Part shown: piece by piece, positions 1-64,000 of the stretch | Layout: each line of letters opens with the position of its first letter | How positions within the stretch are numbered: position 1 is the first letter of the stretch | Assembly: GCA_002951815.1 (NCBI GenBank) | Contig: CP019454.1 | Location: 2,418,001-2,482,000, forward strand | DNA: 64,000 nucleotides | Direction of reading: 5' to 3' | From: Sulfobacillus thermotolerans | GTDB taxonomy: Bacteria; Bacillota; Sulfobacillia; Sulfobacillales; Sulfobacillaceae | Made by a program: the position numbers and the translations under genes | Notes under the pieces: model-generated | Database searches by the model: none | The model's input: the letters and a program-made list of their open reading frames with translations, nothing else | What the model was told of the DNA's origin: nothing

Positions 1-166
1 TAAAACGCTAATCTGTCCAAAAGCGATATTAGTATACCAACAATTCGCCATCCCTTCATATCTCCTCGTGAAGAAATTCTTGGCAATACAGGTTAGTGGA
101 CGCGATGCACGGGGAGCCTATACAATAGGAAGAAGAGGAATGCGCCATACAGAAATGAGGGGGACT

Positions 167-1270
167 ATGAGCGGACAAGGGGCTAATTGGGCAACGCGGC
201 TAGCGATGGCGCGGGATGCAGTGTTGGTCATCTTGGGAGCGGGTCTTGTCTTAATGGCGCTGTGGTGGGTACTCAGCCGGCTAGGCAATGTGGTGGTTGT
301 TTTGATGATGGCTGTCATGTTTGAAATTACGCTGAGCCCGCTTGTCGAACGCCTCGCCTTGTATTGGCGGCGCCCGTGGGCCGTCTTGCTCGTGGTTCTG
401 ACGACGGTTGTGGTATTCGCTGTTGGCGGCGTTTTGTTAATTACCGTCATTGCGTCACAGTTGGCGAATTTGGTGGCGAAGTTGCCGCAAGAAATTCAGA
501 CCGTGACCCAAACCACCCCAGGGCTTATGGCGTGGTTTCGCCATAATGGGGTGCAACTGAACGTCGTCGAACTAGAAGACCGCTTAGTAAGCAGTTTGGG
601 ACAAGTCTCATCATTTTTAGTCACTCAAACGGTCAATATTGTGACGCACTTAGTAGATACCATCGTCGATGCGGCGATTACGTTATTCATCACCGTGTAC
701 CTGCTATTAGATGCGACGCGGATTCAGTCGGGGGTGTTGCGTCTCATCCCACATAAGCAGCGTGAAGGTCTGTTAGCGGTGGAACACACCCTGGCACGCG
801 TTATTGGAGGCTATGTGCGAGGGCAGATCGCCTTATCCGTCATTGTAGGTACGGCTTTTGGTTTCGGAACTTGGCTTATCGGATTGCCATATCCGTTGGT
901 GATTGGTGTTTTTGCCGCGGTGATGGAACTCATCCCCATGCTGGGGCCGGTCTTAGGCGCGATTTTACCGATTATTCTCGCTCTTTTCGGTAGGCCATGG
1001 ATTCAGGTTCCTGAGGTGTTAGTATTGCTTGCTGCCGCGCACTTATTGGAATCTCAAATTCTCGGGCCGCGTATTATCCGAAGCCAGGTGGGGATCCATC
1101 CGGTTGTGTCGGTGATTGCATTGATGATAGGGGCGACGTTGCGGGGAATTTTGGGGGCACTCTTCGCCGTGCCTATTGCCGGCATCATTGTGGCGGCATG
1201 GGTGGCTGGGGTACGAGTGTGGCGTGAAAAAGTGGTATTGCCTTCGCAGCCGACGCCGCCGATTGAATAA
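167..1270 (+). CDS. AI-2E family transporter-like membrane permease
   Basis: Polytopic membrane protein of about 367 residues in the AI-2E/PerM permease family (export or exchange of small solutes or ions; substrate not predictable). Hydrophobic segments follow the family pattern: two helices near the N-terminus, one helix, a polar stretch, then a C-terminal bundle with the conserved glycine/proline-rich part (MELIPMLGPVLGAILP) and the late LLESQILGPRI signature. An open frame extends upstream to a GTG at 68, but those residues are polar and not family-like; the ATG at 167 follows a purine-rich AGGGGGA stretch and is preferred, with ATGs at 140 and 155 as alternatives. It stands alone, followed by two hairpins. 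Family call is firm; start and substrate are not. Confidence 0.85.
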   Translation: MSGQGANWATRLAMARDAVLVILGAGLVLMALWWVLSRLGNVVVVLMMAVMFEITLSPLVERLALYWRRPWAVLLVVLTTVVVFAVGGVLLITVIASQLANLVAKLPQEIQTVTQTTPGLMAWFRHNGVQLNVVELEDRLVSSLGQVSSFLVTQTVNIVTHLVDTIVDAAITLFITVYLLLDATRIQSGVLRLIPHKQREGLLAVEHTLARVIGGYVRGQIALSVIVGTAFGFGTWLIGLPYPLVIGVFAAVMELIPMLGPVLGAILPIILALFGRPWIQVPEVLVLLAAAHLLESQILGPRIIRSQVGIHPVVSVIALMIGATLRGILGALFAVPIAGIIVAAWVAGVRVWREKVVLPSQPTPPIE

Positions 1271-1289
1271 TTCATAGAAACAAAAATAC

Positions 1290-1347
1290 GGCTTCCTTCA
1301 TTATAGGAAGCCATCAATTTGAGAATCCGATCCCTCAGCCGATTCTC
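1290..1347 (+). terminator. tandem hairpins after the AI-2E permease gene
   Basis: A perfect 8-bp stem (GGCTTCCT, 1290-1297, with AGGAAGCC, 1305-1312; 7-nt loop) is followed by a second inverted repeat (GAGAATC 1321-1327 and GATTCTC 1341-1347). The first stem is followed only by a weak run ending in TTT, so a terminator role is likely but not proven. Confidence 0.5.
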
Positions 1348-1447
1348 TGGCACTCCACAATCCTAATAGTGCGTCCCTCATTAATTAATTTAGCACTTGT
1401 CGGAATTGTTGTCAATATTATTGCGCCAAACGAAGGGGAATAAGAGC

Positions 1448-2113
1448 ATGATTGTTGGTGTTACCGGCGTAAGCGGCGGAATCGGGACCGCACTGGAGGC
1501 GCAGTTAACGGCCGACGGGATATCCGTGATCGGCTTTGCGCGCAATCCTCATCCAGGCCACCAGACCCTCGATGTGACATGGGACCGGGAAACAATAAGC
1601 GCTCGGGTAGCAGGGGCTATCGCACCATCACAGCTTTTTGACGGGTGGGTCAACTTGGCAGGGGCTGATATTTTACAAGGCGATGTCCGGAAACTGCCCT
1701 ATTTATCGCGACTGCACTTATTGTGGACGACGGACGTTGAAGGAACCATCAAATGTACCCAAGCGGTCTTACCCCGACTCCGCCCAGGTGGCGTGATTAT
1801 TAACATCGCGTGGGACGAGGCCTTGACGGGTGCACAAGGCGCATCTGCAGAATTATACGCGACCGCTAAGGCGGCTATTATTGGCTATAGTGCCAGTTTG
1901 GCTCGGTCGCTAGCCCCAACGTTTAGGGTCGGCGTGATCGCGCCGGGATGGGTCAAAACCCGTTGGGCGGCGAGTTTATCCCCCGAACAGCGCGAACGGC
2001 TGATTCAGCAAAGCCGTTCCCAACACTGGATTTCTGCCGACCGGGTCGCGGGTGTTATTATGGAGTGGCTTAAGGCGCCGGGGCCCAGTGGTACGGTGGT
2101 GACCGTGTCATGA
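1448..2113 (+). CDS. SDR-family oxidoreductase-like protein lacking the catalytic serine
   Basis: Short-chain dehydrogenase/reductase fold, 221 residues. The Rossmann motif GVSGGIG lies near residue 10, an NLAG stretch replaces NNAG, Tyr137-x3-Lys141 (YATAK) is intact and the APGWVKT segment is typical of classical SDRs. The position that normally holds the catalytic Ser (second Ser in NISS/NITS) is Trp122 here (INIAW). It may be a sluggish or non-catalytic nucleotide-binding SDR. The ATG at 1448 has AAGGGG nine bases upstream; a TTG at 1397 would add residues before the Rossmann strand and is rejected. The last 4 bp overlap the start of cbiA (ATGA), so the two are translationally coupled, hinting at a role near corrinoid metabolism. 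No specific function is claimed. Confidence 0.85.
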   Translation: MIVGVTGVSGGIGTALEAQLTADGISVIGFARNPHPGHQTLDVTWDRETISARVAGAIAPSQLFDGWVNLAGADILQGDVRKLPYLSRLHLLWTTDVEGTIKCTQAVLPRLRPGGVIINIAWDEALTGAQGASAELYATAKAAIIGYSASLARSLAPTFRVGVIAPGWVKTRWAASLSPEQRERLIQQSRSQHWISADRVAGVIMEWLKAPGPSGTVVTVS

Positions 2114-3492
2114 ACCAACGGTTGGATGGAGCATATCCTCGCTTGGTTATTGCAGCTCCGCGCAGTGGCGAAGGGAAGACCACGGTGACGCTGGCCGTCA
2201 TGGCGGGCTTGCACAGCGTAGGACAAAGTGTTCAGGGGTTTAAGGTGGGGCCCGATTATATTGATCCCAGTTACTATTACGCGGCTTCCCAGCGCGCAGG
2301 GCGTAATTTAGACGCCTGGATGGGCGGGCCTCATGACGTGCAGGCATCGTTCATCAAAGGAATGGCGCAAGCGGATGTGGGCGTCATTGAAGGCGTGATG
2401 GGTTATTTTGATGGAAAAAATCCGGTGACGCGAGAGGCGAGCACGTGGCACATTGCGTCGCTGCTGCAGGCGCCCGTGTTGTTTGTGGTTGACGGCCAAC
2501 GCAGTGCGGCCAGTCTGGCAGCCATCGTGTGGGGATTTCAAAACATGGTGGAGCCTAGTTATCTAGCCGGTGTAGTGATTAACCGGGTAAATTCTGAACG
2601 GCATTACCGGTTGTTGCAAGACGCTATTGAGCACTACACAGGCCTTTCCTGTGTAGGGTACTTACCTGCCGACGATCAGGTGGCCATTGCGGAACGGGCA
2701 CTGGGAATCGAGCCCGCCCACGAGAATGTCCAGACCCAAGCCTTGATCGACCGCTTGACCTTCCTAGCGAGCCAGACCTTGGATATGGACCAAATTCTTC
2801 GCATCGCCCGTCACGCCCCTCGTCTTTCAGGCATTGTGGCTCCTGTTCAGCGCCCTGCGGCAGCATCCAAGGTGATTGCAGTCGCCCAAGACCAGGCTTT
2901 TAACTTTTACTATCCACAGAATCTGGAATTGTTGGTGGAGTTAGGCGCAAAACTTGTGCCATTTAGTCCCTTGGCGGGTGACGATATTCCTATCGAGGCG
3001 GATGCGTTGTATATCGGGGGAGGATTTCCTGAACGATATGTTGAGCGATTAAGTGCCCAAACGACCTTGTTGAGGCGATACCGAGAGCGGATTTCCAGCG
3101 GGCTTCCCACGATCGCAGAATGCGGCGGCTATATGTTTTTGAGCGAAAGTTTGCGCGGCACAGATGGCCAGGACTATCCAATGGTGGGCGTCATTCCCCA
3201 CAAGACAGCGATGCAACCACGTCTTCAAGCCGTGGGGTACCGTACGATTACGCTTTTAGAATCAAGCCACTTCGGGCCAGGGGTGGCGTTTCGAGGACAT
3301 GAATTTCATTATTCGCGTACGGTACAACAGCAAGGGCCGGCCGCCTACCGTCTTGAGGGCCGCGGAGGCACTGAAGAAAGCGGTTATGCGCAAGGAGCTT
3401 TGCTCGCAGGCTATGCCCATTTTTATTTTCCATCCAATGTCTCAGCAATGGGGTGGTGGATGAACCATCTTAAGGCCAGGCAAAGCCCGTAG
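2110..3492 (+). CDS. cbiA: cobyrinate a,c-diamide synthase
   Basis: ATP- and glutamine-dependent amidation of cobyrinate side chains a and c in cobalamin synthesis; cytosolic. At 460 residues it has the family length. The N-terminal dethiobiotin-synthetase-like ATPase domain has the P-loop (APRSGEGKTT, residues 11-20) and the FKVGPDYIDP and EGVMGYFDG signatures. The C-terminal class I amidotransferase-like domain (GATase_3) has the nucleophile Cys338 in AECGGYMFL and the late conserved His in GHEFHYS. It overlaps the SDR gene by 4 bp and is followed at once by a strong hairpin that includes its stop codon. No other cobalamin gene is next to it. The B12-dependent reductase NrdJ at 60.5 kb would be a consumer of the product. 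Hydrogenobyrinate (cobB) versus cobyrinate use cannot be told from sequence alone. Confidence 0.93.
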   Translation: MNQRLDGAYPRLVIAAPRSGEGKTTVTLAVMAGLHSVGQSVQGFKVGPDYIDPSYYYAASQRAGRNLDAWMGGPHDVQASFIKGMAQADVGVIEGVMGYFDGKNPVTREASTWHIASLLQAPVLFVVDGQRSAASLAAIVWGFQNMVEPSYLAGVVINRVNSERHYRLLQDAIEHYTGLSCVGYLPADDQVAIAERALGIEPAHENVQTQALIDRLTFLASQTLDMDQILRIARHAPRLSGIVAPVQRPAAASKVIAVAQDQAFNFYYPQNLELLVELGAKLVPFSPLAGDDIPIEADALYIGGGFPERYVERLSAQTTLLRRYRERISSGLPTIAECGGYMFLSESLRGTDGQDYPMVGVIPHKTAMQPRLQAVGYRTITLLESSHFGPGVAFRGHEFHYSRTVQQQGPAAYRLEGRGGTEESGYAQGALLAGYAHFYFPSNVSAMGWWMNHLKARQSP

Positions 3493-3510
3493 ACAATGGC
3501 TACGGGCTTT
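3482..3510. terminator. bidirectional hairpin between cbiA and the MFS gene
   Basis: Perfect 11-bp inverted repeat, AAAGCCCGTAG (3482-3492) and CTACGGGCTTT (3500-3510), with a 7-nt loop. The left arm holds the cbiA stop codon. The A-rich and T-rich ends make it usable in both directions, serving convergent cbiA and the MFS gene. Confidence 0.75.
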
Positions 3511-3516
3511 GGGTGA

Positions 3517-4803
3517 TTACATGGCGGTTTCGGTGGCAGACACAGGCCGAGAGCGATATTGGGCTCCCAAAATGAGGAGGCCGCCTAATACAAGGAGGGT
3601 GGTCATCAGCCCGAGTCCGGCCAGCATGCTATTGTGGCTGATGGTCATCAAGTAGCCGACCAGAAAGGGGCCGAGAAATCCTCCCAAATTGCCTAAGCCA
3701 TTAATGAGACCCATGGAGGATCCTAATGCGGCGGGACCGACCATGAGGGGGGGAAGCGTCCAAAATACACCAAGAAAAGCCATGACTCCCGCTTCGGTGA
3801 GGGATAACAAAATCATCGATAGGGCAGGACTTGCGGTGCCAACGAGGGCGGAGAGTAATAGAGAGACGCCAGCGACAATTAAGGGGATGGCAATATGCCA
3901 TTTGCGTTCACCCGTGCGGTCTGAGTGGCGGGAATTAAGCCATAACGCCAGCACAGCGGCAATGTAGGGCAGTGTGCTGAGCAAGCCCACGCCGATGGGG
4001 CCAAACGACGAAAGGTGCTGTACGATCGTTGGCATCCATAACGTCACCCCATAGAGTCCAGTGACGGCCAAAAAATACACGGCGACTAAGAGCCACACTT
4101 GTTTATTCGTAAAGGCCTGCCGCCAATCATTCGCCAGCGGCACTGTTCGTTGGGCATCTTCGGCAAACTTTCTTTCTAAATACGCTCGTTCTTCAGAGCT
4201 TAGCCATTTTGCGGTCGCAGGCGAGTCGTCAATGAATATCCACCATACCACGGCCCAAATGAGAGCCGGCAATCCTTCGAGATAGAAGAGCCAGCGCCAT
4301 GAGAGATGGGCCAAAATCAAGCCAGCGATCGGGGACATAATAATGGCGGCCACCGGTAAGCAAAACATCCAATAAGAATTCGCTCGAGCTCGTTCATCAA
4401 ACGGAAACCATTTGGCCAAGAGAGCTAACGTGGCGGGCCATACGCCGCCTTCGGCCACCCCCAATAAAAACCGTACCGTTAATAGCTCGGGTACATTTTG
4501 TACGGCTCCGGTGAGCATGGCAAAGATAGCCCAAAATATGAGCGACAACGTGATAAATTTCTTAGCACTCCAATTGACGCCCCAATGGCCGCCCGGAATC
4601 TGAAGAAATAAGTAACCGAAGAAGAAGATACCGCCGGCCAGACCGGCCATGGTGGCGTTGGTACTCAGGGTTTTTTCCATGCCGCTGAAACCGAACCCAA
4701 TGTTAATGCGGTCCATAAACCCAATCGTATACATAAGAAATGCCACGGGAATAATCCGTGTCCAGCGCTTGTGCCCGGTGGGGCGATCGTCAACTACAGT
4801 CAA
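3517..4803 (-). CDS. MFS transporter, anion:cation symporter type
   Basis: Twelve-helix major facilitator of 428 residues. The first-helix signature GFMDRINIGFGFSGM, the long amphipathic linker after helix 6 (SSEERAYLERKFAEDAQ) and the overall length match the ACS family (phthalate, hexuronate and related organic anion carriers). The start is assigned to a TTG (complement of 4801-4803) because a perfect AAGGAGG lies seven bases upstream (complement 4811-4817); the longer open frame to 4941 begins with a non-family stretch. It is monocistronic and convergent with cbiA. An inverted repeat upstream (4955-4993) is a possible operator. Substrate unknown; an organic acid is likely from the family. 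Confidence 0.88.
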   Translation of the reverse strand: MTVVDDRPTGHKRWTRIIPVAFLMYTIGFMDRINIGFGFSGMEKTLSTNATMAGLAGGIFFFGYLFLQIPGGHWGVNWSAKKFITLSLIFWAIFAMLTGAVQNVPELLTVRFLLGVAEGGVWPATLALLAKWFPFDERARANSYWMFCLPVAAIIMSPIAGLILAHLSWRWLFYLEGLPALIWAVVWWIFIDDSPATAKWLSSEERAYLERKFAEDAQRTVPLANDWRQAFTNKQVWLLVAVYFLAVTGLYGVTLWMPTIVQHLSSFGPIGVGLLSTLPYIAAVLALWLNSRHSDRTGERKWHIAIPLIVAGVSLLLSALVGTASPALSMILLSLTEAGVMAFLGVFWTLPPLMVGPAALGSSMGLINGLGNLGGFLGPFLVGYLMTISHNSMLAGLGLMTTLLVLGGLLILGAQYRSRPVSATETAM

Positions 4804-5160
4804 TGGGATCCCTCCTTGGGGTCTGACCTTGCGAAGCATAGCGTTCTGCGCAATCTTTTTCGAATGAAAAGAAATAGAATCGATCAAAAATGCCGCGAAA
4901 TAAAGCATTGGAAGATAGGAGACGGGGGTTATATGTTTCAAGAATCTCCAGATTAAAGGTAAATATTTTCCTTACATTGTAATCTTTACCTTTTTGCAGT
5001 GTATCAGATTTAACAGAAGAAGCCAACCATTCGCTATTCACTGACCGGGGAAAGTTGATGGCGCGAGGGAGGAAGTGACACCCACCGACGAGCGCGTGTG
5101 ATACCATAGGCATATCACAATAGGACGCACGAGAAAATCGCTTGGACGAGGTGAGCGCGT
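4804..5160. other. divergent intergenic region between the MFS gene and the GH57 operon
   Basis: About 357 bp with no credible gene. It holds the MFS ribosome-binding site (4811-4817), the 9-bp inverted repeat at 4955-4993, a short inverted repeat (GTGATA 5098-5103 / TATCAC 5113-5118) upstream of the glucan operon, and the GAGGTGA Shine-Dalgarno of the GH57 gene at 5148-5154. Confidence 0.6.
4955..4993. promoter_or_regulatory. inverted repeat, possible operator of the MFS gene
   Basis: AAAGGTAAA (4955-4963) and TTTACCTTT (4985-4993) are perfect reverse complements with repeat starts 30 bp apart, about three helical turns. A minus-strand TACAAT (complement 4976-4981) lies between the arms, so a bound dimer could cover the promoter. 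Operator role is inferred from geometry only. Confidence 0.45.
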
Positions 5161-5163
5161 ATT
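5148..5163 (+). promoter_or_regulatory. ribosome-binding site with ATT initiation codon
   Basis: GAGGTGA (5148-5154), a 6-nt spacer, then ATT (5161-5163) where homologues would carry the initiator Met. No ATG, GTG or TTG exists in this frame between the stop at 5152 and the conserved HGHFYQPP segment. A GTG at 5151 reads in another frame and stops after four codons. Confidence 0.65.
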
Positions 5164-7575
5164 AATCGTTTTATCACCATTCATGGTCATTTTTATCAAC
5201 CTCCACGGGAGAATCCGTGGTTGGAAAGTGTCGAGCCTGAAGCGACGGCCTCTCCGTTTCATGATTGGAACCAACGAATTACTGCAGAGTGCTACGCTCC
5301 CAATGCTCACGCACGACTGTTAGATGCTCAAGGCTACTTGCGCGCCCTCTCGAATAATTATGCCCGCATGAGTTTTAATTTCGGCCCTACGTTATTAGAC
5401 TGGCTCGAACGCTATGACGTCGAGACCTACCGAGCTATCTTGCAAGCGGACCGCATTAGCCAAAATCGGTATCACGGACACGGTTCGGCCATGGCTCAAG
5501 TCTATAATCACATCATTATGCCCTTGGCGTCCGGGCGGGATAAAGAAACAGAAATTCGCTGGGGCATCCATGATTTTGTTCACCGCTTTGGTCGCAATCC
5601 CGAAGGAATGTGGCTGGCCGAAACGGCGGTCGATTATGAAACTCTTGAATTATTAGCCGCCCATGGCATTCTCTTTACGGTGTTAAGTCCCCAACAGGTG
5701 GAACGCATTAGGGACCCTAAGACCATGCAGTGGACTGATGTATCGTCGGAGATGCTCGACACGACCCGTCCTTACCGTATTCGTCTGGCTTCGAACCGTG
5801 CGATTACAGTATTTTTTTATCACGCCCCGTTATCGCGAGCCGTCGCGTTTGAGGGGTTACTCAATAACGGAGCAGATTTCGCGGCGCGTTTAGCCAGCGG
5901 ATTTACACGGGGCGATGACGATGGACAGATCGTGAATATCGCCACAGACGGGGAGACGTACGGGCATCATCATCGCTTTGGAGAAATGGCTTTAGCCTAT
6001 GCATTAGAGGCGATTGAGCACAGCCCTGATGTGTGTCTGACCAATTATGGGGAGTACTTAGCGGGGCATCCGGCCGAGTGGGAAGCTGACATCCGCGAAA
6101 ATACCTCATGGAGTTGTGCTCACGGGATTGAACGGTGGCGAAGCGATTGCGGCTGTCACACGGGTTTGCACCCAAAGTGGAATCAACAGTGGCGACAACC
6201 CTTGCGTGACGCGATGGACGGCCTGCGAGACGCGGTGGTGCCATTGATAGACAATGCCGGACGGCAGTGGTTTAAAGATCCATGGGCAGCGCGCAATGAC
6301 TATATTGAGGTGCTATTATCGCGCGATGAGACGCATCGGCAAACGTTTTTGCATCAACACCAAGCCATGGCATTGTCGGAAGTAGAACGTGTGCAGGCGT
6401 TGGCCTTGATGGAACTATGCCGACACATGCTATTGATGTATACCAGTTGTGGCTGGTTTTTCGATGACATTGCCGGAATTGAAGCGGTGCAAGTGATGAA
6501 ATATGCGGCCCGTGCCATCGAACTGACTAACGAGGTTTTTGGGATCAATCTGACGGCATCGTTTACCGCGCGATTGGCGCAGGCCGTGGCCAATGAGACC
6601 GGCGATAGCGGGCGGCGCATCTTCGAAGAGCACGTGCTGCCTAAACAAATTGACCTTGCTCGCGTGGCCGTACATTTTAGCCTAATTCATGTCATGTCAG
6701 AAGATGACAGGTCGGGGCCGGAAACCATTTATTGTTACCATGTATGGCAGCACCATGTCCGGATATGGCGTTCCGGAGCGATCGTGTTAAAGATAGGACG
6801 GGTGCGCGTAAAGTCGCAGCTAACCCTAGCCTCCCAGACGTTCGTGTTCGGAGCGCTGCACTTAGGCGATCACAACGTCTCCGCCGGAGTGCGCGCGGAC
6901 ATGGCCGATGACGTTGTAACGGCTATGGAGGCTCAATTGGGTCATGCCTTTGACGCCGCAGAATTTCCTGAGGTTCTGCGCCTCTTAGACCAATGGCTGC
7001 AAGGGCGCACGTATTCTTTGCGCCATTTATTTCGCGATGAACAAGAAGCGGTCATGAAGCATTGGGTAAAACAGGCCTTATTCCCAACAATTGAAGACAA
7101 TCGCCAGCACTATGAACGTCATGTGCCGTTGATGCGGTTTCTGAAAGAAATTGAGGAGCCGATTCCCCAGACGTTTTATGACGTGGCAGCCGTCGCCATT
7201 CGTGCCAACCTTGAGCAGGCGTTAAGCCAGGACCCAGTGCGTTTTGACATCATTAAACGGTGGATCCAAGAGGCCAAAGAGTGGCAAATTTGGCGCGAAG
7301 GCGAAGAGGTCTTGGATTGGGTGACCCGCCTTATAGAGCGACTCACGCGCACGGTGCAGGTGTACGCCGAGGACATCAAAGCGCTGGAGGACTTGGCGCA
7401 AGGTGTGCGGCTCGCGTATGATTTGCCCATGACTGTAGACTTACGGTTTGCGCAAATGGCCGTGTTTCAGCTCCATCAAGAGGCTAAAACATGGCACCCA
7501 GCCCTATGGCACGAACGGATGACGGAGTTGGAAAAATTGCTCATGATTCATGCGGACCCGCAGCATATAGATTAG
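5161..7575 (+). CDS. GH57 glycoside hydrolase with DUF3536-type C-terminal region
   Basis: Retaining alpha-glucan-active GH57 family protein of about 804 residues if it starts at ATT 5161. From that codon the protein begins INRFITIHGHFYQPPREN, which carries GH57 conserved region 1 (His8, His10, Gln13). The only conventional in-frame start, TTG 5221, would delete it. A GAGGTGA Shine-Dalgarno ends 6 nt before the ATT, and a stop codon closes the frame at 5152. The likely nucleophile is Glu154 in MWLAETAVDYE; the acid/base is Asp263 in ATDGETYGHHH. The C-terminal half matches the DUF3536 domain seen in long GH57 proteins. It heads the GlgE operon (20-bp gap to glgE), suggesting a role in trimming or remodelling alpha-glucan. 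Substrate specificity is unknown. Confidence 0.88.
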   Translation: MNRFITIHGHFYQPPRENPWLESVEPEATASPFHDWNQRITAECYAPNAHARLLDAQGYLRALSNNYARMSFNFGPTLLDWLERYDVETYRAILQADRISQNRYHGHGSAMAQVYNHIIMPLASGRDKETEIRWGIHDFVHRFGRNPEGMWLAETAVDYETLELLAAHGILFTVLSPQQVERIRDPKTMQWTDVSSEMLDTTRPYRIRLASNRAITVFFYHAPLSRAVAFEGLLNNGADFAARLASGFTRGDDDGQIVNIATDGETYGHHHRFGEMALAYALEAIEHSPDVCLTNYGEYLAGHPAEWEADIRENTSWSCAHGIERWRSDCGCHTGLHPKWNQQWRQPLRDAMDGLRDAVVPLIDNAGRQWFKDPWAARNDYIEVLLSRDETHRQTFLHQHQAMALSEVERVQALALMELCRHMLLMYTSCGWFFDDIAGIEAVQVMKYAARAIELTNEVFGINLTASFTARLAQAVANETGDSGRRIFEEHVLPKQIDLARVAVHFSLIHVMSEDDRSGPETIYCYHVWQHHVRIWRSGAIVLKIGRVRVKSQLTLASQTFVFGALHLGDHNVSAGVRADMADDVVTAMEAQLGHAFDAAEFPEVLRLLDQWLQGRTYSLRHLFRDEQEAVMKHWVKQALFPTIEDNRQHYERHVPLMRFLKEIEEPIPQTFYDVAAVAIRANLEQALSQDPVRFDIIKRWIQEAKEWQIWREGEEVLDWVTRLIERLTRTVQVYAEDIKALEDLAQGVRLAYDLPMTVDLRFAQMAVFQLHQEAKTWHPALWHERMTELEKLLMIHADPQHID

Positions 7576-7595
7576 GGGTTAAAGGGGAGAAGTCT

Positions 7596-9563
7596 ATGGA
7601 GATGAAGCGGCCGGCTCGGGTGCTCGTTTTGAACGTCAGCCCCAGTGTGGATTGCGGACGCTTTCCGATTAAGCGCATTGTCCATGATACGGTAACCGTA
7701 TCAGCGGATTTGGTGGCGGACGGTCATGATGTGGTACGCGGACGTCTTGCTTACCGGGTAAGGCCTGATGGACTATGGCAGTTTGTTCCCCTTGCGCATC
7801 AGGGGAACGACCGGTACCAAGGCACATTTAAGACCACGACCGTCGGTGTCTATGAATATCGCGTGGAAGGTTATATTGATGCCTATGCGACGTGGCGGGA
7901 GCGCTTTGAGAAAAAGCGGGCTATCAACCAAGACCTTCCGCGGGAACTGGCACAATTGGCGCAGATTATCGCCCAGCATCTTGCCATGGCATCGTCTTTG
8001 CCCGAGGATGTTCGAATTCAGCTGGCTCAGGTGCAACAACAGTTGGAATCACTGGATGTCGAAGCCGCTGCCGATCTTGCCACATCGAAGGTATTGCAAG
8101 ACCTCATGCTTAAGGCGCAAGATGATCAAGATGTGGGACGCTCGGAGATTTTCTTAGTGCGCGTCGACCGGCCGCGGGCCCTTTTTGGCGCGTGGTACGA
8201 ATTCTTTCCGCGTTCGTGCGCGCGGGAGGGGAGCCGGCACGGGACCTTTGCCGAGAGCGAGCCGTTTTTGGAATATGTCGCGGGACTTGGGTTTGATGTT
8301 GTCTATCTGCCCCCCATTCACCCGATTGGGACGATTCATCGTAAGGGAGTCAATAACCACACCACGGCAAAGGCATCGGACCCCGGCAGTCCTTGGGCTA
8401 TTGGAAGTGCTCAAGGCGGACATCTAGCGATTGAACCGTCCTTAGGAACTCTTGCGGATTTTGATCATTTCCACCAGAGCGTACAGCAGCTCGGCATGGA
8501 ATTGGCGATGGACATCACATTCCAGTGCGCGCCGGATCATCCCTGGGTGCAAGAACATCCCGAGTGGTTTAGCCATTTTCCCGATGGAAGCATACAATAT
8601 GCAGAAAATCCTCCCAAAAAGTATGAAGATGTATACCCCTTAAATTTTGACACGCCGGCGTGGCAAGCCTTGTGGGAAGCTTTAAAGGATGTCGTAAAAT
8701 TTTGGGCGGACCGCGGAGTGCGTATCTTTCGTGTCGATAATCCCCACACCAAACCCTTGGCGTTTTGGGAGTGGCTGATTGGACAAATTCAAGCGCAATA
8801 TCCGGATGCCATATTTTTATCGGAGGCGTTTACGCGGCCCAAATTAATGTATGCTCTATCCAAAGCCGGATTTAGTCAATCGTATACCTATTTTGCATGG
8901 CGCAATACACCGGCGGATTTGAGGCAATATTTAATGGAATTGACGCGCACCGAGGTCAAGGAATTTTTTCGTCCCAATTTCTGGCCAAATACCCCGGACA
9001 TTTTGCCTGAATTTTTACAGACACCCAACGTCACAGCGTTCGCTATCCGGTTGATTCTCGCCGCCACTTTAGCTGCGAGCTATGGGATTTATGGGCCAGC
9101 TTATGAACTGTTGGAATCGAGACCTGTACGGCCAGGAAGCGAAGAATATGATCATTCCGAGAAATATGAAATCCGGCACTGGGACCTTAGCCAGACACCT
9201 AATCTCCAGCACTTAATTCGGCAGGTGAATGCGATTCGTCACCAAGAGGCAGCCTTGCATAACAATCATTCCTTAGAATTTCATGGTTGTGACAATCCTA
9301 TGCTGCTGGTCTACAGCAAACAAAGCCAAGTAGATGGCCGTGTATTGTTGATGGTGGTCAATACCGACCCAGTTTATACACAATCGGGTTGGACGGCGTT
9401 GAATATGCAGATTTTAGGGATGGCGGATGATGCCGTCTATATCGTTCACGATTTATTAACGGATGCGCGCTATGAATGGCGGGGACCTTATAATTACGTG
9501 GAACTTCGTCCAGATAGTTATAATGCGCATATTTTTCGGATTGAGGCCAAAGAGGGGATATAA
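7596..9563 (+). CDS. glgE: alpha-1,4-glucan:maltose-1-phosphate maltosyltransferase
   Basis: Transfers maltose from maltose-1-phosphate to the non-reducing end of alpha-1,4-glucans (GH13_3); cytosolic. The 655-residue length is typical. The N-terminal domain shows the GlgE-type DCGRFPIKR and ADGHDVVRG segments; the barrel contains [13 protein letters not shown], the nucleophile Asp (about 380) in [10 protein letters not shown] and the acid/base Glu (about 410) in LSEAFTRPK. The ATG at 7596 has AAAGGGGAG six bases upstream; a longer frame from 7491 lies inside the GH57 gene. Second gene of the glucan operon; its stop codon overlaps the next start (TAATG). The adjacent treS-mak supplies maltose-1-phosphate, so pathway context agrees fully. 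Confidence 0.96.
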
Positions 9564-12500
9564 TGCCACAAGAGATGATACATGTCGACCGTGCGGACTG
9601 GTACAAAGATGCGATTATTTACGAGTTACATGTGCGCACATTTTTTGATAGCAATGGAGATGGGATTGGAGACTTTGTGGGATTAACCGAAAAGCTTAGT
9701 TACTTGGCGGATTTGGGAGTCACCGCATTATGGCTGCTGCCCTTTTATCCATCGCCTTTAAAAGATGACGGTTATGACATTGCGGACTACATGAATATTC
9801 ATCCGGATTACGGTACCTTACGGGATTTCCGCCGATTTCTGCGAGCTGCCCATGATCTGGGACTGAAAGTAATTACCGAGCTGGTCGTGAATCACACCTC
9901 CGATCAGCACCCCTGGTTTCAACGCGCCCGCCGAGCGCCAGCCAATAGTCGTTACCGTAATTACTACGTATGGAGCGACACCCCAGACAAATATGCTGAT
10001 GCTCGCATTATTTTTCAAGATTTTGAACGATCCAATTGGACCTATGATGATGTGGCCGATGCGTATTATTGGCACCGCTTTTATTCCCATCAGCCCGATC
10101 TTAATTTCAACAATCCCGTCGTCAAGCGCGAGGTCTTCAAGATCCTCGACTTTTGGCTGGATATGGGCGTTGATGGCTTGCGATTGGATGCGGTACCGTA
10201 TTTGTACGAGCGTGAGGGGACCAATTGTGAAAATCTGCCCGAAACCCATCAATTCTTGCGGGAGCTTCGGGCCCACATTGACGAAAAATACCCCTCACGG
10301 ATGCTCTTGGCTGAAGCCAATCAGTGGCCAGAAGATGCGGCCTTGTATTTTGGCAACGGGGATGAATGTCACATGGCGTTTCATTTTCCGTTGATGCCGC
10401 GCATGTTTATGGCCTTATACATGGAAGATCGCTATCCGATTATGGACATCTTGGAGCATACGCCCGCGATTCCCGAATCGGCACAATGGGCCATCTTTTT
10501 GCGCAATCATGACGAGCTGACCTTGGAGATGGTGACTGACGAGGAACGCGATTATATGTACCGGGTCTATGGTAAAGAACCACAGTTTCGCATTAATGTC
10601 GGCATTCGCCGGCGGCTGGCCCCGCTTTTGGGCAATAATCGCCGCCGCATGGAACTGATGAATGCATTGCTTATGACCTTGCCAGGTACACCCGTGTTGT
10701 ATTATGGCAATGAAATAGGCATGGGCGACAATGTCTATCTTGGAGACCGGGACGGCGTGCGCACCCCGTTTCAGTGGAGTCCAGACCGCAATGCCGGATT
10801 TTCTCGCGCCAACCCTCAGCGGCTGTGCCTTCCCGTCATTGTCGACCCTGAATACCATTATGAATCGGTCAACGTCGAAGCGCAGCAAAACAATCCTTCT
10901 AGCTTCTTGTGGTGGATGCGCCGCATTATTGCTTTGAGAAAATCTTCAAATGCGTTTGGGCGGGGTGCTTTGCGCTTTTTGGTCACGGATAATCCCAAAG
11001 TGTTGGCCTTTGTACGTGAGTATGACTCTGAGCGCATTATGGTGGTGGCCAATCTTTCGCGCTTTGTTCAAGCGGTCACCATCGACACGGCGGATATGAT
11101 CGGGCAAAGTGTGGCGGAAATGTTCTCCCATTCGACGTTCCCACCGATTTCGCATGAGAGCACGGTTTACACGTTAGGGCCTCACGACTTTTATCTCTTT
11201 CGCCTCGAAGACCCGGTCCAGGAGTTGGCTGCGCCTGCTGGAATGCCAGGCCCTCTATCCGTCGCGATTAGCGATTTCGCGCAAATGCCACGGGTCTTAG
11301 ATGCCCTAACGGACTTCATGCCCGAGTATTTGCCTAGGCAACGGTGGTTCGCGGGCAAGGGATTGCGCATTATGCAAGTGGAGCATGAAGCGTGGATTCC
11401 GGTCGGTCAGCACGGGGGATTATGGATTATCCGGGTGCGCTATATGGGAGGGGGCGAGGAACGTTACGAGCTGCCCTTATGGTTGGAGTCTGGAGTGGCG
11501 GACGCGGCTCTTGGCCTCTTTTCATGGCACAATGAGACGTGGAGTGTGTTGGAAGGTACCGACTATCCCGCGTTTTGGCACGATTTGGGGCGCTATTGGA
11601 TTTATCCAGAGCGCTTAAGCAGCAAAGATTTCGAACGGAAAACCACCGGGGCCTGGCGCAACCGAGAACGTGGAGAGGCTCTGAATGAAGATCCGACCCC
11701 GCTGCATGCGGAACAAAGCAACACGTCAGTAGTGTTTGGGACGCGGTGGATGATGAAATTGTTTCGTCGTCTTGAAGATGGCATTAACCCGGACTGGGAA
11801 GTCGGGAAATTTCTGACGGATCATCATGGAGAACAGGTGGCTCCCAGGACATGGATGGGGTGGGAGTATCATCCGGGGACACATCAATACCAACTCGGTA
11901 TCTTGCAAGAATATGTCGTGAACCACGGGGATGCGTGGACCTACACCTTGGATCACCTGACGCGGTATTTTGAATTAGCGGCCGCACATACGGACACCGT
12001 GCAACCGGTCACGTGCCACAATTGGTGGACCGACCGCACTTGGGTGCCGAATGAAACGGTGCACGCGATGATGGGGGAGTTTATTGGCCAAGCAGCCCTC
12101 ATGGGCCGTCAGACAGCCGAAATGCATCGCCTGTTGGCCTCAGACGCCACCATCCCCGAATTTCGGCCTGAACCTTTTTCTGCGCTTGACCAACGCGCCA
12201 CCTACCAGTCCATGCGACAAACGGCCGACCGGACGTTAAGTGAACTTCAAGACCGTTTGCCGCACTTAGACGAAGTCTTAAGACCCTTAGCCGAAGCGGT
12301 TATCGCGCGGTGGGAGGGAATCGATACGCTTCTGCGCAAGGCCGCACGGCCCACGGTTCAAGGGGCAAAAATCCGCTGTCATGGTGACTATCATTTAGGG
12401 CAATTGCTGTACACTGGTGAAGCCTTCAAAGTGGTGGACTTTGAAGGAGAACCGCTGCTATCGTTAACCCAAAGGCGCATCAAACGCTCGCCGTTCAAGG

Positions 12501-12811
12501 ATGTGGCAGGAATGGTGCGCTCTTTCCATTATGCCGCTTTGACCCAGGCCCTCCGTCAAGAAGAGTTTGGGGTGGCCTTTGACACGTTGCGACCGTGGGC
12601 CATTGCGTGGTTTCAAGCAGCGACGGTACGCTTTTTGGACTCGTACCGAGCTAGTATGCCGGCACCCTTATTGCCCGAGTGGGGGACGGATTGGTTATCA
12701 GCATTTATTCTCGAAAAGGCCATTTATGAACTGCGCTATGAGTTGCGCAATCGTCCCGCCTGGACCCGTATTCCCATGGAAGGCATCTTAAGTCTCATTC
12801 CCCAAGAGTAA
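9563..12811 (+). CDS. treS: trehalose synthase - maltokinase fusion
   Basis: Bifunctional protein of 1082 residues. Residues 1 to about 560 form a GH13_16 trehalose synthase (trehalose/maltose isomerisation): [16 protein letters not shown], nucleophile Asp near 206 in [12 protein letters not shown], acid/base Glu near 250 in [10 protein letters not shown] and the [10 protein letters not shown] segment near 313. Residues about 590-1082 form a maltokinase (Mak/Pep2) with the kinase-like catalytic CHGDYHLGQ near 938 and the metal-binding DFEGEP near 958. The fusion converts trehalose-derived maltose to maltose-1-phosphate, the GlgE donor. Its ATG overlaps the glgE stop by 1 bp and glgB follows within about 30 bp. 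Such TreS-Mak fusions are known from other bacteria with the GlgE pathway. Confidence 0.95.
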
Positions 12812-12841
12812 GGCATGAAATTGGAAAGGAGACATGACGTG

Positions 12842-14740
12842 ATGCATAAAGACCATTTAGACGATGCAACGCTCTACTTATTCAACGAAGGGTCTGAGGC
12901 TCAACTCTATCGGCATTTTGGGGCGCAGCGGGTTGACCTCTTAACAGATGCCGTGCGATTTGCGGTATGGGCCCCCGCGGCCGCGTATGTGTCAGTTGTA
13001 GGGACGTTCAATGCGTGGGATCCGAAGCGCAATCCCTTGCAACCGGCCGGCGTGTCGGGCGTTCATGTTGGCACGGTCGAGGGCGTTCCCGTGGGCTCTT
13101 TATATAAATACCATATTGAAACGCCTTCTATGGGATTTTCGGGGGACAAAGCCGATCCCGTGGCTTTTGGCATGGAAATCCCGCCGAAAACCGCCTCGGT
13201 GGTCACCGATTTATCCTATACGTGGCATGATGCGGCGTGGTTGGCGCGTCGGCAATCGGGCGATTGGCGTGCGCAGCCGATGAGCATTTATGAAGTGCAT
13301 CTCGGATCGTGGCGTAAACATCAGGACCAAACATCGTTGAGCTATCAGGAGTTGGCCGATGAGCTTGTGGATTATGTGAAACGGACCGGGTTTACCCATG
13401 TTGAATTCATGCCCGTGATGGAACATCCTTACTATGGGTCATGGGGGTACCAAACGACAAGCTACTTTGCCCCATCTCGACGTTACGGCACACCGCAAGA
13501 CCTCATGTATTTAATTGACCGGTTACATCAAGCCGACATTGGGGTGTTATTGGATTGGGTGCCGTCTCATTTTGCTACGGACGATTTTGGATTAGGTTTG
13601 TTCGATGGCACCCATTTGTATGAGCATGCCGATCCACGGCAAGGCATTCATCCCCAGTGGCATAGCTATGTGTTCAACTATGGGCGCAATGAAGTGCGCA
13701 GCTTTTTAGTGTCGAGCGCCATGTTCTGGGTGGATATCTTTCACGCCGATGGGTTGCGCGTGGATGCGGTGAGCTCGATGCTTTATTTAAATTTTGGTCG
13801 CGAAGAGGGCCAATGGGTGCCCAACCGCTACGGTGGGTACGAAAATTTAGAGGCCATTGCCTTTTTGCGGCAAGTGACCCATGTGATTCATGAGACATTT
13901 CCCGGGGTTTTGATGATCGCGGAGGAGTCCACGGCGTGGCCGGGCGTTTCGCGGTCCGCCCAAGAGGGTGGATTAGGGTTTGATTTGAAGTGGGATATGG
14001 GATGGATGCACGATACGCTTGATTACATGGCCCTCGACCCAATTTACCGTCGCTATCACCATGATGCTTTGACATTTCGCCCCATGTACGCGCAAAGCGA
14101 GCGCTTCATCTTGCCCCTATCGCACGACGAGGTGGTGCACCAAAAAGGGTCGTTATTGACCAAAATGTCCGGAGACACATGGCAAAAGTTTGCCAACTTA
14201 CGTCTATTGTTGGCCTATCAGTATGCCGTACCCGGGAAAAAACTGCTGTTTATGGGGGGGGAATTTGGTCAATGGCGCGAATGGTCGCATGACCGCGAAA
14301 TTGACTGGTTTTTGCTCGGGCAGAGCAGTCATGCGGGGCTCTGGCAATTGGTGCAAGACTTGAATCATCGCTACCGAACCACTCCAGCTTGGTATCAGGG
14401 CGACCACGACAACGAGGGCTTTGCATGGTGCGATTTCGCGGATCGTGCGGCGAGTGTTTTAAGCTTCTTTCGCCGAGACCTTGAAGGGCGCTCGGTGTTG
14501 GCCGTGTTTAATTTCACGCCGGTTGTCCGCACCCATTACCGGTTGGGCGTACCTCACGAAGGCTTGTGGCACGAAGTGTTGAATACGGATGCGGCGTGCT
14601 ACGGAGGAAGCAATCAAGGCAATTTAGGCGGCGTTTGGGCCGAAGCCTTGCCGTGGGGAGGACAGGCCTGGTCGCTAGCCTTGACGCTGCCTCCTCTCGC
14701 GGCCGTATTTTTTGAGCCCCCTAGCGTTGAAAGGGATTAA
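12842..14740 (+). CDS. glgB: 1,4-alpha-glucan branching enzyme
   Basis: Introduces alpha-1,6 branches into glucan (GH13, cytosolic); about 632 residues. An N-terminal CBM48-type module (RFAVWAPAAAYVSVVGTFN) precedes the barrel with DWVPSHFATDD, the nucleophile Asp near 306 in DGLRVDAVSSMLY, the acid/base Glu near 361 in IAEESTAWPG and the SHDEVVHQKGS segment near 427. AAAGGAG (12825-12831) precedes adjacent GTG (12839) and ATG (12842) candidates; the ATG at 12815 has a poorer ribosome site. It is the last gene of the glucan operon. The 3' end overlaps the convergent ThyX-like gene by 20 bp, leaving no space for a separate terminator. Confidence 0.95.
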   Translation: MHKDHLDDATLYLFNEGSEAQLYRHFGAQRVDLLTDAVRFAVWAPAAAYVSVVGTFNAWDPKRNPLQPAGVSGVHVGTVEGVPVGSLYKYHIETPSMGFSGDKADPVAFGMEIPPKTASVVTDLSYTWHDAAWLARRQSGDWRAQPMSIYEVHLGSWRKHQDQTSLSYQELADELVDYVKRTGFTHVEFMPVMEHPYYGSWGYQTTSYFAPSRRYGTPQDLMYLIDRLHQADIGVLLDWVPSHFATDDFGLGLFDGTHLYEHADPRQGIHPQWHSYVFNYGRNEVRSFLVSSAMFWVDIFHADGLRVDAVSSMLYLNFGREEGQWVPNRYGGYENLEAIAFLRQVTHVIHETFPGVLMIAEESTAWPGVSRSAQEGGLGFDLKWDMGWMHDTLDYMALDPIYRRYHHDALTFRPMYAQSERFILPLSHDEVVHQKGSLLTKMSGDTWQKFANLRLLLAYQYAVPGKKLLFMGGEFGQWREWSHDREIDWFLLGQSSHAGLWQLVQDLNHRYRTTPAWYQGDHDNEGFAWCDFADRAASVLSFFRRDLEGRSVLAVFNFTPVVRTHYRLGVPHEGLWHEVLNTDAACYGGSNQGNLGGVWAEALPWGGQAWSLALTLPPLAAVFFEPPSVERD

Positions 14741-16133
14741 AGGTATCTGGTGGTGTGACCCGGATGTAGCGGGCTAATGCCGGCTGGGCTTGCTCGATCG
14801 CTTGATACATGTCCCAAGCCAATTGGCGATAACTGAAATGGCCTTGGGAACGGCTGCGCAATTCGATAATGTAAGCGGCTTCGGTGATATCCATGCGCAT
14901 GAGGACACGGCGCTTATGAGCCAGTGGCAGCAAATATGGAAGGTGCTGTGGCGGCACCGCATACGCCGCGAGGCGTTCATAGTACGCGGCAAAGTGGCGC
15001 GTCAGACGTGATTGTACCGAGGTTCCCCCAAGCACCGCCGGAATCGCATAGGACATGGCCAATGAGAGATTCTGAGCCGACTTGTAAACCCGCCGGTGGC
15101 GATTGAAATCGCGAAAGGCGCCGACATCCATTGTGAGGTCAAAGGTTAAAGGGGCTTGACGCATGAAGGCTGGCCATTCATCGTGCGGTCCACGCCGGGC
15201 GAACACATCATTGAGCAAATCGGTTTGCTCGCTACGAGAGAGGCTGGCCGCGTAGGCCAAATATTGGCGGTAGGACGCCTGGCCAAACGGGTACAACAGC
15301 TGGGCAATTTGGGCGTGGAGCGGATCGGTGTCGATAATCAAATCGACAGCCATGGACGACATTGATGATGGCGCCACTTGGGCCGCAATCGGCTCTAATA
15401 AAGCCCGCAAGGCCTGTCGATACGAGTCAGCCACGGCATATTTAATCAATGTGGGCACTGCGGGATGGGATGCGTCCGTGGAGGGCGCGATGCTGACGGG
15501 CGGCTTTTCTGTTACGGCGGCTTTCATCTGTAAAGCGATATCTTGCACCTCAGGAAGAGAGGAGGACAAGAGTCGTGCGATTTGTTGCTCTAAGGTGCGC
15601 GCATTGGTTATTTGGCCCAGACTGGTCAACGCATTCAATGGCAAGCAGTAGCGGGCAATGTCAAGAGCCCGTGCCCGAATAATCCGTTCATACGCTTTGG
15701 CGTCCATCTCTTCAGGCTTAGGATACCAGCTCCTTTGAAGGTCCAAGGACTCCTCTAGGACACTGTGATAGAGGGCAAACAATTCTTGTGTGGCCTCGTC
15801 GTAAAACTCCTTGGCATCGGACGGACGATAATATGGCGCGTGATCGAAATTTTGATAGCGCGTTGAGCGTTCTTGACCATCCCATAGCGGCTCGTCGACA
15901 ATCTCCATCGCCGCAAGCAAAGAAATGTCCTCCACCGCGAGGGCAACATGCGCAAGATCCGCGATGGAGGCATGTCCATAATCAAAATAAAAGGTGTTGA
16001 GAAATTGCGCAGCTTTGTCCTCTGAGAGTTCTAGTAAATTCTGTCGCAACGAGCGCCGGGACCGTGAATACTTTGCCATGCCATACGCCAGCACTTCAGG
16101 GGGCACATTGGTTACGGAATAAATTTGCGGCAT
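14721..16133 (-). CDS. ThyX-like protein with two tandem domains
   Basis: 470-residue protein in the flavin-dependent thymidylate synthase superfamily, but about twice the length of a single ThyX chain. The N-terminal half has YGHASIADLAHVALAVE (like the ThyX HxS..EH region) and QERSTRYQNF; the C-terminal half has FNRHRRVYKSAQNLSLAMSY, close to the ThyX RHR..S motif. This two-domain architecture is known among annotated FAD-dependent thymidylate synthases of unclear activity. AAGGAG lies 8 nt before the ATG. It overlaps the glgB tail and sits 22 bp downstream of a small gene on the same strand. It may be a true alternative thymidylate synthase or a relative with another flavin reaction. Confidence 0.8.
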   Translation of the reverse strand: MPQIYSVTNVPPEVLAYGMAKYSRSRRSLRQNLLELSEDKAAQFLNTFYFDYGHASIADLAHVALAVEDISLLAAMEIVDEPLWDGQERSTRYQNFDHAPYYRPSDAKEFYDEATQELFALYHSVLEESLDLQRSWYPKPEEMDAKAYERIIRARALDIARYCLPLNALTSLGQITNARTLEQQIARLLSSSLPEVQDIALQMKAAVTEKPPVSIAPSTDASHPAVPTLIKYAVADSYRQALRALLEPIAAQVAPSSMSSMAVDLIIDTDPLHAQIAQLLYPFGQASYRQYLAYAASLSRSEQTDLLNDVFARRGPHDEWPAFMRQAPLTFDLTMDVGAFRDFNRHRRVYKSAQNLSLAMSYAIPAVLGGTSVQSRLTRHFAAYYERLAAYAVPPQHLPYLLPLAHKRRVLMRMDITEAAYIIELRSRSQGHFSYRQLAWDMYQAIEQAQPALARYIRVTPPDTFNPFQR

Positions 16134-16155
16134 ATGGATCTCCTTGACTATCGAT

Positions 16156-16482
16156 TTAGCGGTAACGCAAGCCTATTAGCATAATGGCTGCCGACCGTCC
16201 CGCACTGGATAATTGCCCAAGTTCGGCCAATTGGCAATCACCATCACTGTGCAAGGCTTCGGCAATGCGGAGAAGAATCTTCTGTTCCGCATTGTAATGG
16301 ACAGCTTCTTGGTGAATAGCTTCCCAGTTGACCTGCCGGTTGTCAAGATCGACCCATTGCATGAGCCGCATGCGTTGCGTATCAGAAAACATCGGCAATG
16401 AGAAGGTCTCGATTACCGCATTCCACTGGGGTGTTTGACGCACCCAAATATGGGGACCTACGAGATATTGATAGGTTGTCAT
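16156..16482 (-). CDS. small protein of unknown function upstream of the ThyX-like gene
   Basis: 108-residue soluble protein not recognised as a known family. A strong TAAGGAGG ends five bases before its ATG, and it is followed after 22 bp by the ThyX-like gene on the same strand, so the two probably form an operon. The C-terminal half is helical (NAEQKILLRIAEAL, then a GRSAAIMLIGLRYR end). There are no membrane segments and no cysteine pairs. The ribosome site and operon position support a real gene; no function is proposed. Confidence 0.7.
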   Translation of the reverse strand: MTTYQYLVGPHIWVRQTPQWNAVIETFSLPMFSDTQRMRLMQWVDLDNRQVNWEAIHQEAVHYNAEQKILLRIAEALHSDGDCQLAELGQLSSAGRSAAIMLIGLRYR

Positions 16483-16733
16483 ACGGCCTCCTTAATATAC
16501 TTTCTTACAATATTAACGCAATCGCTGTCGAATGTAACAAGAAAAGAGTGGGAATTATTGCGAAAAATGGTGAGGCCATGGCGCCTTTGCTGTGATCAGT
16601 TGAGAAACCGTGCTTTGAGACGGCTTTATCTAGGTGCACCCGGGGCGCATTGGAATGCATGCCCTGCTCCGCGCTTTCACGCAGTACTAGTGGCGTGAGC
16701 TCAAGCCATGGTAAAGTTAGGGAGAGATGCTCC

Positions 16734-16949
16734 ATGCGAACCGGCTTTGCGCTCGCGACAAGATCTTGGCAACCGAGCGGGATGGTGTGTGTCCTAGTCT
16801 GTTCGCTGACGACGTTAGCGTTATTCACATCACGAGGTGGGAATGAAGTGTCGACCCCTTTAGGCATTGGATTACCTTTTTTTAAAATGGAGCCAAAAGC
16901 GATGTATGCTACACTAAGACTTGCTTACCCTATCCAAAGGCAACCGTAG
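16734..16949 (+). CDS. possible small single-pass membrane protein
   Basis: A 71-codon frame whose ATG has GGGAGAG about 8 nt upstream. It contains one hydrophobic segment near residues 17-33 (MVCVLVCSLTTLALF) and a tail STPLGIGLPFFKMEP. It ends 34 bp before the DUF4351-like gene on the same strand. No family was recognised and the opposite strand also carries an open frame here, so the call is tentative. Confidence 0.35.
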   Translation: MRTGFALATRSWQPSGMVCVLVCSLTTLALFTSRGGNEVSTPLGIGLPFFKMEPKAMYATLRLAYPIQRQP

Positions 16950-16983
16950 TCGATTGGGATTAGGTGAAGGGAGGCATTTTTCC

Positions 16984-17274
16984 ATGGCGGATATGTTTAA
17001 TTCCCTTTCTTTAGATGAAGCCCGGCAGGCTGGTTATGCACAAGGCCATGCGGAAGGTTGGCAGGAAGGCATTGAGGTTGGACTACATGAAGGAACGTTG
17101 GTGGCTTTACGGGCTGCCGTTTTGCGCATTGTCACGGCTCGGTGTGGCGTGCCGAACGATCAGGTGCGTTTACGGATAGCGTCCGAAACACAATGTGCCC
17201 AGTTGTATAAATGGATGGATGAACTCGTGGTGCCTGTGCGTTCGCAGAGCACCGACGATTTGTGGAATGCCTGA
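16984..17274 (+). CDS. small DUF4351-like protein (orphan Rpn-type C-terminal tail)
   Basis: 96-residue protein. The first half is a glycine-rich heptad-like helix (GYAQGHAEGWQEGIEVGLHEG) and the second half reads AVLRIVTARCGVPNDQVRLRIASETQCAQLYKWMDELV. This resembles the DUF4351-type C-terminal tail of Rpn/PDDEXK putative transposase proteins, where a GxxEGxxEG helix leads into a small helical bundle. No nuclease domain is present upstream. The start at ATG 16984 is supported by GGGAGG about nine bases before it. A glycosyltransferase gene follows on the same strand. It may be a relic, or an independent small protein like the Rpn small products. Confidence 0.6.
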   Translation: MADMFNSLSLDEARQAGYAQGHAEGWQEGIEVGLHEGTLVALRAAVLRIVTARCGVPNDQVRLRIASETQCAQLYKWMDELVVPVRSQSTDDLWNA

Positions 17275-17365
17275 AATTCATCCTGCGGAAAGGGTGGCCG
17301 CGAAAGCGCTAGATTAGAGGGAACGGGAATCGCAATGCCTGAGACGGGGAGGTCTTGCCAAGCGT

Positions 17366-18271
17366 ATGCCTGAGATAACGGCTAAAGGACGCGAGGTCGT
17401 TGTGCGTGGCCCTACGCGTAGCGCAGTGGGCCAAGCGCTGGAGACACGTTGTGCGTCCATGTTGAGCGGCTGGCGACTCCATAGATCGTCGTGGCCGCTT
17501 TTGTCGCATAATCGTCCCTATATCATTCAAACACGGATTGATAAGGGCAACGAGGGAAGCGTAGTCATCTTGGGCGGAGAGAATAAGCAAGGGATCCCTT
17601 TGCAGTGGGGGCCTTCCGAAGAAGGTGGCCTGCGTCTTCCGGTGCTTGGGGGCTTTGCTTCAGAGTTGTCCGGTGCGGTGTTTGACGTGACCGACCGCTT
17701 AAGGTTGACAGAGCGTCCGCGTATTTTATATTTAGGGACGTATCAAGATGGGGCAGGCCTTACGACGTTTTTGAAAGCCGTGCGCTCGCTGGTGTCATCG
17801 CAAGGAGAAGTGATTTTTCTTGACGGATCGGCATACCGAGCTCAGCTGGCACCCGTCGTGGGCCACATGGGTCTTGCGCAGCGGGCCATTTTTGCGCCGA
17901 CCTTAGCCCCTGCGGAACGAGAAGCCTTGTATCAATCCGCTGATTTAATTGTCTATGCGGACCAAAAACCTGGGCAGTTGTTTGGATTGCTCGATGCCTA
18001 TGCGGCTGGGCTTCCCGCCATGGTTGCTGATACTCCTGTATCGCGCCAGATGGTGGGGTATCCTGCCTTATTGACGGATCCTGCCAAACCTGAGATCTGG
18101 GCAGAGGGAATCCAAGAGTTGTTGGAAAATCACCGTTTGCGTGAGCAGCTGGTGGCGCGAGCATGGGAATTTGTTATGCCTCACCGCCTCCCACAAGTCT
18201 TTGAGGGCTGGCGTCAGGCTATCGAAGAATTCAGCGGCGGCACCTTGCAAGCGGAGAAAGGGGCACTATGA
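17366..18271 (+). CDS. GT-B glycosyltransferase-like protein, short N-terminal half
   Basis: 301-residue protein whose C-terminal two thirds is a GT4-type donor-binding domain: RILYLGTYQDGAGLTTFLKAV, LAPAEREALYQSADLIVYADQ, LFGLLDAYAAGLPAMVADTP, PEIWAEGIQELLEN. The N-terminal acceptor domain (normally about 170 residues) is reduced to roughly 100 residues of unclear homology. The ATG at 17366 has only a distant GGGGAGG, and a 12-codon frame starting at 17335 overlaps it, so the start is uncertain (ATG 17459 is an alternative). It overlaps the following thioredoxin-like gene by 4 bp. It could be a degenerate or specialised transferase; the substrate is unknown. Confidence 0.7.
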   Translation: MPEITAKGREVVVRGPTRSAVGQALETRCASMLSGWRLHRSSWPLLSHNRPYIIQTRIDKGNEGSVVILGGENKQGIPLQWGPSEEGGLRLPVLGGFASELSGAVFDVTDRLRLTERPRILYLGTYQDGAGLTTFLKAVRSLVSSQGEVIFLDGSAYRAQLAPVVGHMGLAQRAIFAPTLAPAEREALYQSADLIVYADQKPGQLFGLLDAYAAGLPAMVADTPVSRQMVGYPALLTDPAKPEIWAEGIQELLENHRLREQLVARAWEFVMPHRLPQVFEGWRQAIEEFSGGTLQAEKGAL

Positions 18272-18855
18272 TGGAAAACACCTATGCGTGGATCCAAGAC
18301 GTCGCGCTCCCCGTGACATTGGTCCACAATGCACGCGGAGACGAGCGGTTTATTACCGCCATGTCGGGAGACAATATGCTCTGGAGGGCAAAGGAGCCGC
18401 CGGTAGCATGGGACTGGCTTGACCCGACGGTGGCCTATTACGGCATTGGTCCCGAAAACGCTGAGCCTTCGGTATGGTTTGTGGGCGAGCCGATTGGTCA
18501 AGAAGAAAGAAGTTGGAAGGATTTGGTCATGGCGGTCGGACGACAACAACGCTTGTTGACTCCCATGACGGAGTCGATTGTGGACGCGATTCGGCAGCCG
18601 GTTAGGGTGGCGGTGTTTACCATTCCGAGTTGTCCCAAATGCGCCCAAGCGGTGCGGTTAATTGGAGCCATGGCTTTACGCAATCCTAAGATTTCGTTAT
18701 ACGCAGTCGATTTAGACAAGCAGCACGGGTTAATTGCCAAGTGGAATCTACAGACATTGCCAGCCTTTATGGTGAACGATACGCTAAGTGTGATGGCAGC
18801 AAATGAATGGATTTTGGCGCAAGCCATTCAAAATGCGAGTGTAGAGGCCGGGTAA
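18268..18855 (+). CDS. thioredoxin-fold protein with CPKC motif
   Basis: 195 residues. Residues 1 to about 110 are not recognised. The C-terminal part (about 112-190) is a thioredoxin/glutaredoxin-like domain: VAVFTIPSCPKCAQAVRLIG with a C-x2-C pair, LYAVDLDKQHGLIAKWNLQTLPAFMVN with the expected cis-Pro region (TLPAF). It starts at ATGATGG overlapping the glycosyltransferase stop, so it is translationally coupled. Likely a thiol-disulfide or glutaredoxin-type redox protein, possibly with an N-terminal partner-binding domain. A strong terminator follows at once. Confidence 0.7.
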   Translation: MMENTYAWIQDVALPVTLVHNARGDERFITAMSGDNMLWRAKEPPVAWDWLDPTVAYYGIGPENAEPSVWFVGEPIGQEERSWKDLVMAVGRQQRLLTPMTESIVDAIRQPVRVAVFTIPSCPKCAQAVRLIGAMALRNPKISLYAVDLDKQHGLIAKWNLQTLPAFMVNDTLSVMAANEWILAQAIQNASVEAG

Positions 18856-18876
18856 ATACCCGGCCCTAATTTTTTG
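18846..18876 (+). terminator. intrinsic terminator after the thioredoxin-fold gene
   Basis: GGCCGGGT (18846-18853), AAAT loop, ACCCGGCC (18858-18865), then a T-run at 18870-18875. Classic rho-independent form overlapping the stop codon. Confidence 0.9.
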
Positions 18877-18999
18877 AACTTGTACCCTGCTAATATTCAT
18901 ATGTGAAACACTGTAATTAACTATTATTGAAAATGTGTCGTCAATTAGATAATCGAAGAGTACAATAACTTTAGACTAAGTATGTAGGAGATGGGCTTT

Positions 19000-19776
19000 A
19001 TGGTGCATGTGACAGCCGTCCAGCAAGGTCTTGCGGTCTTTTCAGGGATACTGGTGGGCTTTTCCTTAGGGCTGATTGGTGGGGGCGGTTCGATTTTAGC
19101 GGTACCGTTGCTGCTTTATGTGGTTGGCATTCATGATGCGCATATTGTCATTGGCACGACCGCATTGGCGGTGGCGGTCAATGCCTATTTAAACCTGATC
19201 CCGCACTGGAGAAATGGCAATGTGCAATGGGCAGCGGCCGTGGGGTTTGCCATTCCCGGCGCGATTGGCGCCTTAATTGGTTCGACTATTGGGAAAATGG
19301 TGAATGGAAAAGACTTATTGTTTCTGTTTGCGATTTTGATGTTGGTCGTCGCGGGGTTGATGTTACGTCCTAAAGAGAAAAGTGAGGACCGGCATTTTGT
19401 GTGGCATCGGCGGATGCTAGGCCGTGTCATTCCCGCGGGATTCACAGTCGGGTTGGTGTCGGGATTTTTTGGTATTGGCGGTGGATTTTTGATTGTGCCG
19501 GGTCTGATGTTTTCGACCGGTATGCCGATGATTTACGCGATTGGAAGTTCGTTGTTCTCCGTCGGAACGTTTGGGTTGACGACGGCCACCAATTACGCCC
19601 TGTCAGGGTTGGTGGATTGGTTAGTGGTGATTGAATATATTGCGGGGGGCGCTTTAGGTGGGTTTGCGGGCGCTCGGTTGGCCAGCCGGTTAAGCCATCA
19701 AAAACGTACGTTGAACTTTATTTTTTCCGGCGTGGTCATCATTGTCGCCATTTATATGCTGATTCTGAATCGGTAA
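19000..19776 (+). CDS. TSUP family (TauE/SafE) membrane permease
   Basis: 258-residue polytopic membrane protein with the internal duplication of the TSUP family: GLIGGGGSILAVPLLL in the first half and GFFGIGGGFLIVPGLM in the second. Family members export sulfite or sulfoacetate or move related sulfur anions and organic anions; an organosulfur or sulfite role would suit a sulfur-rich habitat but is not shown. The ATG at 19000 has TAGGAG nine bases upstream; the ATG at 18991 abuts the Shine-Dalgarno and is rejected. Monocistronic, flanked by terminators on both sides. Confidence 0.9.
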   Translation: MVHVTAVQQGLAVFSGILVGFSLGLIGGGGSILAVPLLLYVVGIHDAHIVIGTTALAVAVNAYLNLIPHWRNGNVQWAAAVGFAIPGAIGALIGSTIGKMVNGKDLLFLFAILMLVVAGLMLRPKEKSEDRHFVWHRRMLGRVIPAGFTVGLVSGFFGIGGGFLIVPGLMFSTGMPMIYAIGSSLFSVGTFGLTTATNYALSGLVDWLVVIEYIAGGALGGFAGARLASRLSHQKRTLNFIFSGVVIIVAIYMLILNR

Positions 19777-19787
19777 CTCAGGATGAA

Positions 19788-19829
19788 AATACAGGCCAGG
19801 TGCTCCATAGCGGGCGCCTGGCCTGTATT
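19788..19829. terminator. long hairpin after the TSUP gene
   Basis: A 13-bp perfect inverted repeat, AATACAGGCCAGG (19788-19800) and CCTGGCCTGTATT (19817-19829), whose loop can pair further with one G-U. No long T-run follows. Probable terminator. Confidence 0.65.
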
Positions 19830-19905
19830 GGTTTGTCGAAGCAAGGCTCTTCGTCACGAGGAGCATGGTACAATAAGGCCAACAATTAAAGATTGAGGTG
19901 TCCGT

Positions 19906-21207
19906 GTGGCGTTTGTCGTGTGCAGTATTCTAGCTATTGTCGGCTTATTCCTCGTGTGGGGGCGGCCGCAGTTCTATATTCCAGGCCTTGTGATAGCGGC
20001 TATCGGCGTGGAAGTGATTCACCATTGGTATGCAGGCATCGGTCAATATCTGCCGTGGGTCGGCGTTTGGCTAGGCGTTATGATTTCAGCGGGCCCCGGC
20101 GTATGGCGGGAATGGGGTGCCTTGTTGCGACGCCAAAAAGTATCGGTGCTTCTCTTTGCCCTCTATTTGGCAGGCATAGTGGCGTCGACCGTGGTAGGCA
20201 TTGACCGAACCGTTTCACTGCGCTATGCGCTGGGCGTACCAGCGGTTTTGGTGGTCGCTCTGCTCGTGTTTCCATGGACTATTGAGAAAGGATATACCAC
20301 CGTCGCGGACGTCTTTCGCATCATGGGTCTTGTAGGCATACTCGCGACTTTCAGTGCCGGTATTGCGGCGATTGGTTTTCATTCTGGCTTTGTTGTTCCG
20401 GTGGGCCACCACAAGATTCTGGCATGGCAATGGCCATTTGCCAATAAGAATACCTTTGGAATGCTCCTAACCTTTGCGCTGCCCGCCGCTTCTTTTTTAG
20501 CCTTAAATCGGGACGAGTCTCTAGGCGTTCGGCGCTTTTGGACGGCAGGCGCGGTTCTTATCCTCATTGGTGTCGCGCTGAGCTATTCTCGCTCTTCATG
20601 GATTGCCAGTATGGTGGGAATCATCGCGTTTGTGATGCTATATTACGGGCGGCGTGGGACGCTGTACCTGTTCGGCGGACTTATCCTTTTAGCCGGAGGC
20701 TTAGTGGCGAAAACCGGCCTACACAAGTGGCAACTTTTATGGAGTAAAGGGTTAAATGGCCGTTTAGTCTTATGGACTGCAGGCTTTCATGCCATGGCGC
20801 ACCATTGGGTATTAGGGGTGGGACCGGGCAATTCCCCTGCGGCACTGCGCCCTTTTGTACCGGCTATTTATGCGGGATTAACGCCCTCCGACTCCTTATT
20901 GCGAACCGCCGTAGAACTCGGCTTGTGGGGCTTAGTGATGTGGGTGCTGCTTGTTGGAGGGGCTCTTTTAGGCTTGCTATTCACAAACCCGTGGCATCAT
21001 TGGCAAGAGAGTGCAATATTTTCCTTCTTATTAGCGAGCTTAGCGCAACAAGTGGTCGAATCCCTCATGCTGGGGGGTGTCTCATTTGGTGATTTTTTCT
21101 TTACGCTATTCATCGGACTTGCATGGTATAACGTCTTTGGAGACCGAATCATGCAAGCGCCAAGCGCGTCGCACTTGACGGCGCGCATGCACGGTTCGGG
21201 AGTGTGA
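19906..21207 (+). CDS. O-antigen ligase / polymerase-like membrane protein
   Basis: 433-residue polytopic membrane protein with about 11-12 hydrophobic helices. The periplasmic-type loop (about residues 295-335, LGVGPGNSPAALRPFVPAIYAGLTPSDSLL) matches the O-antigen ligase/Wzy-C domain, which joins or polymerises undecaprenyl-linked glycans outside the membrane. The GTG start at 19906 has GAGGTG five bases upstream. The neighbouring polyprenyl sugar-phosphate transferase (minus strand) and the GH84 enzyme suggest a surface polysaccharide locus. In a Gram-positive host the acceptor would be a wall or capsule glycan or a glycoprotein rather than lipid A. Confidence 0.83.
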   Translation: MAFVVCSILAIVGLFLVWGRPQFYIPGLVIAAIGVEVIHHWYAGIGQYLPWVGVWLGVMISAGPGVWREWGALLRRQKVSVLLFALYLAGIVASTVVGIDRTVSLRYALGVPAVLVVALLVFPWTIEKGYTTVADVFRIMGLVGILATFSAGIAAIGFHSGFVVPVGHHKILAWQWPFANKNTFGMLLTFALPAASFLALNRDESLGVRRFWTAGAVLILIGVALSYSRSSWIASMVGIIAFVMLYYGRRGTLYLFGGLILLAGGLVAKTGLHKWQLLWSKGLNGRLVLWTAGFHAMAHHWVLGVGPGNSPAALRPFVPAIYAGLTPSDSLLRTAVELGLWGLVMWVLLVGGALLGLLFTNPWHHWQESAIFSFLLASLAQQVVESLMLGGVSFGDFFFTLFIGLAWYNVFGDRIMQAPSASHLTARMHGSGV

Positions 21208-21219
21208 GACAAGATGGGG

Positions 21220-21250
21220 GGGAGGGCAGGAGCAATAGTTCCTGTCTCCC
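21220..21250 (+). terminator. imperfect hairpin after the O-antigen-ligase-like gene
   Basis: GGGAG-GG-CAGGA (21220-21231) can pair with TCCTG-T-CTCCC (21240-21250) around an 8-nt loop. No T-run; terminator role is tentative. Confidence 0.4.
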
Positions 21251-21397
21251 TCTGGTGATATTTCAAAGATTTTAGCGTGCTGCGCGACCAGCCAAGGTGC
21301 ATGGAATGCTGCCATGCCGCCCGACCACGCGAACCGGCTTACCGCTCCTTATGTACGCGTTTAAATAGGTTTGATGGAGCGGCGTAAGGTATGAGCT

Positions 21398-21583
21398 TTA
21401 TTTCCCGTGTCGGAATAGATAAGCAGCGACAATTAGGAGACTCAAGAAAGACAGAACGGCAAGAGCCCAAACGGGGCGAGAGATATGATGGCGTTGACGC
21501 CATATCGACACGTAAACACCCGCCCAACGGGCGAGAACAAGAAGTGCGATTCCTAACAGCGCGATTGCCATGTCTAAACCCAA
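21398..21583 (-). CDS. small two-helix membrane protein
   Basis: About 61 residues with two predicted membrane helices (MAIALLGIALLVLARW and WALAVLSFLSLLIVAAYLF) separated by a short basic loop. The TTG start (complement 21581-21583) has AAGGAG ten bases upstream; an ATG four codons later (21571) is also possible. It lies downstream of the sugar-phosphate transferase gene on the same strand. No family was recognised. Length, topology and ribosome site support a real gene. Confidence 0.55.
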   Translation of the reverse strand: MGLDMAIALLGIALLVLARWAGVYVSIWRQRHHISRPVWALAVLSFLSLLIVAAYLFRHGK

Positions 21584-21743
21584 CGTATCAGCGCTCCTTC
21601 TTAATCGGCGATATCGCGAGATCATGGGTCTCTGCCTTTTAAACTCTGCAGTTCATGCTGTTAGCCATAAAGAACGCCTCAACGCGATTATGACCTTGAT
21701 GCTCTATTGATCCGTCGTCTCTGGAAGACGATGGGACATGAGC

Positions 21744-23042
21744 CTACTTCTCCTTTTTAAAGGGCAGTTGCACCAAAGTGCGGGCGACAATGATTAAGTC
21801 CTTGAACCAGGACCAACTGGTTGCGTAATGGAGGTCATAGACCGCCTTTTCTTCAGGGCTTGACGTATAACTCCCCGCAACTTGGGCAAGACCTGTCAAT
21901 CCCGGCGTGCTCAAGTGACGGAGATCGTACACGTCAATCGCCTGACGATGCTGGTCCACAAAAACGGGACGTTCAGGGCGAGGTCCCACTAAGGACATGT
22001 CGCCTTTTAGGACATTCCATAATTGGGGCAGCTCGTCTAGATGGGTTGTCCGCAAGAACTGGCCACACCGGGTCACACGGGGATCGTGGGGCTGGGATAA
22101 AATGGGTCCCGTTGCCGCTTCGGCATCGGGAATCATGGTCCGGAATTTTACCAGCATAAAGTGTTTCCCGCCCGCCGTTACCCTTTCTTGGAAATAGAGG
22201 ACAGGACGGCCTGAATCGAGGAGTGTGACGAGAGCGATGACAAGAAAAAGGGGAAGCAGGACAATAAGACTGGTAGCGGAGACGACCACATCGGCTAGCC
22301 GTTTTAACGCCGCTGATCCGTGGCGGGTCCGAATGGAGGCGAGCGAAAACATCGGGACCTCGCCGACGGATGTGAGTTCGGAGCCTGCAACAAGGAGGTC
22401 ATACGTATCGGGTTTCCATAAACAGGGAATATTATGTTTCATGCATTCGATAAAGTAACGGGATTTTGTGGGGATATCAACGGTGCCTAGGACCACCGCT
22501 CCAATGCGGTACCACGGGATCACCGTATTGGTGTCCTTCGGTTCTTGAAACACCATCGTAATACGGGGCAGATATTGTCCGGCTCTGCGCGTCAACGCCG
22601 ACCATTCGGCTTCTTCGCCTACGGCGAGTACCGTGACGACGGGAGCGTGGCGTAAAGACCATGACCGGTACGCTAAACGCCAAATCAGGAAGAGCATCAT
22701 TTGAATGCTTGCCGACAAAAAGAAGACGGTGCGAGGGAGCCCAATGGTGACCAACATTAGACTAATCATCGACGACACGAAGCTGTTGGTGATGATGGCC
22801 ATGGTCACCGAGCTCACCACTTCGTGTGAGGTTTTGTGCGTGGGGCGGTCGTAGAGGCCATAAATATAAAAGATCACCCAAAGACTAATAATCTCCCACG
22901 GCAATAGATTGGCGAAGGCCCGTAGATTATAGGGTGGTAGAGTCAGATGAAATCGTATGAGAAAAGCGATAAGATTGGAAGCAAGAAAAATGAACCCATC
23001 AATAAATCCAATTTTCCATGCGGTTAAGGCGTGACGTGTCAT
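21744..23042 (-). CDS. polyprenyl glycosylphosphotransferase
   Basis: 432-residue WbaP/CpsE-type initiating transferase that places a sugar-1-phosphate on undecaprenyl phosphate at the membrane. The N-terminal third has four to five helices, the middle is a CoA-binding-like domain, and the C-terminal catalytic domain has a membrane anchor (SLIVLLPLFLVIALVTLL), YFQERVTAGGKHFMLVKFRTM, the Asp-Glu pair in THLDELPQLWNVLKGD and SLVGPRPER. The ATG at 23042 follows AGGGG by eight bases; an upstream in-frame ATG at 23078 has a weak site. Together with the O-antigen-ligase-like gene it implies assembly of a lipid-linked surface glycan. The sugar transferred is not predictable. Confidence 0.92.
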   Translation of the reverse strand: MTRHALTAWKIGFIDGFIFLASNLIAFLIRFHLTLPPYNLRAFANLLPWEIISLWVIFYIYGLYDRPTHKTSHEVVSSVTMAIITNSFVSSMISLMLVTIGLPRTVFFLSASIQMMLFLIWRLAYRSWSLRHAPVVTVLAVGEEAEWSALTRRAGQYLPRITMVFQEPKDTNTVIPWYRIGAVVLGTVDIPTKSRYFIECMKHNIPCLWKPDTYDLLVAGSELTSVGEVPMFSLASIRTRHGSAALKRLADVVVSATSLIVLLPLFLVIALVTLLDSGRPVLYFQERVTAGGKHFMLVKFRTMIPDAEAATGPILSQPHDPRVTRCGQFLRTTHLDELPQLWNVLKGDMSLVGPRPERPVFVDQHRQAIDVYDLRHLSTPGLTGLAQVAGSYTSSPEEKAVYDLHYATSWSWFKDLIIVARTLVQLPFKKEK

Positions 23043-23186
23043 GCGTATATCCCCTGATGATGTGGCATTCGCCCTCATTTTCTCGCAATCGAGGGCATTG
23101 GGCAATAACTGTTGCGCAATATGTTACAGTTATTTTCATAAAGTTTATCTACCGCCATGGTGGAATAGGGGGATTGACGGCAAAAT

Positions 23187-24668
23187 ATGGCGAAGAAAGC
23201 CGGTAAATGGCGCGCTACGGCTTTGATAGCGGGACTAGTGGTCGTCGGCGGTGTAATGTGGCATGTGGTTTCGGCATCGCATTTGAAGCGAACCTTACCC
23301 GTATCACCACAGCATTTTTCAGCACACACCGCCATTGCCCCTAGGCCGTTGTATGCGGGAATTGTGGAGGGTTTTTATGGCCCTCGTTGGTCGTGGCGTC
23401 AAACCGAACAGATTTTTGCCTTCATGCACAAGCAAGGGCTCAATACGTTTGTCTATGCACCTAAAAATGTCCCGTATTTGCGCGCCCAGTGGAATGTACC
23501 GTATCCCCAAAGTCATCTCGACAAGCTCCATACGCTCGTGATGTCCGCGCGCGCTCACCATGTGCTCTTCATTTGTTCGATTAGTCCAGGGCTTTCGATT
23601 CAATATTCGAGCCAGCGAGATAGACAAGAACTCTTGAATAAAATCAATGCGTTGTGGGGTATTGGGATTCATGCAGTCATGCTGAGTTTTGATGATATTC
23701 CTACGACGTTGAAGGCGGCAGATCAAACCCAATATCACGATAATCTTGCTCTGGCGCAAGCGTCTCTCGTGGATAGCATGGTGGCCAGGGAAAAAAGCAT
23801 GGGGCACCACATGCAGTTTTTTTTCACCCCGACCGTATATTGGGGAACCCAGAATACACTGTACTGGCAAACCCTTGCCAAAGCGTTGGATCCTGGAATT
23901 CCCGTGATTTGGACAGGCCCCTATGTCCTTTCAGCCACAATTACCGCGCAACAAGCCCGTCAGGTGCAAAAAGACGTGGACCATCCGTTAATGATTTGGG
24001 ATAATTACCCGGTAAACGACTATACATATGTCATGTGGCACCATCCTCAAATCTTGTTGGGACCTGTGATGGGGCGCAGTCCCAACTTGCCGCATGTGGT
24101 TCGGGGCTATCTATTCAATCCCATGCTACAGCCCTATGCGTCGGAAGTGGCTATCGCGACCGGTGCTCAATACCTTCGCACCCCCTCCGCATATCATCCG
24201 CTGAAGGCATGGCATCAAGCCTTAGACATGGTGGCGGGACCTGGGGCGGCGGAGGCGCTGCAAAGTTTCGCCGGAGCTAATTCTGTGAGTTTTCTGCACC
24301 CCGAGCCCTTAGATCCTTTAACGGCCAATATCAAAGCCTTTTGGACGGCACAGACGGCCGGCAAGGATCTCGAGAAGACAGCGTTATATGCCGAATTTGC
24401 CCGCTGGACGCGCAATAGTGCGGTCTTGCAGCAAAAGCTGCCGCCCGCACTATTCCAAGAAATAAAGCCATGGGTATCTTTGTATGCCCGAGAGGGCACA
24501 TTGGGTGTTCAGGTCATCAAGGCATTGCAAGAACACAGGCCAAGCTTGGCCGCTTCGCTTAATGCTGCGCAAAGTGCAGTTGAGGCAACGCCAGACCAGC
24601 TAAGCGTATACCAGAGCCTTAACCAATGGTTTGCCAAGGCGTTAAAGCACTTATCGTCGCATACTTAA
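23187..24668 (+). CDS. exported GH84 beta-N-acetylglucosaminidase-like enzyme
   Basis: 493-residue protein. An N-terminal basic stretch and hydrophobic segment (TALIAGLVVVGGVMWHVV, residues about 11-28) form a signal anchor. The GH84 barrel begins with GIVEGFYGPRWSWRQTEQI, followed by NTFVYAPKNVPYLRAQW and the catalytic double Asp in MLSFDDIP (about residues 170-177). GH84 enzymes remove beta-linked GlcNAc by substrate-assisted catalysis; here outside the cell. It is divergent from the sugar-phosphate transferase gene and overlaps the next minus-strand gene by 4 bp. A role in trimming its own or foreign GlcNAc-containing glycans is inferred. Confidence 0.9.
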   Translation: MAKKAGKWRATALIAGLVVVGGVMWHVVSASHLKRTLPVSPQHFSAHTAIAPRPLYAGIVEGFYGPRWSWRQTEQIFAFMHKQGLNTFVYAPKNVPYLRAQWNVPYPQSHLDKLHTLVMSARAHHVLFICSISPGLSIQYSSQRDRQELLNKINALWGIGIHAVMLSFDDIPTTLKAADQTQYHDNLALAQASLVDSMVAREKSMGHHMQFFFTPTVYWGTQNTLYWQTLAKALDPGIPVIWTGPYVLSATITAQQARQVQKDVDHPLMIWDNYPVNDYTYVMWHHPQILLGPVMGRSPNLPHVVRGYLFNPMLQPYASEVAIATGAQYLRTPSAYHPLKAWHQALDMVAGPGAAEALQSFAGANSVSFLHPEPLDPLTANIKAFWTAQTAGKDLEKTALYAEFARWTRNSAVLQQKLPPALFQEIKPWVSLYAREGTLGVQVIKALQEHRPSLAASLNAAQSAVEATPDQLSVYQSLNQWFAKALKHLSSHT

Positions 24669-25018
24669 TGGGCTTCTTGATGGGCATGTTTGGGAGCGAC
24701 ATCAAAAAACCCGATGACGGTAGCCATAAAGATAAAGCTCCCCGGGATCAGCCATAACGTCAACGATCCGAAAGCGCCGAGCACGGTCGCCACCAGACCG
24801 ATCCAGGAGGCGGCCAATGGCTTGACCAAAAATAGTACACCAGAAATTAAGCACAGCACACCGACAGCGACCGTCAGGTGTGAGGCGGAAACCCCATAAC
24901 GACTGTAATTATGGAATAGGGCAGTATAAACGCCGGGAATATGCTCAAAGAGGCCCGCCAAAATGCCGGATACGCCGCCTAAGATGCCCAGTACAAACGC
25001 CATATATTTCATGACCAT
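24665..25018 (-). CDS. four-helix membrane protein (DUF4064-like)
   Basis: 117 residues, four hydrophobic helices separated by short loops (YMAFVLGILGGVSGILAGLF; LTVAVGVLCLISGVLFLV; WIGLVATVLGAFGSLTLWLI; FIFMATVIGFFDVA) and a His-rich tail (PKHAHQEAH). It resembles DUF4064-type small membrane proteins of Firmicutes. The ATG at 25018 has AAGGAG five bases upstream. It lies 33 bp downstream of the NDH-2-like gene on the same strand and may be co-transcribed. Function unknown. Confidence 0.7.
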   Translation of the reverse strand: MVMKYMAFVLGILGGVSGILAGLFEHIPGVYTALFHNYSRYGVSASHLTVAVGVLCLISGVLFLVKPLAASWIGLVATVLGAFGSLTLWLIPGSFIFMATVIGFFDVAPKHAHQEAH

Positions 25019-25051
25019 CAAGTCTCCTTACCGACCAGAGTGATCCGTCCC

Positions 25052-26143
25052 TTAGGGCCATGGACGGTCAAAAATCTTAGACAATTTCAGCCGATATTGT
25101 TGAAAAGAATAGTTCTTGAGCGTTCGTGCACTAAAGCCGCGAACCGGAATACCACCATGTAATACCCACCCGACCCCTTGACCTTCGTCAAGGGATATGA
25201 GCATACCACGCAAATGAGGGCGGAATTCGGGGCCGGGTTGGCCTTTGGTCAAACGGCTCGCAATCGTCTGTCCGACGAAGTTGCCGGCTAGGGCTGCTAA
25301 TTGTGCGGTTGCAGGGATATCTTCTCCATCCACAACCACGTGCCATAAATCACCCGCGACAAAGACTTGGGGCAGTACTTCCCCATAGCCGTCTGCCACT
25401 GGATATCCCCGACTATCCACCGGCAATCCGCTTTGGCGAATCCACGCGGGTGGCGTAATGCCACCTGCCCAGATAAGAATATCATACCCATAATGGTCTT
25501 TTTCTAGTTCAATATGCGTGTCTGTGACGCGTACGAGCTTTTGGCCCATGACGACGGTGACACCCGCAGCAATCAAGCGCTTATAGGCATACGTGGATAA
25601 GCCAATGCCTAAGGCCGGAAGCAGTCGGTTGAATCCTTCGACAAGAATCACATCGTGGTCAATGGCCAACATGCCCGCAACTTCAACCCCGGTCAACCCC
25701 CCACCGATGACCGCGACCCGTTGGTCTTTGGCGTAGCGCAAAGCATCTTTTATGCCTCGGGCATCATGACCGTCGCGCAACGTGTGCGCCACCTCACGAA
25801 GTCCCGGAATCGGGGGCAGAGAAGGTTCTGAACCTGGCGCTAACACGAGCCAGTCGTACTGCACGGGATCATGATCTTGGAGTAACACCGTTTTATTATG
25901 GGTATCCAAACCGACCGCAAAATAGGGAAGCCGTGAGACCGCCACTTCTTTTAATAGTTCACTATACGGCATCACGTGATGGTCCACGGTGTCGTGTTTT
26001 GCTAAAGCTTCTGGCAGCTCGGGTATGAGCTGATGTCCTTCTCCCGGTTCAACTAAGATAAGTTCGGTCTCTGGGAGATCACGTAGCGCGCCTAATGCTC
26101 CTAGACCGGCATACCCGCCTCCGACCACGACAATCTTTTGCAC
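25052..26143 (-). CDS. NDH-2-like FAD-dependent pyridine nucleotide oxidoreductase
   Basis: 363-residue flavoprotein. The N-terminal FAD-binding site is IVVVGGGYAGLGALGAL, the NAD(P)H site is VAVIGGGLTGVEVAGML near residue 140, and FVAGDLW near 270 is the second FAD contact. The layout matches type II NADH dehydrogenases and related sulfide:quinone-type reductases, which transfer electrons from NAD(P)H to quinone at the inner membrane face. The cysteine pair needed for sulfide oxidation is not evident, so NDH-2-like is preferred. GTG start at 26143 with AGGGGGA upstream. The downstream small membrane protein may be co-transcribed. Confidence 0.85.
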   Translation of the reverse strand: MQKIVVVGGGYAGLGALGALRDLPETELILVEPGEGHQLIPELPEALAKHDTVDHHVMPYSELLKEVAVSRLPYFAVGLDTHNKTVLLQDHDPVQYDWLVLAPGSEPSLPPIPGLREVAHTLRDGHDARGIKDALRYAKDQRVAVIGGGLTGVEVAGMLAIDHDVILVEGFNRLLPALGIGLSTYAYKRLIAAGVTVVMGQKLVRVTDTHIELEKDHYGYDILIWAGGITPPAWIRQSGLPVDSRGYPVADGYGEVLPQVFVAGDLWHVVVDGEDIPATAQLAALAGNFVGQTIASRLTKGQPGPEFRPHLRGMLISLDEGQGVGWVLHGGIPVRGFSARTLKNYSFQQYRLKLSKIFDRPWP

Positions 26144-26407
26144 AATGACTTCCCCCTGAATGCGGTTTGCTGCTGAAAACGTCTACCATACGTTAATGAT
26201 GCCATAACGCTTGCGTTTTATCAATTGTACGCACTGCCGCCGCCGGAGGTTAGGCATGGTGCCTAATTTTCCTCGTGAACGCTTTACAGACGGGCGGTGT
26301 GGGGAATGGAGGAGCACCCTGTGGGATCCAAATACCAACGGATTGGGTTCAGCGCGGAAAGCTCCGGTTGAGGATGACTTGGCCCTCTCTTAACTGTGCG
26401 GAAAGTG

Positions 26408-26413
26408 TATAAT
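26408..26413 (+). promoter_or_regulatory. -10 promoter element for the acyl-CoA synthetase gene
   Basis: Perfect TATAAT (preceded directly by TG) 42 bp upstream of the assigned start. No good -35 at 17 bp was seen, so the TG may compensate. Confidence 0.5.
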
Positions 26414-26455
26414 GAGAGAATTATAAGAATAAAAAGGCAGGGAGTGATCGTTGTC

Positions 26456-28402
26456 ATGAGTGAATTTGCACTGGGAGATGTCCCTCTGATTGCCCCGCAT
26501 TATCAGCCATCTGGTCTCATGCCGGTAAAGACCATGGATGAGTACCGGGTATTATACCAACAGTCGATTGAGAATCTTGGCCAATATTGGGCAAAGGTGG
26601 CCCAGGAACTGGAATGGATGGAGCCATGGCAGGTAGATATGGAGGGCAGCTTGCCCGACTTTCGCTTCTTTAGCGGCGGCACGACCAATGTGTCCGTCAA
26701 TTGTATCGACCGGCATGCCCGAGCGAATGGGGCGAAAACCGCGTTGATTTGGCGAAGTGAAACGGGGGAACGGCGCGAATGGACCTATCATCAGCTACCC
26801 CCCGAGACGGCTCGCTTTGCCACGAGCCTTAAGGCCATGGGCGTGGGCAAAGGGGATGTCGTGGCGATCTTTTTACCGAATTTGCTCGAAACCTTCGCGG
26901 CCGTTCATGCCTGCTACCGCATTGGGGCAATTTACAACATTGTTTTTTCTGGTTTTTCCCCCGAGGCTTTGTTTGACCGGCTGATTGATACCCAGCCACG
27001 GGTTGTCGTTACCGCAGATGGCACCTTCCGGCGTGGACGCGTGGTGCCTTTAAAGGCTGCACTCGATAAGGTGATTGACCGTTTGCCGAGCATTGAACAT
27101 GTCGTGGTAATAAGGCGTACAGGTCAAGACGTGACGATGCGTGCGCCGCGTGATATCTATTGGCACGAGGCGTTTAACGACAATACCCCTTTAGCAGATC
27201 CTGTGCCCGTGGAAGCGAACGAGCCGGGCTTCATTATTTATACGTCGGGCACCACGTCCAGGCCAAAGGGCCTTGTGCACTCAGGCGTCGGCTTTTTAGT
27301 CGGGACCTATCACAATGTGCGCTATTCTTTGGATATCCGGCCAGAGGATGTGTACTGGTGCACGGCAGATACCGGATGGTTAACGTTCCCCATTTTTGAA
27401 TTGGTGGGGGGGCTGGCCCACGGAGTGACCGCCATCGTGTATGAAGGGGCAATGGATTACCCGAACCCGTCCACCTTCTATCAAATTATGGCAGAACACC
27501 GGGTGACCAAGATTTTTACCGCGCCGACGTGGTTGCGTATGCTGGCACGGTATGGTCCAGACCTACCGGCGGCGTATGATTTGTCGCCCCTCGAGCTCAT
27601 TGGGTTGGTTGGAGAGCCCCTAGACCCCGCCACCTGGCAGTGGGTGCAGCGTCACGTCGGAGCCGGTCAGGTCGATATCAATAATACCTATGGACAAAGT
27701 GAAACGGGCAGTGCGTGGGTGTCCTCTGTGGCGGGGGTGACGCCGTTAAAACCCGGATCATGCGGCTGTGCCTTGCCTGGGCATGCCTATGCGATTGTGG
27801 ATGCAAAAGGTCAGCCCGTGGCGACCAATGGGACAGGTATTTTAACGATAACGGCTCCGTTTCCCGCCTTAGCGCGAACGATTTGGCATGACCCCGAACG
27901 CTTTACCACGCAGTATTTTTCCCAATTTCCTGGTCAGTACACGACATTTGACAGCGCGGTCCAAGACCGGGACGATCAATTATGGATTTTAGGACGTGTG
28001 GATGATGTCATTAATGTGGCCGCGCACCGCCTCTCGACCATGGAGATGGAAAGCGCCATATTAGATCTCGACGGAGTAGCCGAATCCGCCGTTATTGGCG
28101 TTGACGACGCCGTCAAGGGACAGGTTCCTGTGGCTTTCATTACGACACGGCAAGCGACTATCACGGCAGATGAGTGGACGCATCGTGTCACCGAACAGAT
28201 TGCCGAAAACATCGGAGCTATTGCTAAACCTGCTCAAGTTTTTGTCGTCGATGCGATGCCGAAAACGCGGAGCGGAAAGATTGTGCGTCGACTTCTCAAA
28301 GAGATACTACTTTCCGGCGAAGTGAAGGGGGACATTACCGGTCTTGAAAATCCTGAAGTGATTGATGCCTTATGTGCCACCATACGACCCGAAGGCCGCT
28401 AA
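26456..28402 (+). CDS. acetyl-CoA synthetase-like AMP-forming acyl-CoA ligase
   Basis: 648-residue adenylate-forming enzyme activating acetate or another short carboxylate to its CoA ester. Motifs: the ACS-type substrate-recognition DFRFFSGGTTNVSVNCIDRH, IIYTSGTTSRPKGLVHSG (phosphate-binding loop), NTYGQSETG, GRVDDVINVAAHRLSTMEMESAI (hinge) and the acetyl-acceptor Lys in MPKTRSGKIVRRLL. The ATG at 26456 has GGGAGTG upstream; the longer frame to a GTG at 26396 would overlap the -10 box and is rejected. Monocistronic, ending in a strong bidirectional terminator. The exact acyl substrate is uncertain; in some ACS relatives the glycine in the TGW segment (here DTGWLTFPIFELVGGL) is adapted for larger acids. 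Confidence 0.88.
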   Translation: MSEFALGDVPLIAPHYQPSGLMPVKTMDEYRVLYQQSIENLGQYWAKVAQELEWMEPWQVDMEGSLPDFRFFSGGTTNVSVNCIDRHARANGAKTALIWRSETGERREWTYHQLPPETARFATSLKAMGVGKGDVVAIFLPNLLETFAAVHACYRIGAIYNIVFSGFSPEALFDRLIDTQPRVVVTADGTFRRGRVVPLKAALDKVIDRLPSIEHVVVIRRTGQDVTMRAPRDIYWHEAFNDNTPLADPVPVEANEPGFIIYTSGTTSRPKGLVHSGVGFLVGTYHNVRYSLDIRPEDVYWCTADTGWLTFPIFELVGGLAHGVTAIVYEGAMDYPNPSTFYQIMAEHRVTKIFTAPTWLRMLARYGPDLPAAYDLSPLELIGLVGEPLDPATWQWVQRHVGAGQVDINNTYGQSETGSAWVSSVAGVTPLKPGSCGCALPGHAYAIVDAKGQPVATNGTGILTITAPFPALARTIWHDPERFTTQYFSQFPGQYTTFDSAVQDRDDQLWILGRVDDVINVAAHRLSTMEMESAILDLDGVAESAVIGVDDAVKGQVPVAFITTRQATITADEWTHRVTEQIAENIGAIAKPAQVFVVDAMPKTRSGKIVRRLLKEILLSGEVKGDITGLENPEVIDALCATIRPEGR

Positions 28403-28421
28403 ACATTTAGCGGCCTTCGGG
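28388..28421. terminator. bidirectional terminator between the acyl-CoA ligase and gltB
   Basis: Perfect 16-bp inverted repeat (28388-28403 with 28406-28421) carrying the ligase stop codon in its left arm. It separates two convergent genes. Confidence 0.8.
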
Positions 28422-28430
28422 CTTCCTCAC

Positions 28431-31400
28431 TCATTCGGTTGACAAGCTAGGATCGACTTGCTCAGAAGACGGAACAATTTTGACGAATGCCGCATCGGGT
28501 GTATCCCAGATGCGCTGCAAAGCGTCTGCAGCGTCCTCTTGATTGGTGGTTCGCAATACTTGCAATGCGGGCGTGAGTAGGTCGCGAACGGCCGTAATAT
28601 CCGGTGCGCTTAACGGCACGATCGACACCTTGGCCGACTCCGCCAACCGGCTTCGCAAGAAGTCTACCGTTAAGCCGTCTTCGGGGGAGTGCTTGACATA
28701 AATGACACCGCCGGTCATTCCGGATGCAAGCCACGGTCCTGGATCTCCCAGCACGAGACCACGGCCTCGGGTCATATATTCAAAGCCAAACCCTTTAATC
28801 GCCGCGCTATCCCACAAGGACGCCGCATCTTTAGGCGTCGGAATACCTTGGGCGAGAATTACGATATCAGCACCCGCTAAGCGAATTCCGGCCCGCGCGT
28901 CGGCTCCTCCCTGGACGATAAATAGCCCGCCTTGAGCTCCATACGCCATACTTTTGCCGACATGTCCGCCATAGAAAACACCGTCTTGATTGGGAGCTTT
29001 GACGACCGCGATTAATCCTCCCGACGCGCCTTTGCCCACGCCATCTTGTGCACCGCCGTGAGCAATCAGATGCACGCCATGGCTAAGAAACGCCCCAAAC
29101 CCTTGACCCGCGACACGCTCAACCGGATTCAGTACCGGGGTTTTGATGTCCTTATAGCGAATACGTTGGCCAGAGACATTGGTCCCAATGGAACGGCTAT
29201 TGCGCAGACGGACGGCGCCCTTTGCGGAGAGGCCTACGGCTTGGCTATTTTGCACCCCGTATTCATCTTGTTGGATAAGGTCACCCAGCTCTTCAATAAA
29301 GGTTTCATAGCCTAATACCGCATTGAAGGCGGACTGCTGAAGCAATCCCGACTGACCCACAGCGTCTTGTACGCTCGTAAAGCCTAATTGGCGCAGGTGC
29401 ATGCGGACGCCGTCGCCTAGTTGACTGTAAAAGCTCACCAGCGCGTTCACCGCAGCATCTAGTTCTTGGGGAATAAACCGTTTGAGTCCCCGCATTTGCG
29501 CTTCTTCTATGGATTCAATCTGCGTCGTAATCCCCACATGGCAGGTATCAAGCTGGCATCCTCGGCAAATCGTGCACCCTAGCGCCATCATACTAATGGT
29601 TCCAAAACCCACCCGATTAGCCCCTAATAATATCATGCGCACGACGTCGGCGGCGCTCCGAAGACCGCCGTCGGCCCACAGTTCAACCCGGTCGCGAAGG
29701 CCCGCCAGAGTCAAAGCGGTATGGGTCAAGGGCACGCCAATATCCGCAGGAAGCCCTACGTGCCGCAGTGCATGCATACGCGCCGCGCCGGTGCCTCCAT
29801 CAAAGCCTGACAAATTGATGACATCAGCTCCGGCCTTTACGATGCCGATTGCGATGGTCCCAATGTTGGGCACCACCGGCACTTTGACCACGACGAGCAA
29901 TTCAGGATTGGCTTCTTTCAGTTCATCGATTAGTTCCTTCAGATCTTCAATCGAATAGAGATCGTGGTTGTTGCTAGGTGAAATGAGATCAACCCCGGGC
30001 ATGGCACTACGGGCTTCGGCGACTTTGGCGGACACCTTTTTCCCGGGCAAATGCCCACCTTCGCCTGGTTTTGCGCCCTGTCCGATTTTGATTTCCGCGT
30101 AGCGTGCTCCATTCAACAGCGTGGTGTTAATGCCAAAGCGCCCTGAAGCAACTTGGTGACCTCGCCAATGGTAATACTGCCCAATCATATCGGGAATTTC
30201 TCCACCTTCACCGTTCATAGACAGCATATTGAGACGCTTGCCCGCTTCGGCATAGGCTCGGAAAGCAGTCTCCCCCTGAGACCCGAAAGACATAGAGGAA
30301 ATCACAAAGGGTAACGAATGTTCACCGACTTCTAAAGAGACGGGCGTGTCAGCATGTAAGGCGCGTTCGGTCCGAAACGATAGTGTTTGCCGTAGCGCGA
30401 TCGGGTGTTTCGCCTCGTTGTGCCGCATTTCCTCTTCATAGGTCGCAATGTCAATCGATCCAGCGATTAATTTTTTAACCGCCTTAAAGACATAGTTAGT
30501 GGCCCGCGGGATGGGCATGAGGCGCGTGGACGCATCCCGCCACATGTTGCGCTCTTGTTGTTGTTGGCGGCGGTGGTCTAACCACGAGTCATAGGGGCTG
30601 GCGGCAAACGAACGGACCTGGAGCACATTAGCTACGGGATCGGGCAAGCCGATAGCCGAGAATACACGGCCATAGCCTGCCAATTCGTGAATGCCCATGG
30701 TCGATATCACTTTTTCGAGACCATGATCCATCACCGTGCGTGTTTTGATAAACTGCTCCGGGCCCGCCACACTCCACATCAAATAGGGATCTAGAGCATT
30801 GGCGCCGAGCCCTAGGAGTACAGCCCCATCGTGAAGGTTGCGAATCATGGCCGAGCGTACCACAATACCCGTGTTCCGTCGCAGCCCTGCGTCAATCAAA
30901 GCTTGGTCGACGGCGGCGATGGCCAGGGCGGGGTCTAAGCCAAGGGTTCCTGGCGTCTTGGCCGCATCACTGTCGTCAAAAAGGAGGAGTTCTGCGCCAT
31001 CACGGACCGCTTGGACTGCGGCTGCTGCGAGAAGTTGACACGTGGGCAATTCGTCCGCGTCCAAAGCCAGTGTGAGCGGTAGAGTTGCAACAAACCCCTC
31101 AAAGTGTTGAGTAATGGCCGTCACGTCCTCGTCATTGAGCCAGGGCGACTCCAAGGTCAGCGGAATGACGGACGGGCTGATTTGCTTGCTCCATGCGGGA
31201 CGCTTGCCTAAATAGGTGCGCAAGGAAAAGTGTTCCGATTCCCGCTCACGATCTAATGCGGGATTGGTCACAACCGCGACGGTCTCTTGCAAGAAGTCAC
31301 TGATATTCACCACGGACTCTGAAAAAGGCGCCAACGGTCCATCAAAGCCCAAGGATCCAATGGGTTCACGGCCTTCTTGAGCAAAGGTATGCACGAGTTG

Positions 31401-32705
31401 TTCGTCATCTTTATGCCAACCGTTCATCCGAAACCACCATACCGGATATTGAGGACTCACGGAAGACGACGACCGAGACCATGATAACGGTTCGGGACCC
31501 GTAATACGCGTGGCCAATCGGTCCATCACGGCGTGTTGCTCAATACGCCGAACCTCGCTGGTGGCATCCCATTCAAAGGCCACCATTTGTCCCGGCCCTA
31601 TTACTTGTGGTTCTGCAATCCATTGGTCAGGGGAAGTGATACCGGGCTCGGATGAGAGAATATAAGCATCTGCAGTTTCTAAAATCCACAACGGCCGCAG
31701 ACCTAAGGCATCGACCGCGGCGACGACCGAATTGCCCATTCGGTGAACGATAGCGGCCGGACCTTGCGCATAGGGTCCCCAAATGCTATGAACCTTGTTC
31801 CACAGCGCCTGCTCGGCTTCGGGCAACGCTGCGATGACAGCCGGGGAGGGGCTGATGGCCGTACGAACGGCTTCGGCGTGACCTAGCCCATCTCGCCAAA
31901 CCAGTGCGGTAATAAGGCGGTCAAGATTTTGCGAATCACTCCCGTCCGGAATGGTCTGGATTCCATGCGCCGCCATTTCGCGCTGGAGGCGGTCGATGGT
32001 GTCAATTTCGCCATTGTGGGCTAGACCTAAAAACGGTTGCACGCGCGACAAATCTGTGGCCGTGTTTGTGGAAAACCGGTTATGACCAATGACGACGCGG
32101 GGCTGAAACGCGGACGATGTTTGGTCTCCTAAGACCCGTTCTAACGCTTCGGGCCCTTGCGTGACTTTCAAGACAATATGCGTATTACTAAACGAAGCGA
32201 TGCGCCCAGGGAAGGCTCGTTCGAGAGCTTCGAGGGTGCGGTAAATCTCTTGGGGGTTCACACTCGCGTCATCAAGCCATAAGGCATGAGAATCCAATGC
32301 TTGCCCATTATCTGTTAACTCCAGATGTGATAAAAGACGCCGAAAGGGCGTTCCCATTAGCGCATGACCTAATGTGTGAAGGCTGTCGCGCCGCTGCGTC
32401 ATCGGCGTCACGACTTGGAAAATCCAAAAGTTTTCGGTAAACGGAGAAAGAGGAATATCATGTTCGGACAATCGTTGTGCCCATAACGCGCGCGGAATGT
32501 CCACTAAAAGGCCCATACCGTCACTGCGTCCATCAATCCAACCGGCCCGGTGATCCATTTGGCGGAGCGACTCCACACCAACTTTCCACAGCGCCACGCT
32601 TTGGGTGCCGACACCTGTAGGTTTCTTCGAAATGGCTGCGTAAATAGCACAGGCATCGTGTTCGATGCCGATATAGCGAAGCGCCTGTAGGGAGTTTTCC
32701 ATCAT
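28431..32705 (-). CDS. gltB: glutamate synthase large chain, divergent
   Basis: About 1424 residues with the full GltB order: N-terminal type II glutamine amidotransferase (candidate nucleophile Cys19 in EHDACAIYAA after a short propeptide, then HNRFSTNT), a central domain, the FMN/Fe-S synthase domain (NGEGGEIPDM, GQGAKPGEGGHLPGKKV, LISPSNNHDLYSIEDL, SGFDGGTGAAR, GCTICRGCQLDTCHVGI for the 3Fe-4S cluster) and the C-terminal beta-helix (GLIAVV..GGHVGKSMAYGAQGG). It makes glutamate from glutamine and 2-oxoglutarate. Odd points: HRAG replaces the usual HRGA, the start of the FMN domain differs from classical GltB, and no GltD subunit gene is adjacent. It may use ferredoxin or a distant GltD. TTG 32708 precedes two ATGs (32705, 32702); the first ATG is chosen. 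Confidence 0.85.
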   Translation of the reverse strand: MMENSLQALRYIGIEHDACAIYAAISKKPTGVGTQSVALWKVGVESLRQMDHRAGWIDGRSDGMGLLVDIPRALWAQRLSEHDIPLSPFTENFWIFQVVTPMTQRRDSLHTLGHALMGTPFRRLLSHLELTDNGQALDSHALWLDDASVNPQEIYRTLEALERAFPGRIASFSNTHIVLKVTQGPEALERVLGDQTSSAFQPRVVIGHNRFSTNTATDLSRVQPFLGLAHNGEIDTIDRLQREMAAHGIQTIPDGSDSQNLDRLITALVWRDGLGHAEAVRTAISPSPAVIAALPEAEQALWNKVHSIWGPYAQGPAAIVHRMGNSVVAAVDALGLRPLWILETADAYILSSEPGITSPDQWIAEPQVIGPGQMVAFEWDATSEVRRIEQHAVMDRLATRITGPEPLSWSRSSSSVSPQYPVWWFRMNGWHKDDEQLVHTFAQEGREPIGSLGFDGPLAPFSESVVNISDFLQETVAVVTNPALDRERESEHFSLRTYLGKRPAWSKQISPSVIPLTLESPWLNDEDVTAITQHFEGFVATLPLTLALDADELPTCQLLAAAAVQAVRDGAELLLFDDSDAAKTPGTLGLDPALAIAAVDQALIDAGLRRNTGIVVRSAMIRNLHDGAVLLGLGANALDPYLMWSVAGPEQFIKTRTVMDHGLEKVISTMGIHELAGYGRVFSAIGLPDPVANVLQVRSFAASPYDSWLDHRRQQQQERNMWRDASTRLMPIPRATNYVFKAVKKLIAGSIDIATYEEEMRHNEAKHPIALRQTLSFRTERALHADTPVSLEVGEHSLPFVISSMSFGSQGETAFRAYAEAGKRLNMLSMNGEGGEIPDMIGQYYHWRGHQVASGRFGINTTLLNGARYAEIKIGQGAKPGEGGHLPGKKVSAKVAEARSAMPGVDLISPSNNHDLYSIEDLKELIDELKEANPELLVVVKVPVVPNIGTIAIGIVKAGADVINLSGFDGGTGAARMHALRHVGLPADIGVPLTHTALTLAGLRDRVELWADGGLRSAADVVRMILLGANRVGFGTISMMALGCTICRGCQLDTCHVGITTQIESIEEAQMRGLKRFIPQELDAAVNALVSFYSQLGDGVRMHLRQLGFTSVQDAVGQSGLLQQSAFNAVLGYETFIEELGDLIQQDEYGVQNSQAVGLSAKGAVRLRNSRSIGTNVSGQRIRYKDIKTPVLNPVERVAGQGFGAFLSHGVHLIAHGGAQDGVGKGASGGLIAVVKAPNQDGVFYGGHVGKSMAYGAQGGLFIVQGGADARAGIRLAGADIVILAQGIPTPKDAASLWDSAAIKGFGFEYMTRGRGLVLGDPGPWLASGMTGGVIYVKHSPEDGLTVDFLRSRLAESAKVSIVPLSAPDITAVRDLLTPALQVLRTTNQEDAADALQRIWDTPDAAFVKIVPSSEQVDPSLSTE

Positions 32706-32708
32706 CAA

Positions 32709-33186
32709 TCCGCCTTCTTTCTAAAAAAATCGCCGGATGGCAAATAATCAATAAAATGAAAGTTTATGCATAAAATACTTAAAAAGTGATAATCGAAAGA
32801 ATAATATCGTTGAGGACGACCTCTTCGCATTGAAAAACTAGGGTATCAGCGTCAAGGTAACCACAGGTGTTGCGTGAGTAACAACGACGGAATCGAGCTG
32901 TGCAATGCCTTGATTCGAATAAACTTCCATGAGAATAACTTAATTCTTAGGATAGCACGATGTGCGCGAGCTTCCAAGAGGCTTTGCCGACAAATTTGTG
33001 AGATCTTCTAAATAATTTTGTGAGAGGTACTGAAAGTGTTTCGAAAAGAAATGTGCCCTGGGCTTTAAAACGGCAGAATCCTCCGCTATTCCGTGGATAG
33101 ATTCTGACAAGGCCGTATCCTTCCCGATTCCACCGACTCTGCCACAATTCTGTATAATACGAGAGATAGCAAGACAGGAGGGTTCC
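32709..33186. other. divergent intergenic region upstream of gltB and a glycosyltransferase
   Basis: 478 bp without a credible gene. The part next to gltB (32710-32830) is AT-rich and should carry its promoter. A hairpin (CAGAATC 33074-33080 with GATTCTG 33100-33106, with inner pairing) and a TATAAT at 33153-33158 lie nearer the glycosyltransferase. No riboswitch class was recognised. Confidence 0.55.
33153..33158 (+). promoter_or_regulatory. -10 promoter element for the glycosyltransferase pair
   Basis: TATAAT preceded by TG (33151-33152), 29 bp upstream of the ATG. A clear -35 at standard spacing was not found. Confidence 0.5.
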
Positions 33187-34251
33187 ATGCGAATAGTGGA
33201 AGTCATCACGGGAGGGGAGGCCGGTGGTGCACAACGTCATGTGGCAGAACTGACGTTATATCTTGCAGACCGCGGCCATGACGTGCATGTTGTGCACGGT
33301 GGAGGGGACTGGCTTAGCCAACGCGTGGAACATGTCGCCACGGTGCACTATATGCCGCCTATGCGCCGGGCGATATCGGGGCACGATCTGGTGGCCTTGC
33401 GCGATTTGACCCGGGTTATTCGGGATCTTCGACCAGCCGTCGTCCATGCCCATAGCTCGAAGGCAGGCATTTTAGCGCGCAGAGCGGGTATGCGCCTTGG
33501 AGTGCCTGTCATCTACACAGCGCATGGGATGGTCTTTACGGATCCGATGCGCTCACCACGTAGTCGGTGGCTCTACCGGGTCTTAGAGACGTGGGGAAGT
33601 CGGCACAGTGCGGCGGTGATTGTTATGACCCGGTATGACGAAGCGTTTGTACGGCGTGTCGCGCCTAAAACCTTGGTGGCGTATATTCCAAACGGAGTTA
33701 CCGTGCAAAAAGGGCATCAACCCACCCTCCCCGACCGGTTGAGAATCGGCTTTCTTGGACGATTTTCTGCAGAGAAGGGCTTGCCGACGTTTTTAACCGC
33801 TGCGCGCATGAATCCCCAATGGACCTGGATGATAGCGGGGGACGGCGCCTTACGCGCTCTTGTGACCGAAGCCGTCAAGGCATGCCCGCAGGTGTTGTGG
33901 CGGGGCTGGATTGACAATCCGGAAGAGTTTTTTAGGGAAATTGATGTGTTGGTGCAACCGTCTTTTAAAGAAGGATTGCCCTATACCGTTTTAGACGCGT
34001 TAGCTCGGGGAATCCCCGTGGTTTCTACGCCGGTGGGAGGATTGCCCGATTTGATGACGGCGATTGATGGTGCTTTGCTATTTCCAGTTGGCGATGCGGC
34101 GGCAATGGTTCGTGCTGTGCAATATGTGGCCCATCATTATGCGGCGATTGCGCAAAGGTCACAGACCGTCATTGCCGAACACTATACGTTGGAGCACCAA
34201 CTCAAGCAAACGGAAGCGGTCTTATTACAGGCGGAGACACGACGCGCATGA
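33187..34251 (+). CDS. GT4 glycosyltransferase
   Basis: 354-residue GT-B fold enzyme. The N-terminal domain opens with MRIVEVITGGEAGGAQRHVAELTLYLADRGHDV, typical of EpsD/EpsF-like transferases, and includes the VVHAHSSKAGILARRAG segment. The C-terminal donor domain has IGFLGRFSAEKGLPTFL, the E-x7-E type motif in SFKEGLPYTVLDALARGIPVVSTPVGGLPDL. AGGAGGG lies five bases before the ATG. Overlaps the next glycosyltransferase by 4 bp. Probably acts on lipid-linked exopolysaccharide intermediates at the cytoplasmic membrane face; sugar unknown. Confidence 0.9.
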   Translation: MRIVEVITGGEAGGAQRHVAELTLYLADRGHDVHVVHGGGDWLSQRVEHVATVHYMPPMRRAISGHDLVALRDLTRVIRDLRPAVVHAHSSKAGILARRAGMRLGVPVIYTAHGMVFTDPMRSPRSRWLYRVLETWGSRHSAAVIVMTRYDEAFVRRVAPKTLVAYIPNGVTVQKGHQPTLPDRLRIGFLGRFSAEKGLPTFLTAARMNPQWTWMIAGDGALRALVTEAVKACPQVLWRGWIDNPEEFFREIDVLVQPSFKEGLPYTVLDALARGIPVVSTPVGGLPDLMTAIDGALLFPVGDAAAMVRAVQYVAHHYAAIAQRSQTVIAEHYTLEHQLKQTEAVLLQAETRRA

Positions 34252-35279
34252 AAACCTTGATTATCTCGACGATTGATTTGATGGGGCCGGCTCAAGGGGA
34301 TCGCCTCCGATTGGATAATCTGATTCAAGGCGCCCAAGCGTTGGGGTCTGTGGATCACTGGCGTCTAACGCCTACCTATGACGTGCGTCACCAGATGCAG
34401 GCGTGGTGGCAGACACGGTCGCTATACTGGGCACGTGCGTATTACGCGCCGCGAAATCCACCCACCACGGCCTATGATGTGGTGATAGCCTTTCAGTTAC
34501 GAACAGCCCCATTTGCTTCACTCATTGGGGGCCGCCACCGCATTTTGGATTTGACCGATAGTTTGGGTTTGTTTCGCCATCGTCTGGAGCAGGCCCATGT
34601 TGGCCGCTTGCGGCAGTGGATCTTGCACGGAATTGAGGCCGCAGAAGTCGCGTGGGCCAAGCGTTTTGATGATGTGTGGGTGAGTGGTTGGCAAGATGCG
34701 CAATGGCTCAAGGAGCACGGGGTCACAGCCCAAGTGGTCGCTAATGCCGTACGGGAGAAAATCTTGCTACCGCCAGGAAATCCCCGTGATCTACTCTTTG
34801 TGGGCAACCTTGCCTATCTGCCCAATCGGACAGGATTGCAGCGCTTTTTACGCACAGTTTGGCCCCACTTGGCTCGCCATCAATACCGCTTGCATGTGGT
34901 CGGACGCGGGAGCGAACGCATTCGGGGGGAGGGGATTATAGCCTATGGCTATGTGCCCAATCTTCAAGAGATCTACCGTCAAACCGGCATTAGCCTCAGT
35001 CCCGTTGAACTAGGCACGGGAACACAAAATAAAATTCTTGAAGCGATAGGCTTTGGTCGACCCGTCATTTGCAGTCCCACCGGGATCATGGCATTGCCGC
35101 AGACCATTCAACGAGGCATTCATGTGGCAACACAACCCGAGGATTGGTTGCACCATGTAGAGGCGCTGCAAAATCCAGAAGTCTACCAACGTACGGTCGG
35201 CGCCGCATGGCATGCGGTGCCGCAATCGGGGGAGCCTGTTACCCGTCGCTTGCGGCAGTGGATGGAGGGTGAAACTTGA
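34248..35279 (+). CDS. second GT-B glycosyltransferase
   Basis: 343-residue GT4-like enzyme coupled to the preceding gene by an ATGA overlap. The N-terminal domain is divergent (TLIISTIDLMGPAQGDRLRLDNLI, then a DLTDS segment near 100). The C-terminal domain has LLFVGNLAYLPNRTGLQRFLRTVWPHL, LHVVGRGS, IIAYGYVPNLQEIYRQTGISLSPVELGTGTQNKILEAIGFGRPVICSPTG, which is close to TuaH/EpsH-type sugar transferases. The last 41 bp run antisense to the end of thrB. Function in surface glycan synthesis is inferred from its partner. Confidence 0.85.
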   Translation: MKTLIISTIDLMGPAQGDRLRLDNLIQGAQALGSVDHWRLTPTYDVRHQMQAWWQTRSLYWARAYYAPRNPPTTAYDVVIAFQLRTAPFASLIGGRHRILDLTDSLGLFRHRLEQAHVGRLRQWILHGIEAAEVAWAKRFDDVWVSGWQDAQWLKEHGVTAQVVANAVREKILLPPGNPRDLLFVGNLAYLPNRTGLQRFLRTVWPHLARHQYRLHVVGRGSERIRGEGIIAYGYVPNLQEIYRQTGISLSPVELGTGTQNKILEAIGFGRPVICSPTGIMALPQTIQRGIHVATQPEDWLHHVEALQNPEVYQRTVGAAWHAVPQSGEPVTRRLRQWMEGET

Positions 35280-36168
35280 CCGATGCCGCGTCAGCAACTG
35301 GAGAACTACGCACCACCTTGAGGGGCCAGTCATAGTGGGCGGCTAACGCAGTCCATGCGGATTCCACGTCTGAAACGTTATCAGGCGGCACCAAGGCTAA
35401 AATTGTGGGGCCTGATCCTGATAACGTGGCAGAATACGCGCCATGGGCGTAACTGGTTTGAATCAGGTCGTCAAGCCCCGCCACCAACTGGGTACGGTAG
35501 GGTTGATGCAATCGATCCTCAGCCGCGTCGCGCAGCAGGGACCAGTCGCGACTGGCCATGGCATGAACCCATAGCCCTACCCGTTGGGCATTGAAAATCG
35601 CGTCGTCGCGCGCAACATGAGATGGAAGGATGGCGCGGGAATCTTTTGTGGGCACAGGATAGCTAGGAATCGCTAATAAACTGATTAACGGCGGGGGAGC
35701 ATATTGGCTAACCGCTAATTGATGATGGCGATTGCGATAAACTAAAACAAAGCCGCCATATAGGGCTGCGGCAACATTGTCCGGGTGGCCTTCTAATGCC
35801 GTAGCACGTTCCAAGAGAGCTGCACGACCTAGGGGATGGGGCAATAGCGCATTGCCAAGCAATAACCCGGCCACCACGGCTGCCGCACTGGATCCTAATC
35901 CTCGACTGACAGGAATATGATTGGTCACGCGGACGATGCCAGACGGTAACGGCTCGCCCGTCACCTCTTCGTACAGCTTTGTAGCACAGGACCAGATTAA
36001 ATTGCTTGCGTCAGTCGGCAACTCGTCTGCCCCTTCTCCTTCAGTGAAAACATGAAGGGAAGAACTTGGGTGATATGTGAGCGTTAACTCCAAAGATAAG
36101 GCGAGACCGAGACTGTCTAAGCCGGATCCAAGGTTGGCGCTCGTAGCGGGCACGCGCACTTCAAGCAC
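35239..36168 (-). CDS. thrB: homoserine kinase
   Basis: Phosphorylates homoserine with ATP for threonine synthesis. 309-residue GHMP kinase: N-terminal VPATSANLGSGLDSLGLAL, the ATP-loop SRGLGSSAAAVVAGLLLGN near residue 85, and the C-terminal GAYSATLSGSGPTILALVP motif. Start is GTG 36168; its AGGAG overlaps the thrC stop region nine bases upstream, so thrC and thrB are tightly coupled. The 3' end overlaps the opposing glycosyltransferase by 41 bp. Confidence 0.93.
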   Translation of the reverse strand: MLEVRVPATSANLGSGLDSLGLALSLELTLTYHPSSSLHVFTEGEGADELPTDASNLIWSCATKLYEEVTGEPLPSGIVRVTNHIPVSRGLGSSAAAVVAGLLLGNALLPHPLGRAALLERATALEGHPDNVAAALYGGFVLVYRNRHHQLAVSQYAPPPLISLLAIPSYPVPTKDSRAILPSHVARDDAIFNAQRVGLWVHAMASRDWSLLRDAAEDRLHQPYRTQLVAGLDDLIQTSYAHGAYSATLSGSGPTILALVPPDNVSDVESAWTALAAHYDWPLKVVRSSPVADAASVKFHPPSTAASDG

Positions 36169-36180
36169 AGTCTCACTCTC

Positions 36181-37206
36181 CTAGGGCGTCATTAAGTCTG
36201 CAATAGCGGTCAGCAATTCGTTGCTGGACACCACTTGGGGTTCAACGGCTGCCCACAGTCCTGCTGTGGCGGAATCCTTCAAACCATTGCCAGTCAAAAT
36301 CGCCACAATATCTCCTTCGGGAAGACGCCCTTCTTGATATAACATTTTGAGCCCGGCATAGGCGGCAGCGGAAGCCGGTTCGACAAACACACCGCCATGA
36401 GCCAATTCTTTTTGCGCCTGCAAGATGGCGTCATCAGAAACAGATCGGAACTGTCCCCGTGTCGTCGCAACGGCTTCTCGGGCGAGATGAGCACTAGCCG
36501 GCTTACCGATGCGAATGGCTGAGGCGACAGTCGATACGTTGTCCAAATCATGGCCTTGCACTAAGGGGTCAGCGCCTTGCGCCTGGATCCCGAACATTTG
36601 CGGCAGTCCCTCACCGCGTCTACGGAATCCGTGAAAATAAGCGGAAATATTGCCCGCGTTGCCAACCGGTAGGACAAACCCAGCGGGCGCATGCCCAAGG
36701 TCATCAAGAATCTCGTATGCTCCCGTTTCTTGCCCGCGAAGCCGCCAGGGATTTACAGAATTAACCAAGGCAATCCATTGTTCAGATTCTGCAACGTGAC
36801 GGACAGCACTGAGGGCTTGATCGAAATTGCCTTCGACCGCCAAGATAATGGCCCCATAGGCGCTGGCCTGAATCATTTTTTGCAGTGCCACTTGGCCATG
36901 AGGCACCACAACAAAGGCTTTTAAACCACCGCGCCCCGCATAAGCTGCTGCTGATGCCGCGGTGTTTCCCGTCGAGGCGCAGATAACCGCCGTGGCCCCT
37001 TCATATTTCGCTTGACTGACCGCCACGGTCATGCCACGGTCTTTAAATGACCCGGTGGGATTGCAACCTTCTAACTTTAACCAAATATGATGCGGACCCC
37101 AATCCGCCCAATGGACCATGGGGGTGGAGCCTTCTCCTAACGTCACGGGGGTCAGATCAGGTAGTCCTAACCACGGGTGGTAGCGATGAATGAGTCCCTT
37201 GTTCAT
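36181..37206 (-). CDS. thrC: threonine synthase
   Basis: Converts O-phosphohomoserine to threonine; fold type II PLP enzyme of about 341 residues. The PLP lysine is in NPTGSFKDRGM near residue 52, the phosphate-binding glycine loop is LPVGNAGNISAYFHGF near 180 and the C-terminal ILTGNGLKDS segment is intact. The short form without the fungal/E. coli-type N-terminal extension is usual in Firmicutes. The ATG at 37206 is preferred over an upstream GTG that touches the Shine-Dalgarno. First gene of the thrC-thrB pair; homoserine dehydrogenase is not in the window. Confidence 0.93.
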   Translation of the reverse strand: MNKGLIHRYHPWLGLPDLTPVTLGEGSTPMVHWADWGPHHIWLKLEGCNPTGSFKDRGMTVAVSQAKYEGATAVICASTGNTAASAAAYAGRGGLKAFVVVPHGQVALQKMIQASAYGAIILAVEGNFDQALSAVRHVAESEQWIALVNSVNPWRLRGQETGAYEILDDLGHAPAGFVLPVGNAGNISAYFHGFRRRGEGLPQMFGIQAQGADPLVQGHDLDNVSTVASAIRIGKPASAHLAREAVATTRGQFRSVSDDAILQAQKELAHGGVFVEPASAAAYAGLKMLYQEGRLPEGDIVAILTGNGLKDSATAGLWAAVEPQVVSSNELLTAIADLMTP

Positions 37207-37332
37207 TAGATGGCACACTCCTGAGAAAGATGTTTACATGCTAGCATAGTCTCGATACGAAGCTCAACCATTTTTGCGAAAATTGGCGGTTCCACTACAA
37301 TCATTGTCGCCGTGAGCACCATAACCCATAAA

Positions 37333-37376
37333 ATATCCCCTACTGTCTTATAACGGAGAAAGAGAGCAGGGGATAT
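37333..37376. repeat. inverted repeat between thrC and hemQ
   Basis: ATATCCCCT (37333-37341) and AGGGGATAT (37368-37376) form a perfect 9-bp inverted repeat spaced by 26 bp, upstream of thrC on the minus strand. Could be an operator or a leader hairpin. Confidence 0.4.
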
Positions 37377-37401
37377 GATAACGGCAAGACGTTGAATACA
37401 C

Positions 37402-37435
37402 GCATAAATCTCCTCAATCGAAAGAGAGATTATGC
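37402..37435 (-). terminator. hairpin at the hemQ stop codon
   Basis: GCATAAATCTC (37402-37412) pairs with GAGAGATTATGC (37424-37435) with one bulge on each arm; the hemQ stop lies in the stem. Probable terminator for hemQ. Confidence 0.5.
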
Positions 37436-38173
37436 AAAACAGCGTAGAAAATCGGCTGTGGTCATGCGCCGTCCAACGAGAAAGGGTCCGAATTCTGCAA
37501 ACCGCGCGCTGGCTTCATCAAACCGCATTTCGTAGATCAGTTTCTTGAAGTCCAAGGTGTCGTCAGCATAAAGCGTGACCCCCCATTCCCAGTCATCAAG
37601 CCCTTGTGAGCCTGTGATGATCTGAGTGACCCGGTCAGCATACTTATGCCCGATAATCCCATGACCCTTCATGATCTCACGCCGCTGTTCTTTAGTGAGC
37701 GAATACCAATTATCTTGTCCTTCGCGCCGCTTATTCATCGGATAAAAGCACACGTAGTGGGTTTTCGGTAAAATCGGGTAAAGGCGCTCTTTGGTACCGG
37801 GTAGTTCCGTCAAATCGCGCTCGGATTTGACAAGATATTTGCTCAGTTCTACCACCGAGAAATAGGAATAGGGCTTGCGTAGAACTTGGCCTAAGCGCGA
37901 CTGATCGACGGCCAGCTCAATCTCGGCTAACTCGTCCATCGACGGGCGCATGTTTAAAAACAACAGATCCGCCTTATGCCCGATAATTTGATAGCTGCCC
38001 GTGCTACCCTGGCGGGTTTCCTCGACTTGGTTCCAGTATGTAAGGATTTGACGAAATTCTGCAAGACTCTCTTTCTGCTCCTCTGGTGACCATTTCGCCC
38101 ACACGGTACGGTCAATCTGGCGAAAATCATGCAGTGCATACCAACCTTCTACGGTTTCAATTGGATCTGGCAT
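37430..38173 (-). CDS. hemQ: coproheme decarboxylase (chlorite dismutase family)
   Basis: Oxidative decarboxylation of coproheme III to heme b, the last step of the Gram-positive heme pathway. 247 residues. The catalytic Tyr lies in the CFYPMNKRREGQDNWY segment and the proximal heme His in MKGHGIIGHKYADRV, both as in Firmicute HemQ. The distal arginine of true chlorite dismutases is not evident at the expected place, supporting HemQ over Cld. AAGGCGGG lies seven bases before the ATG. Monocistronic; no other heme gene nearby. The coproporphyrin-dependent route supports a Gram-positive host. Confidence 0.93.
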   Translation of the reverse strand: MPDPIETVEGWYALHDFRQIDRTVWAKWSPEEQKESLAEFRQILTYWNQVEETRQGSTGSYQIIGHKADLLFLNMRPSMDELAEIELAVDQSRLGQVLRKPYSYFSVVELSKYLVKSERDLTELPGTKERLYPILPKTHYVCFYPMNKRREGQDNWYSLTKEQRREIMKGHGIIGHKYADRVTQIITGSQGLDDWEWGVTLYADDTLDFKKLIYEMRFDEASARFAEFGPFLVGRRMTTADFLRCFA

Positions 38174-38411
38174 CGTTTGTCCCGCCTTACGTGAGAATGT
38201 GAAGCGCCCCGTACTCAGCTCATATCAGGCCAAGAGATTTGTACGTTCTAAACCCCATGCGCCTGGCTTTTCGACCGGACGTTTTTATCATATTTAGTAT
38301 AGCACACGCTTCAACACGGATTCGCTCGTGGCGTTTGGTATACTGGAGGAAATCAGTCACGAGAAAGGGGGCAGACTCCGTTGATGCGGACGACGTCCGT
38401 ATTGCGAGTCG

Positions 38412-39224
38412 ATGAAATTCATGCCGGAATTTCCAGATATCCCACAAGATGCTTTAACCCGCTTACAACAAGATAGTGGGCACTTTGTTTTTACGAGCGA
38501 TTTAAGCGTGAATGAATTTGTCTTAGTGGAAGAAGCAGGATTTACCCCGTTAGGGCTTGTCATGGGATCGTCGATCTACCATATCGGCTATCAACAAGCG
38601 AACTGGACCAAAAACCAAGAAATGACGGTTCTGTCGCAAGCCATGTACAATGCCCGTGAGCTGGCGATGAGCCGTATGGAAGAAGAAGCGGATGCCTTAA
38701 AGGCTGATGGGATTATTGGGGTGCGTTTGCAGGTGAGTCACAAAGAATGGGGCCAACACGTCGCAGAATTTGTAGCGGTGGGCACGGCGGTACGCGCTAA
38801 GGATGGAACAAGCCACCGGACAATCAAAAATAAGCCGTTTACCTCCGATTTATCCGGCCAAGATTTTTATTTACTCATGCAAGCGGGGTATCGGCCGGTT
38901 AGCTTAGTGATGGGTTCGTGCGTGTATCATGTCGCCCATCAAGGAGCGTTGGCGAGCATTCGTCAGATGGGCCAAAACCGCGAACTGCTGCCGTATACGC
39001 AAGGCCTTTATGATGCACGGGAACGGGCCATGGAGCGCATGCAGCTTGAAGCCGCAGATTTGCAGGCGCAGGGTATTGTTGGCGTCCATCTTGATGAGAA
39101 CAATCACAGTTGGGATTCGCACATTATTGAATTTTTCGCGGTAGGTACCGCCGTTGTCAAATTTCAAGAGACCGCGATTAAAGCCCCAGGTCTCGTGTTG
39201 CCGATGAATGATACGAATGGTTAG
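38412..39224 (+). CDS. protein with two tandem YbjQ-like domains
   Basis: 270 residues composed of two similar copies of about 120 residues. Each copy has an FTSDLS start, a hydrophobic segment (LGLVMGSSIYHIGYQ / VSLVMGSCVYHVAHQ), a helix (YNARELAMSRMEEEADALKADG / YDARERAMERMQLEAADLQAQG), a VGVxL strand and an ending AVGTAV. These ends match the YbjQ family (Pfam heavy-metal-binding DUF74), in which the fold oligomerises. Metal binding is only the family label. The start is uncertain (ATG 38412 or 38421, weak ribosome site). A paralogue follows after 26 bp. Confidence 0.75.
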   Translation: MKFMPEFPDIPQDALTRLQQDSGHFVFTSDLSVNEFVLVEEAGFTPLGLVMGSSIYHIGYQQANWTKNQEMTVLSQAMYNARELAMSRMEEEADALKADGIIGVRLQVSHKEWGQHVAEFVAVGTAVRAKDGTSHRTIKNKPFTSDLSGQDFYLLMQAGYRPVSLVMGSCVYHVAHQGALASIRQMGQNRELLPYTQGLYDARERAMERMQLEAADLQAQGIVGVHLDENNHSWDSHIIEFFAVGTAVVKFQETAIKAPGLVLPMNDTNG

Positions 39225-39250
39225 GCGACTATCGACGAAAGGAGCAGGTT

Positions 39251-40252
39251 ATGCCGCTATTTCGTAGACCCCCGAAACCGCCTATAGGCAGAACGTCTGA
39301 GGCTTCTTTACCGTCCGTGACCTATGAAAGCCAAAGCTTAGCGGACGTCGAGGCCGATCAAGAGGCGTTGGCGGCGGGTGATTTGCCCCGTAAGGCAAAA
39401 GAACGCCTGAACAAGACGGTGCATAAGCAACTGCCTTGGATGAGTACGTATTCGGCCCCTGACTTTTATCTGACGGAGCACTTGCAGTTGGAGCCCGTTG
39501 CACAGGTCAGTGGTGCTTGTTATTTTCATGCATCAACCGACAGTCAAGGACACATTTTTCTCGATAGCAACATGGATGCTTCGAACTTGGTTCGGGCGTA
39601 TTACCGGGCTAAGGACGACGCGTTAACCCGTCTGTCGATGGAAGCAACCGCCGTGGGAGCTCACGCAGTCCTCAACGCCCGTTATCGTTTTCACCGTGAG
39701 GGCACTATCGTCTCCTTTACTATCTTAGGGACCGCCGTGCGCTTTGCCCATGTGAAGCCACCCAGCCATCCGTTGATTAGTCCACTGTCAGGGGAAGAAA
39801 CCTATAAGCTCTTGCGCCAAGGGTGGTTGCCGGTTGGAATGGCCTTAGGATATCACTGGCACTGCATGCCCGTCGGTTTTTCAACGAAGTACGGCATCGG
39901 GCAAAGTTGGTACAATCAAGAATTTACCAGTGTGAGCCGAAAATTAATGGATAGCCGCTCCCTTGCCTTGCGGAAAATGCGCCAAGATGCCACCCAACAC
40001 CACGGCGTGGATGGTTTGGTGGGCGTCAAAGTTGACTATACGGTGGAAGAAACCGAAATCATATTTTCCCGCGGCAGTCTATACGACAGCGGGGTAACCA
40101 TTGATGGTACGTTCTATCCGTATGAAGAAAACGGCCAAGTTGAAGTCCCGGCATACAATACCGAATTTTTTGCGACAGGGGCGAGTGTTGTCCGCTTGGC
40201 TCATGGGGCTGTGTCAGGGCAAGATATTGAAAACTATCTCGCGTTGTCGTAA
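39251..40252 (+). CDS. second tandem YbjQ-like protein with N-terminal extension
   Basis: 333 residues. A polar N-terminal tail of about 60 residues precedes two YbjQ-like copies; the first ends SFTILGTAVRF and the second ATGASVVRL. The second copy carries an insertion (SRGSLYDSGVTIDGTFYPYEENG) before its last strand. AAAGGAG lies six bases upstream of the ATG. It is co-directional with the preceding paralogue, and the pair is likely an operon producing a hetero-oligomer. Function unknown. Confidence 0.72.
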   Translation: MPLFRRPPKPPIGRTSEASLPSVTYESQSLADVEADQEALAAGDLPRKAKERLNKTVHKQLPWMSTYSAPDFYLTEHLQLEPVAQVSGACYFHASTDSQGHIFLDSNMDASNLVRAYYRAKDDALTRLSMEATAVGAHAVLNARYRFHREGTIVSFTILGTAVRFAHVKPPSHPLISPLSGEETYKLLRQGWLPVGMALGYHWHCMPVGFSTKYGIGQSWYNQEFTSVSRKLMDSRSLALRKMRQDATQHHGVDGLVGVKVDYTVEETEIIFSRGSLYDSGVTIDGTFYPYEENGQVEVPAYNTEFFATGASVVRLAHGAVSGQDIENYLALS

Positions 40253-40311
40253 ACATAAGCGCACAAAGATCGGCGGATAATGCGTTGATCCTTGTGCGCC
40301 TAAATGACGGG

Positions 40312-40614
40312 TTAGCGTTCCACAGGGCCTTTCCAATTGGCCATGCCGCCCGAAAGATTGAAAACTTTCGTATAGCCTGCTTGACTAAGGAGTTCACAAG
40401 CGCGCGCAGACCGACTTCCGCTTTGGCAAACAACAATGACCGTGTGGGACTTACTGACTTCTTTCAAGCGATGAACCAATTGGCTCAAAGGGATGTGGCG
40501 CGAACGAGGAATGTGTCCGGCACGATATTCGCTGCTTTCGCGTACATCCACTACAATGGCTTGTCCATTGCGCGCCATACTTTCCACGCGATCTGAAGAC
40601 AAATGATGAACCAA
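40312..40614 (-). CDS. single-domain rhodanese sulfurtransferase
   Basis: 100-residue rhodanese domain with the active-site loop Cys in VVCQSGSRSARACELL and the VDVRESSEYRAGHIPRSRHIPL substrate face. Single-domain rhodaneses move sulfane sulfur in cofactor synthesis or detoxification. The TTG start (complement 40612-40614) has AGAGGTGG six bases upstream; the longer open frame to 40722 crosses the promoter at 40652-40680 and is rejected. Monocistronic. Confidence 0.88.
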   Translation of the reverse strand: MVHHLSSDRVESMARNGQAIVVDVRESSEYRAGHIPRSRHIPLSQLVHRLKEVSKSHTVIVVCQSGSRSARACELLSQAGYTKVFNLSGGMANWKGPVER

Positions 40615-40651
40615 GAACGACCACCTCTGAAATGTACTAAAGTTAAATGAA

Positions 40652-40680
40652 ATTATATCAAAGGTTAATTCGCGACGCAA
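40652..40680 (-). promoter_or_regulatory. sigma-A-type promoter of the rhodanese gene
   Basis: On the minus strand TTGCGT (complement 40675-40680), a 17-bp spacer and TATAAT (complement 40652-40657), 38 bp before the TTG start. Confidence 0.65.
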
Positions 40681-40751
40681 TCCAGAGGCGGATGAGCCCA
40701 TACCCCCGCTTAGCCTATCCATTTTTGTGGAAACGCCTGAGGCGTGGCAAA

Positions 40752-40797
40752 AATCGCCCCGCGGACATAGAAGTTCAGTATACTGGAAACGGGGCGA
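40752..40797. promoter_or_regulatory. nested palindromes upstream of the aldehyde dehydrogenase gene
   Basis: ATCGCCCCG (40752-40760) and CGGGGCGAT (40789-40797) are perfect complements; between them lies the 10-bp palindrome CAGTATACTG (40775-40784), which contains a TATACT -10-like hexamer. A possible operator for the PadR regulator encoded downstream; inference only. Confidence 0.4.
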
Positions 40798-40854
40798 TGG
40801 AATAGAGCCCCAGGAGCAAGACGTTTCGTCCGTATATTAAGGAGGGCAAAGTGG

Positions 40855-42330
40855 ATGCGCTTGCTGAACTTCATTGATGGGCAATGGGTTGCACCAACAA
40901 ACGGAATTTTTCAAGAAGACTATGATCCGGCAACCGGAGAGGTATTGCTTGAAGTGCCGCGTTCGAGCCGGGAGGATACGGAACGTGCGATTGCCGCGGC
41001 CAAACGCGCGTTTAAAACGTGGCGGCTCGTTCCCGCCCCAAAGCGCGGGGAGATCTTATTCCGTGTGGGACAAATCTTAATGGACCGCAAAATGGACTTG
41101 GCTCGGGATATGACGCGGGAAATGGGAAAAGTTCAGGTAGAGGCCATGGGTGATGTGCAAGAAGGCATTGACATGGCCTTTTATATGGCCGGAGAAGGCC
41201 GCCGAAGCTTTGGCTACACCACGCCGTCAGAGTTACCCGACAAGTTCGCGATGGCCGTACGCGATCCCATTGGGGTTGCGGGTATTATCACCCCTTGGAA
41301 CTTTCCTATGGCGATTCCGACGTGGAAAATGTTTCCGGCTCTCGTGGCAGGGAATACGGTCGTGTTCAAGCCTGCCTCCGAAACCCCGCATTTGGCGTAT
41401 CATTTAGTGAAAATTTTGCAAGAAGCCGGGGTCCCTGATGGGGTGGTGAATTTGGTATTTGGCTCCGGCCAGGAAGTCGGCGAAACGCTGATTACCCACC
41501 CCGACGTGGCGTTAATTTCGTTTACGGGGTCGAATGAGACGGGGCGTCACGTCGCACAAGTGGCTGGGGCGGGACTTAAACGGGTATCTTTAGAGTTGGG
41601 TGGGAAAAATGCCATTATTGTCATGGACGATGCCGACTTAGACTTGGCTGTCGACGGCATTATCTGGAGTGCATTTGGCACCACAGGCCAACGATGCACT
41701 GCGTGTTCACGGTTGATTGTCCATGAAGCCGTTTATGGTGCCCTGCGCGACCGTTTAAAGGAACGGATTGCCACGCTCAAGCTCGGAAGTGGATTAGATC
41801 AGCAAACTGATGTAGGACCTTTGATTAATCGCCAAGCCTTGGAAAAAGTTCATCGTTATGTAAAAATTGGCCAAGATGAAGGAGCTCATTTAGAAATCGG
41901 TGGGCAAATAGCGGCTGATCCTGCGTTGCAAGGGGGAAATTTTTATTTGCCCACGCTCTTTACAGACGTCACGATGGACATGAGAATCGCTCAAGAGGAA
42001 ATTTTTGGGCCTGTGTTATCTATGATTCGTGTCCGCTCGTTGGAAGAAGCGATTGCCGCGAACAATCAAGTCACCTATGGCCTGAGTTCGTCAATATTTA
42101 CGCAGAATGTCAATCGGACGTTTCAGGCAATCAGAGACCTTGCGACCGGCATAGTGTATATCAATGCCGGCACAACGGGCGCGGAGATTCATCTGCCCTT
42201 TGGCGGAACACGCGGGACCGGTAATGGGCACCGCGAAGCGGGAACTGCGGCTTTGGACTTTTTTAGCGAGTGGAAAGCCGTCTATGTTGATTTTAGTGGA
42301 AAGTTGCAACGGGCTCAGATTGATGACTGA
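40855..42330 (+). CDS. NAD(P)-dependent aldehyde dehydrogenase
   Basis: 491-residue ALDH-superfamily enzyme oxidising an aldehyde to the acid. Motifs: [19 protein letters not shown], the general-base Glu in [12 protein letters not shown], the catalytic Cys in [14 protein letters not shown] and [22 protein letters not shown] lies just upstream of the ATG. It is followed by a GabT-like aminotransferase (27 bp) and a glutaryl-CoA dehydrogenase, so the likely substrate is an omega-semialdehyde such as glutarate or succinate semialdehyde; aminoadipate or 2-oxoglutarate semialdehyde cannot be excluded. Confidence 0.9.
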
Positions 42331-42357
42331 GGACCAACGCACTAGAGGAGGACGTTT

Positions 42358-43713
42358 ATGGCAGCGACAACCAAATATATCGCCTTGAAAACAACTGTTC
42401 CTGGTCCCAAATCAGCGGCCGTACTAGACCGCCTGCCGCAAGCGACCCCAAGGGCAACATCCGTTTATGCCCCACTCGTGGTGGATCATGCCCATGGTAG
42501 CTTGTTAACCGATATTGATGGCAATACCTTCATTGACCTCACAGGGGGGGTGGGGGTTCTCAATGTGGGCCATACCCATGACAAAGTGCGAAAAGCGCTG
42601 CATGAGCAAGTGGACCGATTTTTACATACAGACTTTACGGTCGTGCCTTATGAAAGCTATGTCCGTCTTGCCGAACGTCTTAATGCCCATTTTCCCGGAG
42701 GCCATCCGGCGACGACCGTCTTCTTTAATTCCGGCGCTGAAGCGGTGGAAAACGCTGTCAAAATCGCCCGGGCGTATACACGCCGTAAGGGCATAATCGC
42801 CTTCGAACGGGCGTTTCATGGACGCACATTGATGGCGATGACGTTAACCAGCAAAGTTCATCCATATAAGGCCGGCATGGGGCCCTTTGCTCCTGAAGTC
42901 TACCGTGTGCCCTTTCCGTATCCTTACCGCTGTCCCAACCGCCACGGTGACCCCCATCATGTGTGCGATGTCTCCTGTTATGCAGCCATTGAAGAGGCGT
43001 TGACCATTCAAGTGGCACCGGAGGATGTGGCGGCCGTCATTGTCGAACCCGTGCAGGGGGAAGGGGGTTTTATCGTCCCGCCGAAAAGCTTTTTGCCGTG
43101 GTTGCGCGCTTTTACGGAAAAATATGGGATTCTATTAATCGTGGATGAAGTCCAAACGGGATTTGGCCGTACAGGTAAATTCTTTGCGACCGAGCACGCC
43201 GGCATTACCCCGGATCTGCTCACCATGGCCAAGTCAATTGCCGATGGCGTCCCATTATCGGGGGTGATGGGCAAACCGGAAGTGATGAATGGCCCGGGAG
43301 ATTCCCAAATTGGCGGGACTTATGTGGGCAATCCTCTGGCCACTGCCGCGGGCAATGCAGTCTTAGATATCTTCGAAGAAGAAAACCTGTTGGACCAAGC
43401 AGTACGGCAAGGGGAGCATTTGCAAGCGCGCTTGAAAGCCATGCAAGGGCGGCACCCTGTCATAGGAGATGTACGCGGTTTAGGGGCGATGGTCGCGATG
43501 GAGCTCGTTACCGACCCTAAGACGCAAGAACCGGCTACAGAGCTCACCAACCGGGTTTTGCATAACGCGCTCAAGCGTGGCGTGATTATGCTGAAAGCGG
43601 GGATCTATGGGAACAACATTCGCTTTTTGGCTCCGCTAAATACCCCCTTGGATATGCTGGATGAAGCGTTGGACGTGCTCGAGACGGCATTGTCGGAAGA
43701 AGAGGCGCGTTAA
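42358..43713 (+). CDS. class III aminotransferase (GABA/5-aminovalerate type)
   Basis: 451-residue fold type I PLP enzyme. It shows FFNSGAEAVENAVKIARAYTRR, the aromatic pocket FERAFHGRTLMAMTLTSK, VEPVQGEGGFIVPP, DEVQTGFGRTGKFFATEH and the PLP lysine in LLTMAKSIADGVPL. These match GabT-like 4-aminobutyrate and 5-aminovalerate aminotransferases that move the omega-amino group to 2-oxoglutarate. GAGGAGG lies six bases before the ATG. Its neighbours supply the next steps, a semialdehyde dehydrogenase and glutaryl-CoA dehydrogenase, which favours 5-aminovalerate as substrate, by inference. Confidence 0.9.
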   Translation: MAATTKYIALKTTVPGPKSAAVLDRLPQATPRATSVYAPLVVDHAHGSLLTDIDGNTFIDLTGGVGVLNVGHTHDKVRKALHEQVDRFLHTDFTVVPYESYVRLAERLNAHFPGGHPATTVFFNSGAEAVENAVKIARAYTRRKGIIAFERAFHGRTLMAMTLTSKVHPYKAGMGPFAPEVYRVPFPYPYRCPNRHGDPHHVCDVSCYAAIEEALTIQVAPEDVAAVIVEPVQGEGGFIVPPKSFLPWLRAFTEKYGILLIVDEVQTGFGRTGKFFATEHAGITPDLLTMAKSIADGVPLSGVMGKPEVMNGPGDSQIGGTYVGNPLATAAGNAVLDIFEEENLLDQAVRQGEHLQARLKAMQGRHPVIGDVRGLGAMVAMELVTDPKTQEPATELTNRVLHNALKRGVIMLKAGIYGNNIRFLAPLNTPLDMLDEALDVLETALSEEEAR

Positions 43714-43730
43714 CGCCGTATCCGGAATCA

Positions 43731-43762
43731 GGCGCCTTGGCCTAACGAAAGGTCAAGGCGCC
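43731..43762 (+). terminator. hairpin between the aminotransferase and acyl-CoA dehydrogenase genes
   Basis: GGCGCCTTG (43731-43739) pairs with CAAGGCGCC (43754-43762), extended inward by GCC/GGT. No T-run; may attenuate or process the transcript rather than end it. Confidence 0.5.
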
Positions 43763-43816
43763 CACAAGTCAGGGCGAGAGAAGCACCAGGACATTGGGGA
43801 GAAAGGACATTGTACA

Positions 43817-44998
43817 ATGGCTAATCAGGAAATAATGGAAAAGATTGAAGATTTCTATCGCCTAAAAGATACGTGGACTGAGGAAGAAGTGGATGTGGCA
43901 GACACCGTCCGCCGTTTTGTCGACCGCGAAGTCATGCCTCATGCGGGAGAATGGTGGCAGGCGGGAGAGTTTCCGCGTCACTTGATCCCTCAATTAGGAA
44001 CATTAGGGGTACTGGGGCCGACACTACCGGAAGCTTATGGGGGTTCGGGTTTATCTCCCTTAGCTTATGGCGTCATGATGCAAGAATTGGAGCGGGGTGA
44101 TTCAGGACTGCGTTCATTTGCCTCAGTACAAGGCGGCCTGGCGATGTACGCTATTTACCGGTATGGGACCGAAGAGCAAAAACGCACCTATTTGCCGCGA
44201 ATGGCACGGGGCGAACTGATTGGGTGTTTTGGCCTCACCGAGCCCGATGCCGGATCGGATCCGGCCGCGATGACGACTCGCGCTGCGAAAGACGGGGATT
44301 TCTATGTAATCTCGGGGGCGAAGCGATGGATTACCAATGGCCATTTGGCCGACATTGCGGTCATTTGGGCTAAAGATGATGCGGGGATTGTTCGGGGCTT
44401 CATTGTCCCAACGGATGCCCCGGGTTTTCATGCCGTACCCATTCGCACGAAAGCATCGATGCGCATGTCGGCCACCTCGGAATTATATTTGGATCATGTC
44501 AAAATTCCGCAGTCGTATCAATTGCCCGACGCCCGGGGGCTAGGAGCCCCCTTAAGCTGTTTAACCCAAGCGCGCTACGGTATTGTGTGGGGGACAATCG
44601 GCGCGGCCCTTGATGCATTAACCGAGGCCGCCTTGTATGCTAAGAGTCGTGTGGCGTTTGGCAAACCCATCGCGGCGACACAGCTCGTGCAAGCCCATAT
44701 TGTGGATATGGAATCACAATTAGTGACAATGCAATTGTTGGCGCGTCAACTGGGGCACTTATACGCCGATCATACCTTGCGCTATGCTCATGTCTCTTTA
44801 GCGAAACGCCATAACGCCCGCGCCGCTTTAATGATTGCGCGTCAGGCGCGTGAAATTTTGGGCGGCAATGGGATTAGTACAGAGTATCACAGTATGCGCC
44901 ATGCGGCCAATTTGGAGACCGTCGACACCTATGAAGGAACGTATGAGATTCACACCTTGATTGTCGGGCGTGACCTTTTGCAAGAAGATGCGTTTTGA
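43817..44998 (+). CDS. gcdH: glutaryl-CoA dehydrogenase
   Basis: FAD enzyme converting glutaryl-CoA to crotonyl-CoA and CO2. 393 residues. Specific similarity to GCDH rather than general acyl-CoA dehydrogenases: SVQGGLAMYAIYRYGTEEQ, GCFGLTEPDAGSDP, GAKRWITNG, QARYGIVWGTIGAA and the C-terminal LGGNGISTEYHSMRHAANLETVDTYEGTYEIH with the catalytic Glu in TYEGT. The ATG at 43817 has a GAAAGGA ribosome site; the longer frame to 43661 lies inside the aminotransferase gene. Electrons would pass to ETF, not encoded here. No glutarate-CoA ligase or transferase is in the cluster. Confidence 0.9.
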   Translation: MANQEIMEKIEDFYRLKDTWTEEEVDVADTVRRFVDREVMPHAGEWWQAGEFPRHLIPQLGTLGVLGPTLPEAYGGSGLSPLAYGVMMQELERGDSGLRSFASVQGGLAMYAIYRYGTEEQKRTYLPRMARGELIGCFGLTEPDAGSDPAAMTTRAAKDGDFYVISGAKRWITNGHLADIAVIWAKDDAGIVRGFIVPTDAPGFHAVPIRTKASMRMSATSELYLDHVKIPQSYQLPDARGLGAPLSCLTQARYGIVWGTIGAALDALTEAALYAKSRVAFGKPIAATQLVQAHIVDMESQLVTMQLLARQLGHLYADHTLRYAHVSLAKRHNARAALMIARQAREILGGNGISTEYHSMRHAANLETVDTYEGTYEIHTLIVGRDLLQEDAF

Positions 44999-45047
44999 TT
45001 GATGAGAACAAGGGCTCAGCTGAACTAAGAGAATGAGAGGGATTGTT

Positions 45048-45422
45048 GTGACGAACGCAATGGAACCGGGACGTCGATATCAAACCGGAAAACATTTAGA
45101 AGCCTTTATTCTGCTCTTTATTTATCAACAGCCGAGCCATGGCGGAGCGATTTTGAAACGGCTGCAAGATGAGTTGCCGCCGGTCTGGGTCATTGACAGT
45201 GGCGGCGTCTATCGTCTATTGCGTGAGTTGGAAAGCCAGGGAGCGGTGACGTCCTCTTGGGTGACGGAAGGGCAGGGCGCTCCCAAGCGCTTTTATCAAA
45301 TTACGCCAGAGGGCAGGGAACGTTTGAACCAGTGGTCGCAAGAACTGCGGGTCAGGCGTAGTTCCATGGATCTTTTTCTACGGTGGTGGGACGAGGCGCG
45401 GCCAGATGATGGGGCGTCATGA
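45048..45422 (+). CDS. PadR-family transcriptional regulator
   Basis: 124-residue winged-helix protein. The N-terminal domain HLEAFILLFIYQQPSHGGAILKRLQDELPPVWVIDSGGVYRLLRELESQGAVTSSWV.. ends with the wing segment GAPKRFYQITPEGRERLNQW, the PadR pattern (YxITPxGxxxL). The C-terminal helix is short, as in PadR-s1 proteins. The GTG at 45048 has AGAGGG six bases upstream; ATG 45033 is an alternative. It follows gcdH by 49 bp and probably controls the omega-amino acid cluster. Effector unknown. Confidence 0.88.
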   Translation: MTNAMEPGRRYQTGKHLEAFILLFIYQQPSHGGAILKRLQDELPPVWVIDSGGVYRLLRELESQGAVTSSWVTEGQGAPKRFYQITPEGRERLNQWSQELRVRRSSMDLFLRWWDEARPDDGAS

Positions 45423-45473
45423 TTGGCCCCGCCACCTTGGAGATTATTTGCTGGGCATTACGCGCTCCCTCTT

Positions 45474-45495
45474 CCACCCGGTCATGACCGGGTGG
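45474..45495. promoter_or_regulatory. perfect 22-bp palindrome between padR and the aldo/keto reductase gene
   Basis: The strand reads identically on both sides about 45484/45485: CCACCCGGTCA followed by TGACCGGGTGG. It sits 52 bp after the padR stop and 65 bp before the end of the convergent reductase gene. It can act as a protein-binding site or as a tight hairpin (terminator-like, no T-run). Confidence 0.5.
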
Positions 45496-45559
45496 GCATA
45501 GCCTGTTCCTAATTAATCGGCTCTGCCCATGACCAAGACCCCAGCGGGAGCGTCTTGAG

Positions 45560-46417
45560 CTAGGAGATATACTGTACCGCAATGTCCTCGCCACTGGCTG
45601 GAAACACGGCGTCCAGTCGGTCAAGGTCAGCCGTGCTTAATTCGAGCGTCAGCGCCTTCTCATTGCTGTGAAGGTGTTCAGGATTTGCCGTTTTCGGAAT
45701 CGCTATCACGTGGGGGGACCGAATTGCCCATGCAAGCGCCACCGTATACGGGCTGGTGTGATACTGGGTTGCCAATTCGTGTAAAAGTTGATAACCCGGA
45801 TGGTCTGTTCCTATTTCTTGGAGGTTTTTAACTGGAGAATACGCCATGACGACTATGTTATGCGCTTGGCAATAAGGAATAACACGAGTCTCTGCCTCCC
45901 TAGCAAATAAACTGTATTCGACCTGATTGGCAATTAAAGGCACGTCTCTCAACGCATCTTGGGCTTGTTCCATAAGGGCAACAGAGAAATTACTGACCCC
46001 GACGGCTTTGACTTGGCCTTCGTGGAAAGCGTTCGCCATAGCCTGCATGGTCTCTTTCAGGGGTACGCGAGCACTGGGCCAATGTAAGAGAAATAAATCT
46101 AAGTAGGGGGTGCCTAATCGCTTAAGCGATGCCTCTAGAGAATGCCGCACCCCATCACGATCTGCATGCGTTGGCCAGACCTTGCTGACCACAAAAGCGC
46201 GTTCGCGCTGACCTCTTATGGCTTGCCCCACAATTTGCTCAGCGCCCCCGTCTGCATACATGGCCGCGGTGTCAATCACCTGCAAACCATGAGTCAATCC
46301 TTCTTGCAAGATGGCAATTTCCTGGCTTGCGTGTTCAGGGTTTATCCCCATTTTCCACGTCCCCTGGCCTAAAGCCGCCAAGGAGCGCGCGTCGCTCGCA
46401 AAGGTCACGGTCCGCAC
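45560..46417 (-). CDS. aldo/keto reductase
   Basis: NADPH-dependent carbonyl reductase of the AKR superfamily, 285 residues. The catalytic tetrad is visible: Asp and Tyr in VIDTAAMYADG, Lys in AFVVSKVWP and His in DLFLLHWP; the cofactor contact AIPKTANPEHLHSN is present near residue 245. The GTG at 46417 has GAGGAGG nine bases upstream; the longer frame includes that Shine-Dalgarno and is rejected. Substrate unknown. Confidence 0.92.
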   Translation of the reverse strand: MRTVTFASDARSLAALGQGTWKMGINPEHASQEIAILQEGLTHGLQVIDTAAMYADGGAEQIVGQAIRGQRERAFVVSKVWPTHADRDGVRHSLEASLKRLGTPYLDLFLLHWPSARVPLKETMQAMANAFHEGQVKAVGVSNFSVALMEQAQDALRDVPLIANQVEYSLFAREAETRVIPYCQAHNIVVMAYSPVKNLQEIGTDHPGYQLLHELATQYHTSPYTVALAWAIRSPHVIAIPKTANPEHLHSNEKALTLELSTADLDRLDAVFPASGEDIAVQYIS

Positions 46418-46861
46418 GATGATCGTCCTCCTCAAAATGTTTACTTAATACGAGTATAGCAGAGCATCCGCGAGGAAATTCGTGGTCACGACGTGGCAAG
46501 GGCAGTCGTCAATGATAAAATACGAGACAAGGCAACTTGTCGAGAGGTCTGCCGAGTATAAGAAACTGAATAGGATTGGATAACGGCTTGGAACAGAAAG
46601 GGCACAAATCCTCACCACGTGCTGCTGGGTGTGTGCAGAGCGTGGTACAGGGTGATCAAGGGTCTGGTTTGTGCAGACGGTCTTAAAGCACGAATCAGTC
46701 GGCGTGGCGTTGAATCGTCCTCCCGGTCGTGCGTTCTTCCTTTGGAAGAAATTTGCCCACAAAGGAGCTAGCATTCCTGGTCACGGGAGGACGCTACCCG
46801 GAATACCCGTTTTGGACCATTGGGCTGTTGGGTAGGCTTTTGTGTGCCAGGTTGCGTCCCG
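46418..46861. other. hairpin-rich non-coding region upstream of the Toprim-deformylase pair
   Basis: 444 bp without a credible gene but with many strong inverted repeats: GACAAG-GCAA-CTTGTC (46526-46541, GNRA-type loop), ACCACG/CGTGGT (46614-46646) enclosing CTGC/GCAG, GTCTG/CAGAC (46662-46678), and CGTCCTCCCG/CGGGAGGACG (46716-46725 and 46784-46793) enclosing TTCTTCC-TTT-GGAAGAA (46734-46750). No tmRNA, SRP RNA, RNase P RNA or 6S signature was recognised. A structured leader or small RNA is possible. Confidence 0.5.
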
Positions 46862-47209
46862 ATGCTGGAAGAACCATTTGCCATTATCGTCGAAGGAAAA
46901 AATGACCGCTCCCGATTGCGGGCCGTGATACCACCTGAAATCCCGATTATTCTGACCTTTGGGATTCCCAACCAAGACCGACTCGAACGCATTCGCAAGG
47001 CGGTCAGACACCATACCGTCATTATTTTTACGGATGCGGATGCGGCAGGGCGACGGATACGACGCATCCTCCGAGAGGCTTTTCCGGATGCGATCAATGT
47101 CTACACCAAACCCGGATATAATGGAGTAGAACATACGCCCATCGACTATATTAGCGAGCGGTTTAAACGATTGGGCATCCTGGAATGTGAGTCACCATAC
47201 TTTAAATGA
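46862..47209 (+). CDS. small Toprim-domain protein (RNase M5-related)
   Basis: 115 residues consisting almost only of a Toprim fold: the acidic Glu in FAIIVEGKNDRSRL and the Asp-x-Asp in VIIFTDADAAGRRIRRIL. These are the metal-binding residues of DnaG-type primases, OLD nucleases and RNase M5. RNase M5 of Bacillus is longer (about 185 residues) with a C-terminal RNA-binding part, absent here; the size is closer to the YusF-type Toprim proteins. The start at ATG 46862 has only a weak ribosome site. Its stop overlaps the deformylase start by 4 bp (ATGA). Confidence 0.75.
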   Translation: MLEEPFAIIVEGKNDRSRLRAVIPPEIPIILTFGIPNQDRLERIRKAVRHHTVIIFTDADAAGRRIRRILREAFPDAINVYTKPGYNGVEHTPIDYISERFKRLGILECESPYFK

Positions 47210-47817
47210 CGAGGTTGACGCGAGTGCAGCAAGGAATTTGGACGATTGCCAGTCGTAATGACTTTTTGCGGCAAAGGACAATTAAGGCGAAATCGGTTAC
47301 ACAAGAGGTTCTGACGGTTAGTCAGGATCTTATGGACACGTGGGATACAGTGTCCGCATACGGAATTGCCGGACCGCAAATTGGAGCCCGCCTACGAATA
47401 TTCATCTGGAAAAGCACGAAAGGCCAGGATCCTGAGATCATCATCAATCCCAAAATCATTCGGGCGCGTGGAGAAGTGAAGGATTATGATGGGTGTCTTA
47501 GTGTGCCTGGTATCTACGGTCCGACCCGGCGCGCTGAATACATCGAGTTGTCGGGATGGACACAGACGGGGCAACCCTTTCGCCGGGGCTTTGAAGGTTT
47601 TGATGCGCGCATTATTCAGCATGAAGTCGACCACTTAGAAGGAGTTCTCTTTATTGACCGGATCGACTCTCTTGATGAACTCTATGTCATGGAAGAAATT
47701 CCTAGTACGAAAAAAAACGAGGAACCGACGTACGAGGAGCGTCCCCTTAACCCGGAATTGCAAGAATTCATTCGGAGTCGGAGACGGCCGATCCCGGGAC
47801 ATGCTTTATTGTGGTAG
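47206..47817 (+). CDS. def: peptide deformylase-like metallohydrolase
   Basis: Removes the N-formyl group from nascent proteins. 203 residues. Motif 3 HEVDH (His139, Glu140, His143) and motif 2 Cys97 (DGCLSVPG) supply the metal ligands and catalytic Glu. Deviations: motif 2 begins with Asp rather than Glu, and motif 1, usually GxGxAAxQ, is YGIAGPQIG. A C-terminal tail of about 45 residues follows. It may be a second, non-housekeeping deformylase. It is translationally coupled to the Toprim gene by an ATGA overlap. Confidence 0.83.
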   Translation: MTRLTRVQQGIWTIASRNDFLRQRTIKAKSVTQEVLTVSQDLMDTWDTVSAYGIAGPQIGARLRIFIWKSTKGQDPEIIINPKIIRARGEVKDYDGCLSVPGIYGPTRRAEYIELSGWTQTGQPFRRGFEGFDARIIQHEVDHLEGVLFIDRIDSLDELYVMEEIPSTKKNEEPTYEERPLNPELQEFIRSRRRPIPGHALLW

Positions 47818-47850
47818 AGACGTCATGCATTGACAAATGGGGGACCAGGC

Positions 47851-50436
47851 ATGCATAAGCAGGGAGCCTTAGCGGGACAGCTTGACCGACTATGGGTTGC
47901 CGGCGCAAGGGCGTCGCGAGCGGACAGCGCAGCAGTTCAAGGCGTTGTCAGCGCCCTGAACGCGACGCTACAGCCTGATCAGGTCATTAGTGACCGTGAA
48001 CGCCTATTGGCGTTTAGTTATGATGCTACCGGCGAGCGCCATTGGCCGGATGTCGTGGTATTTGCGCAGTCGGCTCAAGAGGTCGAAACAGCGGTTCAAA
48101 TCGCGGCAGCCCAAGGCGTCTATATTTTGGCAAGGGGCTCTTCGTCTAACCTGAGCGGCGGAACAACGCCTGTCCTAGGGGGCCTTATTTTGTCGTTGAC
48201 GCGCATGAACCACATCCGCCATGTCGATGTCCTAAACCGTCAAGCCGTGGTCGAGCCTGGAGTGATTAATGCTGATCTGCAAGTGGCGCTTCAGTCGTGG
48301 CATTTCTTTTATCCCCCAGATCCCGCTAGTCACCGGATCTCTACATTAGGCGGCAACGTGGCCGAGAACTCTGGGGGCCCACATTGCGTGAAATACGGCG
48401 TGACCGTCAATCACATTATCCAGTTGGAAGTGGTGTTAGCCGACGGTCGCCGCCTCTTGACACCAACGGCACGCGATTACCGTGTAGGCTTGGACATCAC
48501 GGGTCTTTTAACAGGGTCCGAAGGGACCATGGCCATTGTGACACAAATCACGGCGCAAATCGCCCCGCAACCTGAACAGACGGCCACGATGCTAGCGGTG
48601 TTCGCGTCGGTCGACGAGGCTTTGCACACCGTCTCTGCCATTATTGCGCACCACATCGTTCCCTCCACGCTGGAACTGTTAGATAAGAAATCGTTGGAAA
48701 TTGTGGAATCGTTTGTGCACGCTGGCTATCCTGTAGATGCGGGCGCCGTCTTGTTAATTGAAGTGGACGGCCCTTCGGCCGTGGTACAGGCCCAAACGGC
48801 CGCGATTGCTGACATCGCCGCGCAAGGCGGAGCCCACGAATTCCGCATTGCCCAGAGCGCGCTAGAAGCCGACGCCCTCTGGAAAGGGCGCCGTGCTCAT
48901 TATGGAGCGGCGGCTCGCATAGCGCCCCACTTATGGATTCAAGATGTGACCGTTCCAAGGCCTTTGTTGGCCGAGATGATGCGCGACGTCATTGTCATTG
49001 GACAGCACCATGGCTTTAATATTTTCTGCTCGGCCCATGCTGGCGATGGCAATCTTCACCCTATCATTACCTATGACCCGGCAAATGCCGACGAAGTGGC
49101 GCGGATGCGCCAAGCGGATCACGACATTTTAGCGGCGTGTGTCAACCGTGGGGGAGCGATCACGGGGGAGCATGGTATTGGCATTGACAAGTTGGAAAAT
49201 TTGGCGCTGATGTATGGACCTCGGGAACGGCAAACGATGTCCGATCTCAAACACGCGTTTGACCCCAGCGGGGTCTTGAATCCCCTCAAAGTCGTGCTAC
49301 CGCCTCCTGTGCGCCCTTCAGATCCCCATTGGGAAGAACCTTCAGATCACACATGGACGCCCAACACGGCCCAAGAGGCCAGCCAGGCAGTCATGGACGC
49401 GCGCCAAGCGGGTATACAACTTAGCGTCGGAGGATACTTTACGGGCTGGGCCATGACCGGCCGCCCCCTGACGACGCCGCTAAGCACGTCGCATTTGCGC
49501 CAGATTGTGGATTTTGATAAAGACAATCTGACGGTGGAAGTTGAGGCTGGGATGAGCGCATCGGAGCTTGCACAGTGGCTACGGCACGAAGGGTTGCAGA
49601 GTCCGTTTCTTCCCTATAGTAGCCCCAAGACAACGGTCGGCGGGATGATTGCTGCCAACGCCAGGAACTGGCGCCACGCGTATTTGCTAGGCTGGCGGGA
49701 TGTGGTATTGGGTGTGGAATGGATCGATGGGCGAGGACAGATTTTGCGTTTTGGCCGCAAAACGATGAAAAATGTGGCCGGATACGATGTCACAAAGCTT
49801 GCGGTAGGCTCATGGGGTCGCTTAGGTCTTATCTCTAAGGCTATCTTGCGGCTACGGCCGCTAGCACCACAGCGCCTGCTAGGATACACGCAAAGTGATA
49901 CGGTCGATCGATTACTGGACATGGCTTTGCAATTTGGAGCGAGCGCTAGCCGACCCGATGGCGTGGTCATCACGCGGCTCAAGCCCGGTCAGGCGCAGTT
50001 ATGGATCGCCCACGAAAGCCCAGGTGCAGAACCAACCAAGGAGTGGGTGGAGGGACAAGGGCGGGAAGCGGGCTTGACGTGGACGTGGCTGGAGGAGGAC
50101 GCATGGGTTTCGTGGGAAGATGAACGCACTCGGTTATGGCAGCAGGCTCTACAACATGGTACCTATGCCGAAGGCGGGGTTTTGCCGACACACTTAAGCC
50201 ACGTCATAAACCGCGTCGCGTTGGACCATCTGTTTATTGTGTATCCGGCCTCAGGCGCCTATGAAATCTTTGCGGGGCCAAATGACGTGCCGCTCAATCT
50301 TGAGGGGTTGAGCCGCCGGATTAGTGAGGGGCAGTATTGGCAACAACCCACGGACGGATGGGACGCTATCGAAGACCGGATCAGACACGTCTTCGATCCG
50401 GATGGCATTTTTGGACCATCAAAATCCCGCACATAA
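47851..50436 (+). CDS. glcD: glycolate oxidase GlcD-GlcE fusion
   Basis: 861-residue protein combining two FAD-linked oxidase units. Residues 1 to about 480 are GlcD-like: the FAD-binding LARGSSSNLSGGTTPVLGG, STLGGNVAENSGGPHCVKYGVT, and the C-terminal FCSAHAGDGNLHP and GGAITGEHGIGIDKL. The remainder is GlcE-like: SVGGYFTGWAM, LPYSSPKTTVGGMIAANARN, KNVAGYDVTKLAVGSWGRLGLI, ending VFDPDGIFGPSK. Glycolate or lactate is the expected donor, oxidised to the keto acid. The ATG at 47851 has GGGGGA seven bases upstream. glcF follows by 15 bp and completes the complex. D-lactate is an alternative substrate. Confidence 0.9.
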   Translation: MHKQGALAGQLDRLWVAGARASRADSAAVQGVVSALNATLQPDQVISDRERLLAFSYDATGERHWPDVVVFAQSAQEVETAVQIAAAQGVYILARGSSSNLSGGTTPVLGGLILSLTRMNHIRHVDVLNRQAVVEPGVINADLQVALQSWHFFYPPDPASHRISTLGGNVAENSGGPHCVKYGVTVNHIIQLEVVLADGRRLLTPTARDYRVGLDITGLLTGSEGTMAIVTQITAQIAPQPEQTATMLAVFASVDEALHTVSAIIAHHIVPSTLELLDKKSLEIVESFVHAGYPVDAGAVLLIEVDGPSAVVQAQTAAIADIAAQGGAHEFRIAQSALEADALWKGRRAHYGAAARIAPHLWIQDVTVPRPLLAEMMRDVIVIGQHHGFNIFCSAHAGDGNLHPIITYDPANADEVARMRQADHDILAACVNRGGAITGEHGIGIDKLENLALMYGPRERQTMSDLKHAFDPSGVLNPLKVVLPPPVRPSDPHWEEPSDHTWTPNTAQEASQAVMDARQAGIQLSVGGYFTGWAMTGRPLTTPLSTSHLRQIVDFDKDNLTVEVEAGMSASELAQWLRHEGLQSPFLPYSSPKTTVGGMIAANARNWRHAYLLGWRDVVLGVEWIDGRGQILRFGRKTMKNVAGYDVTKLAVGSWGRLGLISKAILRLRPLAPQRLLGYTQSDTVDRLLDMALQFGASASRPDGVVITRLKPGQAQLWIAHESPGAEPTKEWVEGQGREAGLTWTWLEEDAWVSWEDERTRLWQQALQHGTYAEGGVLPTHLSHVINRVALDHLFIVYPASGAYEIFAGPNDVPLNLEGLSRRISEGQYWQQPTDGWDAIEDRIRHVFDPDGIFGPSKSRT

Positions 50437-50451
50437 AAGGGGGATACAGCA

Positions 50452-51720
50452 ATGCAATCAGTGGCACGCAACAGCATTTTGAGCGAAATTGACCATTGTA
50501 ATAAGTGTGGCTTTTGTCTACCAGCGTGTCCCACCTATCAACTCACCGGCAGTGAGCTCCATTCCCCTCGCGGCAGGATTGCGATGGTGGAAGCCGCCAC
50601 GCGTCAAGAAATTGAATGGGGCCAGGGTATTGAGGAATCGTTGAGCTATTGTTTGTCGTGCCGCGCCTGTGAGACAGCTTGTCCATCGGGGGTGCGGTAT
50701 CACCGGATTTTGGAGGCAGGGCGTACCGCGTTGGCTCAGCATCGTCCTCGTCGGCTCAGTTGGGCCACTCGCCAAATTCTCGGAACCGTCAAACATCCTA
50801 GACGGCTGCGCCGCTTAGCAGGCATTGGGCACACCTTTCGGAAATGGCCAATGCCTCGTGCCTTGCTGCCTTTGTTGCCATTGACGGGCTACCAGGCGGC
50901 AGTTGCCGAGCCGGTCTCGCCTATTTCCTCAAAGAAACCGGACGTCGCATTCTTTGAAGGATGCGTAATGTCGGCAATTTTTCCCGATGCAAACCGTGCT
51001 GCGCAAAATCTCCTGCAACGTGCGGGACTAGCAGTGGTCACGCCGCAGGGCCAAGGGTGTTGTGGCGCCTTACACCTGCATGCCGGGCAACGCGAGGAAG
51101 CCGTGGCGATGGCCAAAGCCAATATTCTCGCGTTTGAGGCGACAGGGGATGTCCTTGTTGTCAACACAGCGGGCGGATGTGGCGCGATGCTGTCCGAGTA
51201 TGGGGAGCTGTTTGAACATGACGAGCAGTGGGCTACCCGAGCCCAACGGTTTAGTCAACGCGTAAGAGATTGGTCGACCGTATTGCGTCAGCAGCCGCAG
51301 GAGATACCGCTTGCTGGGTCTGGCGAACGGGTTGTATTGCAAAATTCATGCCACCTGGTCAATGTCGAGCATGCGGGAGATGATGCGGCGGCGTTAGCCA
51401 GCAGTGTGCCAGGTGATCAATTTGTCGGTTATCCCGGGCAAGACCGGTGTTGTGGATCGGCTGGCACCTATAATATTGAGCACCAAGAGTGGGCGTTGGC
51501 GATTGTAACGGCCAAGATGGCAGACATTACTGCTTTACGACCGAACCGGATCCTCGTCAATAACCCCGGTTGTCACTTGCAAATGCGGTGGGGTGCAGAA
51601 CAAGCTGGAGACGACTCGGTCCAGGTTGAGCATCTTGCCACCTATTTAGAACGCGCGGCAGCGCGTGCTGCCGCATCTTCGCAGCCCACACAAGGAGGAA
51701 GTCCTGATGGCGCGCCCTAA
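50452..51720 (+). CDS. glcF: glycolate oxidase iron-sulfur subunit
   Basis: 422-residue electron-transfer subunit. It has two 4Fe-4S motifs (CNKCGFCLPACP and CLSCRACETACP) and two CCG domains (EGCVMS..GCCGALHLHAG and NSCHLVN..DRCCGSAGTYN) that bind a further cofactor and pass electrons towards quinone at the membrane. AAAGGGGGA precedes the ATG. Directly downstream of the GlcD-GlcE fusion; its last 14 bp overlap the Nudix gene. Confidence 0.92.
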   Translation: MQSVARNSILSEIDHCNKCGFCLPACPTYQLTGSELHSPRGRIAMVEAATRQEIEWGQGIEESLSYCLSCRACETACPSGVRYHRILEAGRTALAQHRPRRLSWATRQILGTVKHPRRLRRLAGIGHTFRKWPMPRALLPLLPLTGYQAAVAEPVSPISSKKPDVAFFEGCVMSAIFPDANRAAQNLLQRAGLAVVTPQGQGCCGALHLHAGQREEAVAMAKANILAFEATGDVLVVNTAGGCGAMLSEYGELFEHDEQWATRAQRFSQRVRDWSTVLRQQPQEIPLAGSGERVVLQNSCHLVNVEHAGDDAAALASSVPGDQFVGYPGQDRCCGSAGTYNIEHQEWALAIVTAKMADITALRPNRILVNNPGCHLQMRWGAEQAGDDSVQVEHLATYLERAAARAAASSQPTQGGSPDGAP

Positions 51721-52192
51721 ACCCCCTGCTCATATGATTACCTGCCCCGACTTATATGGCCACGATCACGAATTTGCGCCGGAAAGCATTCGCTTCCGCC
51801 CTGCCGCGTATGGCGTGTTATGTCACAATCACCAGGTTCTGCTCTCCCAGTCGCGTTTTAGCGAAAAATGGGATTTGCCTGGGGGCGGGATAGAACCATG
51901 GGAAACGTTGGCGGACGGATTGGCCCGTGAATTCTTGGAAGAAACCGGGATTACGGTAAGTGTTCAGCGCTTTCTCGAAATGCAAGAAAACTTCATTGCG
52001 TTTTTTAGCCATCCCTATCACTCGCTCCGTTTTTATTATACGGTGAAGCTTCTGGCGCCGGACGTGACGTTGGCACCTGATGCGCATGAGCTGTTAGACC
52101 TTCGTTGGTGGCCTACCGAGGCATTGCCCGCCGGACACATGAATGACTATGAGGTGCGCATTATACAGATGGCATGTCAAGAACCTGAATAA
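51707..52192 (+). CDS. Nudix hydrolase
   Basis: 161 residues with a complete Nudix box GGGIEPWETLADGLAREFLEETGI (G-x5-E-x7-RE-x2-EE-x-G). The domain opens FRPAAYGVLCHNHQVLLSQ, typical of MutT/ADP-ribose-type pyrophosphatases. The ATG at 51707, with AAGGAGG seven bases upstream, overlaps the glcF end. Substrate unknown (damaged nucleotides or nucleotide sugars). Confidence 0.92.
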   Translation: MARPKPPAHMITCPDLYGHDHEFAPESIRFRPAAYGVLCHNHQVLLSQSRFSEKWDLPGGGIEPWETLADGLAREFLEETGITVSVQRFLEMQENFIAFFSHPYHSLRFYYTVKLLAPDVTLAPDAHELLDLRWWPTEALPAGHMNDYEVRIIQMACQEPE

Positions 52193-52236
52193 GGGCAAGA
52201 CTTTCGTCAGACACTCTTGGCAGAAGGAGTGTTGGC

Positions 52237-52986
52237 ATGTCAACCAAACTGCGTGGGGGCCGAGTACGCGATGGACTGAAGGCTGGGGGACGCCGTCCCC
52301 GGCTGTCTTTAAACTTCCGGGTGTTATTGCGTGAAGCAATATTTGGGGTGAATGATGGATTAGTGGCCACGGTAGGGTTAGTATCAGGTGAGGCGCTCTC
52401 CCATCAATCGCATGGGTCTATAATTATTGCCGGGCTATCGTCCGTGGGAGCAGCCATGGTGTCGATGAGTGTGGGGTCGTATCTGGCGACTACATCGCAA
52501 AATGACTGGGTGCGGCAACAAATTCGCCAGCAACAAGAAGATATCGCACGGCAACCCCACCAAGAAGCCGAGGAAGTTGAGGATTTATTGGAAGACATCG
52601 GAATTCCCGATCCGGTGATTCCCGATGTGCGTAAAACCATTACCGCAAGTCGACCGCGTTGGCTGAAGTTTATGGTGCGAGAGGCCTTGGGCGTTCATCC
52701 GAGTCATGAAGAAACGCCACTTGTCAACGCTATCACTATGGCCGTGGCTGTTGTGGTCGGATCAAGCCCCCCAATCATTCCTTTTTTGCTACCCATCTCA
52801 ACCATTTGGGCACGTGATTTGGCGTGGGCTCTCTCGATTATGGCTGCGCTCGTGGTTGGTGCGTTAAAAGGAAAATTTACCGGGAGTGCGCTATGGAAGA
52901 GCAGTTTGCAATTTGCGATTTTAGCATCATTGTCGGCAACCGTTGGTGCTGCGATTGGGTGGGCCTTAGGGCTGTTGGGCGCTTAA
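52237..52986 (+). CDS. VIT1/CCC1-family iron or manganese transporter
   Basis: 249-residue membrane protein. The first helix region LLREAIFGVNDGLVATVGLVSG is the family signature, followed by a second helix, a cytosolic charged helical segment (QNDWVRQQIRQQQEDIARQ..EEVEDLLEDIG) that provides the metal-binding domain in VIT1, and three further helices. Members export or store Fe2+/Mn2+. AGAAGGAG lies eight bases before the ATG. Forty-four bp after the Nudix gene; likely separate function, possibly iron tolerance. Confidence 0.9.
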   Translation: MSTKLRGGRVRDGLKAGGRRPRLSLNFRVLLREAIFGVNDGLVATVGLVSGEALSHQSHGSIIIAGLSSVGAAMVSMSVGSYLATTSQNDWVRQQIRQQQEDIARQPHQEAEEVEDLLEDIGIPDPVIPDVRKTITASRPRWLKFMVREALGVHPSHEETPLVNAITMAVAVVVGSSPPIIPFLLPISTIWARDLAWALSIMAALVVGALKGKFTGSALWKSSLQFAILASLSATVGAAIGWALGLLGA

Positions 52987-53020
52987 TAGGGAGCGGCGGT
53001 TCGGGGGTCACTTGGCACCG

Positions 53021-53632
53021 TTACAACGCAGCTAAGTGATTCAAAATCATGATAATCGCGATCATGCTCACAGACCCCGCTAACATGCTAGAGACAGCAC
53101 GCGGCCAGCTCACGCCATATAACTGATGGACAGCCCGAATGCCTAAAATTACTAAGATGGCTCCAGCCAAATACACGAGGCCAGATATAGGAATCCAACT
53201 GATGAGCGTTAAGACAATCAGCCAACCGGAATAGACAATGGCTTGAACCCGAATGGTATCTACGGCATAGGAGCGGCGACCAGGTTCGGTGCGGTTCAAG
53301 ACCCAGACAATGACCCATGTTAGTCCATAATAAAACAAAAATGCGATAAAGAGCGTGTTAATGACAGCACTTAACATGAACATCACGTGAAATCCAATAA
53401 AGGCCACCACGCGCAGGGCCGCCAATATGCCCGCGACAATGGCATTGCTCCACAGCATCCGGTCAGTCCACGGTCCTTGGCTTGCGACCTGAAAGGGGTT
53501 GCGCAAAAAGTAGTGCCAGTAATCCAAGAAATCGTCCCATTCCCGCGGCTGTCGGCGGGCTTTACGTTGATAGAGCTTCTCCATATGGCGCTTGCGACTA
53601 TGGTCTTTAAAAGAGATTGGCTTCTTGGACAC
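53021..53632 (-). CDS. Yip1-like membrane protein
   Basis: 203 residues. A basic N-terminal tail (KDHSRKRHMEKLYQRKARRQPREW) is followed by an amphipathic DFLDYWHYFLRNPFQVAS segment and five hydrophobic helices, the layout of the Yip1/YIF1 domain family. The GTG start (53632) has AAAGGAG six bases upstream; the open frame to 53683 contains that Shine-Dalgarno and is rejected. Function of bacterial Yip1-like proteins is not established. Confidence 0.75.
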   Translation of the reverse strand: MSKKPISFKDHSRKRHMEKLYQRKARRQPREWDDFLDYWHYFLRNPFQVASQGPWTDRMLWSNAIVAGILAALRVVAFIGFHVMFMLSAVINTLFIAFLFYYGLTWVIVWVLNRTEPGRRSYAVDTIRVQAIVYSGWLIVLTLISWIPISGLVYLAGAILVILGIRAVHQLYGVSWPRAVSSMLAGSVSMIAIIMILNHLAAL

Positions 53633-53823
53633 GGTCGGCTCCTTTCTGGCACGGAACGGGGTATTACTTGGTGATGTAATCATATCAAAATTCTGCGTAA
53701 AATTCTAACCACTCTCAAAGAGGCATTGGTCTGGCAGGAAGTGGAATGGCCTAACATGACGTCCCCGACACAAGACAATCCATGATATCATTATCTAAAC
53801 TTTATTGCGTTGGGAGGATTATC

Positions 53824-54729
53824 ATGCCATTGGCGTATTTTCATCACCGGTTTTTGCCGCTTGAAGAAGCTACCGTGTCCATTGCCACTCATGGACTGAA
53901 TTATGGCACGGGATGTTTTGAGGGCATTCGTGCCTACCACAATCGCGAACAGGACAAATTGTACATTTTTCGGTTGCGGGAACACTATGAGCGCTTTGCA
54001 CGGTCATGCCAAATTATGCGTATTGACCCAGGCCATAGTGTGGACGAGATGATGGAGCGCACGGTCCAGCTTCTGGCTCAACAAAACTTTCATGAAGATG
54101 TTTATATTAGGCCCTTGGCATTTAAAGCGGATCCCGTCATTAAAGTCACGTTGGAAGGCATTCGCGATGAATTTGGCGTGTTCGCGGTTCCTTTGGGAGA
54201 CTATCTACCGACTTCAGGCATTCATGTCGCGGTCTCGTCATGGCGCCGGCTAGAAGACAACGCCATTCCGTCGCGGGCTAAAGTTACGGGATCTTACGTC
54301 AATACCGCTTTGGCGGTCACCGATGCGCATCTGGCCGGATTTGATGATGCGATCTTTCTTACGGAGGCTGGTCATGTAGCTGAAGGGAGTGCCGCCAACT
54401 TTTTTATGGTCCGCGAGGGCATGTTAATTACGCCGGATATTAGTGAAAATATTTTGGAAGGCATTACCCGTCAAACCATTATGCAGCTCGCCCACGACTT
54501 GGGCATACCGGCGGCGAGTCGCACAATCGACCGATCGGAACTTTATGTTGCCGATGAATTATTTTTAGTGGGCACGGGTGTGCAAATTTCTCCCATTACG
54601 CGTATTGATCACCGGATGGTTGGAGACGGCACCATAGGCAAAATTACGCTGCAGTTGCAATCCTTGTACAACCAAGTGGTGCGTGGGGAAAGCGACGCCT
54701 ACCGGTCATGGTTGACCCCTATTGATTAA
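53824..54729 (+). CDS. ilvE: branched-chain amino acid aminotransferase
   Basis: Fold type IV PLP enzyme, 301 residues, transferring amino groups between Val/Leu/Ile and 2-oxoglutarate. The start MPLAYFHHRFLPLEEATVSIATHGLNYGTGCFEGIRAY, the PLP lysine in SRAKVTGSYVN near residue 157, AEGSAANFFMV and the late LFLVGTGVQISPITRID are typical of IlvE. GGGAGG lies seven bases before the ATG at 53824. Followed by a CoA-binding protein. Confidence 0.93.
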   Translation: MPLAYFHHRFLPLEEATVSIATHGLNYGTGCFEGIRAYHNREQDKLYIFRLREHYERFARSCQIMRIDPGHSVDEMMERTVQLLAQQNFHEDVYIRPLAFKADPVIKVTLEGIRDEFGVFAVPLGDYLPTSGIHVAVSSWRRLEDNAIPSRAKVTGSYVNTALAVTDAHLAGFDDAIFLTEAGHVAEGSAANFFMVREGMLITPDISENILEGITRQTIMQLAHDLGIPAASRTIDRSELYVADELFLVGTGVQISPITRIDHRMVGDGTIGKITLQLQSLYNQVVRGESDAYRSWLTPID

Positions 54730-54786
54730 CGCGACGTTTTGTCATCAAACAGAACGATCTATACGCCAAGAGGGGAGATGGTGAAA

Positions 54787-55188
54787 ATGACGGATGAAAT
54801 GATGCGCGAATTATTAGAGCAGAGCCATACCGTAGCCGTAGTCGGATTATCTCCCAAGCCCGACCGCGCCAGCTATCAGGTCGCTCAATATTTGCAAAAC
54901 CACGGATACCGCATCGTGCCGGTCTATCCGCGTGAAGAGACCATTTTAGGGGAGCGCGTTTATGCCCGGTTAGAAGATATTCCGTTTCCTGTAGATGTGG
55001 TCGATGTCTTTCGTAAAGCGGAAGATACGCCGCCTGTTGCCGAGAGTGCGGTGCGCATTGGTGCTAAGGCCTTATGGCTGCAATTGGGCATTGCCAACGA
55101 GGTCGCGCGCAGCATCGCGGAAGCCGCGGGCTTAGCGGTCGTGGAAGACCACTGTATAAAAATTGAACACCAAAGACTGTTGGGATAA
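54787..55188 (+). CDS. CoA-binding domain protein (YccU-like)
   Basis: 133-residue Rossmann-like protein of the CoA_binding_2 family: HTVAVVGLSPKPDRASYQVAQYLQNHGYRIVPVYP, VDVVDVFRKAEDTPPVAESAV, KALWLQLGIANEVA, VVEDHCIKIEHQRL. Family members bind CoA; role unknown. The ATG at 54787 is preferred (AGGGGAG nine bases upstream); ATGs at 54778 or 54739 are less likely. About 57 bp after ilvE. Confidence 0.88.
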   Translation: MTDEMMRELLEQSHTVAVVGLSPKPDRASYQVAQYLQNHGYRIVPVYPREETILGERVYARLEDIPFPVDVVDVFRKAEDTPPVAESAVRIGAKALWLQLGIANEVARSIAEAAGLAVVEDHCIKIEHQRLLG

Positions 55189-55216
55189 GAGACCGACTGC
55201 GGTCGAGTCTAGCGCC

Positions 55217-55311
55217 GAGAGGAGGAAGGTCTAATTTCTTGATGTGTGTCCCGGACGTGAAACCGTGGGCACCAAATCGCGCCATCAAGGCAAATTAGAC
55301 CGTGGACAATG
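55217..55311 (+). promoter_or_regulatory. hairpin-split ribosome-binding site of the following gene
   Basis: GAGAGGAGGAA (55217-55227) is followed by a long imperfect palindrome: GGTCTAATTT (55228-55237) with AAATTAGACC (55292-55301), continued by CTTGATG (55238-55244) with CATCAAG (55283-55289), i.e. 17 pairs with one 2-nt bulge. Folding leaves only 7 nt between the Shine-Dalgarno and the ATG at 55309. In the unfolded form the site would instead serve an 18-codon frame beginning at 55242 and stopping at 55298. Confidence 0.6.
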
Positions 55312-55968
55312 ACGGCAACGAAAAATCGTGAACGCACGATTGATGTGGTCCAAGAGATCTTAATGCGAGCAGAAGCATCGCCGGTAATCGAAGAGACCAT
55401 CGCATTTCCGGACGGCCAGGAGTGGTGGGCAGCGCCTAGGGCATTGTCACGCGATCTTGGCGCGTTCAAGGTAGGTGTGAGTCAACGGGGATCGATCGAG
55501 CGGGTCGGGTACCGACTGGACAAAGGGTTGAGCCCGGAAGCGCGAGCGTACAATGTGCCAACCCGCTTTATCATGTATGAGCCTTGGCCCTTTATGGCGC
55601 TAAGTCACGATGGGGAATTCCGTGAAACATTCTTTTCATTGGTCGGTCAATTGCCCGTGCATTTATGGGTATCGGTCACCAATGGTTTAGTGCCTGGCTT
55701 TACACCGCTCGTAGGACCCTTTAAACACGCGTTCCATTGGCGTATTCACGAACACGGCCAATTGGAATTGGCCGAGCCGGTCTTTGACATGGGGGTAGTG
55801 GGAGGCGTCGCGCAATCTACGTCAGTACCAGACGTTTTGCACTATCTCGAAACGCTGCCCGAGTGGCGTTGGTACTGGGTGTCGCTGTTCTTTGGACTGG
55901 AAGGCGATGATATTACCCGGCCGAATCTGGAGCGTTTGGTGACGCCCTTTTTGCGGTGGTGGCAATAA
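55309..55968 (+). CDS. protein of unknown function behind a hairpin-split RBS
   Basis: 219-residue soluble protein, no recognised family. It is rich in aromatic residues (EWWAAPRALS, MYEPWPFMAL, PEWRWYWVSLFFGLEG, PFLRWWQ) and has no membrane helix, cysteine pair or known catalytic motif. The ATG at 55309 has no Shine-Dalgarno in linear sequence within 20 nt; see the split site immediately upstream. A mannosyltransferase-propeller gene follows on the same strand after about 100 bp. Confidence 0.7.
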   Translation: MTATKNRERTIDVVQEILMRAEASPVIEETIAFPDGQEWWAAPRALSRDLGAFKVGVSQRGSIERVGYRLDKGLSPEARAYNVPTRFIMYEPWPFMALSHDGEFRETFFSLVGQLPVHLWVSVTNGLVPGFTPLVGPFKHAFHWRIHEHGQLELAEPVFDMGVVGGVAQSTSVPDVLHYLETLPEWRWYWVSLFFGLEGDDITRPNLERLVTPFLRWWQ

Positions 55969-56066
55969 CGCCACAATCTACCGCTCGAAAGTTCCACGAT
56001 GCTGGCGTTATACTCTAACCATCATCATTAGTAGAACCAAGGGCAACGTTTAAGGCCTAGAAGGAT

Positions 56067-58700
56067 GTGTTCTCGTCGCTTTCTTACGCCAAAGTTAATC
56101 ACAAGACAACAATTATTCCGAGCCTACGACCCCAGTGGGGAATTCTCGCCGCCATTGAGGTCGTGGCTTTTTTGGCCCGGTTCATTGGGTTAGGTGCGTA
56201 TCATGGACTCATTTATGATGAGTATTATTACGTGACGGCCGCTGATGTATTGCTTCACCGCAAGCCTCCCGTACTTGTTCCGCACCTAGTCTATGGCATT
56301 GATCCAAATTTGTTGTCGGCTCCACCGTTCGCTAAAGAAGTCATTGCAGCCTCGATTTGGCTCTTTGGCAATCACCCATGGGCTTGGCGGTTGCCTGGTG
56401 CCTTCCTAGGGTCGTTGGTGCCGCTTGTTATTTATTTGTTCGCGATGGCGCTTTTTGATAACCGCTGGACCGCTGGCATTGCTGCCGCATTGAGCGCGGT
56501 GGATGGCCTTATGGTCAGCACCAGTCGTGTGGCCTTGCTCGATTCCATTGCTTTTCCTTTCGTGGTTTTCAATTTATATTGGTTGTGGACCATTTGGGCA
56601 CGCATACGCCAAGACGCAAGTGTGTCCCGTGTCACCTTGTGGGGATTTGGGATCAGCTTGGGTTTGGGATTTTCGGCTAAGTGGATTGGAGCGCAAACGA
56701 TTTTAATGGCATGGATTGTGTTGGCATGGTCATGGCGCCATGTTCAGCGATCCCCACGCCGCTTATTGATCGCCTTGTCGGTGACCATTATTCCGTTGGT
56801 GACCTATTTTCTTACGTATGCCTACGCCTTTCCTAGTGGTTTTCATCAGACATGGTTGCCACGTAATGTGTTTGAGGCATGGGGCAAATTGCAGTGGCTG
56901 ATTCTCAAAAATATGTGGACGTTACGCTTTTACCACCCGTGGACAGCTAATGCGTGGACCTGGATGCTCTTACCTCGACCCACCGCGTATTTGTGGATCA
57001 CCCAAGCGCACGCCACGATTCGTCTCTTAGCCTTTTCCAATCCTTTGGTTATTTGGTTGGGATTGCTGGGACTGATGATGCTCGTGGTGCAAGATATTCG
57101 TCAGCACAGGACGCGGCCGGTGACTATCTTTTTCGTCGTGTGGCTCTTCGTCTTTTATGGCACATGGCTGTTAACGCCCCGGTCGAAGTTTAATTATTAT
57201 TTTTTGTCCATGATGCCTATGCTGATTATGGCCCTGGCGTCGGGGTTGATGGCCCTATGGCAGCTCCGTACACGGTTTGCCCGTGCGGGGTCTCTTCTGA
57301 TTATTGGGGCCTTAGGGATCTCTACGGCCTATCTTTTCCCCTTATGGGTGGGACTGGCCATGCCTACGGGATTCTACCATCGAATAATTTGGTCGCCCAC
57401 ATGGAATGCCAAGCCCAAACCCGTGTCCCATGTGCCCGTGCCTACCTCGGTATCATCTTTTGCGGCCTTTGGCCGTTGGTCCACGTCCGTGTCGGTACCC
57501 TCAACTTGGACGGCGTTTGAGGCGGGTGCCACGCATGACACGGCGTGGACATGGTCCAAGTCTGAGCCTTTAGCCACGGGGTATGTGTTACATCTGAATG
57601 GCGCAGTGGTGGATCAACCGGCTGTCGTGGGGCATGATGCCTACGCAGGATCCAATGGGGGCGCGGTGGTCGCGTGGAATTTGCAAACCGGCAAACGCTT
57701 GTGGTCTGATGTTGTTCCCAATATGGTGATGACCACACCGCTTGTGACCAAATCCCGCGTGATTGTGGGGTTAGGGAATAATGCATTTCGAGAATTTTCA
57801 TCACGGCAAGGATGGATTCGAGGCTCAGGAACAAATGGTGTCATGGCCTTGAGTCGAGCTACAGGGAAAGAACTGTGGTTCACCCCCACGCACGGTGAGG
57901 ACATGCCGACTCCGGTCATACAAGACGGCGTAGTCTATGAAGTGACGGGCGGGGGACGCCTAATTGCGCTAAATGCCAACAATGGGCACCTAATGTGGTC
58001 TCTGTTTTTAGGGGGCTTTGACAGCATGTCCTCGCCCGTTATCGTGGGTCATATTCTTTACGTTGCCACGAATGTTTATATGAAATCCTATCCTGCTACG
58101 CGTTCGACCGTGTGGGCCATTAATGTCGCGACACGCCACATTGGGTGGGCCAAAAATATTCCGGTGGCAAGCGGGCTGTCGGATTGCAGTCCGATCGTCG
58201 TAAAGGGGATATTGTATATTGCAGGCGTCCCTCGTATAGTGAATGTAACCGGAGGCCGAACATGGCTTGACAATCGATTGTTTGCACTCAATGCGCGTAG
58301 TGGGCGGATTTTGTGGTCCACGATTACCGGAGGCGGCTATTTAGGACTAGACCAAGAAGAAGAAGGGATTCCCTTTGTGCATGGGGGACTAGTCTTTATC
58401 GGAAACCCTGCGGCAAAGACCCTGCGGGCATACAATGCGGTCACGGGCCGTCTGGTCTGGGCACGGTCTTTGCCCGCGAGTCTGACAGCGAACCCCGTGG
58501 CCAGTGGTCCGTACTTATGGATAGGGCTGCATAATGGCGTGGTTATGGAAATGCAGGCCTCATCAGGGACGATTGTCCGTAGCCAACAACTGGGGCTTGG
58601 TCCGATTGGCCCGGCGGCGCCGATCATCTTCCCCCGTGGCTTTTTGATGGCGACGTTGTCCGGCAATATTGGTATGGTTCCGTTCGCGTTCGGGCAGTAA
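56067..58700 (+). CDS. protein O-mannosyltransferase-like enzyme fused to a PQQ-type beta-propeller
   Basis: 877-residue fusion. The N-terminal about 440 residues resemble GT39/ArnT-like transferases using polyprenyl-phosphate sugars: the acidic loop IYDEYYYVTAADVLL near residue 52, SAPPFAKEVIAASIWLFGNHPWAWRLP, SAVDGLMVSTSRVALLDSI and about 10 helices. Residues about 520-877 carry seven propeller repeats of the A-x-(N/D)-x2-(T/S)-G-x3-W form (AWNLQTGKRLW, ALSRATGKELW, ALNANNGHLMW, AINVATRHIGW, ALNARSGRILW, AYNAVTGRLVW, EMQASSGTIVR). The propeller would lie on the outer face. Start is a GTG at 56067 with AGAAGG close upstream and is uncertain. Probably glycosylates surface proteins or glycans. 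Confidence 0.85.
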   Translation: MFSSLSYAKVNHKTTIIPSLRPQWGILAAIEVVAFLARFIGLGAYHGLIYDEYYYVTAADVLLHRKPPVLVPHLVYGIDPNLLSAPPFAKEVIAASIWLFGNHPWAWRLPGAFLGSLVPLVIYLFAMALFDNRWTAGIAAALSAVDGLMVSTSRVALLDSIAFPFVVFNLYWLWTIWARIRQDASVSRVTLWGFGISLGLGFSAKWIGAQTILMAWIVLAWSWRHVQRSPRRLLIALSVTIIPLVTYFLTYAYAFPSGFHQTWLPRNVFEAWGKLQWLILKNMWTLRFYHPWTANAWTWMLLPRPTAYLWITQAHATIRLLAFSNPLVIWLGLLGLMMLVVQDIRQHRTRPVTIFFVVWLFVFYGTWLLTPRSKFNYYFLSMMPMLIMALASGLMALWQLRTRFARAGSLLIIGALGISTAYLFPLWVGLAMPTGFYHRIIWSPTWNAKPKPVSHVPVPTSVSSFAAFGRWSTSVSVPSTWTAFEAGATHDTAWTWSKSEPLATGYVLHLNGAVVDQPAVVGHDAYAGSNGGAVVAWNLQTGKRLWSDVVPNMVMTTPLVTKSRVIVGLGNNAFREFSSRQGWIRGSGTNGVMALSRATGKELWFTPTHGEDMPTPVIQDGVVYEVTGGGRLIALNANNGHLMWSLFLGGFDSMSSPVIVGHILYVATNVYMKSYPATRSTVWAINVATRHIGWAKNIPVASGLSDCSPIVVKGILYIAGVPRIVNVTGGRTWLDNRLFALNARSGRILWSTITGGGYLGLDQEEEGIPFVHGGLVFIGNPAAKTLRAYNAVTGRLVWARSLPASLTANPVASGPYLWIGLHNGVVMEMQASSGTIVRSQQLGLGPIGPAAPIIFPRGFLMATLSGNIGMVPFAFGQ

Positions 58701-58721
58701 ATCCAAAAAGGAGATGGCACG

Positions 58722-58913
58722 ATGCTGACGAGAAGATGGACAACATTAGAACGGCAACGGCCGCGGCTAAAATGGGTCAAATGGGGAGAAATCGTGGGGG
58801 TCTTGCTAACAGCCGGCGGATTGGTGGGAAGCGGAACGTTATGGTTGGGCATTTTCCTGATCATTGGATTTGGCTACTACGGCTATCACATACTATCCAA
58901 GCCGCATGACTGA
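58722..58913 (+). CDS. small two-helix membrane protein after the mannosyltransferase fusion
   Basis: 63 residues: a basic N-terminus (MLTRRWTTLERQRPRLKW) and two adjacent hydrophobic segments (GEIVGVLLTAGGLVGSGTLW; GIFLIIGFGYYGYHI). AAAGGAG lies eight bases before the ATG, 21 bp after the fusion gene. No family recognised; probably co-transcribed and possibly an accessory of the transferase. Confidence 0.65.
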   Translation: MLTRRWTTLERQRPRLKWVKWGEIVGVLLTAGGLVGSGTLWLGIFLIIGFGYYGYHILSKPHD

Positions 58914-58950
58914 GACACGGTTGTAGGCTTCTAAAGGATGAGGAACGGTT

Positions 58951-59904
58951 ATGGCGACCACAGACCATTCGCCATCGCTGATCCCTGCAAAATCCCTTTA
59001 CGGGTTCGGATTTGCGATGGCGTTGATTGCGGCTGTCTTTTGGGGCCTTTCGGCGGTAGCTGCACAAAAACTCTTTGATTCCGCGCATTTAAGTGCCGGA
59101 TGGCTCGTGAGTGTGCGCATGGGTATTGCGGGAGTCAGCATTCTCGCAGTCGTATGGCGCCAAAAAGGGTGGCGTTACGTCGTGGCGCCATTACTCGACG
59201 CACGGGCTCGCATGCGCCTGTTGATCTTTGCGGTATTTGGCTTATGGCTGGTGCAATATGCCTATATGGCGGCCATCCGTGACGGCAACGCGGCGGCCGC
59301 CACGTTATTGCAATATACAGCGCCCGCTTTCATCATCTTGTACGTGGCGCTGGCTTCTAAAACTATGCCCGCCTGGCGGCAAATGGTGGCTGTGGGACTG
59401 TCGTTGGGCGGGACCTGGCTGCTCGTATCCAATGGCCAATTTGGCATGTTGCGCCTCTCATTCGGAGGATTGAGTTGGGGCATCACGTCGGCGATAGCGT
59501 TAGCCTTCTATACGTTGTATCCTGGCTCTTTATTGCGCGAATGGGGTTCCACGCGTATTGTGGGGTGGGGCATGATCGGCGGTGCCATCTTGTCTGAGGC
59601 GGTGGCCCCGGTATGGTCTCCCAACGCTCCTTGGTGGTCGCTTTCTGACATTCTGCTCATCGCTTTTGTGGTACTCCTCGGAACGTTAGCAGCATTTTGG
59701 TTGTACTTAGCGAGTCTTCGCAATATTTCTCCGGCCATAGCGAGTGTGGTGGCCAGTGCCGAACCTTTGGTGGCGACGGCGGGGTCGGTTCTATGGCTAG
59801 GGGTCACCCTTCGCGGCTTTCAAGATTTAGGCGCGGTGTCGATTATTGCGGCGGTGCTTCTTTTGGCATGGCGGTCGCGGCGTGTCGAAGAATCTCCGCA
59901 ATAA
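58951..59904 (+). CDS. EamA/DMT-superfamily permease
   Basis: 317 residues with ten hydrophobic helices and two EamA repeats (FAMALIAAVFWGLSAVAAQKLF.. and GGLSWGITSAIALAFYTLYPGSLL..). DMT members export metabolites such as amino acids; substrate unknown. AAAGGATGAGG precedes the ATG. Followed by the nrdR promoter region. Confidence 0.9.
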   Translation: MATTDHSPSLIPAKSLYGFGFAMALIAAVFWGLSAVAAQKLFDSAHLSAGWLVSVRMGIAGVSILAVVWRQKGWRYVVAPLLDARARMRLLIFAVFGLWLVQYAYMAAIRDGNAAAATLLQYTAPAFIILYVALASKTMPAWRQMVAVGLSLGGTWLLVSNGQFGMLRLSFGGLSWGITSAIALAFYTLYPGSLLREWGSTRIVGWGMIGGAILSEAVAPVWSPNAPWWSLSDILLIAFVVLLGTLAAFWLYLASLRNISPAIASVVASAEPLVATAGSVLWLGVTLRGFQDLGAVSIIAAVLLLAWRSRRVEESPQ

Positions 59905-59920
59905 ATATCATCTTATCCTT

Positions 59921-59949
59921 TTGTGCGCCACATATTGTGGTATTATAAT
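59921..59949 (+). promoter_or_regulatory. nrdR-nrdJ promoter with NrdR-box-like palindrome
   Basis: TTGTGC (59921-59926), a 17-bp spacer and TATAAT (59944-59949). The spacer carries CCACATATTGTGG (59928-59940), close to a single NrdR box, so NrdR would block the promoter. A second palindrome, TAGTACTA (59955-59962), lies just downstream. Autoregulation is inferred from known NrdR behaviour. Confidence 0.6.
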
Positions 59950-59981
59950 GCAGCTAGTACTACATAAAGGGGTTTTGAAAT

Positions 59982-60452
59982 ATGCGTTGTCCGGTGTGTC
60001 AGTATCCTGACAGCAAGGTGCTTGATTCACGGCCTGCGAATGAGGGGCGTGAAATACGCCGGAGACGTGAATGTTTGCAGTGCCACCAGCGGTTTACGTC
60101 TTACGAGCGGATCGAAGAGGCACCGATATGGGTGGTAAAAAAAGATGGGCAGCGAGAATCGTTCAATCGTGCCAAAATTTTACGAGGGATGCTCACTGCG
60201 TGCGAAAAACGTCCGATAACCTTGGAGCAACTAGAACAAGTCGCAGAGGCAGTAGAACGGGAAGTACGCGATCAGCACACAGGGGAAGTGTCTTCCCAAC
60301 ATATTGGGCAATTAGTGATGAATCGGCTGCAAGTGGTCGATCAGGTCGCCTATGTACGATTTGCGTCTGTTTACCGCCAGTTCACAGATATTGAGGGCTT
60401 TCGCCAAGAATTGGAGCGCCTTATCCATCCGCATCATAATCAGGAGGGTTAA
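59982..60452 (+). CDS. nrdR: transcriptional repressor NrdR
   Basis: 156-residue ATP/dATP-sensing repressor of ribonucleotide reductase genes. The N-terminal zinc ribbon ([16 protein letters not shown].. [15 protein letters not shown]) is followed by the ATP-cone ([29 protein letters not shown]). Full length. AAAGGGG precedes the ATG. Its stop lies 3 bp before the nrdJ start, so the regulator and its target form one operon. Confidence 0.96.
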
Positions 60453-60455
60453 CAT

Positions 60456-62969
60456 TTGGAATTGTCTCATGGGTTTTCGTCCGAATTGAGCTGGAAAATA
60501 TTTCTAGACCGTTATACCGTAAAGGATCCGACCCGCAGTTTTGTCGTGGGGGACTTGGCCATTGCGCTGGTGGAACCGCATCCGAAGTGGCCCAAGAAAG
60601 ATATTGGCATTGTGCGCGACATCTTGCCCGATGGGTATTTGTCCATTGAGTTGCTCACGGGACCAGCCAAAGGAGACCTCATTGAACGAAAGATTGCTGA
60701 CTGCGACCGGCCTTTGGAGCGCAGCATTTATGAAGTCGCTCAACGTATTGCACAAGGCGTGGCGCAAGTCGAGCCAGAAGCGGTCCGGGCGCAAACAGAA
60801 CAAGCTTTTGCCCAGGAAATCGCCGCTTTGCGCTTTATTCCTGGCGGCCGCATCTGGGCCGGCGCTGGAACCGAACAGCAACTGACATATTTTAACTGCT
60901 ATGTCATTCCCTGCCCGCGGGATAGTCGCGAAGGCATTGTCGAGACCTTAGGGCAAATGATTGAAATTATGAGCCGGGGCGGTGGCGTCGGTATCAATAT
61001 CTCATCCTTGCGCCCGTCACGCGCTGCGGTTCGGGGTGTCAATGGGCGTTCCTCTGGGGCGGTATCTTGGATGGATCTCTATTCGCGGGCAACAGGGCTT
61101 GTCGAGCAAGGCGGGTCGCGCCGCGGCGCATTGATGCTGCAAATTGAAGATTGGCATCCCGATTTATGGCGCTTTATCGAAGTTAAAAAGACGCCCGGTA
61201 TGGTGGAAAATGCCAACATTAGTGTCCGCATCTCGGATGCGTTTATGGCTGCAGTTAAAGCCGACGAGGATTGGCAATTGGTATTTCCGGATACGACGGA
61301 TCCGGATTATGATACGATGTGGGATGGCAATTTAGAAACATGGAAAAAAGCAGGCAAACCGATTGTTTTATACGAGACCGTGAAGGCTCGCAAGATTTGG
61401 CGTGAAATCATTCAAGGCGCATGGCAAGCAGCAGAGCCGGGCATTGTCTTTGACGAACGCCACGAAAAGGATTCCAATAGTTGGTACTTTAATCCGTTGA
61501 TTAGCACCAATCCTTGTGCAGAACAACCGCTACCCGCTTGGGGTGTGTGTACTCTCGGACACGTCAATCTTGCCGCGTTTTATGATCCCAAGGCCCACGA
61601 TGTCGACTGGACAGGTTTGCGTGAATCTGTTCGGGTGGGCACACGGTTTCTTGACGATATCGTCGATGCCACGCCCTACTTTTTTCAACAAAATTACGAC
61701 AACCAACAAAAGGAACGGCGCATCGGCTTGGGCACAATGGGACTGGGCGAACTCTTGATTCGTTTGGGACTACGCTACGGCAGCCCGGAATCCTTGGAAT
61801 TCATTGAGAAGTTGTACCGATTTATTGCGGTGGAAGCGTATTCCTACGACGTGGAGTTGGCGCGTGAAAAAGGGGCCTTTCCGGCATTTGATCCCGATTT
61901 GTATCTTCAAAGCGGTTTTATCAAGCGCCTGCCGGATGACCTGCGTCACGCTATCCATGAGCACGGCGTGCGCAATGTCACCATTTTAACCCAGGCCCCC
62001 ACGGGCACTGTGGGTACGATGGTCGGCACTAGTACAGGCATTGAACCCTATTATGCCCTGACCTACTTTAGGCAATCGCGTTTGGGGTTTGATGAGCAAT
62101 ATGTGCCGGTGGCCGCGGAGTGGAAAGCTGCGCATCCGGACGAAGAGTTGCCGTCTTATTTCGTCGGAGCCATGGACCTAACCCCCGAAGAGCATGTCTA
62201 CGTCCAAGCGGCGATCCAGAAGTGGACAGACTCCAGTATTTCCAAGACGGCCAACGCGCCGAGTACCTATACGGTTGAAGATACAGAACGGCTGTATGAA
62301 TTGGCTTACGACCTCGGATGCAAGGGGGTCACGATTTATCGCGATCAAAGCCGTAGTGAGCAAGTGTTGCACTTAGCAGAAGAGAAGACACCCCAGGACT
62401 CCGAGGCCGCGACCATATCGTGGGGAACAACTCCTAACGCGGAGGCCGAAGTGTACCCGGTGCCGTCCTTAATTCATGGGAGGACATACCGCAAGGAGAC
62501 CCCCGCAGGGACAGCGCGCGTCGTGATTAATGAAGTGGATGACAATCCTTTTGAAGTGTTTATGCTTTTGGGACGAGCTGGGTCTGAAGTGCAGTCGTTT
62601 ATGGAGTCGTTAGGGCGTGTCATTAGTCTGTACTTACGTTCGAGTGGCAACCTAAGCCCAAGACGTCGCCTAGAATTGGTGGCCGAGCAACTCAAGGGTA
62701 TTGGGGGTGCCAACCAAATGGGATTTGGGCCTGGGCGGGTGCTCAGTGTGGTGGACGCCATCGGTCAGCTATTGGAATCTCACCTCCGCAATGAGGCCAT
62801 AGAAGTGGCGGCGGCGCATACCGGAGAGGGGACTGCTGCTCGGACTGCAGAGCCGGAAGGCCGCCATACCTCCTTGCATCTTGATTTGTGTCCGATGTGT
62901 GATGCTCCAACCTTAGTTTACGAAGAAGGCTGTCAGCATTGCCAGTCGTGTGGCTATTCCAAATGTTAG
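60456..62969 (+). CDS. nrdJ: adenosylcobalamin-dependent (class II) ribonucleotide reductase
   Basis: Reduces ribonucleotides to deoxyribonucleotides with adenosylcobalamin as radical source; cytosolic. 837 residues. The FNCYVIPCPRDSREGI segment holds the first redox Cys, NPCAEQPLPAWGVCTLGHVNL the catalytic Cys region, and TQAPTGTVGTMVGTSTGIEPYYALTYFRQ the active-site loop. A C-terminal zinc-ribbon tail CPMCDAPTLVYEEGCQHCQSCG is present as in NrdJ of many bacteria. The TTG start at 60456 has a perfect AGGAGGG seven bases upstream. Co-transcribed with nrdR. It requires B12, consistent with cbiA at 2.1 kb. Confidence 0.95.
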   Translation: MELSHGFSSELSWKIFLDRYTVKDPTRSFVVGDLAIALVEPHPKWPKKDIGIVRDILPDGYLSIELLTGPAKGDLIERKIADCDRPLERSIYEVAQRIAQGVAQVEPEAVRAQTEQAFAQEIAALRFIPGGRIWAGAGTEQQLTYFNCYVIPCPRDSREGIVETLGQMIEIMSRGGGVGINISSLRPSRAAVRGVNGRSSGAVSWMDLYSRATGLVEQGGSRRGALMLQIEDWHPDLWRFIEVKKTPGMVENANISVRISDAFMAAVKADEDWQLVFPDTTDPDYDTMWDGNLETWKKAGKPIVLYETVKARKIWREIIQGAWQAAEPGIVFDERHEKDSNSWYFNPLISTNPCAEQPLPAWGVCTLGHVNLAAFYDPKAHDVDWTGLRESVRVGTRFLDDIVDATPYFFQQNYDNQQKERRIGLGTMGLGELLIRLGLRYGSPESLEFIEKLYRFIAVEAYSYDVELAREKGAFPAFDPDLYLQSGFIKRLPDDLRHAIHEHGVRNVTILTQAPTGTVGTMVGTSTGIEPYYALTYFRQSRLGFDEQYVPVAAEWKAAHPDEELPSYFVGAMDLTPEEHVYVQAAIQKWTDSSISKTANAPSTYTVEDTERLYELAYDLGCKGVTIYRDQSRSEQVLHLAEEKTPQDSEAATISWGTTPNAEAEVYPVPSLIHGRTYRKETPAGTARVVINEVDDNPFEVFMLLGRAGSEVQSFMESLGRVISLYLRSSGNLSPRRRLELVAEQLKGIGGANQMGFGPGRVLSVVDAIGQLLESHLRNEAIEVAAAHTGEGTAARTAEPEGRHTSLHLDLCPMCDAPTLVYEEGCQHCQSCGYSKC

Positions 62970-63051
62970 GCGCGGACCTGGGCATTGTGGCGCAGTAATT
63001 AATTCACGGGATCAAACGCCACCAATGGGTGAATAAGTCGCACCCTCGACA

Positions 63052-63148
63052 CATCGCCGCAATCCTCACACTTAGAACGTAAGGGTTGCGGCGATGTTCT
63101 GCCCAAGGGCCTGTGCGTTTTAAGGGGGCACAGGCCCTTGGGCAGAAC
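63052..63148. repeat. two tandem perfect hairpins downstream of nrdJ
   Basis: Hairpin 1: CATCGCCGCAA (63052-63062) with TTGCGGCGATG (63086-63096). Hairpin 2: a perfect 21-bp inverted repeat, 63096-63116 with 63128-63148, 11-nt loop. The two share base 63096. Hairpin 2 starts GTTCTGCCCAAGG and is far longer than a standard terminator. Confidence 0.75.
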
Positions 63149-63568
63149 TCCTTCGATGGACCACGATCGGGAGGTGGCGAGCGTGGTCAAGCCTACCAAG
63201 AATTAGAATAATGATCGCGGCGGCAATGGATTCATATATGAGGGTTATGCGTTCTCGCGCACCTCTGATAGAAGCGTCTTGAGGGGGTTATGAATTTGGG
63301 ACATCTTCTTGGTGACTGTTGTTGTCAATAGCATCGTACCCATGAATGAGCACGTTGTGCATGCTGTCCAGAACACTCCACGGCAGATTGGGGTCACTAC
63401 GATTTCGCGCTTAGCCGTCCCGTGTCGCTTCCTCAATCATGTCACGCTGGTGTATGACCGTCATATTGCTGGCTGTCATGTCTCTGCAGGGGTTGTTTCT
63501 TTAGAGAGATCAACGAGAGAATAAAAAATTCTATTCGAGTAGCTGAAAGACGAACGCTGATATTTGAT

Positions 63569-63606
63569 AAGCAAGCCGGCGGCCGAAGAAAAGCACCGAC
63601 TTGCTT
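63569..63606 (-). terminator. hairpin after pspA
   Basis: AAGCAAGCCGG (63569-63579) pairs with CCGACTTGCTT (63596-63606) with one mismatch, just downstream of the pspA stop on the minus strand. T-run weak. Confidence 0.45.
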
Positions 63607-63613
63607 CCCTATG

Positions 63614-64000
63614 TTATTGCTGGGGCGGATCGAGGGGTTTGGATGCGCCTTGCATTTCGGCCTTGAGTTTGGCGAGTTCATTTTGCACATCACTGCTTGT
63701 CTTGGCTTGATCCAGCTGTTGGCGAATAGTATCTCCGTTAGAGGCGCCGGGCAAGGCTTGAAAATCTGGTGAAGCGTCTAATTCATCAATCGCTGATGCT
63801 TTAGCCTGCATCGCAGCAATTTTGTCCTGTGCCCGTTGCAGTGCACCCGAAATGTCCTCGGCGTGTTGGGTAATGCCCGTCACTGTTTCGCCGACTTGCA
63901 CTTCAGCCTTAGCCGCCGAATATTGGGCCTTCATCACTTCTTTTTGGGTACGGAAGCTCTCAATTTGGCTTTCTAGTTTTTGCTGAGCTTGCGTGAGCTT
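63614..64000 (-). CDS. pspA: PspA/IM30-family membrane stress protein (partial)
   Basis: C-terminal 128 residues of a phage-shock-protein-A/Vipp1-type coiled-coil protein; the frame runs on past the window end, so the N-terminus is missing. It reads KLTQAQQKLESQIESFR.. KEVMKAQYSAAKAEVQVGETVTG.. DISGALQRAQDKIAAMQAKASAIDEL, typical of PspA helix 3-4, followed by a helix (IRQQLDQAKTSSDVQNELAKLKAEMQG) and a proline-rich tail. PspA assembles on the inner membrane face and maintains membrane integrity under stress. The internal GTG at 63937 is not a start. Confidence 0.88.
   Translation of the reverse strand, partial: KLTQAQQKLESQIESFRTQKEVMKAQYSAAKAEVQVGETVTGITQHAEDISGALQRAQDKIAAMQAKASAIDELDASPDFQALPGASNGDTIRQQLDQAKTSSDVQNELAKLKAEMQGASKPLDPPQQ

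Follow-up and report, generated by a model that had tools for sequence, protein, structure and literature searches.

The stretch of DNA analyzed here (64,000 nucleotides of Sulfobacillus thermotolerans, referred to as the window) contains an alpha-glucan gene cluster with the order GH57-glgE-treS/mak-glgB (Table 1). At the head of the cluster lies a gene whose 804-codon product contains both the GH57 catalytic domain and DUF3536, and which carries the motifs HGHFY (conserved region I) and ETYGHH (region IV). The HxHLP motif of GH57 glycogen branching enzymes is absent from conserved sequence region I (CSR-I), and HGHFY is found in its place, a form of the region that has been described for a DUF3536 GH57, PoGH57 of Pontibacter (PMC11206854). 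PoGH57 is likewise a GH57-DUF3536 protein with the HGHFY and ETYGHH motifs, and its GlgE-pathway locus has GlgE, TreS and GlgB neighbors as in Sulfobacillus; its probable activity is that of a 4-alpha-glucanotransferase or trimming enzyme (PMC11206854). We also searched a proteome paper on an S. thermotolerans strain for glucan terms and found none in its main text.

Between cobB and the GH57 gene, the window contains an MFS transporter gene (3517-4941) that we found at this location only in the genome studied here (G000) and in one other species (G005). The two MFS genes are 88% identical, though GH57 is only approximately 61% identical between the two genomes, and the gene looks as though it had been inserted or transferred at a later time. 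An element at window positions 5097-5119, TGTGATACCATA, is conserved ahead of GH57 in five species, also where the MFS gene lies in between. In the studied genome it forms TGTGATA-N9-TATCACA, and it is possibly a promoter or operator.

Table 1. Features of the GH57 locus, in window coordinates, and candidate AUH-start genes from the genus screen, in genome coordinates with the position in the sampled stretch in parentheses
Feature	Position	Strand	Evidence and remarks
Shine-Dalgarno sequence GAGGTGA	5148..5154	+	Duplex energy; RRGGTGA kept in 8/8 species
Out-of-frame mini-ORF GTG AGC GCG TAT TAA, rejected	5151..5165	+	Without SD of its own; length and stop vary by species
In-frame TGA closing the GH57 frame	5152..5154	+	Equal distance from AUN in 8/8 species
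ATT (AUU) start codon of GH57-DUF3536 gene	5161..5163	+	ATT 5, ATA 3, canonical 0 of 8 species
GH57-DUF3536 alpha-glucan enzyme	5161..7575	+	DUF3536 E 1.9e-96; Glyco_hydro_57 E 6e-18
HGHFYQPP, GH57 CSR-I	5182..5205	+	Would be missing if TTG 5221 were the start
TTG, first canonical start codon, rejected as start	5221..5223	+	Weaker SD (-7.4); start codon in no relative
glgE	7596..9563	+	Probable ATG start 7596 rather than 7491; own SD
treS-maltokinase fusion	9563..12811	+	Downstream of glgE
glgB, 1,4-alpha-glucan branching enzyme	12815..14740	+	Probable start ATG ~12842
SigH-like sigma factor	G000:C1:1164124-1164729 (L104:14124-14729)	minus	ATT 8/8; SD GGGAGGA/GGGGAGG
ComB-like 2-phosphosulfolactate phosphatase	G000:C1:2358603 (L112:8603)	plus	ATC 8/8; strong SD; behaves like GH57
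ccmB	G000:C1:1056189 (L167:6189)	plus	ATT/ATT/ATC/ATC in the four genomes with the gene; overlaps upstream stop
Ppx/GppA domain III HD protein, separate ORF	G000:C1:1166919 (L104:16913)	minus	Conserved ATC 8/8; overlaps upstream stop (ATCTTAR)

The frame of the GH57 gene is closed upstream by a TGA that falls within the Shine-Dalgarno (SD) sequence, three codons before ATT 5161, and only the codons GCG, CGT and ATT lie between this stop and the conserved core of the protein. From ATT 5161 the frame reads I/M-NRFITIHGHFYQPPREN, and the codons that follow ATT, from AAT CGT TTT through CAA CCT CCA, encode NRFITIHGHFYQPP. No canonical start occurs before codon 21, the first being TTG 5221, which is 20 codons inside the frame. 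Six bases (GCGCGT) separate ATT from GAGGTGA, which we take to pair perfectly with the usual 3' end of the 16S rRNA, and whose duplex energy of approximately -12 kcal/mol is the strongest among all candidate starts of the ORF. A preliminary description of the window had proposed this layout (GAGGTGA, six bases, ATT 5161, and a stop at 5152) and had assigned GH57 region 1 to the frame before TTG 5221. On re-reading, the bases match, and HGHFYQPP does lie in that part of the frame. As judged from sequence, no start other than ATT 5161 is plausible for the GH57-DUF3536 gene, a reading that we consider well supported.

We compared the start across eight Sulfobacillus species, a sample of few independent lineages in which two of the species are close. 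The GH57-DUF3536 gene is present in all eight, and the protein of the studied species is 53-62% identical to those of the seven others. At the homologous start the codon is ATT in five species and ATA in three, while ATG, GTG and TTG occur in none. The preliminary description had taken ATT for a real non-canonical AUU start that could lower or regulate GH57 relative to GlgE, and had pointed to the same position in related genomes as a check; its reading of the start is borne out by all seven of the other genus members, each of which has ATT or ATA there. The genus-wide extent of the site, the use of AUA and the occurrence of such starts in further Sulfobacillus genes go beyond that description. 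The layout RRGGTGA-N6-AUN is invariant in the eight species and the SD energy before the AUN codon ranges from -11 to -14 kcal/mol, while the DNA further upstream has diverged. In one species (G003), an extra Thr codon places ATA one codon further upstream with respect to the protein. Because four-fold sites are only 32% identical across species pairs (0.32), that is, silent sites are close to saturated, recent descent does not explain why ATG is absent.

GH57 is alone among seven syntenic genes in having its best SD mark AUU or AUA in all eight species. For the orthologs of the other six (PerM-like, SDR, cobB, glgE, treS-mak and glgB), each of which has canonical starts available, the best SD is not consistently on an AUH codon across species. 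In other genera of the family (L010-L014), the homologous gene has GTG or ATG at or beside the same residue, and in distant phyla the GH57-DUF3536 gene commonly starts with ATG. The GH57 relatives retrieved from the named genome collection were all distant. Among them, a GH57-DUF3536 homolog in an Omnitrophota MAG (L046, ~5001) has an apparent CTG start after GAGGTGAT.

For further starts of this kind, we screened 61 stretches (1.264 Mb, 1072 ORFs), representing 38% of the single-contig genome of 3,317,203 bp. The screen identified ORFs with an AUH or CUG codon behind a strong SD before the first canonical start, and candidates were then tested genus-wide. Because the screen covered 38% of the genome and misses any ORF that has a canonical start upstream by chance, the numbers given here are lower bounds. 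Raw hits were found at 13 of 330 AUH codons versus 112 of 6455 other codons (p = 0.0075), and most of them are noise. The gene for initiation factor IF3, infC, served as a positive control; it starts with ATC in six of the eight species and with ATT in the other two. Besides the ComB-like gene (Table 1), a SigH-like sigma factor, which at E<1e-50 is found in Sulfobacillus only, behaves like GH57. In other genera of the family, ComB has either GTG with an SD (g8, g10) or an apparent AUU (g11), so that its weak start is possibly older than the genus. Comparison across the genomes also makes ccmB a likely AUH-start gene, and the Ppx-domain-III HD protein a likely AUC-start gene. The HD ORF overlaps the upstream gene, and its ATC may be a true AUC start or else part of a frameshift fusion with that gene.

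Three other candidates failed the genus test: a patatin-like gene (L112:12558) has ATG at codon 4 in all species, and neither a PQQ-type gene (L178:19811) nor the protein at L109:7021 has a conserved AUH. Two more are lineage-specific or unclear, namely a PsiE-like gene (L189:12803, minus strand), with ATA in the studied genome and ATG in four relatives, and fmt (L184:9412, plus strand), with an apparent CTG in the studied genome and a GTG two codons later in most relatives. Thus, the genus test is able to say no. An odd initiator tRNA is still conceivable: the tRNAs of 60 sampled stretches showed nothing unusual, in a sample that contained no Met or initiator tRNA.

We think it fairly likely, from the pattern of conservation, that the AUU/AUA codon of GH57 is a throttled and probably IF3-sensitive initiation site that is rescued by a strong SD. 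The initiator fMet-tRNA would pair with AUU or AUA at the first two bases only, and the strong, correctly spaced SD would hold the 30S subunit on the weak codon. At the first two bases of the codon, IF3 accepts nothing but Watson-Crick pairs, and it excludes weak pairing at the third (PMC10158994). Because pairing would be limited to the first two bases and IF3 rejects weak third-base pairs, initiation on GH57 is expected to be well below the AUG level and sensitive to IF3. When preceded by an extended SD, the AUU and AUA starts of S. aureus reach roughly 10% of the output of AUG (PMC13009471). Streptomyces sigR likewise has an extended SD before its GTC start, which is subject to repression by IF3 and determines how much of the product is made relative to that of the next gene (PMC5472188).

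The comparison shows the position of the start, its conservation in the genus and the conserved SD geometry; beyond this, we infer that low GH57 output from AUU is likely and that control of the start by IF3 is plausible. The benefit would be a low GH57 dose, dependent on the state of translation, relative to GlgE, TreS-Mak and GlgB with their own canonical starts; in our view, an excess of a chain-trimming or chain-transferring enzyme would erode the polymer. When the ribosome-binding region was folded across species, no conserved structure was evident and the SD was often paired, so structure may also limit initiation.

A different possibility is that AUU/AUA is a real but weak start that is only tolerated: drift would have fixed it in the common ancestor, and it would neither play a part in regulation nor be tied to the level of IF3. 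The codon does switch between AUU and AUA in the manner of any ordinary Ile codon, and GH57 alone does not prove that a weak start has been selected for. However, a single base change would produce AUG, yet AUG is seen in none of the eight species at near-saturated silent sites, and the strong SD has been retained in every one of them. Other genes in the genus keep specific AUH starts as well: 3 of 5 AUH start columns are invariant versus 2 of 34 internal conserved Ile codons (Fisher p = 0.01), a small sample that includes the less certain HD gene (p = 0.047 without it). We consider drift alone an unlikely explanation and retain throttled initiation as the preferred one.

It is much less probable that translation begins upstream, at GTG 5151 or in an upstream ORF, and enters the GH57 frame by programmed frameshifting. 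A GTG is found 10 bases upstream, inside the SD, in all species, and in five of them the mini-ORF that it opens ends at a TAA overlapping ATTAA. This GTG lacks an SD of its own, however, and both features have an explanation, the GTG in the GGTGA sequence and the TAA in AUU followed by an Asn codon. In three species (G001, G003, G004) the GTG frame continues for dozens of out-of-frame codons, and no common slippery site or stop exists; with respect to upstream-ORF coupling, we found no upstream ORF conserved across the species of the genus.

That TTG 5221 is the true start, with the preceding 20 codons untranslated, is more doubtful still. As the first canonical start of the ORF, TTG 5221 might be chosen by an automatic annotator, but the 20 codons encode HGHFYQPP, which is conserved in all relatives, and the SD before TTG is weaker. 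The position is a start codon in no other species, and in four (G007, G006, G004 and G002) the first canonical start comes 53-77 codons after AUN, or 33-57 codons beyond the TTG 5221 position. Finally, the preliminary description had kept a strain mutation or base error from ATG at 5161 as its alternative; single-base errors are possible in the S. thermotolerans Kr1 genome, whose contigs were joined into the finished sequence by Sanger gap filling (PMC6803676), but AUU or AUA in all eight species, with ATG in none of the seven sister species, rules out sequencing error and leaves this alternative refuted and its probability negligible.

With throttled initiation as the preferred reading, GH57 is a further case of the known class of conserved near-cognate starts, and the genus-wide AUH set is the better lead. 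To our knowledge, only a few bacterial genes have a near-cognate start that is known to be conserved. Here such a start occurs in an alpha-glucan enzyme, and a simple cross-species test yields several more in Sulfobacillus. We suggest, as a tentative idea with the probabilities somewhat against it, that the genus-wide set of AUU/AUC/AUA starts (GH57, the SigH-like factor, the ComB-like protein, ccmB, the Ppx-domain-III HD protein, infC, and probably others) might form a translation regulon that responds to IF3 availability. If this were confirmed, a whole gene set would be tuned by start-codon strength, and the level of IF3 as a global regulator beyond infC would become directly testable. Near-cognate starts are not called by gene finders, so the N-termini of such proteins go unnoticed, as does a layer of dosage control.

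AUU starts are rare, and infC is the textbook case. Its AUU, AUC or AUA start is an AUH codon after a strong SD, as in GH57, and is conserved in Sulfobacillus too; infC regulates itself, whereas GH57 is a metabolic enzyme outside the translation machinery. In E. coli, pcnB, a different gene, likewise has an AUU start, described as translationally limiting (cited as ref. 73 in PMC13009471). The Staphylococcus genes cvfC1 (AUU) and ccpN (AUA) have conserved starts with an extended SD, like GH57, and cvfC1, too, heads an operon (PMC13009471). Ribosome profiling and reporter assays have been carried out on these starts, with output at about a tenth of that of AUG, and they differ from GH57 in gene and lineage. 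Streptomyces sigR uses GUC rather than AUU or AUA and is an experimentally proven case in a regulatory gene, in contrast to the metabolic GH57, whose start is supported by sequence comparison. Like GH57, however, sigR has a genus-wide near-cognate start behind an extended SD (AGGAGGTG), and this start sets the stoichiometry of the first gene of the operon against the next, a position that GH57 likewise occupies (PMC5472188).

Follow-up and report, generated by a model that had tools for sequence, protein, structure and literature searches.

A probable split ribosome-binding site with a distant Shine-Dalgarno sequence, conserved in the genus Sulfobacillus

Background

The Shine-Dalgarno (SD) sequence of bacterial genes usually lies 5–10 bases from the start codon, and bacterial gene finders as well as translation models assume it to lie no more than about 15 nt from the start codon. 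In thrS of Escherichia coli, too, the SD adjoins the start codon, and the distal part of the ribosome-binding site is an unstructured region. A structured domain separates the two ribosome-contact regions of this 'split' thrS site (PMC3936740). Another type of split translation initiation region is described for phage T4, where in gene 38 a hairpin cuts the SD-AUG spacing from 22 to 5 nt (PMC3014915). At the 26-25 junction the spacing of gene 25 is reduced from 27 to 11 nt, as supported by reporter and DMS data, and this arrangement is retained in close T-even phages but missing from more distant ones (PMC3014915). For both T4 genes, destabilisation of the structure leads to lower initiation (PMC3014915).

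The Sulfobacillus element described here is like the sites of T4 genes 38 and 25 in every respect that can be computed. As in gene 38, a strong SD is too far from the AUG and an intervening structure is predicted to close the gap. Unlike the T4 sites it is cellular and occurs genus-wide, it has several helices in most species, and its length is three- to fivefold greater: the phage gene 38 site spans about 22 nt with one small hairpin, whereas 83–114 nt with a long stem or a three-way junction are found in Sulfobacillus. The gene 25 site, also short, from a phage and without a multi-helix domain, is experimentally supported, whereas the Sulfobacillus element is known from sequence and predicted folds. 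From thrS it is distinguished by the fact that the distal part is the SD itself. No cellular distal-SD case of such length was found in the open-licence literature. If our interpretation is true, a remote SD can be kept working by evolution over deep divergence, and the genus would offer eight natural bridges for asking how much RNA a 30S subunit can loop out.

Results and discussion

Layout of the locus

The window, a stretch of 64,000 nt, belongs to the closed chromosome (3,317,203 bp) of Sulfobacillus thermotolerans. The site is located upstream of a gene for a protein of 219 aa and comprises, with its neighbourhood, the following features.

54739..55188, + strand: CoA-binding-domain gene (PF13380), upstream; gene order kept across the genus
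55220..55225, + strand: distal SD, AGGAGG; read directly, present in 8 of 8 genus orthologues
55228..55244, + strand: 5' arm of the putative bridging stem, GGTCTAATTTCTTGATG; from the fold, the outer 5 bp being the genus-wide homologous helix P1
55242..55298, + strand: 18-codon upstream frame within the hairpin; judged fortuitous, without conservation in orthologues
55246..55272, + strand: 9-pair inner hairpin topping the putative bridging stem; from the fold, varying among species
55283..55301, + strand: 3' arm of the putative bridging stem, CATCAAG-GC-AAATTAGACC; from the fold, with a 2-nt bulge, ending 7 nt 5' of the ATG
55309..55968, + strand: ORF of the 219-aa protein, its start codon served by the putative split site; N-terminus conserved from M1

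The CoA-binding-domain gene and the 219-aa gene probably form one operon; an aminotransferase class IV gene (53782–54729) lies upstream of the former. Downstream of the 219-aa ORF follows an 877-aa mannosyltransferase-like/PQQ-repeat ORF (56067–58700), in which a PMT-type membrane glycosyltransferase domain and a PQQ/BamB-like beta-propeller are fused in a single protein. Within the coding region of the 219-aa gene, about 15 nt past the start codon, there is a 7-bp inverted repeat, AATCGTG-AACG-CACGATT (55324–55341).

An earlier note on this DNA had described an AGGAGG, a near-continuous 17-pair stem and the ATG at 55309, and direct reading and folding confirm this arrangement. The predicted fold has 17 pairs with a single 2-nt bulge (55228–55244 with 55283–55301), plus the inner 9-bp hairpin; AA lies between AGGAGG and the stem, and GTGGACA between the stem and the ATG (55309–55311). 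Some positions had to be adjusted: AGGAGG is present but ends at 55225, the value of 55227 counting also the following AA, and the linear SD-ATG spacing is 83 nt and not 81. For the folded state 7 nt had been given, which is the 3' side only; the spacing is 9 nt (2 + 7), within the functional range. The 18-codon frame said to compete in the unfolded state does exist. The calculated anti-SD duplex amounts to -12.0 kcal/mol for the distal SD versus -3.0 kcal/mol for the 20 nt preceding the ATG.

Of 2000 dinucleotide shuffles, not one yielded a stem equally well anchored to both SD and ATG (p ~0.0005). Folded alone, the SD-ATG interval has z = -3.2, and the modest stability of the whole 121-nt stretch (z = -1.4) is due to the restriction of strong pairing to this interval. 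The frequency of such sites in the same genome was taken from a 464-kb sample, in which a scan for SD, stem of at least 7 bp and ATG returned 7 matches. The window site was the best of these (10 bp) and the only match to combine a stem of 8 bp or more with the lack of a long in-frame extension. The ends of shuffled RNAs of equal length also come close, with a median contour of ~10; as shuffles perform equally well, contour distance by itself was not accepted as a test, and since random RNAs bring their ends near, only precise anchoring and covariation are informative. An initial bridging statistic, requiring wholly unpaired SD and ATG regions and no downstream pairing, gave low values in several species owing to weak pairing of the last Gs of the SD; folds of the isolated interval were used in its place.

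Conservation within the genus

The window stem is not a chance palindrome. The gene is present in all eight genomes of the genus set (L002–L009, L002 being the window), and in each of them a strong SD (AGGAGG, or at least GGAGG) is found 83–114 nt 5' of the conserved start, too distant for direct use. An adequate SD near the start is lacking: the distal SD has calculated anti-SD duplex energies between -11.9 and -13.0 kcal/mol, and the last 20 nt ahead of the ATG reach +0.1 to -6.4 kcal/mol, with a weak local SD in L008 (-5.6) and L009 (-6.4). The start context reads ATGATGG in seven species and ATGACGG in the window. These close relatives thus all retain the arrangement, with proteins whose identity to that of the window goes down to 37%.

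A longer N-terminus running through the element, or a clear start elsewhere, would have spoken against the site as the earlier note had pointed out; both were looked for in the genus orthologues and not found. Similarity of the proteins starts at M1, and the upstream frame either hits a stop within the element or has no conserved sequence, therefore a longer N-terminus does not exist. Nor is there a conserved upstream ORF among the eight orthologues.

The product belongs to no Pfam or NCBIfam family according to protein family searches. Its AlphaFold model has a mean pLDDT of 87, for which Foldseek returned no significant match. VIA-align gave the DUF1054 proteins 2a8e (Z 8.8) and 3mqz (Z 7.5) as well as the T4 MotA DNA-binding domain (Z 8.0); these modelled resemblances are weak, near the level that the tool calls a 'common arrangement'.

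Predicted structure and covariation of helix P1

In all eight genomes a closing helix can begin 0–2 nt past the SD and finish 5–7 nt before the start codon. A long stem closes the domain in L002 and L003, while L004, L005, L006 and L008 combine the closing helix P1 with two hairpins in a three-way junction. The lowest-energy fold of L009 is a three-way junction, too, but with an alternative closing helix. With P1 closed, the predicted structure cuts the effective spacing to a functional range: 9 nt in L002 and L003, 5 nt in L004, L006 and L008, 8 nt in L005 and L007, and 7 nt in L009, L007 and L009 being ambiguous. In these latter two, the 5' arm (CGTCTC or TGTCTC) can pair with either of two adjacent copies, GAGACG and AGACG. 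Pairing with AGACG gives the 7–8 nt just mentioned, the competing pairing with GAGACG about 14–15 nt, and the computed energies are close (AGACG versus GAGACG: -19.6 vs -21.1 in L007; -28.1 vs -29.0 in L009). These alternative pairings may reflect a switch or an artefact of prediction.

Predicted pairing probability near both interval ends is 0.90–1.00 in seven of the eight species. The stability of the interval is unusual in several species (z = -7.0, -7.0, -3.2 and -2.5), reaching the extreme of about -7 in L004 and L006; it is unremarkable in L005 (-0.7), L007 (+0.6) and L009 (-1.0).

P1 is a homologous 5-bp helix throughout the genus, xGyCT past the SD pairing with AGrCx' before the start, whereas the inner sequence turns over between species and the hairpins P2 and P3 vary freely. 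As MAFFT misaligned the inner hairpins, covariation was judged on P1 and not by a genus-wide covariance model. The alignment used for this consists of SD, P1 arms and start, with the arms joined by hand, which favours structure; in it 95% of the cells are paired, compared to 28–60% in slid registers. Two of the five pairs show changes on both sides (G-C to C-G and U-A to C-G), and the covariation score was reached by one out of 500 shuffles. The P1 core hardly varies within the six-species clade, which therefore shows no covariation. Between L002 and L003, ten stem pairs include three double compensations, one pair that is now G-U and one that is broken. The comparison of orthologue upstream regions proposed earlier has thus revealed a predicted closing helix, P1, which can form in 8 of 8 genus genomes and covaries across the genus.

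Interpretation and competing explanations

The element is probably a split ribosome-binding site of the type of T4 genes 38 and 25. A 30S subunit would bind the strong distal AGGAGG, while the intervening 83–114 nt would form a single compact RNA domain with P1 as its closing helix; looped out at P1, this domain would present the AUG at ordinary spacing. As the domain starts 0–2 nt past the SD and ends 5–7 nt before the AUG, the predicted effective spacing is approximately 5–9 nt, and it could be up to ~15 nt in the alternative fold of two species. The far SD is conserved, there is little or no local SD, the arms are anchored and covary, and neither a conserved upstream ORF nor read-through occurs. 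Two points we infer from the predicted structures: that the RNA adopts this fold in vivo, and that initiation relies on it. The parallel to T4 gene 38, in which a hairpin brings a distant SD to the start, had already been drawn in the earlier note, and the orthologous sequences argue strongly for it.

Structured standby sites have been described (PMC3936740), and a 30S subunit held at the distal SD might slide to the AUG without any bridging. This is quite improbable, as such a mechanism predicts neither the precise anchoring of P1 to SD and AUG nor the covariation of P1. We consider it very unlikely that the SD serves a short upstream ORF, a leader peptide, with the main gene translated by coupling. 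The 18-codon frame of the window does end shortly before the start, as does a GTG frame of 21 codons in L006, but a start codon within the required range is missing from L004, L005 and L007, and the frames in the remaining species differ in start, length and sequence. A palindrome acting at the DNA level, an operator or mobile repeat that is located there by chance, would agree with the near-perfect inverted repeat of the window. The genome search for further copies, however, gave a single one in S. thermotolerans, which is against a mobile element, other species have a three-way junction instead of a palindrome, and the arms vary by species yet remain complementary and anchored to SD and ATG. 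This explanation is therefore highly improbable, and the recent palindromic insertion once considered is not supported, given the single copy and an arrangement common to all eight species of the genus. Hardly credible is an RNA thermosensor, also proposed before, in which heat would open the stem and alter translation. Only the position of the stem next to the site speaks for it. Folding across temperatures, as had been suggested, predicts the window stem shut at 25–65 °C; its P1 pairing drops from 0.98 (37 °C) to 0.97 (55 °C) and 0.94 (65 °C). In six of the eight species a value of at least 0.74 is retained at 65 °C. Melting in the physiological range that would gate SD or AUG is thus not predicted. 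Moreover, the SD is outside the stem and not sequestered, therefore the stem does not hide the site.

A different question is whether bridging is combined with regulation, the domain being a translational control element whose P1 is opened or remodelled by a ligand, an sRNA or a protein, either the gene's own product or another one. In favour of this are the retention of the domain in 8 of 8 species despite sequence turnover, the probable second split at the same gene in another clade (see below), the mutually exclusive pairings predicted in L007 and L009, and the weak resemblance of the product to the MotA DNA-binding fold (Z 8.0). On the other hand, no conserved loop or aptamer-like motif exists, P2 and P3 being free to vary, the element is present in a single copy per genome, and the covariance models of Rfam 15 gave 0 matches within 55000–55500 at E up to 10. 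Regulation on top of bridging appears rather unlikely to us on balance. Still less likely is the full combination of an obligatory 83–114 nt multi-helix bridge, a regulatory switch for one gene and a second origin in another genus. By the Rfam 15 search a known riboswitch or cis-regulatory RNA family was discarded as a candidate, and so was a leaderless promoter, for which a weak scan found no promoter-like match near 55200–55310.

Distribution in the family

The split site appears to be specific for this gene. The motif AGGAGG-WYGTC-N(52-80)-GACGRYTAA occurs once in each of six congeneric genomes (L004–L009), always at the orthologue of the 219-aa gene; the 34 family genomes contain no other instance, and a search with the reversed control pattern gave no match. 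In most other genera of the family the same gene has ordinary SD spacing. In g3, g7, g9, g10 and g11 the orthologues carry an SD-like motif at the usual distance; that of L010 is strong (AGGAGG, 9 nt), and weaker ones occur in others.

The g4 clade (L017, L019) is without a local SD. Here a hairpin of 51 or 52 nt (z -2.3 to -2.5) separates AGGGAGGGA or AAAGGAGA from the start, at these places:

L017, 1345–1405, gene-oriented: candidate split site of the g4 clade
L019 and L020, upstream of the start at 1396, gene-oriented: candidate split site of the g4 clade

This clade thus seems to have its own, shorter split site, which we regard as a lead; the case comprises two distinct sequences, the L020 protein being the same as that of L019. 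Superimposed on the protein tree, the split character requires two changes, which implies either two origins or more than one loss. The proteins of L019 (G010, genus g4) and L020 (G032, genus g6) are identical and their DNA is nearly so, which suggests contamination or misplacement of one of the two assemblies.
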